IMG/VR virus record: IMGVR_UViG_3300020202_000061
Coordinates: 314,950-347,504 of that record
DNA: 32,555 bases
Strand: one strand, 5' to 3'
Source: a virus
The notes below the pieces were generated by a model that saw nothing but the letters and a program-made list of their open reading frames with translations, did no database searches and had not been told where the DNA came from. Positions 1 through 32,555 of this stretch are shown piece by piece. Made by a program: the position numbers and the translations under genes. Positions within the stretch are counted from its first letter, which is position 1. Every line of letters begins with the position of its first letter.

Positions 1-279
1 GAGATCGGTATCCGCCGCGACCATCACATCAATGGTGGTCCAGAATTTCTCAACCCTGGGCTTACCCACGATCACCGCCTTATCCCAACCCTTGAACAGG
101 TAAATGTCATGGTCGTCGAGATATTCCTCGAACTTGATCAGGTAGTTCATCAAGGTGGTTTCACCGCCGAGACTCGCTAGGAGGTCTTCCTCCTCAGCCT
201 CAAGCAGGAGGTCGGCGGTTGCGCCTTCCTCGTCCCCCTCGATCAACTTATCAACGATGTGGAGCTTTCTGTCGGACAT
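1..279 (-). CDS. Unknown phage protein, 3' part outside the window
   Basis: The gene reads leftward and leaves the window, so only the first 93 residues are seen. It begins MSDRKLHIVDKL and is very acidic up to about residue 40 (runs of E and D), then becomes a more ordinary mixed sequence (YLDDHDIYLF, EKFWTTIDVMV). The ATG at 279 is preceded by GAAGG at a usual distance, which supports this start. A CTAAATA element lies 21 bases upstream, the arrangement seen before several structural-type genes here, so late expression is likely. I do not recognise the family. An acidic N-terminus and L-x-E motifs (LIEG, LLEA) would be compatible with a virion or prohead protein, but that is inference. Confidence 0.75.
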   Translation of the reverse strand, partial: MSDRKLHIVDKLIEGDEEGATADLLLEAEEEDLLASLGGETTLMNYLIKFEEYLDDHDIYLFKGWDKAVIVGKPRVEKFWTTIDVMVAADTDL

Positions 280-299
280 TTATCGTTTTCCTTCAAACC

Positions 300-327
300 T
301 ATTTAGGCCAAACCAGTCGATAGTCAA
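300..327 (-). promoter_or_regulatory. Promoter for the leftward gene starting at 279
   Basis: CTAAATA (300-306, minus strand) lies 21 bases before the start codon and matches the late-type element found elsewhere in the window. A TTGACT (322-327) lies 16 bases upstream of its TAAATA, so the same site could also be read as a sigma70-type promoter. Confidence 0.5.
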
Positions 328-333
328 ATTAAC

Positions 334-362
334 TTGACCCCACGGGGTTTTGATGTTATCTC
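334..362 (+). promoter_or_regulatory. Candidate sigma70-like promoter
   Basis: TTGACC (334-339), a 17-base spacer and TATCTC (357-362) stand just upstream of the gene at 385. The -35 is good and the -10 matches only in its first three bases. The spacing equals that of the stronger helicase promoter at 23734-23762. Confidence 0.4.
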
Positions 363-384
363 TAGGGTTTCCGAGAGAAATCCC

Positions 385-1125
385 ATGACACTGACCAGTG
401 AAGTCCTAAACCGACACCTCCCGAAATGGCCCCAGATGATTGTTGTGGGGAAAACGATCACGGTCGAGCAGGCGCTGGAGATCATCCGTCGCACCGACAT
501 GTTCTTCACCCACGGTTACGGGGGTAACGATCACGGCTTCGACAACAGAGCCAAGATGATCGTGGGCATGCCCGAAACCGATCTCTGGCGTGAGCCCAGC
601 TACAATGAGTGGTCCGATGAACTCCGGACCAAGCTGTGGCAGGAGCGCTGGGATGGACTACAGGCGTGGCGCGAGAAGTGGCAGGTCATCGAGACCGAGT
701 ACGTCCACAACTCCTGGATCAGTTGCTCGTTCGTGGGTGGTCCGCACGGCTGGTGCCACCCGGATGGTAAAATTTTCTACCAGGACAATGTCGGGAAATG
801 GCCAAGCATCGAGGCGATCCGAAAAGATTGGTCGATCCTGGCCAAGGCATTTCCGTTTCTCGATCTGCGCGTGTTGCTGATGGACCGCGAATCCTGCGAG
901 GATAATCGCGAACCAGTCGTGGGCTTCCGTGTGAAGTCCGGGCGGGTTCGGGTCCTGCCGGGTGAGGCCAGTATGTTCAAGGACATGCCCAACGCTGTAG
1001 CGGGTCGTGATCTGATGGAGGAAATGTCCGCTGTCTTCACACTGGAACCGAGCCAGCGTGAACATCGTCTTGGTCTGAACCAGATCAAGACGTGGAAGAA
1101 TCAGGTCTACGGCCCCCTCAAGTAA
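385..1125 (+). CDS. Conserved phage protein of unknown function
   Basis: A 246-residue soluble protein rich in Trp and in charged residues. Readable landmarks are KWPQMIVVGKTITVEQA near residue 11, EIIRRTDMFF, a glycine-rich HGYGGNDHGFDNR, and SFVGGPHGWCHPDG in the middle. It has no signal peptide, membrane segment or catalytic motif that I can name. The frame is open from a TTG at 334, but the ATG at 385 has GAGAG at a good distance, whereas the TTG lies inside the presumed -35 box, so 385 is preferred. The gene ends 47 bases before the tailspike gene, with a 9-bp hairpin between them. I think I have seen this protein type in other large myoviruses but cannot name a function. Confidence 0.8.
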   Translation: MTLTSEVLNRHLPKWPQMIVVGKTITVEQALEIIRRTDMFFTHGYGGNDHGFDNRAKMIVGMPETDLWREPSYNEWSDELRTKLWQERWDGLQAWREKWQVIETEYVHNSWISCSFVGGPHGWCHPDGKIFYQDNVGKWPSIEAIRKDWSILAKAFPFLDLRVLLMDRESCEDNREPVVGFRVKSGRVRVLPGEASMFKDMPNAVAGRDLMEEMSAVFTLEPSQREHRLGLNQIKTWKNQVYGPLK

Positions 1126-1140
1126 CTGTCGGAACCATCC

Positions 1141-1168
1141 CTAAATACCCCGAACAAAAGGGGTATTT
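1141..1168 (+). promoter_or_regulatory. Late-type promoter element combined with a stem-loop
   Basis: CTAAATA (1141-1147) lies 25 bases before the tailspike ATG. The same bases form the left arm of a perfect 9-bp stem: AAATACCCC (1143-1151) pairs with GGGGTATTT (1160-1168) across an 8-base loop. It could be a promoter, a weak terminator for the preceding gene, or a leader hairpin next to the GGGG ribosome site. Confidence 0.45.
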
Positions 1169-1172
1169 GGGG

Positions 1173-2303
1173 ATGACCGATATCAGACAGTATGGTGCAG
1201 TGCTTGATGGCCTGAGCGACGATACCTCGGCCTGGATGGGTGCGATCATTGCCGCGCAGAACGGCGACCGTGTGGTGACGATGCCACCCGGTACGAGTCT
1301 GGTTCGGGATCACAACCAGGATGGCTTCGCTCTGCTCGTCAAGGATATTCCCATTCGCATCGTCGGTGCGGGACGCGGTGCCTCCAAAATCAGGCTCGCT
1401 AACGGTCGGAATTGCCATCTATTCCAGTTCGAAAACCTACGGGGTGGTGGAACCCTGAGCGATCTCACCCTGGACGGTAATCGTTCTCACCAAACTGCCG
1501 GACATGCCCTGCGCGGAAAGGGCTGGGATCGCATGCGGATCGAGCGTGTGGAAATTCTCAACGCCTGGGGCCACGCCATGACCCTTTATGAGGGTTCGTT
1601 TAAGGATGTGCTCGTACGGGATTGTGTGGCTCGTGATTGCGGTGGTTCCGGCTTGGACATTCGTAATCTTGATGGCGGTAATAGAAATCTTCTCGTGCGC
1701 GGGATGCGTGTGCGGAAATTCGGTTTGAATCCGGGCAATTCCGTGGCTGCGGTTAATCTGCGAGGCCCCGGTATCATCCGTGATACCTTCGTCAGCGATA
1801 TGGGCACGACCAGTTCCGGATTGATCGGGATTCGTGTGTTTGCCACTGATGGTTCGGAAATCGGAGGCAATCAATCTGTGATCGATGGGTTCCAAATTTA
1901 CGCCCTCGTCAAGAATGGTACCCGTGGTGTCGAACTGAACGGGTTTCAGTGTGTCGTCCGGGATGGATTCGTCCAGGGCTGCTCCCAGGGCGTGCGGGTG
2001 AATCAAATTGGAAATGTTATCCGGAACGTTCAGGCACAGAACTGCACTGATGCCTTTGACATCCAGAGTGATGACTCGATTCTCTCCGCCTGTCACGCCA
2101 CCTCCTGCACGCGTGCATTCTACACGAACAGACAAAACACCCAGTTTGTCGGATGCGGTGCGAAGCTCAGTGGCTATTCCTTCTTCATGGATGCTGCTGC
2201 GGTCTACACCAGGATTATCGGCGGTTACTCTCTGAGTCCGACCTCCGGCCACATCGGTGGCACCGGAACCAACACGGTCGAGACGAATCTTCTGAAACGT
2301 TAA
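1173..2303 (+). CDS. Tailspike-like right-handed beta-helix protein
   Basis: A 376-residue protein. The start MTDIRQYGAVLDGLSDDT followed by AIIAAQNGDRVVTMPPGT is the classic N-terminal turn of the pectate-lyase-like superfamily of phage tailspikes (I-x-x-Y-GA-x-x-DG-x-x-DDT, then the phi-x-x-PPG-x-Y/S strand). After it come many short beta rungs with Asp, Asn and Gly turns (LTLDGN, VEILNAWGH, LVRDCVARDCGGSGLDIRN). Family members bind or cleave surface polysaccharide at the tail tip. I cannot pick out catalytic acids, so depolymerase activity is possible but not shown. The frame is open from 1092, but the ATG at 1173 directly follows a GGGG ribosome site. The C-terminus is short, without an evident trimerisation or chaperone domain. 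Confidence 0.8.
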   Translation: MTDIRQYGAVLDGLSDDTSAWMGAIIAAQNGDRVVTMPPGTSLVRDHNQDGFALLVKDIPIRIVGAGRGASKIRLANGRNCHLFQFENLRGGGTLSDLTLDGNRSHQTAGHALRGKGWDRMRIERVEILNAWGHAMTLYEGSFKDVLVRDCVARDCGGSGLDIRNLDGGNRNLLVRGMRVRKFGLNPGNSVAAVNLRGPGIIRDTFVSDMGTTSSGLIGIRVFATDGSEIGGNQSVIDGFQIYALVKNGTRGVELNGFQCVVRDGFVQGCSQGVRVNQIGNVIRNVQAQNCTDAFDIQSDDSILSACHATSCTRAFYTNRQNTQFVGCGAKLSGYSFFMDAAAVYTRIIGGYSLSPTSGHIGGTGTNTVETNLLKR

Positions 2304-2316
2304 CCCTGAGGTTTTC

Positions 2317-2601
2317 ATGAAGTTCCTCATGAAGTGGTTCTATAAGAACGACGCCGGAAAAGAGTTTCTGACCAGCGCCAATAACTCCGACTTCGATACC
2401 CGCATGGCCATGAAAGAGTGGGTTGAGGAAGAAGTTCGTCTCCGTCTGTCCAGTCCTGATTTCTTCATTTATCGTGTTGAGATATATAAGGATTCATCAA
2501 CTCAGTATGAGGCCGCATATTATCCAGATCGTCAGACCTGGAGCCTTCTCACTTCCGCACTTCCAGAAGATATTCTTGACAAACTCCGCGAATCCACCTA
2601 A
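2317..2601 (+). CDS. Small unknown protein following the tailspike
   Basis: A 94-residue protein beginning MKFLMKWFYKNDAGKEF, with a charged helix (MKEWVEEEVRLRL) and an aromatic beta-like stretch (FFIYRVEIYKD, YEAAYYPD). It lies 13 bases after the tailspike stop and has GAGG upstream of its ATG, so the two genes are probably co-transcribed. It might be a tailspike accessory protein, but that rests only on position. Its last codons carry the -35 and -10 boxes of the promoter for the NAD operon. Confidence 0.7.
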   Translation: MKFLMKWFYKNDAGKEFLTSANNSDFDTRMAMKEWVEEEVRLRLSSPDFFIYRVEIYKDSSTQYEAAYYPDRQTWSLLTSALPEDILDKLREST

Positions 2602-2604
2602 ATA
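2576..2604 (+). promoter_or_regulatory. Sigma70-like promoter of the NAD+ operon
   Basis: A perfect TTGACA (2576-2581), a 17-base spacer and TAAATA (2599-2604) lie at the end of the preceding gene, 62 bases before the first NAD gene. The -10 is also part of CTAAATA, the late-type element, so the operon may be read both early and late. Confidence 0.55.
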
Positions 2605-2666
2605 CTCGTGAAAGAGAAGTCTGGCGGGGTGTCTGTCAGATACGAAATAACTGGGGAGTCCAGGTC

Positions 2667-3779
2667 ATGAGCAAGTTCTTCGGTGGCAACAAGCCATACG
2701 ATTTCGCCGTATTCATCGGCCGTTTCCAACCCTTCCACAACGGACACAAGCAGGTCATCGACCGCGCTCTGGAACTCGCCCACAAGGTGATCGTTCTCGT
2801 TGGCTCTGCCGACTCCGGTCGCACTCTTCGCAATCCATTCACATTCGATGAGCGCAAGGAAATGATCCTGGGCCACTATGACGTGGACGGATTGAACCCC
2901 TACGCTCCGAATGTCGGCGTCTTGGTCGAGCCGCTCCCGGACATCGCTTACAGCGATACCACCTGGGTCATGCAGGTCCAGAAGATTGTGGATCAGGTCG
3001 TCCTACGCGAGATCAATGCCGCACATCCCAACGCGGGCATCCACGGTACCCTGGACGCACGGGTCTGTCTGATCGGCCACAACAAGGACAACACCAGCTA
3101 TTACTTGAAGCTGTTCCCGCAGTGGTCCTCCGAGAATGTGCCGCAGACCGAACTGCTGGCGGCAACGAACATTCGTGACGTATTCTTCGGCCGCAAGGGT
3201 GGTGTCGGCGATATGCCGAATTCGGTCGCAGATTTTCTTCTGAAATTCACCAACACACCCGACTACATGTCACTCTGCGAAGAATACGAATTCATCCGCA
3301 AGTATCGTGAATCCTGGGCAGGAGCACCATACGCTCCGGTGTTCGTGACAGGTGACGCCGTGGTGATCCAGTCCGGACATATCCTGCTAGTTCGCCGCAA
3401 GAACCATCCCGGTCGTGGTCTACTCGCGTTGCCCGGTGGCTTCGTCAACCAGGACGAACGCATCCTCGACGGGGTGATCCGTGAACTCAAAGAGGAAACC
3501 AACATCCGTGATGGTCGTGGCACGATCCCACCGGGCGTGCTGGAGGGATTCATCGAGGGTTGGGGTGTCTACGATGCCCCGCATCGCGATCCTCGTGGCC
3601 GTGTCATCACCCACGCCTACCTGTTCAAGCTACCCGACTCCAAATCGCTCTACAAGGTGAAGGGCGGCGATGATGCGGAATCCGCCCAGTGGTATCCGCT
3701 GGGCACGTTGAAGCGTTCCGACTTCTACGCGGATCACTACGACATCATCCAGAAACTCATCGATACGGACGTGGAGTAA
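2667..3779 (+). CDS. Bifunctional NMN adenylyltransferase / Nudix hydrolase (NadM-Nudix type)
   Basis: A 370-residue two-domain enzyme. The N-terminal half is a nucleotidyltransferase: GRFQPFHNGH at residues 18-27 binds the ATP phosphates, and AATNIRD near residue 168 corresponds to the ISxTxIR motif. It should join NMN and ATP to NAD+. From about residue 220 follows a Nudix domain with the full box G-x5-E-x7-R-E-x-x-E-E from about residue 257 (GGFVNQDE, RELKEET). Similar fusions (Synechocystis slr0787, Francisella NadM) hydrolyse ADP-ribose in the Nudix half. The length fits that family. It is the first gene of the NAD operon, so it would supply the last synthetic step and could clear ADP-ribose left by NAD-cleaving enzymes. 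No key residue appears to be missing. Confidence 0.92.
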   Translation: MSKFFGGNKPYDFAVFIGRFQPFHNGHKQVIDRALELAHKVIVLVGSADSGRTLRNPFTFDERKEMILGHYDVDGLNPYAPNVGVLVEPLPDIAYSDTTWVMQVQKIVDQVVLREINAAHPNAGIHGTLDARVCLIGHNKDNTSYYLKLFPQWSSENVPQTELLAATNIRDVFFGRKGGVGDMPNSVADFLLKFTNTPDYMSLCEEYEFIRKYRESWAGAPYAPVFVTGDAVVIQSGHILLVRRKNHPGRGLLALPGGFVNQDERILDGVIRELKEETNIRDGRGTIPPGVLEGFIEGWGVYDAPHRDPRGRVITHAYLFKLPDSKSLYKVKGGDDAESAQWYPLGTLKRSDFYADHYDIIQKLIDTDVE

Positions 3780-3785
3780 ACGCCC

Positions 3786-3974
3786 ATGGCCTACTATGTG
3801 ATCGGCGGCGAATACACCAACACCAAGTTCGAAGAATTCGTGGACGGAAAGGGCGAGAAATACGGTCCATTCCCGACCTACGACGCGGCCGAAGTCAAAT
3901 GGCGCGAACGATCCTGGGCCAACGTGGACAACTGTCACGCTCGCTACACCATTCAGGGGGAACCAAATGCTTAA
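3786..3974 (+). CDS. DUF4170-like small protein inside the NAD operon
   Basis: A 62-residue protein starting MAYYVIGGEYTNTKFEEF, then YGPFPTYDAAEVKW, WANVDNCHARYTI. This pattern (Y-V-x-G-G-E-Y near the start, YGPF, W-R-x-R-x-W, V-D-x-C) resembles DUF4170, a short family I know mainly from alphaproteobacterial chromosomes. No function is known to me. GGAG precedes the ATG, the start lies six bases after the previous stop, and the end overlaps the pnuC gene by eight bases. It is therefore translated with NAD salvage enzymes and may assist one of them, possibly the transporter. The family assignment is from memory of the pattern and was not searched. Confidence 0.75.
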   Translation: MAYYVIGGEYTNTKFEEFVDGKGEKYGPFPTYDAAEVKWRERSWANVDNCHARYTIQGEPNA

Positions 3975-4710
3975 ACTGTTTGAATACAACTCGTTCCGTG
4001 AACTCTTCACGGTGTCCTGGCTGAGTCTGCTCGCCGTGATGCTGTGGAAGATCATCGGCATCGGATTGTTCGAGGATTTCGCGCCGAGCCCGGTCGAGTT
4101 CTTCGGAACATGGCTGACCCTGATCTGTGTGTGGCTGACGGGTCGCCAGAATATGTGGTGCTGGCCCACCGGCATTGTCAGTGTGCTGCTGTTCGCCTAC
4201 ACCTTCTACGAATATCAACTCTACGCCAGCGCCATTCTGAACGCCGGATACTACTTCCTGGTTCAGTTTTGGGGCTGGTACCAGTGGGAGAAGGGTCGCC
4301 TCGTTCAGTGGACCGAATCCTGGACCCAGCGTATCGGTATTATCTTGGCAATCCTTGGCTTCACCCTGGTTTGGGGCTGGTTCACCAGCTACACCGATGC
4401 CCAGTATATCGCAGTGGATTGTGCGATCATGGGCATCAGTATCGTTGCCCAATGGCTACTCAACTACAAACGTCCCGAAGCATGGCTGCTGTTCATTACG
4501 GTGAATGTGCTCTCGACGTGGCTCTACTTCACCACGGGCCTCTACATGATCGGTGCGCTCTACTTCGGGTTCATCTTCGTGGCCGCCTACGGCTGCTGGC
4601 AGTGGCATCAGAATCGTGTCGTTGGTCTGAGGGAACTTGCTGATCAAATTTACAACGAGCTTTTCACTCACGAGACCCGCGTGCCTCGCAAGGACAACAA
4701 CTATGTTTAA
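3967..4710 (+). CDS. pnuC: Nicotinamide riboside transporter PnuC
   Basis: A 247-residue integral membrane protein with about seven hydrophobic segments and many tryptophans. The PnuC signature is visible: RQNMWCWPTGIVSVLLFAYTF, then NAGYYFLVQFWGWYQW, where the aromatic residues line the nucleoside path in known structures. PnuC carries nicotinamide riboside across the inner membrane by facilitated diffusion, and phosphorylation by NadR-type kinase traps it as NMN. That kinase is encoded by the next gene, whose start overlaps this stop by eight bases. The length fits the bacterial family (about 240 residues). The start overlaps the DUF4170-like gene, which implies coupled translation. Confidence 0.92.
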   Translation: MLKLFEYNSFRELFTVSWLSLLAVMLWKIIGIGLFEDFAPSPVEFFGTWLTLICVWLTGRQNMWCWPTGIVSVLLFAYTFYEYQLYASAILNAGYYFLVQFWGWYQWEKGRLVQWTESWTQRIGIILAILGFTLVWGWFTSYTDAQYIAVDCAIMGISIVAQWLLNYKRPEAWLLFITVNVLSTWLYFTTGLYMIGALYFGFIFVAAYGCWQWHQNRVVGLRELADQIYNELFTHETRVPRKDNNYV

Positions 4711-5752
4711 TCGCGGGCTCATCATCGGCAAGTTCATGCCGTTCCATCGCGGGCACGAGTACCTGATCCGCTTCGCCATGCAACACTGCAACACACTGGA
4801 CGTGATCGTGTGCACGAACCGCGAGGAACCCATCGAGGGGCATCGTCGCTGGCAGTGCGTGGCCCGCAGTCTTGCTGGGCTCCAGGAATGCACGGTCAAC
4901 GTCCTGTGGTATCAGAACGATCTCCCGCAGGAACCCGCAGGGATCACCGATGAAGCGTTCTGGAAGGCATGGGTGCGTGGTGTGACCAACGAGGTTCACT
5001 ACCTCAAGGGGATCGGTCCACGTGGTCGCATCCACTACGACGCGCTATTCGCCTCGGAGAACTACGCGTGGCGCTTCGCTCGTGAACTCGGAGCGGAATA
5101 CGTCCCGGTCAACCCGATCCGCTCCATTGTACCGATCAGCGCGACCAAGCTTCGTGCTGATCCCCTGGGCTACTGGGAATACCTCACAGAAGAAGCCCGA
5201 GAGGACTACGTACAGACCATTGTTATCGGTGGTCCAGAGTCCTGCGGGAAATCCACCATGTGCAAGTTGCTCGCAGACGAATTCAAGACCATCTACGTCC
5301 CGGAGTATGGCCGCGATTTCTACGAAATGCGCAACCTCGACATCAACCACGTGCGCTACGAACACATGGAACTGATCGCACACGGACACTTCGCCAGCGT
5401 AGACGCGGCCAAGCGCCATGCCAATCGCAGACTATTCGTGGACACCGACGTTTTCTCCACGATCCTGTTCTCGAAAATCTACTTCAAGAAGGTGTCCGAG
5501 GACCTCTATCTGGATGCGGAATCCTGGAAGCCTAATCTGACATTGGTGTGCAAACCCAATGTTGAGTGGGTGCAGGATCAACTCCGTAACCTCGGACACC
5601 TGCGCGACCAATTCTTCGACGACTACGTTGGTCTGCTCGAAGAATACAAGCTTCCCTACAAGGTCATTGACGGCGGCCAATACGGGGATCGTCTACTTGA
5701 TGCCGTCAAACACGTCCACGCCCTCGGGGGCGTCCCGAAGGCATCGAACTAG
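4703..5752 (+). CDS. nadR: NadR-like NMN adenylyltransferase / ribosylnicotinamide kinase
   Basis: A 349-residue two-domain enzyme. The N-terminal adenylyltransferase has GKFMPFHRGH at residues 9-18. The C-terminal kinase has the P-loop GGPESCGKST at residues 176-185, followed by YVPEYGRDFYE, a hallmark of the NadR kinase domain. It lacks the N-terminal repressor HTH of enterobacterial NadR, so it is probably purely enzymatic. The kinase turns imported nicotinamide riboside into NMN and the first domain turns NMN into NAD+. The frame is open from 4637, but the ATG at 4703 has AAGGA upstream and overlaps the pnuC stop by eight bases. It is the second NMN adenylyltransferase of this operon, an uncommon redundancy. 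Confidence 0.92.
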   Translation: MFNRGLIIGKFMPFHRGHEYLIRFAMQHCNTLDVIVCTNREEPIEGHRRWQCVARSLAGLQECTVNVLWYQNDLPQEPAGITDEAFWKAWVRGVTNEVHYLKGIGPRGRIHYDALFASENYAWRFARELGAEYVPVNPIRSIVPISATKLRADPLGYWEYLTEEAREDYVQTIVIGGPESCGKSTMCKLLADEFKTIYVPEYGRDFYEMRNLDINHVRYEHMELIAHGHFASVDAAKRHANRRLFVDTDVFSTILFSKIYFKKVSEDLYLDAESWKPNLTLVCKPNVEWVQDQLRNLGHLRDQFFDDYVGLLEEYKLPYKVIDGGQYGDRLLDAVKHVHALGGVPKASN

Positions 5753-5765
5753 AGGAGTTCTAGCA

Positions 5766-7175
5766 ATGTATGTGAAACCCAATATCATGATCGATACCGA
5801 CTCGTACAAGGTCAGCCACTGGCTCCAGTACCCGCCGGGCACCGAATACGTGTCCTCCTACATCGAGGCCCGCAAACAGTTCATCACCGAGGAACTCGTG
5901 TTCTTCGGGCTCCAAATGTTCCTCAAGCAGTATCTGAGCGAACCCATCACTCAGGAACAGATCGATGAGGCGGCGGAGTTTTGGGCCGCCCACGGCGAGC
6001 CTTTCAACAAAGAGGGCTGGGAATACATCCTGCGTGTTCACAACGGCAAGCTGCCCGTGGCAATCCGAGCGATTCCCGAGGGCACCGTCATCCCGGTCAG
6101 CAACATGCTGGTTCAGGTCCAGAACACCGATCCGAAAGTGCCCTGGTTGGTCAGCTACCTGGAGACGATGCTGCTCCAGGCCATCTGGTACCCGACCACG
6201 GTCGCGACTCTCTCCTGGGAAACCAAGAAGATAATCCACGGCTATCTCAAGGCGACCTGCGACAATCCGGATGCAGAGATCGGCTTCAAGTTGCACGACT
6301 TCGGCTTCCGTGGAGTCAGCAGTCGTGAATCCGCTGGTATCGGCGGGTGCGCCCATCTGGTCAACTTCATGGGCACAGACACCGCCATCGGTGCGATGTA
6401 TGCCCGTGCCTTCTACAACGAGCCCATGGCTGGATTTTCGATTCCGGCGGCCGAACACTCCACGATCACCAGTTGGGGTCGTGAGAATGAGGTTCTGGCG
6501 TTCAAGAACATGCTGGACAAGTTCGGTGATGGTCCGCTTGTCGCGGTGGTGAGTGATTCCTACGACATCTACAACGCCGCTCGGGTGCTGTGGGGCATGG
6601 AACTGCGTGAGCAGGTCCTCAACATGAAGGCGACCCTTGTGGTGCGTCCGGACTCCGGCGATCCCACCTGGGTGCCGGTGGAGATCATCGAAATCCTCGG
6701 CGACAAGTTCGGCTACACCACCAACTCGAAGGGCTTCAAAGTCCTGAACAAGTGCCGTGTCATCCAGGGCGACGGCATGGTGCACGCCACCATCAACAAG
6801 TTGCTCAGCAACCTTCTGGTGCGCGGCTGGTCGGCCGAGAACATTGCGTTCGGCATGGGCGGGGGTCTGCTCCAGCATCAGGTCAGCCGTGATAGCCTGG
6901 GCTTCGCCATGAAGGCCAGCGCAATCAAGGACTCGGTTGGATGGCTCGACGTGTTCAAGGACCCCATCACCGACAAGGGAAAGGTCTCGAAGAGGGGCAG
7001 GCTGATCACGGTCCGCTACGACGATGGTCGTTACGAGACCACGAACATGGACTACAATGATCTGCTCCAGCATGACTTTCGCCCACCCGAGCAGATCGAC
7101 CGTCTCGTCTGGAAGAATGGCAAGCTGATCATTGACGAGGATTTCGCCACGATCAGAAAGCGTTCATGGGCGTAA
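5766..7175 (+). CDS. nadV: Nicotinamide phosphoribosyltransferase NadV (NAMPT)
   Basis: A 469-residue enzyme that makes NMN from nicotinamide and PRPP. Family landmarks appear in order: IMIDTDSYKVSHWLQYPPGT at the N-terminus, HDFGFRGVSSRESAGIGG, IPAAEHSTI with the catalytic-loop histidine, VVSDSYDIYN, VVRPDSGDP and GMGGGLLQHQVSRD near the C-terminus. The length fits bacterial and phage NadV. The frame is open far upstream (5559), but the ATG at 5766 has GAGGAG at a good distance and starts 13 bases after nadR, so 5766 is preferred. It closes the operon and is followed at once by a strong terminator. Together with either adenylyltransferase it completes the two-step route from nicotinamide to NAD+. 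Confidence 0.95.
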   Translation: MYVKPNIMIDTDSYKVSHWLQYPPGTEYVSSYIEARKQFITEELVFFGLQMFLKQYLSEPITQEQIDEAAEFWAAHGEPFNKEGWEYILRVHNGKLPVAIRAIPEGTVIPVSNMLVQVQNTDPKVPWLVSYLETMLLQAIWYPTTVATLSWETKKIIHGYLKATCDNPDAEIGFKLHDFGFRGVSSRESAGIGGCAHLVNFMGTDTAIGAMYARAFYNEPMAGFSIPAAEHSTITSWGRENEVLAFKNMLDKFGDGPLVAVVSDSYDIYNAARVLWGMELREQVLNMKATLVVRPDSGDPTWVPVEIIEILGDKFGYTTNSKGFKVLNKCRVIQGDGMVHATINKLLSNLLVRGWSAENIAFGMGGGLLQHQVSRDSLGFAMKASAIKDSVGWLDVFKDPITDKGKVSKRGRLITVRYDDGRYETTNMDYNDLLQHDFRPPEQIDRLVWKNGKLIIDEDFATIRKRSWA

Positions 7176-7180
7176 ACAAA

Positions 7181-7200
7181 AGGGGGCCGAAAGGCCCCCT
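7181..7200. terminator. Two-way terminator between the NAD operon and the tail fibre gene
   Basis: An 8-bp stem, AGGGGGCC against GGCCCCCT, closes on a GAAA tetraloop, with A-rich sequence on the left and T-rich sequence on the right. It sits between the stops of convergent genes at 7175 and 7206, so it can end transcripts from both sides. Confidence 0.9.
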
Positions 7201-7205
7201 TAGTT

Positions 7206-8729
7206 TTAGGCGAGCTTCCAGAATCGAACCTGAGCGTAGACTTCGATTTCTCCACTACCCGTGGTCGCCAGACCTAGGGCTCCTGCATTACCTTCACCAT
7301 TGGTGGAGGTGAAATACTGAATCTGGAAGTTCTTGTTTGAAGCAATCGTAAACACGCCATCCAGGATCGAGGACGAGACATCCGAATCCTGGTCGATGTT
7401 GGAGTAGGCGCACGATCCGACAACCGCAGTGGTGTTGTCGGTGACATTACGCAGACGAATCTTTGCACGCTCCAGATGGAAGAACGGTGCACTCGCATGT
7501 GCATGATAGGTTCCCGCAGGCAACGTTACTGTGTTCGACGCGAGCGAGGCTCCGGTAATGGAGTTGGTTTGGATCGCATTCAGCGCACGTGCGGTCCAGG
7601 TGTTGGCGATGGCCGTACCACCGTTGGTACCTGCCACCTTCTGATCCTGAACCACCATAAGCTGGACGGTGCCGCTACCACCTCCACCACCCGCAACTCC
7701 GGTGATGTCTTTCCGTGTGACCTCGACAATCGTGAAAACCTCGGGCACGCCGAAGTTCGCTGCCACACCAAATCCATCACCCGTCTGGGCATTCTGAACA
7801 CGGTGCTGAATCTCAAAGGTCTTTGCGGAACCCAGAGAGACATCGACGCTACCGAAAGAACTAGTCTGAACATCCGCCGTGCCCAGTGCGTATTCGCTGG
7901 AACCCATCGCGACATCAACCGCATCCGTGATGTTTCTCAGCTTGGATTTGTGACGGGCGCAGTTGTATGCGGGAGCCCACCACTTGATATTGTAGTTACC
8001 CGCAGGCAACGTGAACTGGTTCGCTGTGACAGTCGCGCCCGCAATCGTGTTGCTGAGGATCGTATTCAGGTTCCTGGTCAGGAACGTTCCGGCCGTGGTC
8101 GTGCCACCCGAGGTGTTCGCAGCCTTCTGATCCACCGCGATCATGTTCTTGATCGCCGCCGAACCACCGCCACCACTGCCTCCGCTACCCAGGAAGAAAA
8201 CCTGGAACGTTGTGGTTCCGGTGCAGACGATCTGGCAGGACTGAGCCGGAGTTAGAACAACCGTGCTGGTGTCGTTGATGGTCTGGGTGCTGAACGGGTC
8301 AATCGTGACATTACCGATACCGGTGTTCTTAATCTGGCAGGACCAACCCACACCGAGAGTCGCCGCATTATCCAGGAAGAATGAAAAAGTTCCGTTGCAG
8401 AGAAAACCCTTGCCGCGATCCGCAGCCTGGGCTGTATAGTTGGCCGAGAGGTTTACAGTGATGATCCGGTCATTCAGGTTCAGACCGATAACCGTGGCCC
8501 CGGTCACATCCAACAGACTCGAAATGATCACGTTGGAGGACTGGAGATTCGATACGTTTCCAGCCGTGCTCTGAACGTTCGTGAAGAAACCCACATCGGG
8601 CACACTCGCACCGATGGCGGTCGCGTCAATCCGGCGCGGACCCAACGTGTTACCCACGTTGTTCACGACCAGCTTGTTGACCGGTCTCACAGAGAGATCA
8701 ATTACGTCGCGTGTAGCTTTCGTGACCAT
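7206..8729 (-). CDS. Tail fibre protein with duplicated C-terminal receptor-type domain
   Basis: A 507-residue protein rich in Ala, Thr, Ser, Asn and Gly, typical of fibrous phage adhesins. An N-terminal part of about 190 residues has beta-repeat character. Two homologous domains follow. The first begins after a GSGGSGGGGS linker (IAVDQKAANTSGGTT, NQFTLPAGNYNI, KLRNITDAVDVAMGSSEYA). The second begins after GVAGGGGGSGTV (MVVQDQKVAGTNGGTA, NTVTLPAGTYHA, IRLRNVTDNTTAVVGSCAYS). Domains of this type are common tips of phage tail fibres and resemble jelly-roll modules. The ATG at 8729 has GGGGAAG upstream and a CTAAATA element 31 bases upstream. The likely role is host receptor binding. Confidence 0.85.
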   Translation of the reverse strand: MVTKATRDVIDLSVRPVNKLVVNNVGNTLGPRRIDATAIGASVPDVGFFTNVQSTAGNVSNLQSSNVIISSLLDVTGATVIGLNLNDRIITVNLSANYTAQAADRGKGFLCNGTFSFFLDNAATLGVGWSCQIKNTGIGNVTIDPFSTQTINDTSTVVLTPAQSCQIVCTGTTTFQVFFLGSGGSGGGGSAAIKNMIAVDQKAANTSGGTTTAGTFLTRNLNTILSNTIAGATVTANQFTLPAGNYNIKWWAPAYNCARHKSKLRNITDAVDVAMGSSEYALGTADVQTSSFGSVDVSLGSAKTFEIQHRVQNAQTGDGFGVAANFGVPEVFTIVEVTRKDITGVAGGGGGSGTVQLMVVQDQKVAGTNGGTAIANTWTARALNAIQTNSITGASLASNTVTLPAGTYHAHASAPFFHLERAKIRLRNVTDNTTAVVGSCAYSNIDQDSDVSSSILDGVFTIASNKNFQIQYFTSTNGEGNAGALGLATTGSGEIEVYAQVRFWKLA

Positions 8730-8749
8730 TTATAAGCTTCCCCAGGGTG

Positions 8750-9499
8750 TTAGCCTTCGTATTTAGCCTCGTTCGGAGTATCCAGGAACCCAGGGGTTTC
8801 CACCCGAATCGCCTGCTTGGGCCAAACCATGAGGATTTTCTTAACCGTATCGTGACGAACCACATCACGCTCATCGAAACGGACAAAACCGATCTCGGAT
8901 AAACCCCCGAGATAACGGCGGGCCACGTTGAAACAGGTATAACCGTTGATGTCGGATTGGGAGGGGTCACCCGTGAGAACCATTTTCCGGCCCTCACCCA
9001 GACGGGTCAGCAACATCAAGAGGTTACTCTCGGTGGCGTTCTGAATCTCATCCCCGAGAATAAAGGTGTCGCGGAAAGTTCGACCGCGCATGAATGCGAG
9101 CGGGACGATCTCGATTCGTCCATCCGCCATCATGTCCTTGACGGTGAACCTGCTCCAATAGGAACGGAACGCGTCAAAAATCGGCTGAATATAGGGGTCC
9201 ATCTTCTCGTTGATACCACCGGGCAGATGACCCAGACGTTCACCCCCGGCCTCAACCGCAGGACGACAGATGACAATTTTTTCGATGCGCCCCTCACTCA
9301 TGTATTTCATCGCCATGAGGGCGGCCAAGTAGGTCTTGCCGGTACCAGCCCGGCCTTCTGCGATGGTCACGTCGCAGCGTTCAATTGTTCGGATGTATTC
9401 GTGTTGTTTTCGGTTGCGTGCGGTAATCTCAATTTGTTTGAAGGTATCCGGGATTCTTTCTGTCTGCTGCACGCGTGGTGCACGCTTCTTTTTGGGCAT
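8750..9499 (-). CDS. phoH: PhoH-like ATPase
   Basis: A 249-residue protein with a basic N-terminus (MPKKKRAPR), Walker A EGRAGTGKT at residues 48-56, and a Walker B-like segment FILGDEIQNA near residue 150, followed by MVLTGDPSQ. This is the PhoH family, related to the N-terminal half of superfamily 1 helicases and widespread in large phages. Its biological role is unsettled; RNA helicase or ATPase activity linked to RNA metabolism has been proposed. GGAGGT precedes the ATG. It stands 20 bases before the tail fibre gene on the same strand, so the two may share transcripts from the promoter at 9546. Confidence 0.92.
   Translation of the reverse strand: MPKKKRAPRVQQTERIPDTFKQIEITARNRKQHEYIRTIERCDVTIAEGRAGTGKTYLAALMAMKYMSEGRIEKIVICRPAVEAGGERLGHLPGGINEKMDPYIQPIFDAFRSYWSRFTVKDMMADGRIEIVPLAFMRGRTFRDTFILGDEIQNATESNLLMLLTRLGEGRKMVLTGDPSQSDINGYTCFNVARRYLGGLSEIGFVRFDERDVVRHDTVKKILMVWPKQAIRVETPGFLDTPNEAKYEG
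8760..8766 (-). promoter_or_regulatory. Late-type promoter element before the tail fibre gene
   Basis: CTAAATA followed by CGAAG on the minus strand, 31 bases before the tail fibre ATG and inside the end of the phoH-like gene. It matches the element shared by other structural-type genes here. Confidence 0.5.
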
Positions 9500-9545
9500 T
9501 AAAATTGACCTCCGTGGAGGCGAGGAATCTCACCTCTACGCAGAG

Positions 9546-9552
9546 TATTTAA
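9546..9552 (-). promoter_or_regulatory. Late-type promoter element before phoH
   Basis: TTAAATA followed by CTCTG on the minus strand, 47 bases before the phoH-like ATG, in the divergent region 9500-9610. It fits the NTAAATA pattern seen across the window. Confidence 0.45.
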
Positions 9553-9575
9553 GGGGGTGCTGACGAATAATTGGG

Positions 9576-9604
9576 TTGACTATTTCAGAGGTTTCTGATA
9601 TATC
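9576..9604 (+). promoter_or_regulatory. Sigma70-like promoter of the rightward 9611 operon
   Basis: TTGACT (9576-9581), 17 bases, TATATC (9599-9604). The spacer contains GGTTTCTG directly before the -10, and the helicase promoter carries the same eight bases in the same place. The predicted start of transcription falls on or next to the ATG at 9611. Confidence 0.6.
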
Positions 9605-9610
9605 CCTGGT

Positions 9611-9955
9611 ATGAAAATCTCTGCGGATCAGGTCCGACAAGACCTCAAGATCACCTACGACAGCACCAATTGTGGCTACCCGATCACCCTCAAGGGCGTG
9701 GTTATCGGCCATATGGTTCGATACGGCAAATACGTTGGTATGAATCGCAGTCGCGTAAAGGACGTGGTCGGCTCACGCATGAGTTATCCGTTCCGCAACA
9801 TGGACCTTGAAGCGGCTGACCGCAATTCCCTCCTGAACAAGCTCGCTCCGAAGATCGCCCGCGTCATCAAGATGACCGCTCCGCAAGATGCGATCTACGA
9901 TGAACTGCTGATCTCAGCGATGACCGTAACAACTCCTGTCGCTCCAACTGTATGA
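9611..9955 (+). CDS. Small unknown protein, possibly early and leaderless
   Basis: A 114-residue basic protein beginning MKISADQVRQDLKITYD, with KGVVIGHMVRYGKYVGMNRSR in the middle and a C-terminal helix (LLNKLAPKIARVIKM). No motif tells its function. No Shine-Dalgarno sequence is visible before the ATG, and the promoter -10 ends only six bases upstream, so either the message is leaderless or translation begins further in. The stop overlaps the next start as ATGA, so the two genes are coupled. Its place right behind a sigma70-like promoter suggests early expression. Confidence 0.7.
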   Translation: MKISADQVRQDLKITYDSTNCGYPITLKGVVIGHMVRYGKYVGMNRSRVKDVVGSRMSYPFRNMDLEAADRNSLLNKLAPKIARVIKMTAPQDAIYDELLISAMTVTTPVAPTV

Positions 9956-10341
9956 CCCTGACCGACGCGCTCGAATCCGTCCTGGCCTGGGTCGAAGGTC
10001 AGACCGGTGTCTCCTACTCCCTGAATGAAATCCAAATGGCCGAGAACTCCATGACCGAGGGTGATGAATCTCTGCGTGGGTTCAAGGTGATCAGCAAGCC
10101 TCATGTTCCGGCTGCGGCTAATGCCGCCAGTATGGTGGTGGCCAGCTATTCCCTGTGGATTACTGGAATCGTGATCTCGAACGGCACCGAATCCCTCTAT
10201 GGCATCTTGGAGTGCAAGGCGGATGACCAGGGATTTGTTGTAATCCCCGTGGTTTTCTACATGACCCTCAGGAATGGCGGGACCTTCGTCCATACCATTC
10301 ATTTCGCCTTCAAGAATGGCCGACTATTCTCGGTCGAATAA
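9952..10341 (+). CDS. Unknown protein coupled to the 9611 gene
   Basis: A 129-residue protein beginning MTLTDALESVLAWVEGQTG. The first half looks helical. The second half is beta-rich with alternating hydrophobic residues (SLWITGIVIS, FVVIPVVFYMTLRNGGTFVHTIHFAFKNGRLFSVE), resembling a small beta-sandwich or cystatin-like fold, but I cannot assign a family. No signal peptide or true membrane segment is clear. Translation is coupled to the preceding gene through an ATGA overlap. Confidence 0.7.
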   Translation: MTLTDALESVLAWVEGQTGVSYSLNEIQMAENSMTEGDESLRGFKVISKPHVPAAANAASMVVASYSLWITGIVISNGTESLYGILECKADDQGFVVIPVVFYMTLRNGGTFVHTIHFAFKNGRLFSVE

Positions 10342-10343
10342 TC

Positions 10344-10372
10344 TTGACAATTCCAGAATTCTAGATTAGCCT
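10344..10372 (+). promoter_or_regulatory. Candidate promoter of the DUF932 gene
   Basis: A perfect TTGACA (10344-10349) follows the previous stop, and TAGCCT stands 17 bases later (10367-10372). The -10 is poor, so this may be a regulated promoter or only half a promoter. The gene start at 10398 has GAGGA upstream. Confidence 0.4.
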
Positions 10373-10397
10373 TGGGGAAACAACCCGAGGACCCCTA

Positions 10398-11459
10398 ATG
10401 TTCGCACCGAATCATCAGGAAATCGAAACCATGGTTCAGACCGCCCACGATGCCCTCCGGGGCACCCCGTGGGAGAAGGTCGGAACTCTGCTCCCGAAGG
10501 ACGCCAGCGTCCGTGATACCCTGGTTTTGGCCGGGTTGGATTGGGCGGTCCACAAGCATCCGTTAGCGGCGACCCGCCGTCCGGTCGATCAGATTCCCAC
10601 GGACGAAATGCTGTCCACCGAATTCGAGCGCAATGGCCTTGTGGAAATCCCTCAATTCTATTCGCTCCTGCGCTCGACCGATCTGCACGTCCTCAGTCCC
10701 TGTGTGGGCTCCAACTACAAGCCGATCCAGAACGACGCCGCGTTCCAGGTGTTCCAGGATTTCGTCCTGGCCGGGAACATGACGATGGAGACGGCTGGTT
10801 CCCTCAAGAAGGGTCAGCACGTGTGGGGGCTCGCCACCATCGGTGACCACTTCGAACTCGCCGATGGTGAGGTCATCAAGGGCTATTTCCTACTGGTGCA
10901 GTCTCACAAGTACGGGCATTCGCTCCGTGCCATGTTCACACCGGTCCGGTATCCCGGCGGCCTTACCCTGGTGAAGCCCATCGGCGTCAAGACCAGCAGT
11001 TTCCGGATGTCCCACAACAGGAAATTCGACGAGAACCGGATCAAAGAGATCAAACAACTCCTGGGCATCGCCAAGTCCAATCTGGAACGGTTCGTACAGA
11101 CCGCGAAGTTCCTCCAGGAATCCAAGCTGACCCAGCGTCAGGCCGTGCGATTCCTCGGCAACATCTTCAAGCCCAAGGACGAAGAAGTCGAACTCCCCGA
11201 CACGCTCGAAGCGCTCGCCGAGACCAGCACCTACGGCCGAACCCTCCAGAACGTCGCCTCGTTCGCGCCGGGCTACTTCGCCCAGGAGACACCGTCCTGC
11301 CAGGGCACCGCCTGGGGCTACTACAATCTCGTCGCCAAATACCTCGACACCGAGGCAGGGCGCACCGTGGACAACCGACTGGAGTCGGCATGGTTCGGTG
11401 CGAACGCCCGGAAGAAGGCCAAGGCATTCGAGCAAATCAAAGCGTTCGCCATCGAATAA
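10398..11459 (+). CDS. DUF932 / phage-plasmid-like protein (TIGR03299 type)
   Basis: A 353-residue soluble protein. The order of motifs fits the DUF932 family found on phages and plasmids: a short helical N-terminus, LSPCVGSNYKPIQNDAAFQVF, TAGSLKKGQHVWGLATI, YFLLVQSHKYGHSLRAMFTPVR, then a helical segment and a C-terminal FAPGYFAQETPSCQGTAWGYYN with YLDTEAGRTVDNRLESAWFG. The family usually occurs near replication or DNA-processing genes, but its activity is not established to my knowledge. Length and motifs look complete. The ATG has GAGGA at a proper distance. A membrane-protein gene follows nine bases later, so an operon to 12881 is likely. Confidence 0.85.
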   Translation: MFAPNHQEIETMVQTAHDALRGTPWEKVGTLLPKDASVRDTLVLAGLDWAVHKHPLAATRRPVDQIPTDEMLSTEFERNGLVEIPQFYSLLRSTDLHVLSPCVGSNYKPIQNDAAFQVFQDFVLAGNMTMETAGSLKKGQHVWGLATIGDHFELADGEVIKGYFLLVQSHKYGHSLRAMFTPVRYPGGLTLVKPIGVKTSSFRMSHNRKFDENRIKEIKQLLGIAKSNLERFVQTAKFLQESKLTQRQAVRFLGNIFKPKDEEVELPDTLEALAETSTYGRTLQNVASFAPGYFAQETPSCQGTAWGYYNLVAKYLDTEAGRTVDNRLESAWFGANARKKAKAFEQIKAFAIE

Positions 11460-11468
11460 GGATCAAGC

Positions 11469-12029
11469 ATGGAACTCTCAGCAAATTCTTGGGTGCCCCA
11501 ACTGTACCTGCGCATCAGCTATGCGTGGTCCAGGTTTTTCCACGGCGAACGATCCAAACCGGGATTCGCCTACTACGTGAAGGATAGCTCGATCACCCAC
11601 ACCAACCTGTGCACGTTCATCCGCACCATTTTCCTGTGGGGCTCGCTCTATCTCGTGGTGATGGCGGTTCCCTTCATCATCTACTACTATGCCCTGATCG
11701 ATTTCCCGATCAGCTATTTCGGTGCGACCAGCGTGTTGCGGGTGTTCCTCACCGCGCTCTTCGGACTCATCGTGTGTGCGGCTACGGCCTTCGGTTTGTT
11801 CTGGCTGATCGTGACCATTCTGAATTCCGACGCCTACCAGCGCATGTGGGATGTCACCCGGAACACCTATCGGGATCGTCGCCGTATGTGGATCGCGCGG
11901 GCCGAACACAAACAGGCCGTTCGTGCTTCCCGCACCGCAAAGGGTCCGGGCCTATTCAAGCTGCTGTGGACGTGGCTCCAGGACAAGCACAGCAACATGT
12001 GCACGATCATCAAGATTGAGGTTAAATGA
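11469..12029 (+). CDS. Membrane protein with a conserved phage C-terminus
   Basis: A 186-residue protein with two strong hydrophobic segments, FLWGSLYLVVMAVPFIIYYYA and a second in the LTALFGLIVCAATAFGLFW region, followed by a basic cytoplasmic-type tail (YRDRRRMWIARAEHKQAVR) and an ending LLWTWLQDKHSNMCTIIKIE. A tail of the form W-L-x-x-K-x-x-x-C-x-x-I-x-x-E is, from memory, recurrent in small membrane proteins of large phages; its purpose is unknown to me. The start at 11469 follows AAGGATC. The stop overlaps the next gene as ATGA. It may act in the inner membrane, for example in exclusion or lysis control, but nothing proves this. Confidence 0.75.
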   Translation: MELSANSWVPQLYLRISYAWSRFFHGERSKPGFAYYVKDSSITHTNLCTFIRTIFLWGSLYLVVMAVPFIIYYYALIDFPISYFGATSVLRVFLTALFGLIVCAATAFGLFWLIVTILNSDAYQRMWDVTRNTYRDRRRMWIARAEHKQAVRASRTAKGPGLFKLLWTWLQDKHSNMCTIIKIEVK

Positions 12030-12427
12030 TGCTGCCGAAACCACTTTCTTTCGCAATCTACGCCCTCGTATGCTTGGTCGGCATGCTCGTGGTGTTGGTG
12101 GAACAGTCCTTCATGAGCGACGGCCAGGAACGCATCCTCGTGTGGGAAGCCTCCGAATGCCGCCTAGGTGGAACCGAAATCGGCCGCGACAATGGTGTGG
12201 TCCGGGCATTCGCTCTGTGTCCCGGACGCAAACCGGTCGAGATCGGGATTGGGGCTCGTGAGTTGGTCAACTCGATGATCGATCTCGCTGCGGAAACCCC
12301 AGCAGACACCGCCAGCAAACGATTCTACTGCTTCCAGGAACATCTGGTCTGGTCCGACCGAGACGAGATCACCTGCTCCAACCTGACCTATGCCGACAAC
12401 ATCGCTCGGAGGCATGCGGACGACTAA
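12026..12427 (+). CDS. Membrane-anchored protein with a cysteine-containing outer domain
   Basis: A 133-residue protein. Residues 8-26 form a single hydrophobic segment (FAIYALVCLVGMLVVLVEQ) acting as signal anchor. The rest is soluble and holds four cysteines (SECR, ALCPG, FYCFQ, EITCSN), consistent with disulphides in the periplasm. No lipobox and no known domain are seen. Two ATG codons stand in a row at 12026 and 12029, and the gene overlaps the preceding stop by four bases. The neighbours on both sides are membrane proteins, so the three may work together. Confidence 0.7.
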   Translation: MMLPKPLSFAIYALVCLVGMLVVLVEQSFMSDGQERILVWEASECRLGGTEIGRDNGVVRAFALCPGRKPVEIGIGARELVNSMIDLAAETPADTASKRFYCFQEHLVWSDRDEITCSNLTYADNIARRHADD

Positions 12428-12435
12428 ATAGGGGT

Positions 12436-12630
12436 ATGAATTTCCCCCTTAGTTATCTCTTTCGCTCGGTTCTTCCCAGCATCCTGATCATCCTGGCTCT
12501 CTGCGTGACACCGGGCCTGCTGGGATGGTGGATCATCGGTGGGGTTTGGTGGGCCTGGATCGGCGGTAGCCTCCTAGCCTGGGTTGGACTGCTCTACTAC
12601 CTGTATCGCCAGATGGACAACATGTCCTAA
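12436..12630 (+). CDS. Small two-helix membrane protein
   Basis: A 64-residue protein, almost entirely hydrophobic: a first segment around SVLPSILIILALCVTPG and a second rich in Trp and Gly (WWAWIGGSLLAWVGLLYYLY), ending with a short polar tail YRQMDNMS. AGGGG precedes the ATG closely. The size and two-helix layout would suit a holin or a small regulator of a membrane complex, but no family is recognised and no endolysin lies nearby in the window. Confidence 0.7.
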   Translation: MNFPLSYLFRSVLPSILIILALCVTPGLLGWWIIGGVWWAWIGGSLLAWVGLLYYLYRQMDNMS

Positions 12631-12647
12631 ACGAAAACGGAGCCTAC

Positions 12648-12881
12648 ATGTCGGAAATTGGTGAAGTTCGTCAGCCATGGCCAGAACCGGCCTGGGTGAA
12701 GCATGAGCGCGATATCGCTGTGCAGATCGTGAACGATCCTGAAATGACTTTCTTCACGAGGGACCTCGGCGTCTATCCGGGATCATACATGGAGGAGCAG
12801 ATGAAACCGATCCTGGCCAAGCACATCGCCCGGTTCATGCGCCGTTACGCCTCGTTGATCAAAGACCTACCGGAGTTCTAA
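12648..12881 (+). CDS. Small unknown soluble protein
   Basis: A 77-residue protein beginning MSEIGEVRQPWPEPAWVKHE, with a helical C-terminal half (MKPILAKHIARFMRRYASLIKDLPEF). No motif is recognised. It starts 17 bases after the preceding stop with GGAG upstream and is the last gene before a two-way terminator, so it ends the rightward operon. Confidence 0.7.
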   Translation: MSEIGEVRQPWPEPAWVKHERDIAVQIVNDPEMTFFTRDLGVYPGSYMEEQMKPILAKHIARFMRRYASLIKDLPEF

Positions 12882-12886
12882 AACAG

Positions 12887-12909
12887 AAGGCCCCCGATTC
12901 GGGGGCCTT
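12887..12909. terminator. Two-way terminator
   Basis: A 10-bp stem, AAGGCCCCCG against CGGGGGCCTT, with a three-base loop lies between the convergent genes ending at 12881 and 12915. A-rich and T-rich flanks suit both directions. Confidence 0.9.
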
Positions 12910-12914
12910 TCGCT

Positions 12915-14759
12915 TTAGTTCTTCCACCAGTTGGGGAGACCGGCACGGCGACGAATCATCGCCAGTTCCTTCTCTTCTTCCCGACCCACATCGGGTGCAC
13001 TCGGCGAGGCCAACGGGCTCATGCCCGGAACCTTCGACAGCCACGCTTCCTTGAGCGGCTTCTTACCCTTGGCGACCTTCTTGCGGCGAGACTCCTTGAC
13101 CTCGTCCTTCTCCTCCTCGTCCTTCTCCCAAGGCTTCATCTGGCCGGACATGAGCTTGGTCTTACCCTCGTGCTCCTCCCCGCCCTCGGCTCCGGCTACA
13201 TCACCGTCACCCTCAGCCTTGTCCTCGAACTCGTTATCCTTGTCCTTCTCAGAATCCTCGTCGGACTTCTTCTCGGAGTCCCGATCATCCTCAGAATCAC
13301 CCTCGTCCCGTGCAGGCTCTTCCACCTCGACCCGGTCAACCTCTACCTCTTCCTCCGATCCTTCATCACCGCCAAAATCCGGTTCCTCGGCCGGAGCTTC
13401 CTCCGATCCCTCGTCGCCGCCGAAATCCGGCTCACTGGCGGGCTCCTCGGCAGGGACCTCCGCAGGTGCCCCCATGCTGGCCGCCGGGGCTACCGGGGCA
13501 GCAGCGGGCGATCCAGCGCCGTCAGCGAGTTCCTTGAGCTTACCCATGACCATGCCGATGTCGGCCACGTCCAGGGTACGATCCTCAGCGCAGCACTCGG
13601 CCACGGCCTGAGCGACCACCGACAGCTTATCGTCGGCGAGTTGATGCTTCACAGCAGCCTTGAGCAGCTTCACCAGGAATTCCTGGGTCACCGCGATCTC
13701 ACCCGCAGCCATATCGTGCTCGTTCATCATGGAGGGGTTCGGCAACTGCTTCGGAGCAGAAGTCGGCATCCCACCAACACCATCCATCATCTCATGCTTG
13801 CTGGTGACCATGCCGTCTCCGGTGCACTCCACCAGGATGTGCTCGATGTCGGCATCAGCCAGGGTCATACCCTCGGTCAGCTTGCGGTAGCTCGGCTTGG
13901 CCTTGCGGGACTCATCAGCCTTCTTGAATTTGTTCTGCTCGAACTTGCTCTCCTTGGATTCGTCCCGATCCGAGTCGGAATCGGAATCGGACTTCTCCGA
14001 ACTATCCGACTTCGGAGCCGAACTCTTCCCGAAGTTGGTCTCCTTGGAGCCGTTTCCGGAACTCGCATCACCACCGGCCGAAGCCGAACGAGTGTTGCCC
14101 TGACCGGGAGCTTCCATCCGCTTCCAGTTGATCGCGTCCAGCGCGTCATCGGGCATTTCCAGATTGTCCTCGCCGCCCTCACTGGCCGACTCAAATCCAC
14201 CCTCGGTGGAGAGCGGGCTCTGCGTGGTCACGGGCATGGCTTCGACATTGTCATTGTTCAGATCATTGGTGCCGACCTCACCACCGGTCCGAGCGGCCGG
14301 GGCGTCTTCATCCGCCTCCAACAGACCCAGATCGTAGGCGTCCAGAACCAACGAATCATTCTTCCAGAGCTTCTCACCCCGACCCACAAACATACCGGGA
14401 ATCGCCGCAATCGCCTCGGTAACCTTCTTCTTGCCCTTAGCCTTCTTCGCATCGATCTTCTTCACGGTTTTCTTCCCCACTGCTGCTTTCTTGGAATCCT
14501 TCGCATAGGATTCGATCACCTTCAGATGCTTGGCCTCGGCCGCACCCAACTTGTCCTCACCGAGAATGCGCAGATCAAGACGATCCCAACGCACACCAAC
14601 GGCGGTCTCGCTCAAAGAGACAATGACGCCTTTACCCTTCGTGGGGTGCTCCACACGGGATTCCACCTTGAATGACTTTCCAATCCTCTTGGCAGGCTTG
14701 GCAGACTCCTTCACGGAGCCCTTGGACAACTGATTCACAAGATCGCTGAACGATGACAT
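12915..14759 (-). CDS. Large acidic, repeat-containing structural-type protein
   Basis: A 614-residue protein of three parts. Residues 1-100 are basic and beta-like (RVEHPTKGKGVIVSLSE, VGVRWDRLDL), like a small KOW/SH3-type barrel, followed by a Lys-rich stretch. The middle holds ordered helical segments (EFLVKLLKAAVKHQLADDKL, MVMGKLKELAD). The last third is strongly acidic low-complexity sequence with a direct repeat of EPDFGGDEGSEE, ending in a basic patch and the motif ELAMIRRRAGLP. A tail of the form E-L-x-x-I-R-x-x-A-G occurs, as I recall, in virion proteins of T4-like phages. CTAAATA lies 28 bases before the ATG. A scaffold or prohead-core role is plausible; L-x-E sites (LTEG, LKEA) suit cleavage by a gp21-type protease. 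This is inference. Confidence 0.75.
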   Translation of the reverse strand: MSSFSDLVNQLSKGSVKESAKPAKRIGKSFKVESRVEHPTKGKGVIVSLSETAVGVRWDRLDLRILGEDKLGAAEAKHLKVIESYAKDSKKAAVGKKTVKKIDAKKAKGKKKVTEAIAAIPGMFVGRGEKLWKNDSLVLDAYDLGLLEADEDAPAARTGGEVGTNDLNNDNVEAMPVTTQSPLSTEGGFESASEGGEDNLEMPDDALDAINWKRMEAPGQGNTRSASAGGDASSGNGSKETNFGKSSAPKSDSSEKSDSDSDSDRDESKESKFEQNKFKKADESRKAKPSYRKLTEGMTLADADIEHILVECTGDGMVTSKHEMMDGVGGMPTSAPKQLPNPSMMNEHDMAAGEIAVTQEFLVKLLKAAVKHQLADDKLSVVAQAVAECCAEDRTLDVADIGMVMGKLKELADGAGSPAAAPVAPAASMGAPAEVPAEEPASEPDFGGDEGSEEAPAEEPDFGGDEGSEEEVEVDRVEVEEPARDEGDSEDDRDSEKKSDEDSEKDKDNEFEDKAEGDGDVAGAEGGEEHEGKTKLMSGQMKPWEKDEEEKDEVKESRRKKVAKGKKPLKEAWLSKVPGMSPLASPSAPDVGREEEKELAMIRRRAGLPNWWKN

Positions 14760-14786
14760 GGTGGTCCCTCTCTAGTGGTCAGATTT

Positions 14787-14793
14787 TATTTAG
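14787..14793 (-). promoter_or_regulatory. Late-type promoter element before the acidic protein
   Basis: CTAAATA on the minus strand, 28 bases upstream of the ATG at 14759, in the 57-base gap behind the exonuclease gene. Position and sequence match the other late-type sites. Confidence 0.55.
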
Positions 14794-14816
14794 GAAAACC
14801 ACCCAGGAGGGGCGTA

Positions 14817-15461
14817 CTAGTCGAGAGGAAACACCGGACGGATGTGCTTGGTGAGTTCGCGGAATGCCCCCACGGTTAGACGGGCATCCTCCAGAGCATC
14901 GTGTTTGCCACGACGCGAACCCGAGGTGGCCAGAAACAGATCGTCGCTGTTGGCGATTCCCAGGGTGAAGAAACCCAGGGTGGACGAGTCCAACATACGA
15001 TGATCCAGACGGACCTCCCTGCTGACTCCCGCAAACCACAGGAACTGCTTGGTGAAATACAGATCAAACCAGGGGTTGTGACCGGCGAAGATAATTTTTT
15101 CACCCACCCAGTGACGCTGCAATATCGGGATCAACCCCCCGGCGATCACCTCTGGATGGGGCTTGGTGAGGAGACTGGCCTGCGAGATTCCATGCACGCG
15201 CTCGGCCTCGGGCGACCATGTCAGATGGCAGTGTTCACCCTCATACTGCTGGGTCGTTCCAAGCCACTTTACATCGGCCCGAAATTCATCGACGATCTCC
15301 CAGCGATCATAGGGGTCCTCGACCACACAAAATCCCATCTGGATTCCCTGCGGACCATAGTCGAATCGGGGCTCGTCATCCGGTAACCCGCTGGTCTCCC
15401 AATCCCCCACTAGAACCTTTGCAAATTTTTTCACGCGAAACCGAACTTTCTTATGTCTCAT
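14817..15461 (-). CDS. DnaQ-like DEDDh 3'-5' exonuclease
   Basis: A 214-residue nuclease. Exo I is visible as VGDWETSG around residue 20 (D-x-E), exo II as FAGHNPWFDLYF (N-x-x-FD), and exo III as KHDALEDARLT (H-D-A-x-x-D-A), giving all four acidic residues and the histidine of the DEDDh class. Such enzymes remove nucleotides from 3' ends as proofreaders or in repair and RNA trimming. The Trp inside D-x-E is unusual. There is no polymerase domain, so it is a free-standing enzyme. The region between exo I and exo II is somewhat longer than in DnaQ. Its start codon and AGGG ribosome site lie inside a 7-bp hairpin. Confidence 0.88.
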   Translation of the reverse strand: MRHKKVRFRVKKFAKVLVGDWETSGLPDDEPRFDYGPQGIQMGFCVVEDPYDRWEIVDEFRADVKWLGTTQQYEGEHCHLTWSPEAERVHGISQASLLTKPHPEVIAGGLIPILQRHWVGEKIIFAGHNPWFDLYFTKQFLWFAGVSREVRLDHRMLDSSTLGFFTLGIANSDDLFLATSGSRRGKHDALEDARLTVGAFRELTKHIRPVFPLD

Positions 15462-15478
15462 CCCTTTAGTTAGGGATG
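15459..15478 (-). promoter_or_regulatory. Hairpin covering the ribosome site and start codon of the exonuclease
   Basis: On the minus strand CATCCCT (15478-15472) can pair with AGGGATG (15465-15459) across a six-base loop. The second arm contains both the ribosome-binding AGGG and the ATG. This resembles a translational operator such as the one by which T4 polymerase represses its own message, but here it is only a structural prediction. Confidence 0.5.
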
Positions 15479-15487
15479 TTCAATTTT

Positions 15488-15676
15488 TCACTTACTAGTT
15501 AGCCAGCCCCAGGTGAGGCCCTTCTTGATGTGATTGATGGTACTTTGGGAGACGCCGAATTTCTCGGCGAGTCTCTGTTGGGTGTGCCGCTTGTCGTTGA
15601 AGATGAACAGGACATCCTTTTCGGTGAGTTTATTTCGGAAATTTTTCGTGCCTCGATTGCGTCCTGGTTTGGTCAC
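15488..15676 (-). CDS. Small helix-turn-helix protein, like the tail of a homing endonuclease
   Basis: A 62-residue basic protein. After a Lys/Arg/Asn-rich start (GRNRGTKNFRNKL) comes LTEKDVLFIFND, then QQRLAEKFGVSQSTINHIKKG and a final TWGW. This is the helix-turn-helix pattern that usually closes HNH homing endonucleases (K-L-T-x-x-x-V, Q-x-x-L-A-x-x-F-G-V-S-x-S-T-I). No HNH nuclease motif is present. The GTG start has GAAGGG eight bases before it and lies five bases after the clamp-loader stop, so it appears to be expressed. It may be a domesticated remnant now used as a DNA-binding protein. Confidence 0.7.
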   Translation of the reverse strand: MTKPGRNRGTKNFRNKLTEKDVLFIFNDKRHTQQRLAEKFGVSQSTINHIKKGLTWGWLTSK

Positions 15677-15681
15677 CTTGG

Positions 15682-16614
15682 CTACCCTTCTTGCGCTAGG
15701 TCTCTCAACCTAATTAGGGCATCGCACAGGTTGATCTCGGACAACCCCACCACGGAATGTCGATAGACGTGTTCCGCGATGATGCGGATGGCTCGTTCCT
15801 CGTGGGGGCCAAAGCTGGGGGAGTTCTCGTAGAGGTAGCGGTAGATGTCCTCGATCTCATCACGAGCCACGGCGTAGGCGCTGGCTTTGATCTCTCCGAC
15901 CGGAGCATTGCTGGTGATCTGTCCATGGATCACCATGGCGATCTCACTATCGCTCTCGTGGTGATCTACATAGGTCAGATCGGAACCCCGAGCCGAATCC
16001 TGTAGGGTGACCAGGGCCTTGCGGAGGTTCGGGTAGAAATGGTCCGAGATCGTGGCCAGAACCTCTTGATTCTCGTCCTTCTCCACGTCCACGCCCTCGG
16101 CCATGGATACCTCGACCAGACGTGATAGGAACGCTTCCTGCTCCAGAGCCTGGATCGGCACCACCACGCAGCGACCCTGCAATGGGGTCATGATGCGGCG
16201 CACGTCATTGCAGGTGAAGATGAAGCGGACCGAATCGGTGTGAATCTCGGTGAGGTCGCGCAGGGCCTCTTGCGCATCCCTGGTGAGACGCTCGGCCTCG
16301 TCCAGAACGACCAGACGCAATCCGTTCCAGCCTTGATTCTCGCAGAACTCCGTGATCAGTCCACGGACCACGTCCACGCCGTTCCCACGCGATGCGGGCT
16401 GGTAGAGGAAATCCTGATCCTCCACGTGCATCTCGTTCTTGAGAAGCTTGGCCAAGCTGGTCTTACCGGTACCGCTTGGTCCGTGCAGGATCAGGTTCGG
16501 CATCGAGCCGGGGTCTCTGATCCAGCCCTGAACCTTCTCGCGGAATTCCGGACTGATCCAAACGTATTCATCGACCGTCTTGGGTCGATACTTCTGGAAC
16601 CAAAGCTCTCTCAT
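15682..16614 (-). CDS. Sliding-clamp loader small subunit (T4 gp44 / RFC type)
   Basis: A 310-residue AAA+ ATPase that should help open and load the sliding clamp for the replicase. It begins with the RFC-type WFQKYRPKTVDEYV, then Walker A GPSGTGKTS at residues 45-53, QPASRGNGVDVVRG, Walker B LVVLDEAE with D105-E106, and sensor 1 FIFTCND. The arginine-finger motif reads GRC instead of the usual SRC. A helical C-terminal collar domain follows. Length agrees with T4 gp44 (about 320). Its start overlaps the stop of the HslV-like gene as ATGA. The second loader subunit (gp62) and the clamp (gp45) are not recognisable in the window. Confidence 0.93.
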   Translation of the reverse strand: MRELWFQKYRPKTVDEYVWISPEFREKVQGWIRDPGSMPNLILHGPSGTGKTSLAKLLKNEMHVEDQDFLYQPASRGNGVDVVRGLITEFCENQGWNGLRLVVLDEAERLTRDAQEALRDLTEIHTDSVRFIFTCNDVRRIMTPLQGRCVVVPIQALEQEAFLSRLVEVSMAEGVDVEKDENQEVLATISDHFYPNLRKALVTLQDSARGSDLTYVDHHESDSEIAMVIHGQITSNAPVGEIKASAYAVARDEIEDIYRYLYENSPSFGPHEERAIRIIAEHVYRHSVVGLSEINLCDALIRLRDLAQEG

Positions 16615-17159
16615 AATGACAACACCTTGAATGGACGACGCACGGAAGCGATTGTTTGTTCGGCCGCTTCCAGCGCCATGAGCAGACGAGAGGTGGGGTC
16701 CTCGACGAGTTTCTGCAACGCATAGAGCACGGCGAACGCTGCTTGATATCCAGAGCCCTCGGCCGCGCCCCAGTCCTGGCAGCGCAGAATAGCCATGTCC
16801 GAGTTCAACATGTAGAGTTCACCACGATACCCGATCAACAGAGCGGCCTCAGGCAGTTCCATCACCCCGTCCTTGATGGTGAGGAACTTGTTGTCCTCGA
16901 AACACTTCACCAATGCCTGAACATAGGTGGACTTCATGTAACGATCCGTGGAATGATCCGGGTTGTGTTCGGGTGGGGTGAATGAGTACTGGAGAATATC
17001 ACGGATTCTCCAAGCTCCCGCGATGGCATAGATGAAATCATCACGGATAAACACCTTGTCGGTGTTCGCGGTCTCGAACGTCGAATGGTGATCGATGGCG
17101 ATGGAATCCGCCCCCATGTAGACCACACCGTTATGGACGAGTCCGGCAATACAGGTCAC
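16611..17159 (-). CDS. HslV / proteasome-beta-like peptidase
   Basis: With the GTG at 17159 the protein has 182 residues and reads M-T-C-I-A-G-L, so removal of Met exposes Thr as the N-terminal nucleophile, as in HslV. Further family residues fit: GADS, whose Asp is residue 17 of the mature chain, DKVF with the catalytic Lys about 34, and GSG near 135 followed by a helix. The length equals HslV (about 175). The longer reading from a GTG at 17219 would add 20 residues; it has no good ribosome site, whereas 17159 follows GGGG and forms a GTGA overlap with the 55-residue gene. It should form a ring-shaped protease; no HslU-type unfoldase is seen. A role in head maturation or host protein turnover is inference. 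Confidence 0.85.
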   Translation of the reverse strand: MTCIAGLVHNGVVYMGADSIAIDHHSTFETANTDKVFIRDDFIYAIAGAWRIRDILQYSFTPPEHNPDHSTDRYMKSTYVQALVKCFEDNKFLTIKDGVMELPEAALLIGYRGELYMLNSDMAILRCQDWGAAEGSGYQAAFAVLYALQKLVEDPTSRLLMALEAAEQTIASVRRPFKVLSL

Positions 17160-17323
17160 GCGAGGAATCCCCAGAGTTCCAAAGACCTGTAGCTGTTCCA
17201 AACCAAGGAAACGCCCCACACCAAGGACCAGACGAGGTCCTTACGCAAGTAGCTCCTGTACAAGAGATATCCCGAACAAACTACACCCAGCAGATATAGA
17301 TACAACAAATACTCATTCAGCAT
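17156..17323 (-). CDS. 55-residue hydrophobic protein overlapping both neighbours
   Basis: A short frame encoding 55 residues, beginning MLNEYLLYLYLLGVV. The first 22 residues form a likely membrane helix, then YRSYLRKDL, then a second Trp/Leu/Val-rich stretch (VWSLVWGVSLVWNS). GAAGGA lies at the right distance before the ATG at 17323. The start overlaps the end of the previous gene and the stop overlaps the protease start as GTGA, an arrangement that strongly suggests translational coupling. It fills an apparent gap of 153 bases between its neighbours. No family is recognised. It could tether or regulate the protease, but this is only suggested by position. Confidence 0.65.
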   Translation of the reverse strand: MLNEYLLYLYLLGVVCSGYLLYRSYLRKDLVWSLVWGVSLVWNSYRSLELWGFLA

Positions 17324-17741
17324 TTTGTTTTTCCTTCTCGATCACCTGGAGTAAATCCTCCATGGTGAGGAACTCAAACTTGATCTCCTCGGGCAGTCCC
17401 CATGCGCGATAGGCCGAACCCAGCACATACGCGGCATCAAGGTTGATTCCGTGTTCCGAATTCAACGGCAGAGCCAGCGCATAGAGACGACCACTGCGGG
17501 AGGTCGCCCTCACGTAGGGACGATCCCCATCGAGAATCCCGAAGTTTCTCAACGGGGAACTGACACGACCCTCGCCGTAGTTCAGGTTGTAGCCGACCAT
17601 GTGGATCGCAGCGGGATGCTTGTCCCAGGCCGGAACCCTGAACAAACCACCGCTGATCAGGAACGCCTCGGGCTGCTCCTCCACCGGAGCGGGCTTCCAA
17701 ACCCCACCCGTGATGTGATTGTGGAGATCAACCTCTTCCAT
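17313..17741 (-). CDS. Unknown protein between the GroES-like and protease genes
   Basis: A 142-residue soluble protein beginning MEEVDLHNHITGGVWKP, with GGLFRVPAWDKHPAAIHMVG, PYVRATSRSGRLYALALPL and a C-terminal helix ending EKEKQNAE. No motif is recognised. The frame is open from 17897, but the ATG at 17741 lies four bases behind the GroES-like stop with AGGAAGG upstream; an ATG at 17762 is a less likely alternative. Its end overlaps the 55-residue gene. Membership in a chaperone-protease-clamp-loader operon suggests middle or late expression, without telling the function. Confidence 0.7.
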   Translation of the reverse strand: MEEVDLHNHITGGVWKPAPVEEQPEAFLISGGLFRVPAWDKHPAAIHMVGYNLNYGEGRVSSPLRNFGILDGDRPYVRATSRSGRLYALALPLNSEHGINLDAAYVLGSAYRAWGLPEEIKFEFLTMEDLLQVIEKEKQNAE

Positions 17742-17745
17742 GGTG

Positions 17746-18174
17746 TCAGCCTTCCTGGGCATCAAATACCTCTGGATACTTCTCGGCGAGTTTCGCCTTT
17801 TCGTCCTCGTCGAAACCCGACTCATCCACCAGAAGGATGTCCTCGGCCTTGATCGCCCAGGCGCGGTTGTGATGCTCGCGCGAATGCTCGAATCCACGCG
17901 TCCATTTCATCTCATCGCACAGGACCTTGTCCCCGACACGGATACCACGAGATTCGGCCTCTTCGTTGGTGGCAACGACCATGGCCCAACGCGAGCGAAT
18001 TCCCGAGTGCTTGTGATCGGTTCCACGTTTCATGGAGTTCTTGTCGAAGCTGGTATCGGAGGGGAGCCAGAATTTCTTGCCCCCGGCGAATCTCAGCAAC
18101 TTTTCCCCATCATCGTAGATGTCCACGAGAACCCAATCCTTGATCGGGCGAATTCCAATAAGTGTTTCCGGCAT
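17746..18174 (-). CDS. GroES-like co-chaperonin
   Basis: A 142-residue protein. IRPIKDWVLVDIYDDGEK at the N-terminus corresponds to the GroES strand (IRPLHDRVIVKR). GIRSRWAMVVATNEEAE, GIRVGDKVLCDEM and AIKAEDILLVDE match the later GroES strands (G-x-x-V-G-D-x-V, and the final E-D-I-L). Between them is a long polar stretch that could hold the mobile loop. T4 gp31 and relatives replace host GroES to fold the capsid protein, and are also distant in sequence. The ATG at 18174 has AGGGGG upstream; the open frame further upstream is not used. The C-terminal extension (DEDEKAKLAEKYPEVF) is unusual. Distant similarity keeps this moderately sure. Confidence 0.65.
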   Translation of the reverse strand: MPETLIGIRPIKDWVLVDIYDDGEKLLRFAGGKKFWLPSDTSFDKNSMKRGTDHKHSGIRSRWAMVVATNEEAESRGIRVGDKVLCDEMKWTRGFEHSREHHNRAWAIKAEDILLVDESGFDEDEKAKLAEKYPEVFDAQEG

Positions 18175-18189
18175 GTTACCCCCTGCCGG

Positions 18190-18218
18190 AAATATTGGGG
18201 AAACCTCGTGGAGGTCAA
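18190..18218 (-). promoter_or_regulatory. Candidate promoter of the GroES-like gene
   Basis: TTGACC (minus strand, 18213-18218) is followed after 16-17 bases by AATATT/ATATTT (18190-18196), 16 bases before the ATG. The spacer again carries GGTTTC near the -10. The -10 is weak. Confidence 0.4.
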
Positions 18219-18221
18219 GTC

Positions 18222-18467
18222 TTACTCGGGTAAAACCGAGGGAAGTTCTATCTTTGGAATTATGGTGATCGAATTCGTGTCGTCGTCGAACGCCATGACA
18301 CGGCCATTCTTCTGGTTCACGCAGTATTCGAACTCGAATCCAGTCTGATCGTGCATATTCGTGAGGAACGTGTGGCACGCCTCATGAGTCATTGGTATTT
18401 GCACGGTCATTCCCCCTGCGCCACCGTAAATGCCCATCACCAAGACCCAACCGAGAATCGCATCCAT
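18222..18467 (-). CDS. Small exported-type protein, paralogue of the gene at 18467-18664
   Basis: An 81-residue protein beginning MDAILGWVLVMGIYGGAGG, a short signal-anchor-like stretch, followed by MTHEACHTFL, a polar segment and EYCVNQKNGRVMAF. The last 20 residues (SITIIPKIELPSVLPE) are extra compared with its neighbour. The two cysteines are shared with the neighbour and could form a disulphide outside the cytoplasm. The start overlaps the previous stop as TAATG. Function unknown. Confidence 0.7.
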   Translation of the reverse strand: MDAILGWVLVMGIYGGAGGMTVQIPMTHEACHTFLTNMHDQTGFEFEYCVNQKNGRVMAFDDDTNSITIIPKIELPSVLPE

Positions 18468-18664
18468 TATTCTTCCCCCTCGCTTTGATGTGGAAAATGA
18501 ACCTCACCCGTCGCCGTGTTCAGGCAATAGATGTTTTCCTTGGCCACTGGCGTGTTGTCGTAGATCGCTTGGATAGCGTTGCGGCACGCCTCTCTGTGCT
18601 CCATCGCGACCTGTTCCATGCGGTCGGTGAGCAGGATTAAAACCCATCCAAATACGATGTCCAT
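18467..18664 (-). CDS. Small exported-type protein, paralogue of the gene at 18222-18467
   Basis: A 65-residue protein beginning MDIVFGWVLILLTDRMEQ, then HREACRNAIQAIYDN and IYCLNTATGEVHF. Alignment by eye with the downstream protein shows the same order: MD-x-x-x-GWVL, H-x-E-A-C with a helix, then Y/E-x-C-x-N-x-x-x-G-x-V. They are probably an ancient tandem duplication. AGGGGG precedes the ATG. I do not know a family. Confidence 0.7.
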   Translation of the reverse strand: MDIVFGWVLILLTDRMEQVAMEHREACRNAIQAIYDNTPVAKENIYCLNTATGEVHFPHQSEGEE

Positions 18665-18709
18665 GAAAACCCCCTAATCTCAAGGATATTGGGATTAGAT
18701 CAGCCAGGA

Positions 18710-19078
18710 TCAAGAGCGAGGTTTACGGATCATCCCCATATTTCCCCAGTCAAATCCAAACCGGGAATACCACTGGGATAGAATCGGGGTGTCTTCGTCG
18801 AGTGCGGCTGGTTCCAGGGTCAGAACCACATCAAGCTGATCAGCGAGTTCCGCATACTTGCGCATGACCGTTGTGCCTAAACCCTTGGCGCGATCTGCCT
18901 TGTTGAATACCTCGATGTGCTCGATATGAATTCGATTCGGACCCATGATGGCGAAGTCCGTCCCAATTGGAGCCTCGATGTCGTCCCAGCCCATCCGCTT
19001 CCACCACCTGTTGAACAGGGTGCGGAATCGCCAAGCTGGAGTTTGGGCTTCACGGAGCATGCTGATCTTCATGCTCAT
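18710..19078 (-). CDS. GNAT-type N-acetyltransferase
   Basis: Up to 122 residues. The GNAT core is visible: IHIEHIEVFNKADR followed by AKGLGTTVMRKYAELA (motif A, with the acetyl-CoA-binding R/K-x-x-G-x-G/A turn) and SQWYSRFGFDW (motif B). Such proteins move an acetyl group from acetyl-CoA to an amine; the substrate is unknown, though phages use them against host proteins, toxins or antibiotics. ATG codons at 19078, 19072 and 19060 are possible. The first overlaps a TTAAATA promoter element, so with that promoter only the later ones could be used; 19060 has a weak GAAG site. The N-terminal part is shorter than in full GNAT enzymes. Confidence 0.75.
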   Translation of the reverse strand: MSMKISMLREAQTPAWRFRTLFNRWWKRMGWDDIEAPIGTDFAIMGPNRIHIEHIEVFNKADRAKGLGTTVMRKYAELADQLDVVLTLEPAALDEDTPILSQWYSRFGFDWGNMGMIRKPRS

Positions 19079-19084
19079 ATTTAA
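19078..19084 (-). promoter_or_regulatory. Late-type promoter element behind a terminator
   Basis: TTAAATA on the minus strand begins directly after the hairpin at 19085-19110 and reaches the first ATG of the acetyltransferase gene. One transcript would end and the next begin within about 35 bases. Confidence 0.45.
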
Positions 19085-19110
19085 GGGGCCAGGAGTTTCC
19101 CCCTGGCCCC
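19085..19110 (-). terminator. Terminator of the helicase operon
   Basis: GGGGCCAGG (19085-19093) pairs with CCTGGCCCC (19102-19110), nine GC-rich pairs with an eight-base loop, 35 bases after the last gene of the leftward operon (stop at 19145). On the minus strand it is followed by TTAAATA rather than a run of T. Confidence 0.7.
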
Positions 19111-19144
19111 CGGTCGGGCTGCGACGTTGTCAGGCACCACAGCC

Positions 19145-19381
19145 CTAATCGATGCCGACGTTGACCTCCACCTTGATCATGGCCTTGATCGTGGCCTCCC
19201 ACTCGGTGCGATCCAGCCAGATGCGATAGTCCACGTAGGGCTGGTTGTAGTGACCGCCGTAACCATCATCACGGCTATGCGTGCCGGTCAGGAGAATCGC
19301 GTAGTGTTCGCGATCCGGAAAATCACGGAAGTCCGTCAGGGACTTTCCTTCGTAGAATTTATCCCCCAACATCTGCATCAT
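19145..19381 (-). CDS. Small unknown protein, last gene of the helicase operon
   Basis: About 75-78 residues, with FRDFPDREHYAILLTGTHSRDDGYGGHYNQPYV in the middle and a C-terminal EATIKAMIKVEVNVGID. ATG codons at 19381, 19378 and 19372 compete; AAGGA is best spaced for 19372. The start overlaps the zinc-finger gene. No family is recognised. Confidence 0.65.
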   Translation of the reverse strand: MMQMLGDKFYEGKSLTDFRDFPDREHYAILLTGTHSRDDGYGGHYNQPYVDYRIWLDRTEWEATIKAMIKVEVNVGID

Positions 19382-19646
19382 CCTTTCTGCCGACAACTCT
19401 GCCGGACGCATCACGCAGGGCCACATCCTTCAAGCGCCACTCCGGGAACTCCGGATTGGCATGGTTGATCTTGCCCGCGCAGGATCGGCAATAGTGAGCG
19501 CGGGTCGAAGGGTTCCAAAAGGTCGCACCCGGTGCTTGACAGGCACGACGATTGCAGGAGCCGTTGAAGTGGCCCTTGTCGGGCTTCTCCGGCTGATCCA
19601 GGGCAGGCGCACGCAGGGTCGCCGCAAACAGGGTCGGGTCGATCAT
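19359..19646 (-). CDS. Small zinc-finger-like protein
   Basis: A 95-residue protein with four cysteines, C31-x4-C36 and C53-x2-C56, in the context CNRRACQAPGATFWN and HYCRSCAGKIN. The pattern is a small treble-clef or zinc-ribbon-like site and, as I recall, occurs in short proteins of many tailed phages. It could bind nucleic acid or a host protein. The ATG at 19646 has GGAGGCGAG upstream and lies in the overlap with the preceding gene. The tail (DASGRVVGRKDDADVGG) looks disordered. Confidence 0.7.
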   Translation of the reverse strand: MIDPTLFAATLRAPALDQPEKPDKGHFNGSCNRRACQAPGATFWNPSTRAHYCRSCAGKINHANPEFPEWRLKDVALRDASGRVVGRKDDADVGG

Positions 19647-20011
19647 CGGTAGCTCGCCTCCGTCGTATCGGTGGGGTTGTCGATTCCATCGGGTTTCCCC
19701 GCTTGGCCGTCCTGGCGCTCTACGTAGTCGGCCACCCGTAGCAGGTGCTGGGCCAGGATGCGGGCACGGGCCGGACTGATATGGGTGATCTGCCACAGGT
19801 GTTGCGGATTGTTCCGCTCTTGGTGGATACTCACCCCGACGCAATCCCCATAGACCGGGTTATGGGCGCTGCTGACGCCGATCCGGAACCCCTCGTCCAT
19901 CGGCCGAACCACACCGGTATTGAACGAGAAGATCGACATCGATGCCCGCTTGAGCAACGCGGCGAACGATTCCCTCCGACGCAACACCGTATGGATGACC
20001 GGCGCGACCAT
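19643..20011 (-). CDS. Unknown protein in the helicase operon
   Basis: A 122-residue protein. The first 25 residues are basic, then FSFNTGVVRPMDEGFRIGVSS, VYGDCVGVSI and a helix SPARARILAQHLLRVADYVE, followed by a polar tail. The helix resembles the last helix of a family of small proteins common in proteobacterial phages, whose function I do not know. The ATG at 20011 overlaps the preceding stop as TGATG; an ATG further in (MSIFSFNTG) is also possible. Confidence 0.65.
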   Translation of the reverse strand: MVAPVIHTVLRRRESFAALLKRASMSIFSFNTGVVRPMDEGFRIGVSSAHNPVYGDCVGVSIHQERNNPQHLWQITHISPARARILAQHLLRVADYVERQDGQAGKPDGIDNPTDTTEASYR

Positions 20012-20283
20012 CAACGCACCCTGGTGCTGGCGTTGATCGCGGCCTTGGTAACCTCACCAAGTTCCCGCATGGACGCGTCCACGGCGTTGCCCAGGGCACG
20101 GTTGTAGTCGCCCATGATCAACGTGACGTGTTCCTGGATCAACCGGGCATTCTCGTCGAGGCGATCCGCCACGATGTCATTGCCGGTCGTAGCAAAGGCC
20201 GCCGAGAGTCGCTCCAGATCGGCTGCAATCGCATTCAGCGACTGGCTCCGAGAGTGCAGGGTGTCGAGGAATTTCTTATCCAT
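20011..20283 (-). CDS. Helical unknown protein in the helicase operon
   Basis: A 90-residue protein that reads as two or three amphipathic helices (FLDTLHSRSQSLNAIAADLE, ARLIQEHVTLIMGDYNRAL), with Leu/Ile spacing suitable for a short coiled coil. No catalytic motif. The frame is open to 20424, but the ATG at 20283 begins within the eight-base overlap with the previous gene, the arrangement usual in this operon. Confidence 0.65.
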   Translation of the reverse strand: MDKKFLDTLHSRSQSLNAIAADLERLSAAFATTGNDIVADRLDENARLIQEHVTLIMGDYNRALGNAVDASMRELGEVTKAAINASTRVR

Positions 20284-20809
20284 TGGCTTGTACCTTCTTC
20301 TGCGCGTATAACTGCCGACGCCGGGCGTTGCGCTTGCGGCGCTTCTCTTCCTTGGCGCGGTTCTCCGGCCAATACTGGGGCTCGGCCTCGTACAGGAATA
20401 CCCAGTAGGGATAGCCATTGCCACGGTTGCAGCCCTCGATCAGACCCATCGCCTTGATCGGCCGACCGTGGTAGATCGAGAGGAACTTCGAGCAATCCTG
20501 CTTGGTCAATTCGGTGATGCGCTTATTCTTGGGCAGCGATGCCCAAGCGGCCTTCCACTTGTCCTGGCTCCACTGCTGGAGCCGATCCGAGTAGTCCCCG
20601 GTGGAATGGGTCAAGTCCTGATCGCGCCACAGGTAGAACTCGCTGTAGCCGTAGGGCGACTCCTGCTTGGTGATGCGCGAATTCGGATTGACCCAGTATG
20701 TGTCGTCGGTCGGATCATCCAGGTATTCGTTGCCCTTCTCGTCGATGTAGACGAGTTCCAGCCCGTAGCCATCGTTCCGGAATACGCGGGTCAATTCACG
20801 CTTAGCCAT
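20276..20809 (-). CDS. Unknown protein with a very basic tail
   Basis: A 177-residue protein: a beta-like N-terminus (RVFRNDGYGLELVYIDEKGN), an aromatic middle (WSQDKWKAAWASLPKNKR, GYPYWVFLYEAEPQYWP) and a C-terminus dense in Lys and Arg (EEKRRKRNARRRQLYAQKK), which could bind RNA or DNA. The ATG at 20809 overlaps the preceding gene by eight bases. No family is recognised. Confidence 0.65.
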   Translation of the reverse strand: MAKRELTRVFRNDGYGLELVYIDEKGNEYLDDPTDDTYWVNPNSRITKQESPYGYSEFYLWRDQDLTHSTGDYSDRLQQWSQDKWKAAWASLPKNKRITELTKQDCSKFLSIYHGRPIKAMGLIEGCNRGNGYPYWVFLYEAEPQYWPENRAKEEKRRKRNARRRQLYAQKKVQANG

Positions 20810-21230
20810 TGTCCTGCATCCTCTTGACAAACCACGGAGTGGAATCCTTACCGGCCGCGTCGTACTCACGCTGGCTGATGTTCACGGCGAGGCCGCACTT
20901 GGACAGGGGTACTTCGACCCTGGGATAACCCTTGCCGTACGACGTGTAGTAGATGTTCACGCCCAAAACCTCGGTGCACCCCATCAACTGATCCAGTTCC
21001 TTCTCGGTCAGACCAAACTCGACCAGCGCATCCTTCACGGAGGGCCACGTCTCATTCCCGCCGAGATATCGATCCCGCACCCACTGCCGGATTTTCACCA
21101 GCCGGGTGCGCTCACCCAGGTCCTTGAAGGCACGAGGCTTACCCTTCCGCTTTTGCGCGGCCTTCTCACGGTTCGCCGTCATCTGGTTGACCAGACTCAC
21201 GAACTCCTCGACATCCTTACGCTGTGCCAT
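20802..21230 (-). CDS. Unknown protein in the helicase operon
   Basis: A 142-residue basic protein. It begins MAQRKDVEEFVSLVNQM, has a Lys/Arg-rich linker (REKAAQKRKGKPRAF), then a possible helix-turn-helix-like stretch (SVKDALVEFGLTEKELDQLM) and a C-terminal beta part (GVNIYYTSYGKGYPRVEVPL). A DNA-binding role is conceivable. The ATG at 21230 overlaps the preceding gene, which supports it over the longer frame from 21314. Confidence 0.65.
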   Translation of the reverse strand: MAQRKDVEEFVSLVNQMTANREKAAQKRKGKPRAFKDLGERTRLVKIRQWVRDRYLGGNETWPSVKDALVEFGLTEKELDQLMGCTEVLGVNIYYTSYGKGYPRVEVPLSKCGLAVNISQREYDAAGKDSTPWFVKRMQDNG

Positions 21231-21450
21231 TCTTGGCCCCTTCGAGCTTCCGCAGCAACCGGCCCTGTTCGGCGTAGTTGTTGAAAATCTCCTCGTTGAC
21301 CTCGTTGTAGGCATCCGAGAAAGGATTCCCTTTCACCTGCTCATACTGGGGTCCGAGTTCCTCCGCCAACACCCGACGACAGTATTCGAGCTTCTCCTGG
21401 TCGGAGAGGTTCTCGTACATGTCACGGTCGTAGATGAACGGCTTCGACAT
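21217..21450 (-). CDS. Small acidic unknown protein
   Basis: A 77-residue acidic protein, MSKPFIYDRDMYENLSDQ at the start, mostly helical by appearance (QEKLEYCRRVLAEELG, NEEIFNNYAEQGRLLRKLEG). Its acidic, compact character recalls DNA-mimic or host-inhibitor proteins of early phage operons, but nothing proves it. The start overlaps the preceding stop as TGATG. Confidence 0.65.
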   Translation of the reverse strand: MSKPFIYDRDMYENLSDQEKLEYCRRVLAEELGPQYEQVKGNPFSDAYNEVNEEIFNNYAEQGRLLRKLEGAKNGTA

Positions 21451-21719
21451 CAGTCGCCCTTCACACTGATCCACTCACGAGCCACCCGCACGACCTCGGT
21501 GGGGTTCGCCACGGTCAACAGCAGGGCGCTGCGGTAGCGGGCACGCAGTGCCAGATCGGGCACCGGATTGTCCACTTCCGCCATGAAATCCATGTGCGGG
21601 GTGCCACGGGCCTGATTGGTGGCGCGGCATTCCCGGCGGTGTACGTTGATCGCAGCTTCGCGAAACTCCTGATTGCCCAGGGCGAACGCCTCAATCACTC
21701 GCTTCTCGTAGTCGTGCAT
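21450..21719 (-). CDS. Small unknown protein in the helicase operon
   Basis: An 89-residue protein, MHDYEKRVIEAFALGNQEF at the start, with HRRECRATNQARGTPHMDFM and a C-terminal helical part LRARYRSALLLTVANPTEVV. No family is recognised. It begins nine bases after the preceding stop with AGGAG upstream. Confidence 0.65.
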   Translation of the reverse strand: MHDYEKRVIEAFALGNQEFREAAINVHRRECRATNQARGTPHMDFMAEVDNPVPDLALRARYRSALLLTVANPTEVVRVAREWISVKGD

Positions 21720-21728
21720 AGCCGACTC

Positions 21729-22004
21729 CTACAGTTTCAACACCGGCAACTTGAGGAGAAGCGCCTCGCGGGCTTTCTCCATCAGACCCTTGACCTCGGT
21801 CAGCTTCTCCTCGGCCTTCTCCACGTTCATCACCGAGATCATGAACGCCACATGGGGGTCCTTCTCGGACTCGATCAGATCGTCATCCCTGGGATAGACC
21901 TGATCCAGGATCGTCACCAACCCGGCCATGGCGGGCGCTTTGGACCCGCCCATCGCGAACACCATGATGGCGTCACGGGCGTGGGCTACACGAACCTTAT
22001 CCAT
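21729..22004 (-). CDS. Small unknown protein next to the helicase
   Basis: A 91-residue protein, MDKVRVAHARDAIMVFAMGG at the start, then VTILDQVYPRDDDLIESEKD and a C-terminal helix with coiled-coil spacing (VEKAEEKLTEVKGLMEKARE). The ATG overlaps the helicase stop as TAATG, so its amount is probably linked to that of the helicase. It might be a helicase partner; no family is recognised. Confidence 0.65.
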   Translation of the reverse strand: MDKVRVAHARDAIMVFAMGGSKAPAMAGLVTILDQVYPRDDDLIESEKDPHVAFMISVMNVEKAEEKLTEVKGLMEKAREALLLKLPVLKL

Positions 22005-23704
22005 TACGCACCCTCCTGCTCGTCCGCCTTGTCCTCGTCGCTCCAGATGAAACCCAGGAGCGACTTGGCGCGGGTGTAGGCGACGTAGACCAGATTTTCT
22101 TCCTGGTTCCACTGCCACGTGCCACGGCGCACGTACTTCGGGAAGAACAGGTCCTTGTCCAGGATGAACACGCGATCAGCCTCGGTGCCCTTGGCCTTGT
22201 GCACGGTGCTGAGGACGACCTTGCCCTTGGGCGTGCCGTTGTCGTCGGAACCCGTGGTGTCGAACAGGGACTGGATGTCGGCCACGACCGAAGTCGCCTT
22301 GTTGTCGGTATTGGCCTGGGTGAACACCAGGACGGACTCCGCCACGTCCTGGACCTTCTGGACCGCCGCTTCGTCGTCCGGGTTGTCCTTCATGATGAGG
22401 GCGATCTGCGTCTCCATCCAGCCACGGACCTGAGTGGTCAGTTCAGCGGTGGTCACACCGTCCAACGAGATCACCTTCATCTTCTTGCCAGCCTGACGCG
22501 GGTTGTCCACCCACTGCTCAGTGCCGCACAGGCGCTCGATCAGGCTGATCAGGTTCTTGCCGATGTCACGGCCACGCACCACCACCGACACGCGGTCGCG
22601 GATCAGCTTGAAAGCGTAGCTGATGGTCGGCGCGTTGTTGCGGCAGATGATCAGGTCGTCCGGCTGGAACATGCTGGTCGGCACCACACCGAGTTCCTTG
22701 ACCTCCCCGTCATGGGCGTTCGGAGCGGCCTGGATCGACGAAACGATCTCCTGGGCCAGCTTGACGATGCTCTTGCCGCAGCGATAGGTGATCGACAGGG
22801 GCAGTTCCTGGGCGTTGAACGCGGCCTTGAAGTTCTCGACCGAGCGGGTGTCCGCACCACGGAACCCGTAGATGGCCTGATTGCTGTCGCCCACACCGAT
22901 GACGATGCCACGCGGCTTCAACGACATCTTGATCAGCGCCATGTCCACGGCGTTCACGTCCTGAACCTCGTCGATGATGATCACGTCGTACTTCTCGGCC
23001 GGGATCGGCGAGCCGCCGGGGCGCTTCACCACGCTCATGTACTTCTGGTCGTCGAAATCCACGACCATTTCGTTCGAGAGCGAAGTGCGCAGCACGTCCT
23101 CGACCATGCGGAACACGGTCGGACGATTGGGAACCTCGACGTTGCGGCCAAAGTGGTGGCAGATGTCCAGGAGTGACTCCGTGGTCACGTAGCTGCCGTT
23201 GATCGGCTCGACGCCCTGCACACCGGTCGGGGTCAGGCCCATGCTCTTGCACATGCCGACGAGGAAGCGCACGTCATCGCCATAGACCTTGATCTCGGCC
23301 TTCGAGAACATGTTGCGCATGATCTCGTTGGTCTTGAACGACTTGAGTTCGACCTGACCACGATGGACACCGCGAGCGTAGCGGGTCCACATGGCGAAGC
23401 CGAGCGCGTTGAGGGTCTTGGCCTCGACGTGGCGCGGCAGGCGCTGCTGGAGTTCCACGGCGATGGACTTGTTGAAGGCGAGGAAGAGCACGCGGTAGCC
23501 CAGCTTGATCAAGCGGGCGGCGGCGACGATGGTCGTGGTCTTGCCGGACCCGGCGACCGCCTGAACCATCAGAGAATTGGTGGCCTGACCAGCCTCGTAC
23601 TTCTGGAGTTCGTTCCAGAAGCTCATGAAGATGTCGCCCTGGTAATCGCTGGCGGTGGCCAGCTTGGTCATCTGGATGACTTCGTCTCGGGTGAACTGCT
23701 TCAA
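22004..23704 (-). CDS. UvrD/Rep-like superfamily 1 DNA helicase
   Basis: A 566-residue helicase. Motifs in order: VQAVAGSGKTTT (Walker A, K55), FLAFNKSIA (Ia), VIIIDEVQDVN (motif II, residues 242-251), GVGDSNQAIYGFRGAD (III, with the UvrD-type YxFRGA), LSITYRCGKSIV (IV), VVLSTVHKAKGTEADRV (V) and VAYTRAKSLL (VI). It is a 3'-5' translocase of the UvrD/PcrA type, shorter than UvrD (720) and so with reduced accessory domains. It may act in phage recombination or replication restart. The start is TTG at 23704, supported by AGGAGA at an ideal distance; the next Met is 11 codons in. It heads a leftward operon of ten genes behind a strong sigma70-like promoter. Confidence 0.93.
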   Translation of the reverse strand: MKQFTRDEVIQMTKLATASDYQGDIFMSFWNELQKYEAGQATNSLMVQAVAGSGKTTTIVAAARLIKLGYRVLFLAFNKSIAVELQQRLPRHVEAKTLNALGFAMWTRYARGVHRGQVELKSFKTNEIMRNMFSKAEIKVYGDDVRFLVGMCKSMGLTPTGVQGVEPINGSYVTTESLLDICHHFGRNVEVPNRPTVFRMVEDVLRTSLSNEMVVDFDDQKYMSVVKRPGGSPIPAEKYDVIIIDEVQDVNAVDMALIKMSLKPRGIVIGVGDSNQAIYGFRGADTRSVENFKAAFNAQELPLSITYRCGKSIVKLAQEIVSSIQAAPNAHDGEVKELGVVPTSMFQPDDLIICRNNAPTISYAFKLIRDRVSVVVRGRDIGKNLISLIERLCGTEQWVDNPRQAGKKMKVISLDGVTTAELTTQVRGWMETQIALIMKDNPDDEAAVQKVQDVAESVLVFTQANTDNKATSVVADIQSLFDTTGSDDNGTPKGKVVLSTVHKAKGTEADRVFILDKDLFFPKYVRRGTWQWNQEENLVYVAYTRAKSLLGFIWSDEDKADEQEGA

Positions 23705-23733
23705 GGTGGTCTCCTGTGGTGCCTGACAGTATG

Positions 23734-23762
23734 GTTATAGCAGAAACCCCAGGGTTAGTCAA
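23734..23762 (-). promoter_or_regulatory. Strong sigma70-like promoter of the helicase operon
   Basis: On the minus strand TTGACT (23757-23762), a 17-base spacer and TATAAC (23734-23739), about 30 bases before the TTG start. The spacer ends in GGTTTCTGC, almost the same as in the promoter at 9576. This looks like an early promoter read by host RNA polymerase. Confidence 0.75.
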
Positions 23763-23797
23763 GGAGAATCTCAACCCGGCACGAGTATTTCCAAAGA

Positions 23798-23826
23798 AAA
23801 ACCCTACCAGAAATTGGTAGGGTTTT
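23798..23826 (-). terminator. Terminator behind the 24376 gene
   Basis: AAAACCCTACC (23798-23808) pairs perfectly with GGTAGGGTTTT (23816-23826) around a seven-base loop. It lies 26 bases after the leftward stop at 23852 and shields the helicase promoter from read-through. T-rich sequence follows the stem on both strands. Confidence 0.85.
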
Positions 23827-23851
23827 CAAGAGTTTCCAGATGTTTCTGGGA

Positions 23852-24376
23852 TTAGGCTTCTACGTCGTCATCGACCTTTTTGGCCTTCTTCGCCTTCTGG
23901 AGCTTGGCGTCCTCACGGGCCACACGCTCCGCCTCCTGGGCGGCACCGGGATGCTGCTGGTTAAGTTGACCCAGGATATTGTTGAGGAGCGCACCCTCGG
24001 CGAGTTCTTTCCGATCCACGCCCTGTTCACCATCCTTGGCGGGACGCAGTGTTTTCGGAGTATCCACACGGATTCCTGTGAGATCGGCTAGGGTTTGAGC
24101 CTCACCATCCTCTGCACGACGAAACCGACTCGGAATGGGAAGGGCTTCGGCCGCCGCTTCAATCGGAGTGTTCGCCTGGGTCATAACCGGGGCCTTACTC
24201 CGACCCTGGGGCGGCACAAACGCACGCACATTCAGGGAACGATTGGCACTCGGTGCGGGACGAATACCAATTTCGGTCTTCGCCTCCTTGTAGTTGAGCG
24301 GGCGCTTTGCGGTCTCGATCAGATGATCCAGATTCAACGCTTCGCCACGCGCAGTGATAACATGTCCAGTACTCAT
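23852..24376 (-). CDS. Structural-type protein of T4-like phages, function unknown
   Basis: A 174-residue, largely disordered protein. It begins MSTGHVITARGEALNLDHLI, continues with ETAKRPLNYKEAK, SLNVRAFVPPQGRSKAPVM and QTLADLTGIRVDTPKTL, and ends in a mixed charged tail (QKAKKAKKVDDDVEA). From memory, proteins starting M-S-T-G-H-V-x-T-x-R-G-E occur in T4-like phages next to structural genes, but I cannot name one. The ATG at 24376 follows AGGAGG; a Met at 24406 has no such site. An ATAAATA element lies 20 bases upstream, so late expression is likely. Confidence 0.75.
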   Translation of the reverse strand: MSTGHVITARGEALNLDHLIETAKRPLNYKEAKTEIGIRPAPSANRSLNVRAFVPPQGRSKAPVMTQANTPIEAAAEALPIPSRFRRAEDGEAQTLADLTGIRVDTPKTLRPAKDGEQGVDRKELAEGALLNNILGQLNQQHPGAAQEAERVAREDAKLQKAKKAKKVDDDVEA

Positions 24377-24395
24377 TTTTGTTCCTCCTGTCTCA

Positions 24396-24402
24396 TATTT
24401 AT
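24396..24402 (-). promoter_or_regulatory. Late-type promoter element, left member of a divergent pair
   Basis: ATAAATA on the minus strand, followed by TGAGACAG, 20 bases before the ATG at 24376. It mirrors the element at 24429 on the other strand, including the GAGACAG behind it. Confidence 0.6.
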
Positions 24403-24428
24403 GCACCCGAAATTAATAGGGGCCGAGT

Positions 24429-24435
24429 CTAAATA
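24429..24435 (+). promoter_or_regulatory. Late-type promoter element, right member of a divergent pair
   Basis: CTAAATA followed by CGAGACAG, 39 bases before the small membrane-protein gene at 24474. It forms an inverted repeat with the element at 24396. Confidence 0.6.
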
Positions 24436-24473
24436 CGAGACAGAATCAGGAATAGTCCTGAAGGAGGTCTGCT

Positions 24474-24596
24474 ATGTTGTGGTTCATTCTCGGCGGTGTC
24501 GCCATCGTCGGTCTGTTCTGGTGGCTCGCACCGGACACTGTTAAGTCCGTGTGGGAGACCGTGAAGGGTTGGTTCTCTTCGGACAAGGCCGAGTAA
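24474..24596 (+). CDS. 40-residue single-span membrane protein
   Basis: MLWFILGGVAIVGLFWWLAP forms one hydrophobic helix at the very N-terminus. It is followed by an amphipathic stretch rich in Trp, Lys and Val (DTVKSVWETVKGWFSS) and a polar end DKAE. A nearly perfect ribosome site (AAGGAGGT) stands at ideal distance, a late-type promoter lies in front and a terminator directly behind, so this is a complete and probably strongly expressed single-gene unit in spite of its length. Family unknown; a role in the host membrane during late infection is likely, and a small holin-like or regulatory protein is possible. Confidence 0.8.
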   Translation: MLWFILGGVAIVGLFWWLAPDTVKSVWETVKGWFSSDKAE

Positions 24597-24602
24597 CGAA
24601 CA

Positions 24603-24632
24603 GGGCGGGAACTTCACCCGCCCTTTTCTTTT
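24603..24632 (+). terminator. Terminator of the 40-residue membrane protein gene
   Basis: GGGCGGG pairs with CCCGCCC around a seven-base loop, directly followed by TTTTCTTTTC. It begins six bases after the stop codon and is a typical intrinsic terminator in the plus direction. Confidence 0.9.
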
Positions 24633-24633
24633 C

Positions 24634-24693
24634 AACACACTAACATGGTTTTTGCAAACTAACATCCGCAGTGTTAGTTTGCAAAAGTGTGTT
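24634..24693. repeat. Long inverted repeat in a convergent gap
   Basis: TTTTGCAAACTAACA (24650-24664) is perfectly repeated in inverse as TGTTAGTTTGCAAAA (24672-24686) with a seven-base loop. Outside it AACACAC (24634-24640) pairs with GTGTGTT (24687-24693), leaving a nine-base bulge on the left. It is AT-rich, unlike the GC-rich terminators elsewhere here. On the minus strand it could end the transcript of the gene whose stop it touches (24692), but it is longer than needed and may be a binding or processing site. Confidence 0.8.
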
Positions 24694-25129
24694 AGGATTC
24701 AGTGATATTTTGATCCTCTCGAATTCTCACGCCCATAGCGGCCTCATCCAATCGTGTTTGGAGAAATCCCTCGTAAATCTCCTCTAAAAGATCATCGATG
24801 TGTTCCAGATAGAACAGGATATGCTCGAATCGAATCGGGTATAGCTGACCAGGATCACGTTCCCCGATGATCCACGGTACAATATCGAGTTGACCGTGGT
24901 TGAGGCTGACCAGCATGGGCCAGCGAACCTCGAATACCTTGACTTGGGTGCGACCGGCCGCGCTCACCGTCTCCACCTTGACCACATCAGCGATGATCTC
25001 TTCTCCGGTGATCAACTTGAATACCTTGGGATTCATGAAATACTCTCCTTGTGGAGCATAGGTGTCGCAATAGATGCACTGCATGGATTGGGTGCGGTAG
25101 GTCTTCCCGCAATTTCGACAAAGGGTCAT
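24692..25129 (-). CDS. Zinc-ribbon plus Sm-like protein, with a possible second internal start
   Basis: A 145-residue protein. Residues 1-30 hold a zinc ribbon, C-R-N-C and C-I-Y-C separated by 11 residues. From MNPKVFKLITGEEIIADVV (residue 32) follows a beta-rich part resembling the Sm-like small proteins of T4-like phages, with a hydrophobic helical end (LYPIRFEHILFYLEHIDDLL). Sm-like proteins bind RNA, as Hfq does. The ATG at 25129 overlaps the preceding stop as ATGA. A second ATG at 25036 has AAGGAG at an ideal distance, so the Sm-like part may also be made alone. The fold assignment is by pattern and moderately sure. Confidence 0.7.
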   Translation of the reverse strand: MTLCRNCGKTYRTQSMQCIYCDTYAPQGEYFMNPKVFKLITGEEIIADVVKVETVSAAGRTQVKVFEVRWPMLVSLNHGQLDIVPWIIGERDPGQLYPIRFEHILFYLEHIDDLLEEIYEGFLQTRLDEAAMGVRIREDQNITES

Positions 25130-25662
25130 TTAAGAAACTCTTCAATCGGAATATCGTAGCGGACGGGATCGACCTTGTTGATCCCCAACACGAACAGGAC
25201 AAGGCTCGCGCAGGAACTGCCACGACCCACTCCCCAAACCACCTTGTTATCCCTGAAGGTCTGGATCACATAGAGCAGGCAACGGATGAACGGGAACATC
25301 TCCCTCATCCGCATCTGTTCGAGTTCAACGGCGAGACGCTCCGGATAAGGGTCCTGAACCAGACCACGCTCCAGCAGCATTTCCACGGCGAGTTCTTCCA
25401 CGTCAAGGGTTTGGAATTCCTCGGGAATATTCCAGGAAAATGTAGAGGGAAGAGGTCCTTCCAGATCGCCCTGATCGCGCCACACCTCCAGGGGTTTGCC
25501 CGAGCGTAGTCGGTAAAGGTCTACATCCGGATGGGGGTGGGTTAGGAGTCCGTCCAGGGATTCCCCACCACGAGCACGGCGTAACAACGCGTCGTAGCTG
25601 AGGACAACCTCGCCACGGTCGGTCACAGTGCGGTCGGGTAATTCCAGGAGTTTCGTACTCAT
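25126..25662 (-). CDS. DnaE-like fragment protein (DNA polymerase III alpha motif)
   Basis: A 178-residue protein whose C-terminus reads VWGVGRGSSCASLVLFVLGI followed by NKVDPVRYDIPIEEFL. This matches the active-site region of bacterial DNA polymerase III alpha (G-x-G-R-G-S-x-x-x-S-L-V-x-Y-x-L-G-I-x-x-x-D-P-x-x-x-x-L-x-F-E-R-F-L) and ends just where the catalytic Asp-x-Asp would follow. It therefore cannot be a polymerase. Similar short proteins are, as I recall, conserved in T4-like phages, so it is probably not a recent fragment but a domain with its own role. The ATG at 25662 has only a weak ribosome site. It is coupled to the next gene by ATGA. Confidence 0.75.
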   Translation of the reverse strand: MSTKLLELPDRTVTDRGEVVLSYDALLRRARGGESLDGLLTHPHPDVDLYRLRSGKPLEVWRDQGDLEGPLPSTFSWNIPEEFQTLDVEELAVEMLLERGLVQDPYPERLAVELEQMRMREMFPFIRCLLYVIQTFRDNKVVWGVGRGSSCASLVLFVLGINKVDPVRYDIPIEEFLK

Positions 25663-25721
25663 CCCGATAATCTGGTTCCGGGGTGGTAATATTTCCAGTG
25701 GTCTCGGATTTTGCCCCGAAC

Positions 25722-25728
25722 ATAAATA
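25722..25728 (+). promoter_or_regulatory. Late-type promoter element before the basic structural-type protein
   Basis: ATAAATA in the divergent gap 25663-25763, 36 bases before the GTG start at 25764. It resembles T4 TATAAATA with C in place of the first T. Confidence 0.55.
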
Positions 25729-25763
25729 GTTAGCAATTACAGAATCCCAAGAGGAGTCTCCAC

Positions 25764-27044
25764 GTGACGAAGCTATCTGTGAACCTGATTCAGTCCAAGT
25801 TGCTGAAGGAAGACGAGGTCAAAAAGGCCACCTACCAGAAGCAGGAACTGCGGAAGAATCGCCAGTCCAAAGAAGTGGGCAAGCCCAAGGACCTGAGCGG
25901 TTCGGTGACCAAGATCACGCAGATCGAGGTCCCCTCGGAGAAGTCTCTGAGCAAGGCCAGCGAGAAGCCGGGCATCCCCCAGGCTGATTTCGCCTACACC
26001 TATACGGACAAACAAAAGAATCCGACTTGGAGCAAGTCCGGTGACGAGGGCTCACCGAAGGTGCCCAGCACGAAGCGGGACAAGCCCAACCAGACGACCA
26101 AGCTCAAGCAGGTCGGTAAGACCATCAAGAATACCGAGGCCGATAAGGAAGGCGGAATGGGTCTGCCAGCGGGTAAGGACCCGAGCAAGACCGTGGACGC
26201 GATGCCTCGTGGATCGAAGAATCTCAACGCTTCCGGCGATGATGTGCCGGTGGTAAAGGCCCCGAAGGCTGCATCCCTTAACTCGACGACTCGCCCGAAA
26301 GGTGGTGAACGTAAAGCGAGCTTCGACACCAAGGACCGGCAGAAGCCGGACCAGACCAAGCAGCCCTCGGGAGACCTTCCCACGCCGAGTGATGCCCCGA
26401 AGAAGGTCACGTTCAAGACCGAGAAGCAGGGCCACAACGTGCGTGAGAGCGCCGTGGCGGTGATCGTCAACGGTAAGACCAAGGGTCGCATGGAAGTCGT
26501 GACTGAGGGCATCGTGAAGAAACTCCAGGAGCAATACGGCAAGTTCGGCTACAAGGTCGATGTGAAGCCGGTCCGTTCCGCTTGGATGGACGACAAGGCG
26601 TTCCTCAAGCTGATGCGCGAGTGGGTGGATGCGAAGTTCAACTTCGTCCCGACCATCGCCGAGAAGGCCCGCAAGGAAGCGTTCCAGCGTTTCTACAACA
26701 CCGCGAAGTCCTCCTACAATGGCCTGTTTGAGTCCCGTCAGGACTTCCTCAAGGCGGTGAAGGCGGCGTTCGCCCTGGTCGAGAAGCGTATCGAGAAGAA
26801 GTATGTTGGTGGTCTGGAACTGTTCGAGTGCACCGCTCGTGTCCGGAAGGGCAAGAAGGTGTTCGACATGACCGTGTTGACCGAGGCGACTGGCCATGAG
26901 ATGGCTGCGCGTCAGGTTCGCCAGCAGATCATCGCCGAGTACGGATTCGATCTGAAGCTGCGCCACGTCTTCGTGGACGGCAAGAAATTCGCTCCCGAGC
27001 AGATCGTGGAGTGGGCTCCGGTTGAGTCAAAAAAAAGTAACTGA
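25764..27044 (+). CDS. Lysine-rich structural-type protein with a folded C-terminal half
   Basis: A 426-residue protein. Residues 1-215 are low-complexity, rich in Lys, Pro, Ser, Thr and Gly (KKATYQKQELRKNRQSKEVG, NPTWSKSGDEGSPK), surely disordered and basic. From RESAVAVIVNGKTKGRMEVV on, the chain looks folded, with helices (AEKARKEAFQRFYNTAKSS, DFLKAVKAAFALVEKRIEKK) and strands. GTG at 25764 with GAGGAG upstream is the start, behind an ATAAATA element. It could be a DNA-binding internal or core protein of the head; VTEG, LTEA and similar L/V-x-E sites would suit a gp21-type prohead protease. Family unknown. The gene ends in a run of eight A overlapping the next frame. Confidence 0.75.
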   Translation: MTKLSVNLIQSKLLKEDEVKKATYQKQELRKNRQSKEVGKPKDLSGSVTKITQIEVPSEKSLSKASEKPGIPQADFAYTYTDKQKNPTWSKSGDEGSPKVPSTKRDKPNQTTKLKQVGKTIKNTEADKEGGMGLPAGKDPSKTVDAMPRGSKNLNASGDDVPVVKAPKAASLNSTTRPKGGERKASFDTKDRQKPDQTKQPSGDLPTPSDAPKKVTFKTEKQGHNVRESAVAVIVNGKTKGRMEVVTEGIVKKLQEQYGKFGYKVDVKPVRSAWMDDKAFLKLMREWVDAKFNFVPTIAEKARKEAFQRFYNTAKSSYNGLFESRQDFLKAVKAAFALVEKRIEKKYVGGLELFECTARVRKGKKVFDMTVLTEATGHEMAARQVRQQIIAEYGFDLKLRHVFVDGKKFAPEQIVEWAPVESKKSN

Positions 27045-27483
27045 AGACCTGATTGATCAGGAACCTCAGATTGGTGGTGGTGGTGATCACCACGATGATA
27101 TGATCGTTCTCATCAACGGGGATGGTCGCGCCACGGCATTGAGCCGTCAATCAAACATCCCACAGGATGGAGCCATGGTCACTTATTTCTTTGACAGTGA
27201 CGATGGTGAGGTGGGTGTAACATTCTTCAAGGATCAGATCACCCCAGCAGCAATTCAGTCACTCTATAACGTCTTGAGGACCAAGACCGAGGATTATCAG
27301 CCGTTAACGTTCTTTACCGAAGGACCACAATATGGCTACAAAGGCGCGATCTTGTTCGAGAGCAATCAACGTCAGAAAGCGTTCAACTATCTAAATGAAC
27401 TTTTTAAGCGCAGATCGGTAGACTCAGCGAATCTCTCCAAGGTCAAGCAGATTCGCATGCAGCAGGAATCCAGGAACCGCTAA
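27022..27483 (+). CDS. Unknown protein starting inside the end of the preceding gene
   Basis: Up to 153 residues. The first codons (SQKKVTEDLIDQEPQIGGGG) are followed by HHDDMIVLINGDGRATALSR, TYFFDSDDGEVGVTFFKDQI and a helical end (QKAFNYLNELFKRRSVD). The start is uncertain: TTG at 27022 with GGAG upstream would overlap the preceding gene by 23 bases; an ATG at 27100 lacks a clear ribosome site; or the frame is reached by slippage on eight A. The body is surely coding and ends just before a perfect terminator. Family unknown. Confidence 0.7.
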   Translation: MSQKKVTEDLIDQEPQIGGGGDHHDDMIVLINGDGRATALSRQSNIPQDGAMVTYFFDSDDGEVGVTFFKDQITPAAIQSLYNVLRTKTEDYQPLTFFTEGPQYGYKGAILFESNQRQKAFNYLNELFKRRSVDSANLSKVKQIRMQQESRNR

Positions 27484-27486
27484 AAG

Positions 27487-27514
27487 AAAAGGCCGGGAAA
27501 TTTCCCGGCCTTTT
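27487..27514. terminator. Two-way terminator, perfect palindrome
   Basis: GGCCGGGAAA is followed directly by TTTCCCGGCC (27491-27510) and flanked by AAAA and TTTT. It lies between the convergent stops at 27483 and 27517 and can act in both directions. Confidence 0.92.
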
Positions 27515-27516
27515 TG

Positions 27517-27903
27517 TTATCCACCAATCTTTGTAAAATCCACCCCTTTGAGGGCGTCCAGGGCTCCTGCCCCGGCTGGAAGGATACCTGAGGTCTCCTT
27601 GGTGTAGACCGCAGCCATCTCCGGATTCGGCACCATCACCAGGATGACGTGATTGGCCTGGATTCGATGCTCATCACCAAGCTGGTATAGAGGCTGACCA
27701 TACGGGAAGTTTTGCACCACCCCCTCCGGCGGTCCACTTGGAGTGCGCTGCACCACCTGAATCTGAAACAGTCGGAGTTGACCTACCACGAGTTCCTGGT
27801 TGGCCGCGTCCAGACTCTTCAATTTGGTGACGAGTTGGACCCCACTAACGAGGTCCAACGTAATCACCTTCCCGACGTATTGGGTGAGAAGCTCGACCCT
27901 CAC
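27517..27903 (-). CDS. Small beta-rich, possibly Sm-like protein
   Basis: A 128-residue protein. YVGKVITLDLVSGVQLVTKLKSLDAA, then LVVGQLRLFQIQ, follow the strand order of Sm folds (G-K-x-V-x-V-x-L-x-x-G, a bend, then a strand). A later strand ANHVILVMVPN and the end EMAAVYTKETSGILPAG recall, from memory, other Sm-like small proteins of T4-like phages. The start is GTG, overlapping the preceding stop as GTGA. With the gene at 24692 this would be the second Sm-like protein of the window. Moderate to low certainty for the fold, high for coding. Confidence 0.6.
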   Translation of the reverse strand: MRVELLTQYVGKVITLDLVSGVQLVTKLKSLDAANQELVVGQLRLFQIQVVQRTPSGPPEGVVQNFPYGQPLYQLGDEHRIQANHVILVMVPNPEMAAVYTKETSGILPAGAGALDALKGVDFTKIGG

Positions 27904-28475
27904 GCCTGGGCCGCAGGCTGTTTGGCCTTCGCCTTCTTAGCCTTCGGAGTCTTCACCTTGCTGGCGAGCTTCTCCAAGGACGCCGCCATCTTGTTCTGGC
28001 CCTCCACGAGGGTGGCCAGGATCGCAGCAAGCGTCGGATCAACCGTCGAGACAGTCGGAGCCGGAAGACCAACCGGAGCACCCACCACGGGCTGATATCC
28101 CTGCACCACTTCGGGTGCGGCATTGCCCTCGATGGAGCGACCGTAGCCCTTGAAAAAGGCAAGCTGCTCCGGATGCATCTCGGTGATCTCCTTGATCGGG
28201 AGCGAGTTCATGATCGTCTTGAACGCGTGGTGCTTGCACAGGTAGCTGAACCAATCCTGACCCGAGCGATGCGGCTCCTTCTGGAGCAGCGGGATCAGAT
28301 AGTCCATCTTTTGTGCGATTTCGGACGATGCGATTCTACGCAGGTCCATCTGGTCATCCATGGAAAGCGCATTCACACGCACCAGGAGGACAGCGTTGAT
28401 CGACTTCTTATAGCCGATCACCACCACCTCCTCGCGGTTGTGCTTTCCATAGTGACGGAGAGTTGACTCAGTCAT
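27900..28475 (-). CDS. Unknown protein with a Lys/Ala-rich tail
   Basis: A 191-residue protein. The N-terminal 100 residues look folded (VVVIGYKKSINAVLLVRVNA, MDLRRIASSEIAQKMDYLIP, WFSYLCKHHAFKTIMNS). A Pro/Val/Gly linker, a helix (LAAILATLVEGQNKMAASLE) and a basic low-complexity tail (KAKKAKAKQPAAQA) follow. The ATG at 28475 has GGGGGAAA upstream; a TTG at 28490 is less likely. The late-type site at 28837 may drive this and the preceding gene. No family is recognised. Confidence 0.7.
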   Translation of the reverse strand: MTESTLRHYGKHNREEVVVIGYKKSINAVLLVRVNALSMDDQMDLRRIASSEIAQKMDYLIPLLQKEPHRSGQDWFSYLCKHHAFKTIMNSLPIKEITEMHPEQLAFFKGYGRSIEGNAAPEVVQGYQPVVGAPVGLPAPTVSTVDPTLAAILATLVEGQNKMAASLEKLASKVKTPKAKKAKAKQPAAQA

Positions 28476-28501
28476 AATGGTTTCCCCCAATAGGACCGGA
28501 C

Positions 28502-28762
28502 TTAACCGGCCGCAACCTCTTCAGCAGCCGGGGCATTGGCCGCCGGGGCTTCAAGCGTCACAGCCTGCTGGGGCTGATCCAGATTCTTGCCAGTCGCGTT
28601 GTTGATGTTCGCGACCAACCGGTTGCGAACCAGACCAACGATATGAGCCTCCGCACCCGTGATCGCGCCACGCTGAAACGCACGGTCAATCACCTGAACA
28701 CTCACATAAGCCTCCGCTACGGAGACCTCGATACGCTTTGCCTGCTCTTCTGTACTGAACAT
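28502..28762 (-). CDS. Small unknown protein with an acidic Ala-rich tail
   Basis: An 86-residue protein, MFSTEEQAKRIEVSVAEAYV at the start, with helices containing DRAFQRGAITGAEAHIVGLV and a tail of Ala, Pro and Glu. It begins one base after the preceding stop with AAAGG upstream. It resembles small phage structural or assembly proteins only in general character. Confidence 0.65.
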   Translation of the reverse strand: MFSTEEQAKRIEVSVAEAYVSVQVIDRAFQRGAITGAEAHIVGLVRNRLVANINNATGKNLDQPQQAVTLEAPAANAPAAEEVAAG

Positions 28763-28763
28763 C

Positions 28764-29261
28764 TCAAATACCTTTCTTTAGTTGTTTCAATTCCCCAAAT
28801 ACCTCAGGGAGGTCAGTGTCACTTTGAACACGAATGTATTTATACGTGGTCGCAATAAACAGGGACACTTTCTGCTCTTGTAAATTTATCTTCGCCTTCA
28901 AATCCTCTTCACTAATATTTTCATCGAACACATCGATGCCCACACCGAGGGTGTTGACGGAGATGGATTCGCCCAGATCGAGGTAGCTGAGCCAGTGTTG
29001 GGGGAGGATTGATTCGTTATCCACGACGATGAACTGTTCCTGATAGGACGAGCCCAGCAGGAGTTTCTTCGCGATGTTCTTGCAGGTGCGATCTGCCGCT
29101 TTCAGAGCGGCTTTATCCCGCAGGGTGCAGTAGTCGGTCAGGGCCAGCTTATAGGCCGTGATGTGGTTGAGATCGGGATTCAGAAACTCCATCACCGCCG
29201 CCACTACCTGACGCTTCAGCGGCGAATCCACCCCACGAATGAAGACGAATGTTTTGAACAT
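28764..29261 (-). CDS. Unknown protein, possibly a degenerate nucleotide-binding fold
   Basis: A 165-residue protein with alternating strands and helices: KTFVFIRGVDSPLKRQVVAA at the start, a Lys-rich helix (KAALKAADRTCKNIAKKLL), EQFIVVDNESILPQHWLSYL, then a long end (KVSLFIATTYKYIRVQSD). The strand FIVVDNES recalls the Walker B-like strand of phage kinases, but there is no P-loop. The ATG follows GTGAGG, behind the composite hairpin and promoter at 29265. Family unknown. Confidence 0.7.
   Translation of the reverse strand: MFKTFVFIRGVDSPLKRQVVAAVMEFLNPDLNHITAYKLALTDYCTLRDKAALKAADRTCKNIAKKLLLGSSYQEQFIVVDNESILPQHWLSYLDLGESISVNTLGVGIDVFDENISEEDLKAKINLQEQKVSLFIATTYKYIRVQSDTDLPEVFGELKQLKKGI
28837..28844 (-). 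promoter_or_regulatory. Perfect T4 late promoter sequence
   Basis: TATAAATA on the minus strand, identical to the T4 late consensus, lies inside the end of the gene 28764-29261 and 75 bases before the start at 28762. It would serve the genes to the left. Confidence 0.5.
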
Positions 29262-29264
29262 GAA

Positions 29265-29301
29265 AAAATTTCCTCACCCGTATTTACGGGGAGGAAATTT
29301 T
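29265..29301 (-). terminator. Terminator hairpin with a late-type promoter element in its tip
   Basis: AAAATTTCCTC (29265-29275) pairs with GAGGAAATTTT (29291-29301), then after one unpaired A, CCCGT pairs with ACGGG. On the minus strand the arm runs into TTTTTT, so it can end the transcript of the gene stopping at 29304. The tip contains GTAAATA (29281-29287), 20 bases before the next start at 29261. Confidence 0.75.
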
Positions 29302-29303
29302 AA

Positions 29304-30029
29304 CTAGGCTACTTTCCGTTGGGTGCTGGTCCGGAGGAGAGACCAGTTGATTTTGGACTGGGGATAGGTGATACCGCCCTGGATATTGAGGCGAACCCGA
29401 CCGGATTGGAGTTCCTGGACAATCTGTTTCATGCGGGCTTGGTGTTGGGGATTGGAGCGACCAAGTTGGAAGTAGTCGAATCCCTCCAGGACCACAGCCT
29501 TCTGTTGGGGAAACTGGTTCATGACCAGGAAGTAGCTGGCCTGACCGATGACCTCGGTGAACAGAGCGGGGACCGCAGGTTTCGGGGCGAGTCGGGCGTG
29601 GACCAGATACGCGTTGAGTTCGCCACGATAGGTGAAGTTGTGGGATTTGTACCGGCCCTGAGTCTTCCTGTTCGGACCGACATGGGCGTAGTAGTCGTGT
29701 ACGGTACGGAAGATGTTGTTCTGCTCGTCCCGCATGATCGGATGATTACCACCACCCCGGAATACCTTGAGTCGCTTGTTCTGGATGATATCCTGGCCCA
29801 CACCTTCCGGACCCGAATAGGGGTCATCCTGGGTGAACTCCACATTCACATCCGACTGGAGACGCTTCATCATCACGTCGTTCCGCGCCAATAGCGCCTT
29901 GTAGGCGGGCACCGCCTGGGGCTCGGTCTGAGGCTTCCGGTCGTAGGTCTCGGCGACCACAGCCGCATACGCCCACATCTGAAGGTCATGGACACGGACG
30001 GCTTCGGAAAGGAACCGGATCAGTCTCAT
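29304..30029 (-). CDS. Possible internal head protein with L-x-E-A leader and VHDYYAH motif
   Basis: A 241-residue protein. The N-terminus MRLIRFLSEA resembles the capsid-targeting leader of T4 internal proteins (IPIII starts MKTYQEFIAEA and is cut after E by gp21). Further on stand VFRGGGNHPIMRDEQNNIF, FRTVHDYYAHVGPN, GELNAYLVHARL and FTEVIGQASYFL. The set VHDYYAH, GE-x-N-A, and T-E-x-x-G-Q-x-S-x-x recurs, as I recall, in large phage and mobile-element proteins of unknown activity, and its His, Asp, Glu and Gln are candidates for catalysis. The ATG overlaps the preceding stop as ATGA. Packaging and delivery into the host are inferred from the leader alone. Confidence 0.75.
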   Translation of the reverse strand: MRLIRFLSEAVRVHDLQMWAYAAVVAETYDRKPQTEPQAVPAYKALLARNDVMMKRLQSDVNVEFTQDDPYSGPEGVGQDIIQNKRLKVFRGGGNHPIMRDEQNNIFRTVHDYYAHVGPNRKTQGRYKSHNFTYRGELNAYLVHARLAPKPAVPALFTEVIGQASYFLVMNQFPQQKAVVLEGFDYFQLGRSNPQHQARMKQIVQELQSGRVRLNIQGGITYPQSKINWSLLRTSTQRKVA

Positions 30030-30889
30030 ACCAGCACATACCTTCCCTGAGCCTCGGCCAGGGCGTTCTCAAAATGGGATGCAAGAATCTCAGCAAGATC
30101 ATCGAGCCATCTACCATAGTAGTCGAAATCGTGATCATTCACCTTAGACCGAGCCGCGTAGCCTCCACGCTTACCGAAATACTTCGGGAGTGGATTAAAC
30201 GTGATCTTCCCCGTGGTCACATACTGGGCGAATAGCTCATAGAGGAACTCGACCGCGTCCACCAACTTCCCACCACGTGCGGAGCGCATCGTGCCAATAG
30301 CCGAGAGAAAGTGACCTACCATGACATCACGGAATTCGAATTCACGCCCCTGGGAGTAACTGGCGGATCGTCTCCGCACCCCATAGACCTGATCCAACAG
30401 ACCCAGAACTACGCGGGTCAATTCACGCCGCGCCTCTCCCCAGGAGTAGATGTTGTTTCCGTTACTCATTACGTTGGACTGACGAAAAGCGTGTCCCAGA
30501 CGATGAGCCATCATCCACGGTGTGAGTGGGTATCTGGGCGATCCCTTGTTACCGGTGAAGATCACATTGATGTCGTCGAACTTGGGCTTCTTCTGACTGA
30601 GCACGGCCCAGGTCTTCGGATACTTCTCGGCCAGACGTTCCGGACTGATCACACCATCGAACGTGGCCGGATTAATCTCGGGTAGATTCACGAAGTACAT
30701 GTTCAGGACGAACGGAGTTTTGCCGAATTGCTGACGAGCACTGTCCTGGAGCTTTGGCGACCGCACGAGCTTACGATCCGAGGGGATGCGGAACCGGCTG
30801 TTGCGATCCTTATTGCCCCAGAGACCGATGGTCTCGAAATCCCCAATCGGAGCTTCGTAGAGCGGTGTGTTGAACTGGCTCAGTTTCAC
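30026..30889 (-). CDS. Possible internal head protein with L-x-E-A leader and HRLGH motif
   Basis: A 287-residue protein. The N-terminus MKLSQFNTPLYEA again places L-x-E-A after a short leader starting M-K. The middle contains TPWMMAHRLGHAFRQSN. HRLGH has the spacing of the zinc-protease motif HExxH, but Arg stands where the catalytic Glu belongs. A helical part (ELTRVVLGLLDQVYG, DAVEFLYELFAQYV) follows. I know of no proven function. It could be a zinc-binding but inactive relative or an unrelated fold. The start is GTG, overlapping the preceding stop as GTGA. A GTAAATA element lies 50 bases upstream. Confidence 0.75.
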   Translation of the reverse strand: MKLSQFNTPLYEAPIGDFETIGLWGNKDRNSRFRIPSDRKLVRSPKLQDSARQQFGKTPFVLNMYFVNLPEINPATFDGVISPERLAEKYPKTWAVLSQKKPKFDDINVIFTGNKGSPRYPLTPWMMAHRLGHAFRQSNVMSNGNNIYSWGEARRELTRVVLGLLDQVYGVRRRSASYSQGREFEFRDVMVGHFLSAIGTMRSARGGKLVDAVEFLYELFAQYVTTGKITFNPLPKYFGKRGGYAARSKVNDHDFDYYGRWLDDLAEILASHFENALAEAQGRYVLV

Positions 30890-32555
30890 TTTGCTTTCTT
30901 CCTGACAGGCTTCTTCTTTTCCGGCTCCACGAATGGGATATTTACCTCTTCCATAAACCTTTCAAAGGCGGCTTCCCTATCATAACCAGACCATCCATAG
31001 CGGGGTTCATCCAGATCACGGAGTTCGAACATCCTCTGCCAATCACCACCGTTGTTCACCAATTCGTAGTCCTGACCCAGGACCAATGCCAGGGCTTCAG
31101 GTCGAATCATCACTCGGACATTTGTATCCTGTGCCTTCTGATGCTTTTCATCACCCCAAACAACAAAGAGTTCATATTTTCCTGTAGGATTACCAAGCCA
31201 CTTCAAATACTGTTCATACGCGTCGTTTTGTTCTCCCACTTCCAGACCAGCAATTACACCATCCTTTCCGGCACGAATGATCTCATCATCATGCTCGTCC
31301 AGGATTTGGAGCATCTCACTATCGGTTAGGTCCGAATACGATTGATTACCCATATCGGTGCAATCCTCGTTGTATTCCGACCATACGTACTTCTGGAGAT
31401 TGGTGTGGCTGTTCGGATATTTCTTCTTCAGATCGATTAGGAGATCATCGAGTTGATCAATAGAAATGTCTCTGTAGCTGTAATCTGCATGCTCTCCATT
31501 GCCGGACATATAATCGGCGGCCTGCCATGCCCAGTATGTTCCTTTCTCCGAACCCCAATTGTGCACAAACGATTCAATATCTGAGAGATTACGGTCGATG
31601 ACGAAACCCTTCTGGTCGGAATCGTATGGTTCCAACAAATAACCGTTTGGTCCGGCCGCAGCATCCAGGATAGCACGTGCCTTGTCGTAGAAGGCAGGCT
31701 GTGTCGGACCAAATTTCTTCAGAATGTACTGAGGATCAGCCAGTCCCGGTTTCATCTCGGCAAGACGATCCGCATCAGCCTGTGGGAGGTCGGACAGCGT
31801 GAAATTCTTGTGAGCCTCATATCCACCACCTCTGATCCCCTTGATCATGGGATGTTCGAGCAGTTTAATGATGTAGGGAAAATACCTCGCCACCGGCTTA
31901 TCATTGGATTTACCCTTCATCTCACCAAGCATGCCGTTCGTGGTATCCAGGACGAACGTCAGATGAGGCTCCCACATCTGTTGCCCATCGACCGGCTTAG
32001 GCGTACGATAAGACAGCAAGGTATCCCGTTCACGAGCGATGTCCTGGCTATTGCCACAATGACCCATCGCGTTAGCCTCGGCCGAACAGGATACTCTGTT
32101 CAAATTGAACCAAGCCGAGCCATCCGGGAACTCGATGATCTTCTCGGTTCCATCTTGCTGAGCGATCAGCCCTTTAACCTGCTTCTGCCACTCCTTTTCG
32201 ATATGTTTGAACTCGGCGACCAGCCCCTCGGGGGTCTGATAGCCCCAAACGATCTGATTGATCTTGGGCAGATTCATACCCATAAAGTGACCAAGCTCGC
32301 GCTCGAAGCCGATCCCGAACGACATGTTCCAGCGTTCGTTATCCTTGAATTGGGGTTCACCCATCTTCTGGAGTAGTCGCGATCCCTCGACGACAATCCA
32401 ATCGTTGAGTTGCTTGGCCTCAGCCGCCTGCTGGGGTGTCATTGTCCCCCGACGCTCAAGGAAGTTTCTCTGAGCGGCGGCACGGTCAATGCGCTTCAAA
32501 CGGAGATACCAGACGATGCGATCATCGCGCTTTAGGACACGGATGGCCCAATCCA
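30886..32555 (-). CDS. Large protein with a PcfJ-like MGHCGN region, 5' end outside the window
   Basis: The frame stays open through the right edge (reading DWAIRVLKRDDRIVWYLRL before the first TTG at 32499), so the start is missing; 555 residues are visible. A central region reads SCSAEANAMGHCGN, then TLLSYRTPKP, LTFVLDTTNGMLGEMKGKSN and KPVARYFPYIIKLL. This follows the pattern of PcfJ-like proteins and related families (E-x-x-x-M-x-H-C-x-x, a serine/arginine strand, then G-x-x-x-x-x-KG-x-x-N-x-x-P). An acidic segment (HDDEIIRAGKDGVIAGLEV) and a basic tail (KKKPVRKKAK) follow. Activity unknown. It is the first visible gene of a three-gene set with the possible internal head proteins. Confidence 0.75.
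   Translation of the reverse strand, partial: DWAIRVLKRDDRIVWYLRLKRIDRAAAQRNFLERRGTMTPQQAAEAKQLNDWIVVEGSRLLQKMGEPQFKDNERWNMSFGIGFERELGHFMGMNLPKINQIVWGYQTPEGLVAEFKHIEKEWQKQVKGLIAQQDGTEKIIEFPDGSAWFNLNRVSCSAEANAMGHCGNSQDIARERDTLLSYRTPKPVDGQQMWEPHLTFVLDTTNGMLGEMKGKSNDKPVARYFPYIIKLLEHPMIKGIRGGGYEAHKNFTLSDLPQADADRLAEMKPGLADPQYILKKFGPTQPAFYDKARAILDAAAGPNGYLLEPYDSDQKGFVIDRNLSDIESFVHNWGSEKGTYWAWQAADYMSGNGEHADYSYRDISIDQLDDLLIDLKKKYPNSHTNLQKYVWSEYNEDCTDMGNQSYSDLTDSEMLQILDEHDDEIIRAGKDGVIAGLEVGEQNDAYEQYLKWLGNPTGKYELFVVWGDEKHQKAQDTNVRVMIRPEALALVLGQDYELVNNGGDWQRMFELRDLDEPRYGWSGYDREAAFERFMEEVNIPFVEPEKKKPVRKKAK
30939..30945 (-). promoter_or_regulatory. Late-type promoter element within the end of the large gene
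   Basis: GTAAATA on the minus strand, followed by TCCC, 50 bases before the GTG start at 30889. The same variant occurs at 29281. It lies inside coding sequence and may be chance. Confidence 0.3.

Follow-up and report, generated by a model that had tools for sequence, protein, structure and literature searches.

Five tightly packed genes near the right-hand end of a contig from a jumbo phage very likely form an NAD+ salvage operon, a reading to which a probability of roughly 0.85 is assigned. The window, meaning the whole stretch of 32,555 nucleotides that was analyzed, spans bases 314950–347504 of a linear IMG/VR virus record of 347,504 bases. All five genes lie on the plus strand at window positions 2667–7175, in the order NadM-Nudix, DUF4170, PnuC, NadR and NAMPT/NadV, and are separated by 6, −8, −8 and 13 bases. 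The original prediction had placed here an operon for nicotinamide phosphoribosyltransferase, PnuC import, ribosylnicotinamide kinase and two NMN adenylyltransferases. These activities are indeed all encoded in that interval, with family matches far above chance, and the gaps bear out the operon-like packing. The proposed count of five NAD genes did not stand. The kinase and the second adenylyltransferase are parts of a single NadR, leaving four NAD proteins, and the fifth gene encodes not a separate NAD enzyme but a 62-aa DUF4170 protein that had gone unmentioned. The genes, their packing and their catalytic motifs are read directly from the DNA; the reactions and substrates are assigned from protein families and are very probably correct.

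A GC-rich hairpin at 7180–7201, with a 9-bp stem, a GAAA loop on the plus strand and a T-rich tail (RNA fold −20.6 kcal/mol, z −3.8), sits between nadV and a convergent tail-fibre gene and is likely a bidirectional terminator for both. A simple terminator consensus scan detected this hairpin on the minus strand only, and sites in the region were no more frequent than in shuffled sequence. A sigma-70 promoter scan upstream of the operon returned nothing above chance, and thus the 94-aa gene at 2317–2601 could share the operon transcript. The convergent tail-fibre-like protein (7206–8729, minus strand) contains one domain in two copies, as two stretches match phrog_24210. Two other large proteins of the window are encoded on the minus strand: one at 30886–32499 without a Pfam match, and a low-complexity acidic protein at 12915–14759 without a PHROG match.

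Enzymes encoded by the cluster

The first gene (2667–3779, plus strand) encodes a 370-aa bifunctional protein of the NadM/NatV type, identified through profiles, structural homology and motifs. Its NMN adenylyltransferase occupies residues ~14–200 and is followed by an ADP-ribose-pyrophosphatase-type Nudix domain (residues ~204–366). The protein matches NF003786 with an E-value of 8.6e-118, 3 bits short of the strict cut-off, as well as PF00293 (E 3e-18), PF01467 (E 2e-12) and phrog_395 (E 5e-75). Both halves align with the structures 2qjo (E 3.5e-79, residues 10–365) and 2qjt (E 5.8e-62). The GRFQPFHNGH and AATNIR motifs of the NadM half are intact, and the Nudix half, fused to this HIGH-type NMNAT, carries the Nudix box GFVNQDERILDGVIRELKEETNI with a complete REUXEE core. 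The strict Nudix box is missed solely at the Gly position, where ETN replaces EXG; 2qjo departs from it likewise (ETR). In all 64 viral relatives compared, each matching 85% or more of this protein, Nudix Glu 273, 276 and 277 are unchanged, as are the His residues of the adenylyltransferase motif and the final Arg. This conservation of the metal-binding Glu residues indicates that the Nudix half is probably active, and that phages have probably kept it so rather than carrying it as a relic. It deserves attention because the anti-NADase papers cited here emphasize NAD+ resynthesis.

PnuC, a predicted nicotinamide riboside transporter of 247 aa (3967–4710, plus strand), is recognized by PF04973 (E 2.6e-41), by TIGR01528 above its cut-off and by the structure 4qtn (E 7e-7). 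The adjoining gene (4703–5752, plus strand) encodes a 349-aa NadR, in which an NMNAT domain is fused to a P-loop ribosylnicotinamide kinase domain. Its start was read from the sequence as the ATG at 4703, overlapping the pnuC stop; a longer ORF call begins upstream. NadR matches TIGR01526 over residues 25–353 of that long call (E 2.9e-62, under the 341-bit cut-off), PF13521 (E 9e-22), phrog_3462 (E 9e-70) and the structure 1lw7 (E 5.5e-38). The motifs GKFMPFHRGH and ISATKLR and the P-loop GPESCGKS are intact, and no DNA-binding domain was seen in the protein. The NMNAT motifs HxGH and xTxxR are thus preserved in both the NadM half and the NadR half. When TIGR01526 was run over 40 viral records carrying NadM-like matches, 38 gave matches, mostly to the NadM adenylyltransferase domain alone, and full-length NadR was present in 6. 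Single-query scans of viral contigs with NadR, PnuC and DUF4170 returned zero relatives, as expected of a pattern search that reaches close relatives only.

The last gene (5766–7175, plus strand) encodes NAMPT/NadV, a nicotinamide phosphoribosyltransferase of 469 aa whose start was read as the ATG at 5766 following an AGAGGAG Shine-Dalgarno sequence; here too a longer ORF call begins upstream. It matches NF006629 (E 3e-182), phrog_448 (E 7e-159), PF04095 and PF18127, and its solved homologs include Xanthomonas Nampt (7yqo, E 1e-152) and human NAMPT. The motifs KLHDFG.RG, AAEHST, RPDSG and SKRGRL are present, and all 46 viral relatives compared retain the catalytic His, RPDSG and RD unchanged. 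NARP2, reportedly described by Osterman et al. in 2024, is said to consist of NAMPT plus NMNAT. Both of these defining genes are encoded here, NAMPT with intact active-site motifs and NMNAT as the NadM and NadR halves, so the likeness to NARP2-type NAD+ restoration drawn by the original prediction is supported at the level of gene content. NARP2 is mentioned in outline elsewhere (PMC12300627; PMC12028318).

Proposed pathway and benefit to the phage

In the proposed pathway, NAMPT would convert host nicotinamide and PRPP into NMN. In parallel, PnuC would import nicotinamide riboside for phosphorylation to NMN by the NadR kinase domain. Either adenylyltransferase, the NadM half or the NadR half, could then join NMN and ATP into NAD+. 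The Nudix half would cleave ADP-ribose to AMP and ribose-5-phosphate, and host PRPP synthetase could return the latter to PRPP; the host enzyme is invoked because the record has no PRPP synthetase gene. With the nicotinamide and riboside routes both contained in 4.5 kb, the cluster is convenient for testing either branch against an NADase defence.

An anti-defence role for such a cluster is plausible, and the odds are about even that its main selected benefit is the upkeep of NAD+, as in NARP2, once TIR- or SIR2-type NADase defences of the host are triggered. A counter-NADase role of phage NAD genes has already been proposed (PMC9503650). Two observations count against such a benefit here. Neither a Tad2-type Thoeris sponge nor SIR2 was found when both were searched for in the record, and the lack of the sponge is the first of them. 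The second is that PnuC and NadR draw on nicotinamide riboside from outside the cell, a compound that is not a product of NADases. The riboside branch, being independent of NADase products, suits general auxiliary metabolism. Under that reading the operon would have no particular tie to defence: it would enlarge the overall NAD+ pool, on which a 350-kb phage draws for DNA ligation, ribonucleotide reduction and energy metabolism while it completes its lengthy replication. This purely metabolic role explains the same genes and is given somewhat less than an even chance. NadV is commonest in medium (22%) and jumbo (33%) phages, compared to ~2% of small ones (PMC9503650), and an NAD-demand role was proposed for the jumbo phage Atu_ph07 (PMC6102473). 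What auxiliary metabolism alone accounts for less readily are the ADP-ribose-directed parts of this phage, namely the Nudix half, a SLOG-NADAR protein and a macro domain, which fit a conflict with NAD-consuming or ADP-ribosylating defences. The metabolic and anti-defence readings are compatible, and both can be true.

The SLOG-NADAR protein is a fusion of YAcAr (PF10686) and NADAR (PF08719) encoded outside the window, 8 kb upstream of the operon, at about 308485–309354 of the record (L088:8486-9355). It possibly removes ADP-ribose modifications or binds ADP-ribose; NADAR beside NAD salvage genes has been noted previously (PMC9503650). The macro-domain protein (PF01661, DarG-like in PADLOC) lies at about 213902–214390 (L089:7403-7891) and adjoins a phage S-adenosylmethionine synthetase gene. 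Together with the Nudix half, these proteins suggest that this phage encounters defences based on ADP-ribose. A further protein of 643 aa, at about 154568–156499 (L094:1411-3342, minus strand), has a C-terminal Nudix domain as its sole Pfam match. Its N-terminus starts MYHGTTTHALRSIMTHGVVP and is reminiscent, by eye, of ADP-ribosyltransferase folds.

For the NadM-linked Nudix half, the best PDB matches are 2QJO and 2QJT. Both have been assigned to the ADP-ribose pyrophosphatases (PMC5389931), and the same activity is predicted for the phage domain by homology. Together with the metal-binding Glu residues invariant in 64/64 relatives, these matches uphold its earlier description as an ADP-ribose-type domain. 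A different role, as a brake or housekeeper that cleaves NAD+/NADH or NAD-capped RNA instead of disposing of ADP-ribose waste, would agree with the statement that cleavage by the Nudix domain of NadM serves to regulate NAD+ (PMC9503650) and with the differing substrates of Nudix enzymes. It is nevertheless unlikely, as the nearest solved relatives are the two pyrophosphatases, with which the phage domain shares the APYAP (APFKP in 2QJT) and GRxI(T/S)H context. The suggestion that this half also destroys the Thoeris signal found no support: its predicted substrate is ADP-ribose in the linear form, and cleavage of 2′/3′cADPR is the activity of a different phage enzyme, a characterized RyR-domain glycosidase (PMC13232231).

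A NARP1-like route, in which the transferase would be a Namat using ADP-ribose-pyrophosphate directly, is highly improbable: although the phage context fits and Namat is homologous to NAMPT (PMC12774641), the transferase lacks the clamp motif of Namat, GSX..TRD with aromatic residues in positions 3 and 7 (residues 366–376 here read GGLLQHQVSRD, with no aromatic residue), no PRPP-synthetase-like partner Adps occurs in the record, and the adjacent Nudix ADP-ribose hydrolase would compete for the transferase's substrate. The search for Adps used PF13793 and gave no match in the 347.5-kb record, which may be incomplete, while the control was positive in 14/14. NARP1 identity was rejected on the missing motif and the missing Adps-like gene, and by gene content the cluster thus resembles NARP2 instead.

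The DUF4170 gene and the likely host

The second gene (3786–3974, plus strand) encodes the DUF4170 protein of 62 aa (PF13773, E 9e-22), which is related to the solved structure 2mhe (E 1.7e-8). A first scan of genomes with DUF4170 came back empty; a small alignment used as the query recovered 76 bacterial loci, nearly all from Caulobacterales or Hyphomonadaceae. In the searches run, the family turned up in Alphaproteobacteria and a few phages. This distribution and the closest nucleotide and NadM matches, which are to Mesorhizobium, Ruegeria, Rhizobium and Phaeobacter phages, support an alphaproteobacterial host. No nucleotide relatives of window positions 8000–32500 were found among GenBank phages.

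It is conceivable, though improbable, that all five genes act as one unit, with DUF4170 serving NAD salvage as a new small partner or regulator, and with the Nudix half channelling NADase-derived ADP-ribose back to PRPP for the neighbouring NAMPT. The link of DUF4170 to NAD is a weak lead, since in two other NadM-carrying phages the gene lies ~140 kb and 12 kb from NadM, and its neighbors in sampled Alphaproteobacteria are the TldD, inositol-monophosphatase, LpxK and KdtA genes, with no NAD genes. None of 80 fetched viral NadM-Nudix loci has a DUF4170 match inside the NAD cluster. Sinorhizobium phage Phosso (264731–276892) has another, unrelated NAD cluster, apparently of a Preiss-Handler-type route, which encodes NAD synthetase, nicotinate phosphoribosyltransferase, DUF4170, Nudix, NMNAT, a hydrolase and a nucleoside deoxyribosyltransferase. 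The DUF4170 gene of Phosso is flanked by the nicotinate phosphoribosyltransferase gene and the Nudix/NMNAT pair, a placement that hints at a link to NAD.

Comparison with known NAD+ salvage systems

The gene set was originally thought to exceed known phage pathways, yet at least two named phages and two viral contigs carry all four NAD proteins. One example is the Vibrio phage KVP40, which encodes NatV (an NMNAT-Nudix protein), NadV (NAMPT), NadR and PnuC; function of natV and nadV was demonstrated by Lee (2017), as cited in passages of PMC7139368, PMC9503650 and PMC6715854. Its nadR (113.6–114.6 kb) and pnuC (115.5–116.2 kb) are 1 kb apart, and natV and nadV lie outside the 16 kb examined around them, whereas here the four share one 4.5-kb run with DUF4170. 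PnuC is ~31% identical between the two. Another is the Ochrobactrum jumbo phage vB_OspM_OC, with NatV (p132), NadV (p128), NadR (p119) and PnuC (p120) in a looser span of ~14 genes, a likeness of gene content taken from its description rather than from sequence (PMC7139368).

In the IMG/VR contigs L021 (IMGVR_UViG_3300042502_001458) and L030 (IMGVR_UViG_3300047548_001236), all four genes are co-directional within 5–6 kb, and in L021 the NadR start likewise overlaps the PnuC stop. Their order differs (PnuC-NadR-NadM-small ORF-NAMPT) and includes no DUF4170 match. Their NadR proteins are 28–31% identical to the one described here and have an altered HIGH-type motif. At L021:6650-7696 and L030:7857-8924, ALVPTIGH and ALVPTLGH, respectively, replace GKFMPxHxGH, and these proteins are possibly kinase-only enzymes beside an intact NadM. 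Among the 80 viral loci fetched, these two carry the four-gene run, and none has the exact order seen in the window. Across these loci, a NAMPT match occurs within 10 kb of NadM-Nudix in 48, usually with NadM just upstream. Caulobacter phages are also among the NadM-Nudix carriers, and in Caulobacter phage CcrBL9 pnuC adjoins nadR. A 2022 survey (PMC9503650, section 3.6) states that NadM-bearing phages all have NadV and that NadR may co-occur with both.

Cellular counterparts are found in Synechocystis slr0787/slr0788 and in Francisella NadM, which share the NMNAT-Nudix protein with this cluster (PMC3680494; PMC6610520). In Synechocystis the NAMPT gene carries the adjacent number; for neither system was coupling to PnuC or NadR noted. 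The recycling logic of the proposed closed repair loop is anticipated by this work, which described for bacterial NadM-Nudix how ADP-ribose would yield AMP and ribose-5-phosphate, and the latter PRPP, alongside the adenylylation of NMN (PMC3680494). Relative to NARP2, whose two defining reactions are both encoded, the cluster adds PnuC, the NadR kinase and the Nudix half. The combination of NadM, PnuC, NadR and NAMPT is not new and leaves the known picture of phage NAD+ salvage unchanged; the cluster is best read as a new member of the known NARP2-type kind with a nicotinamide-riboside branch.
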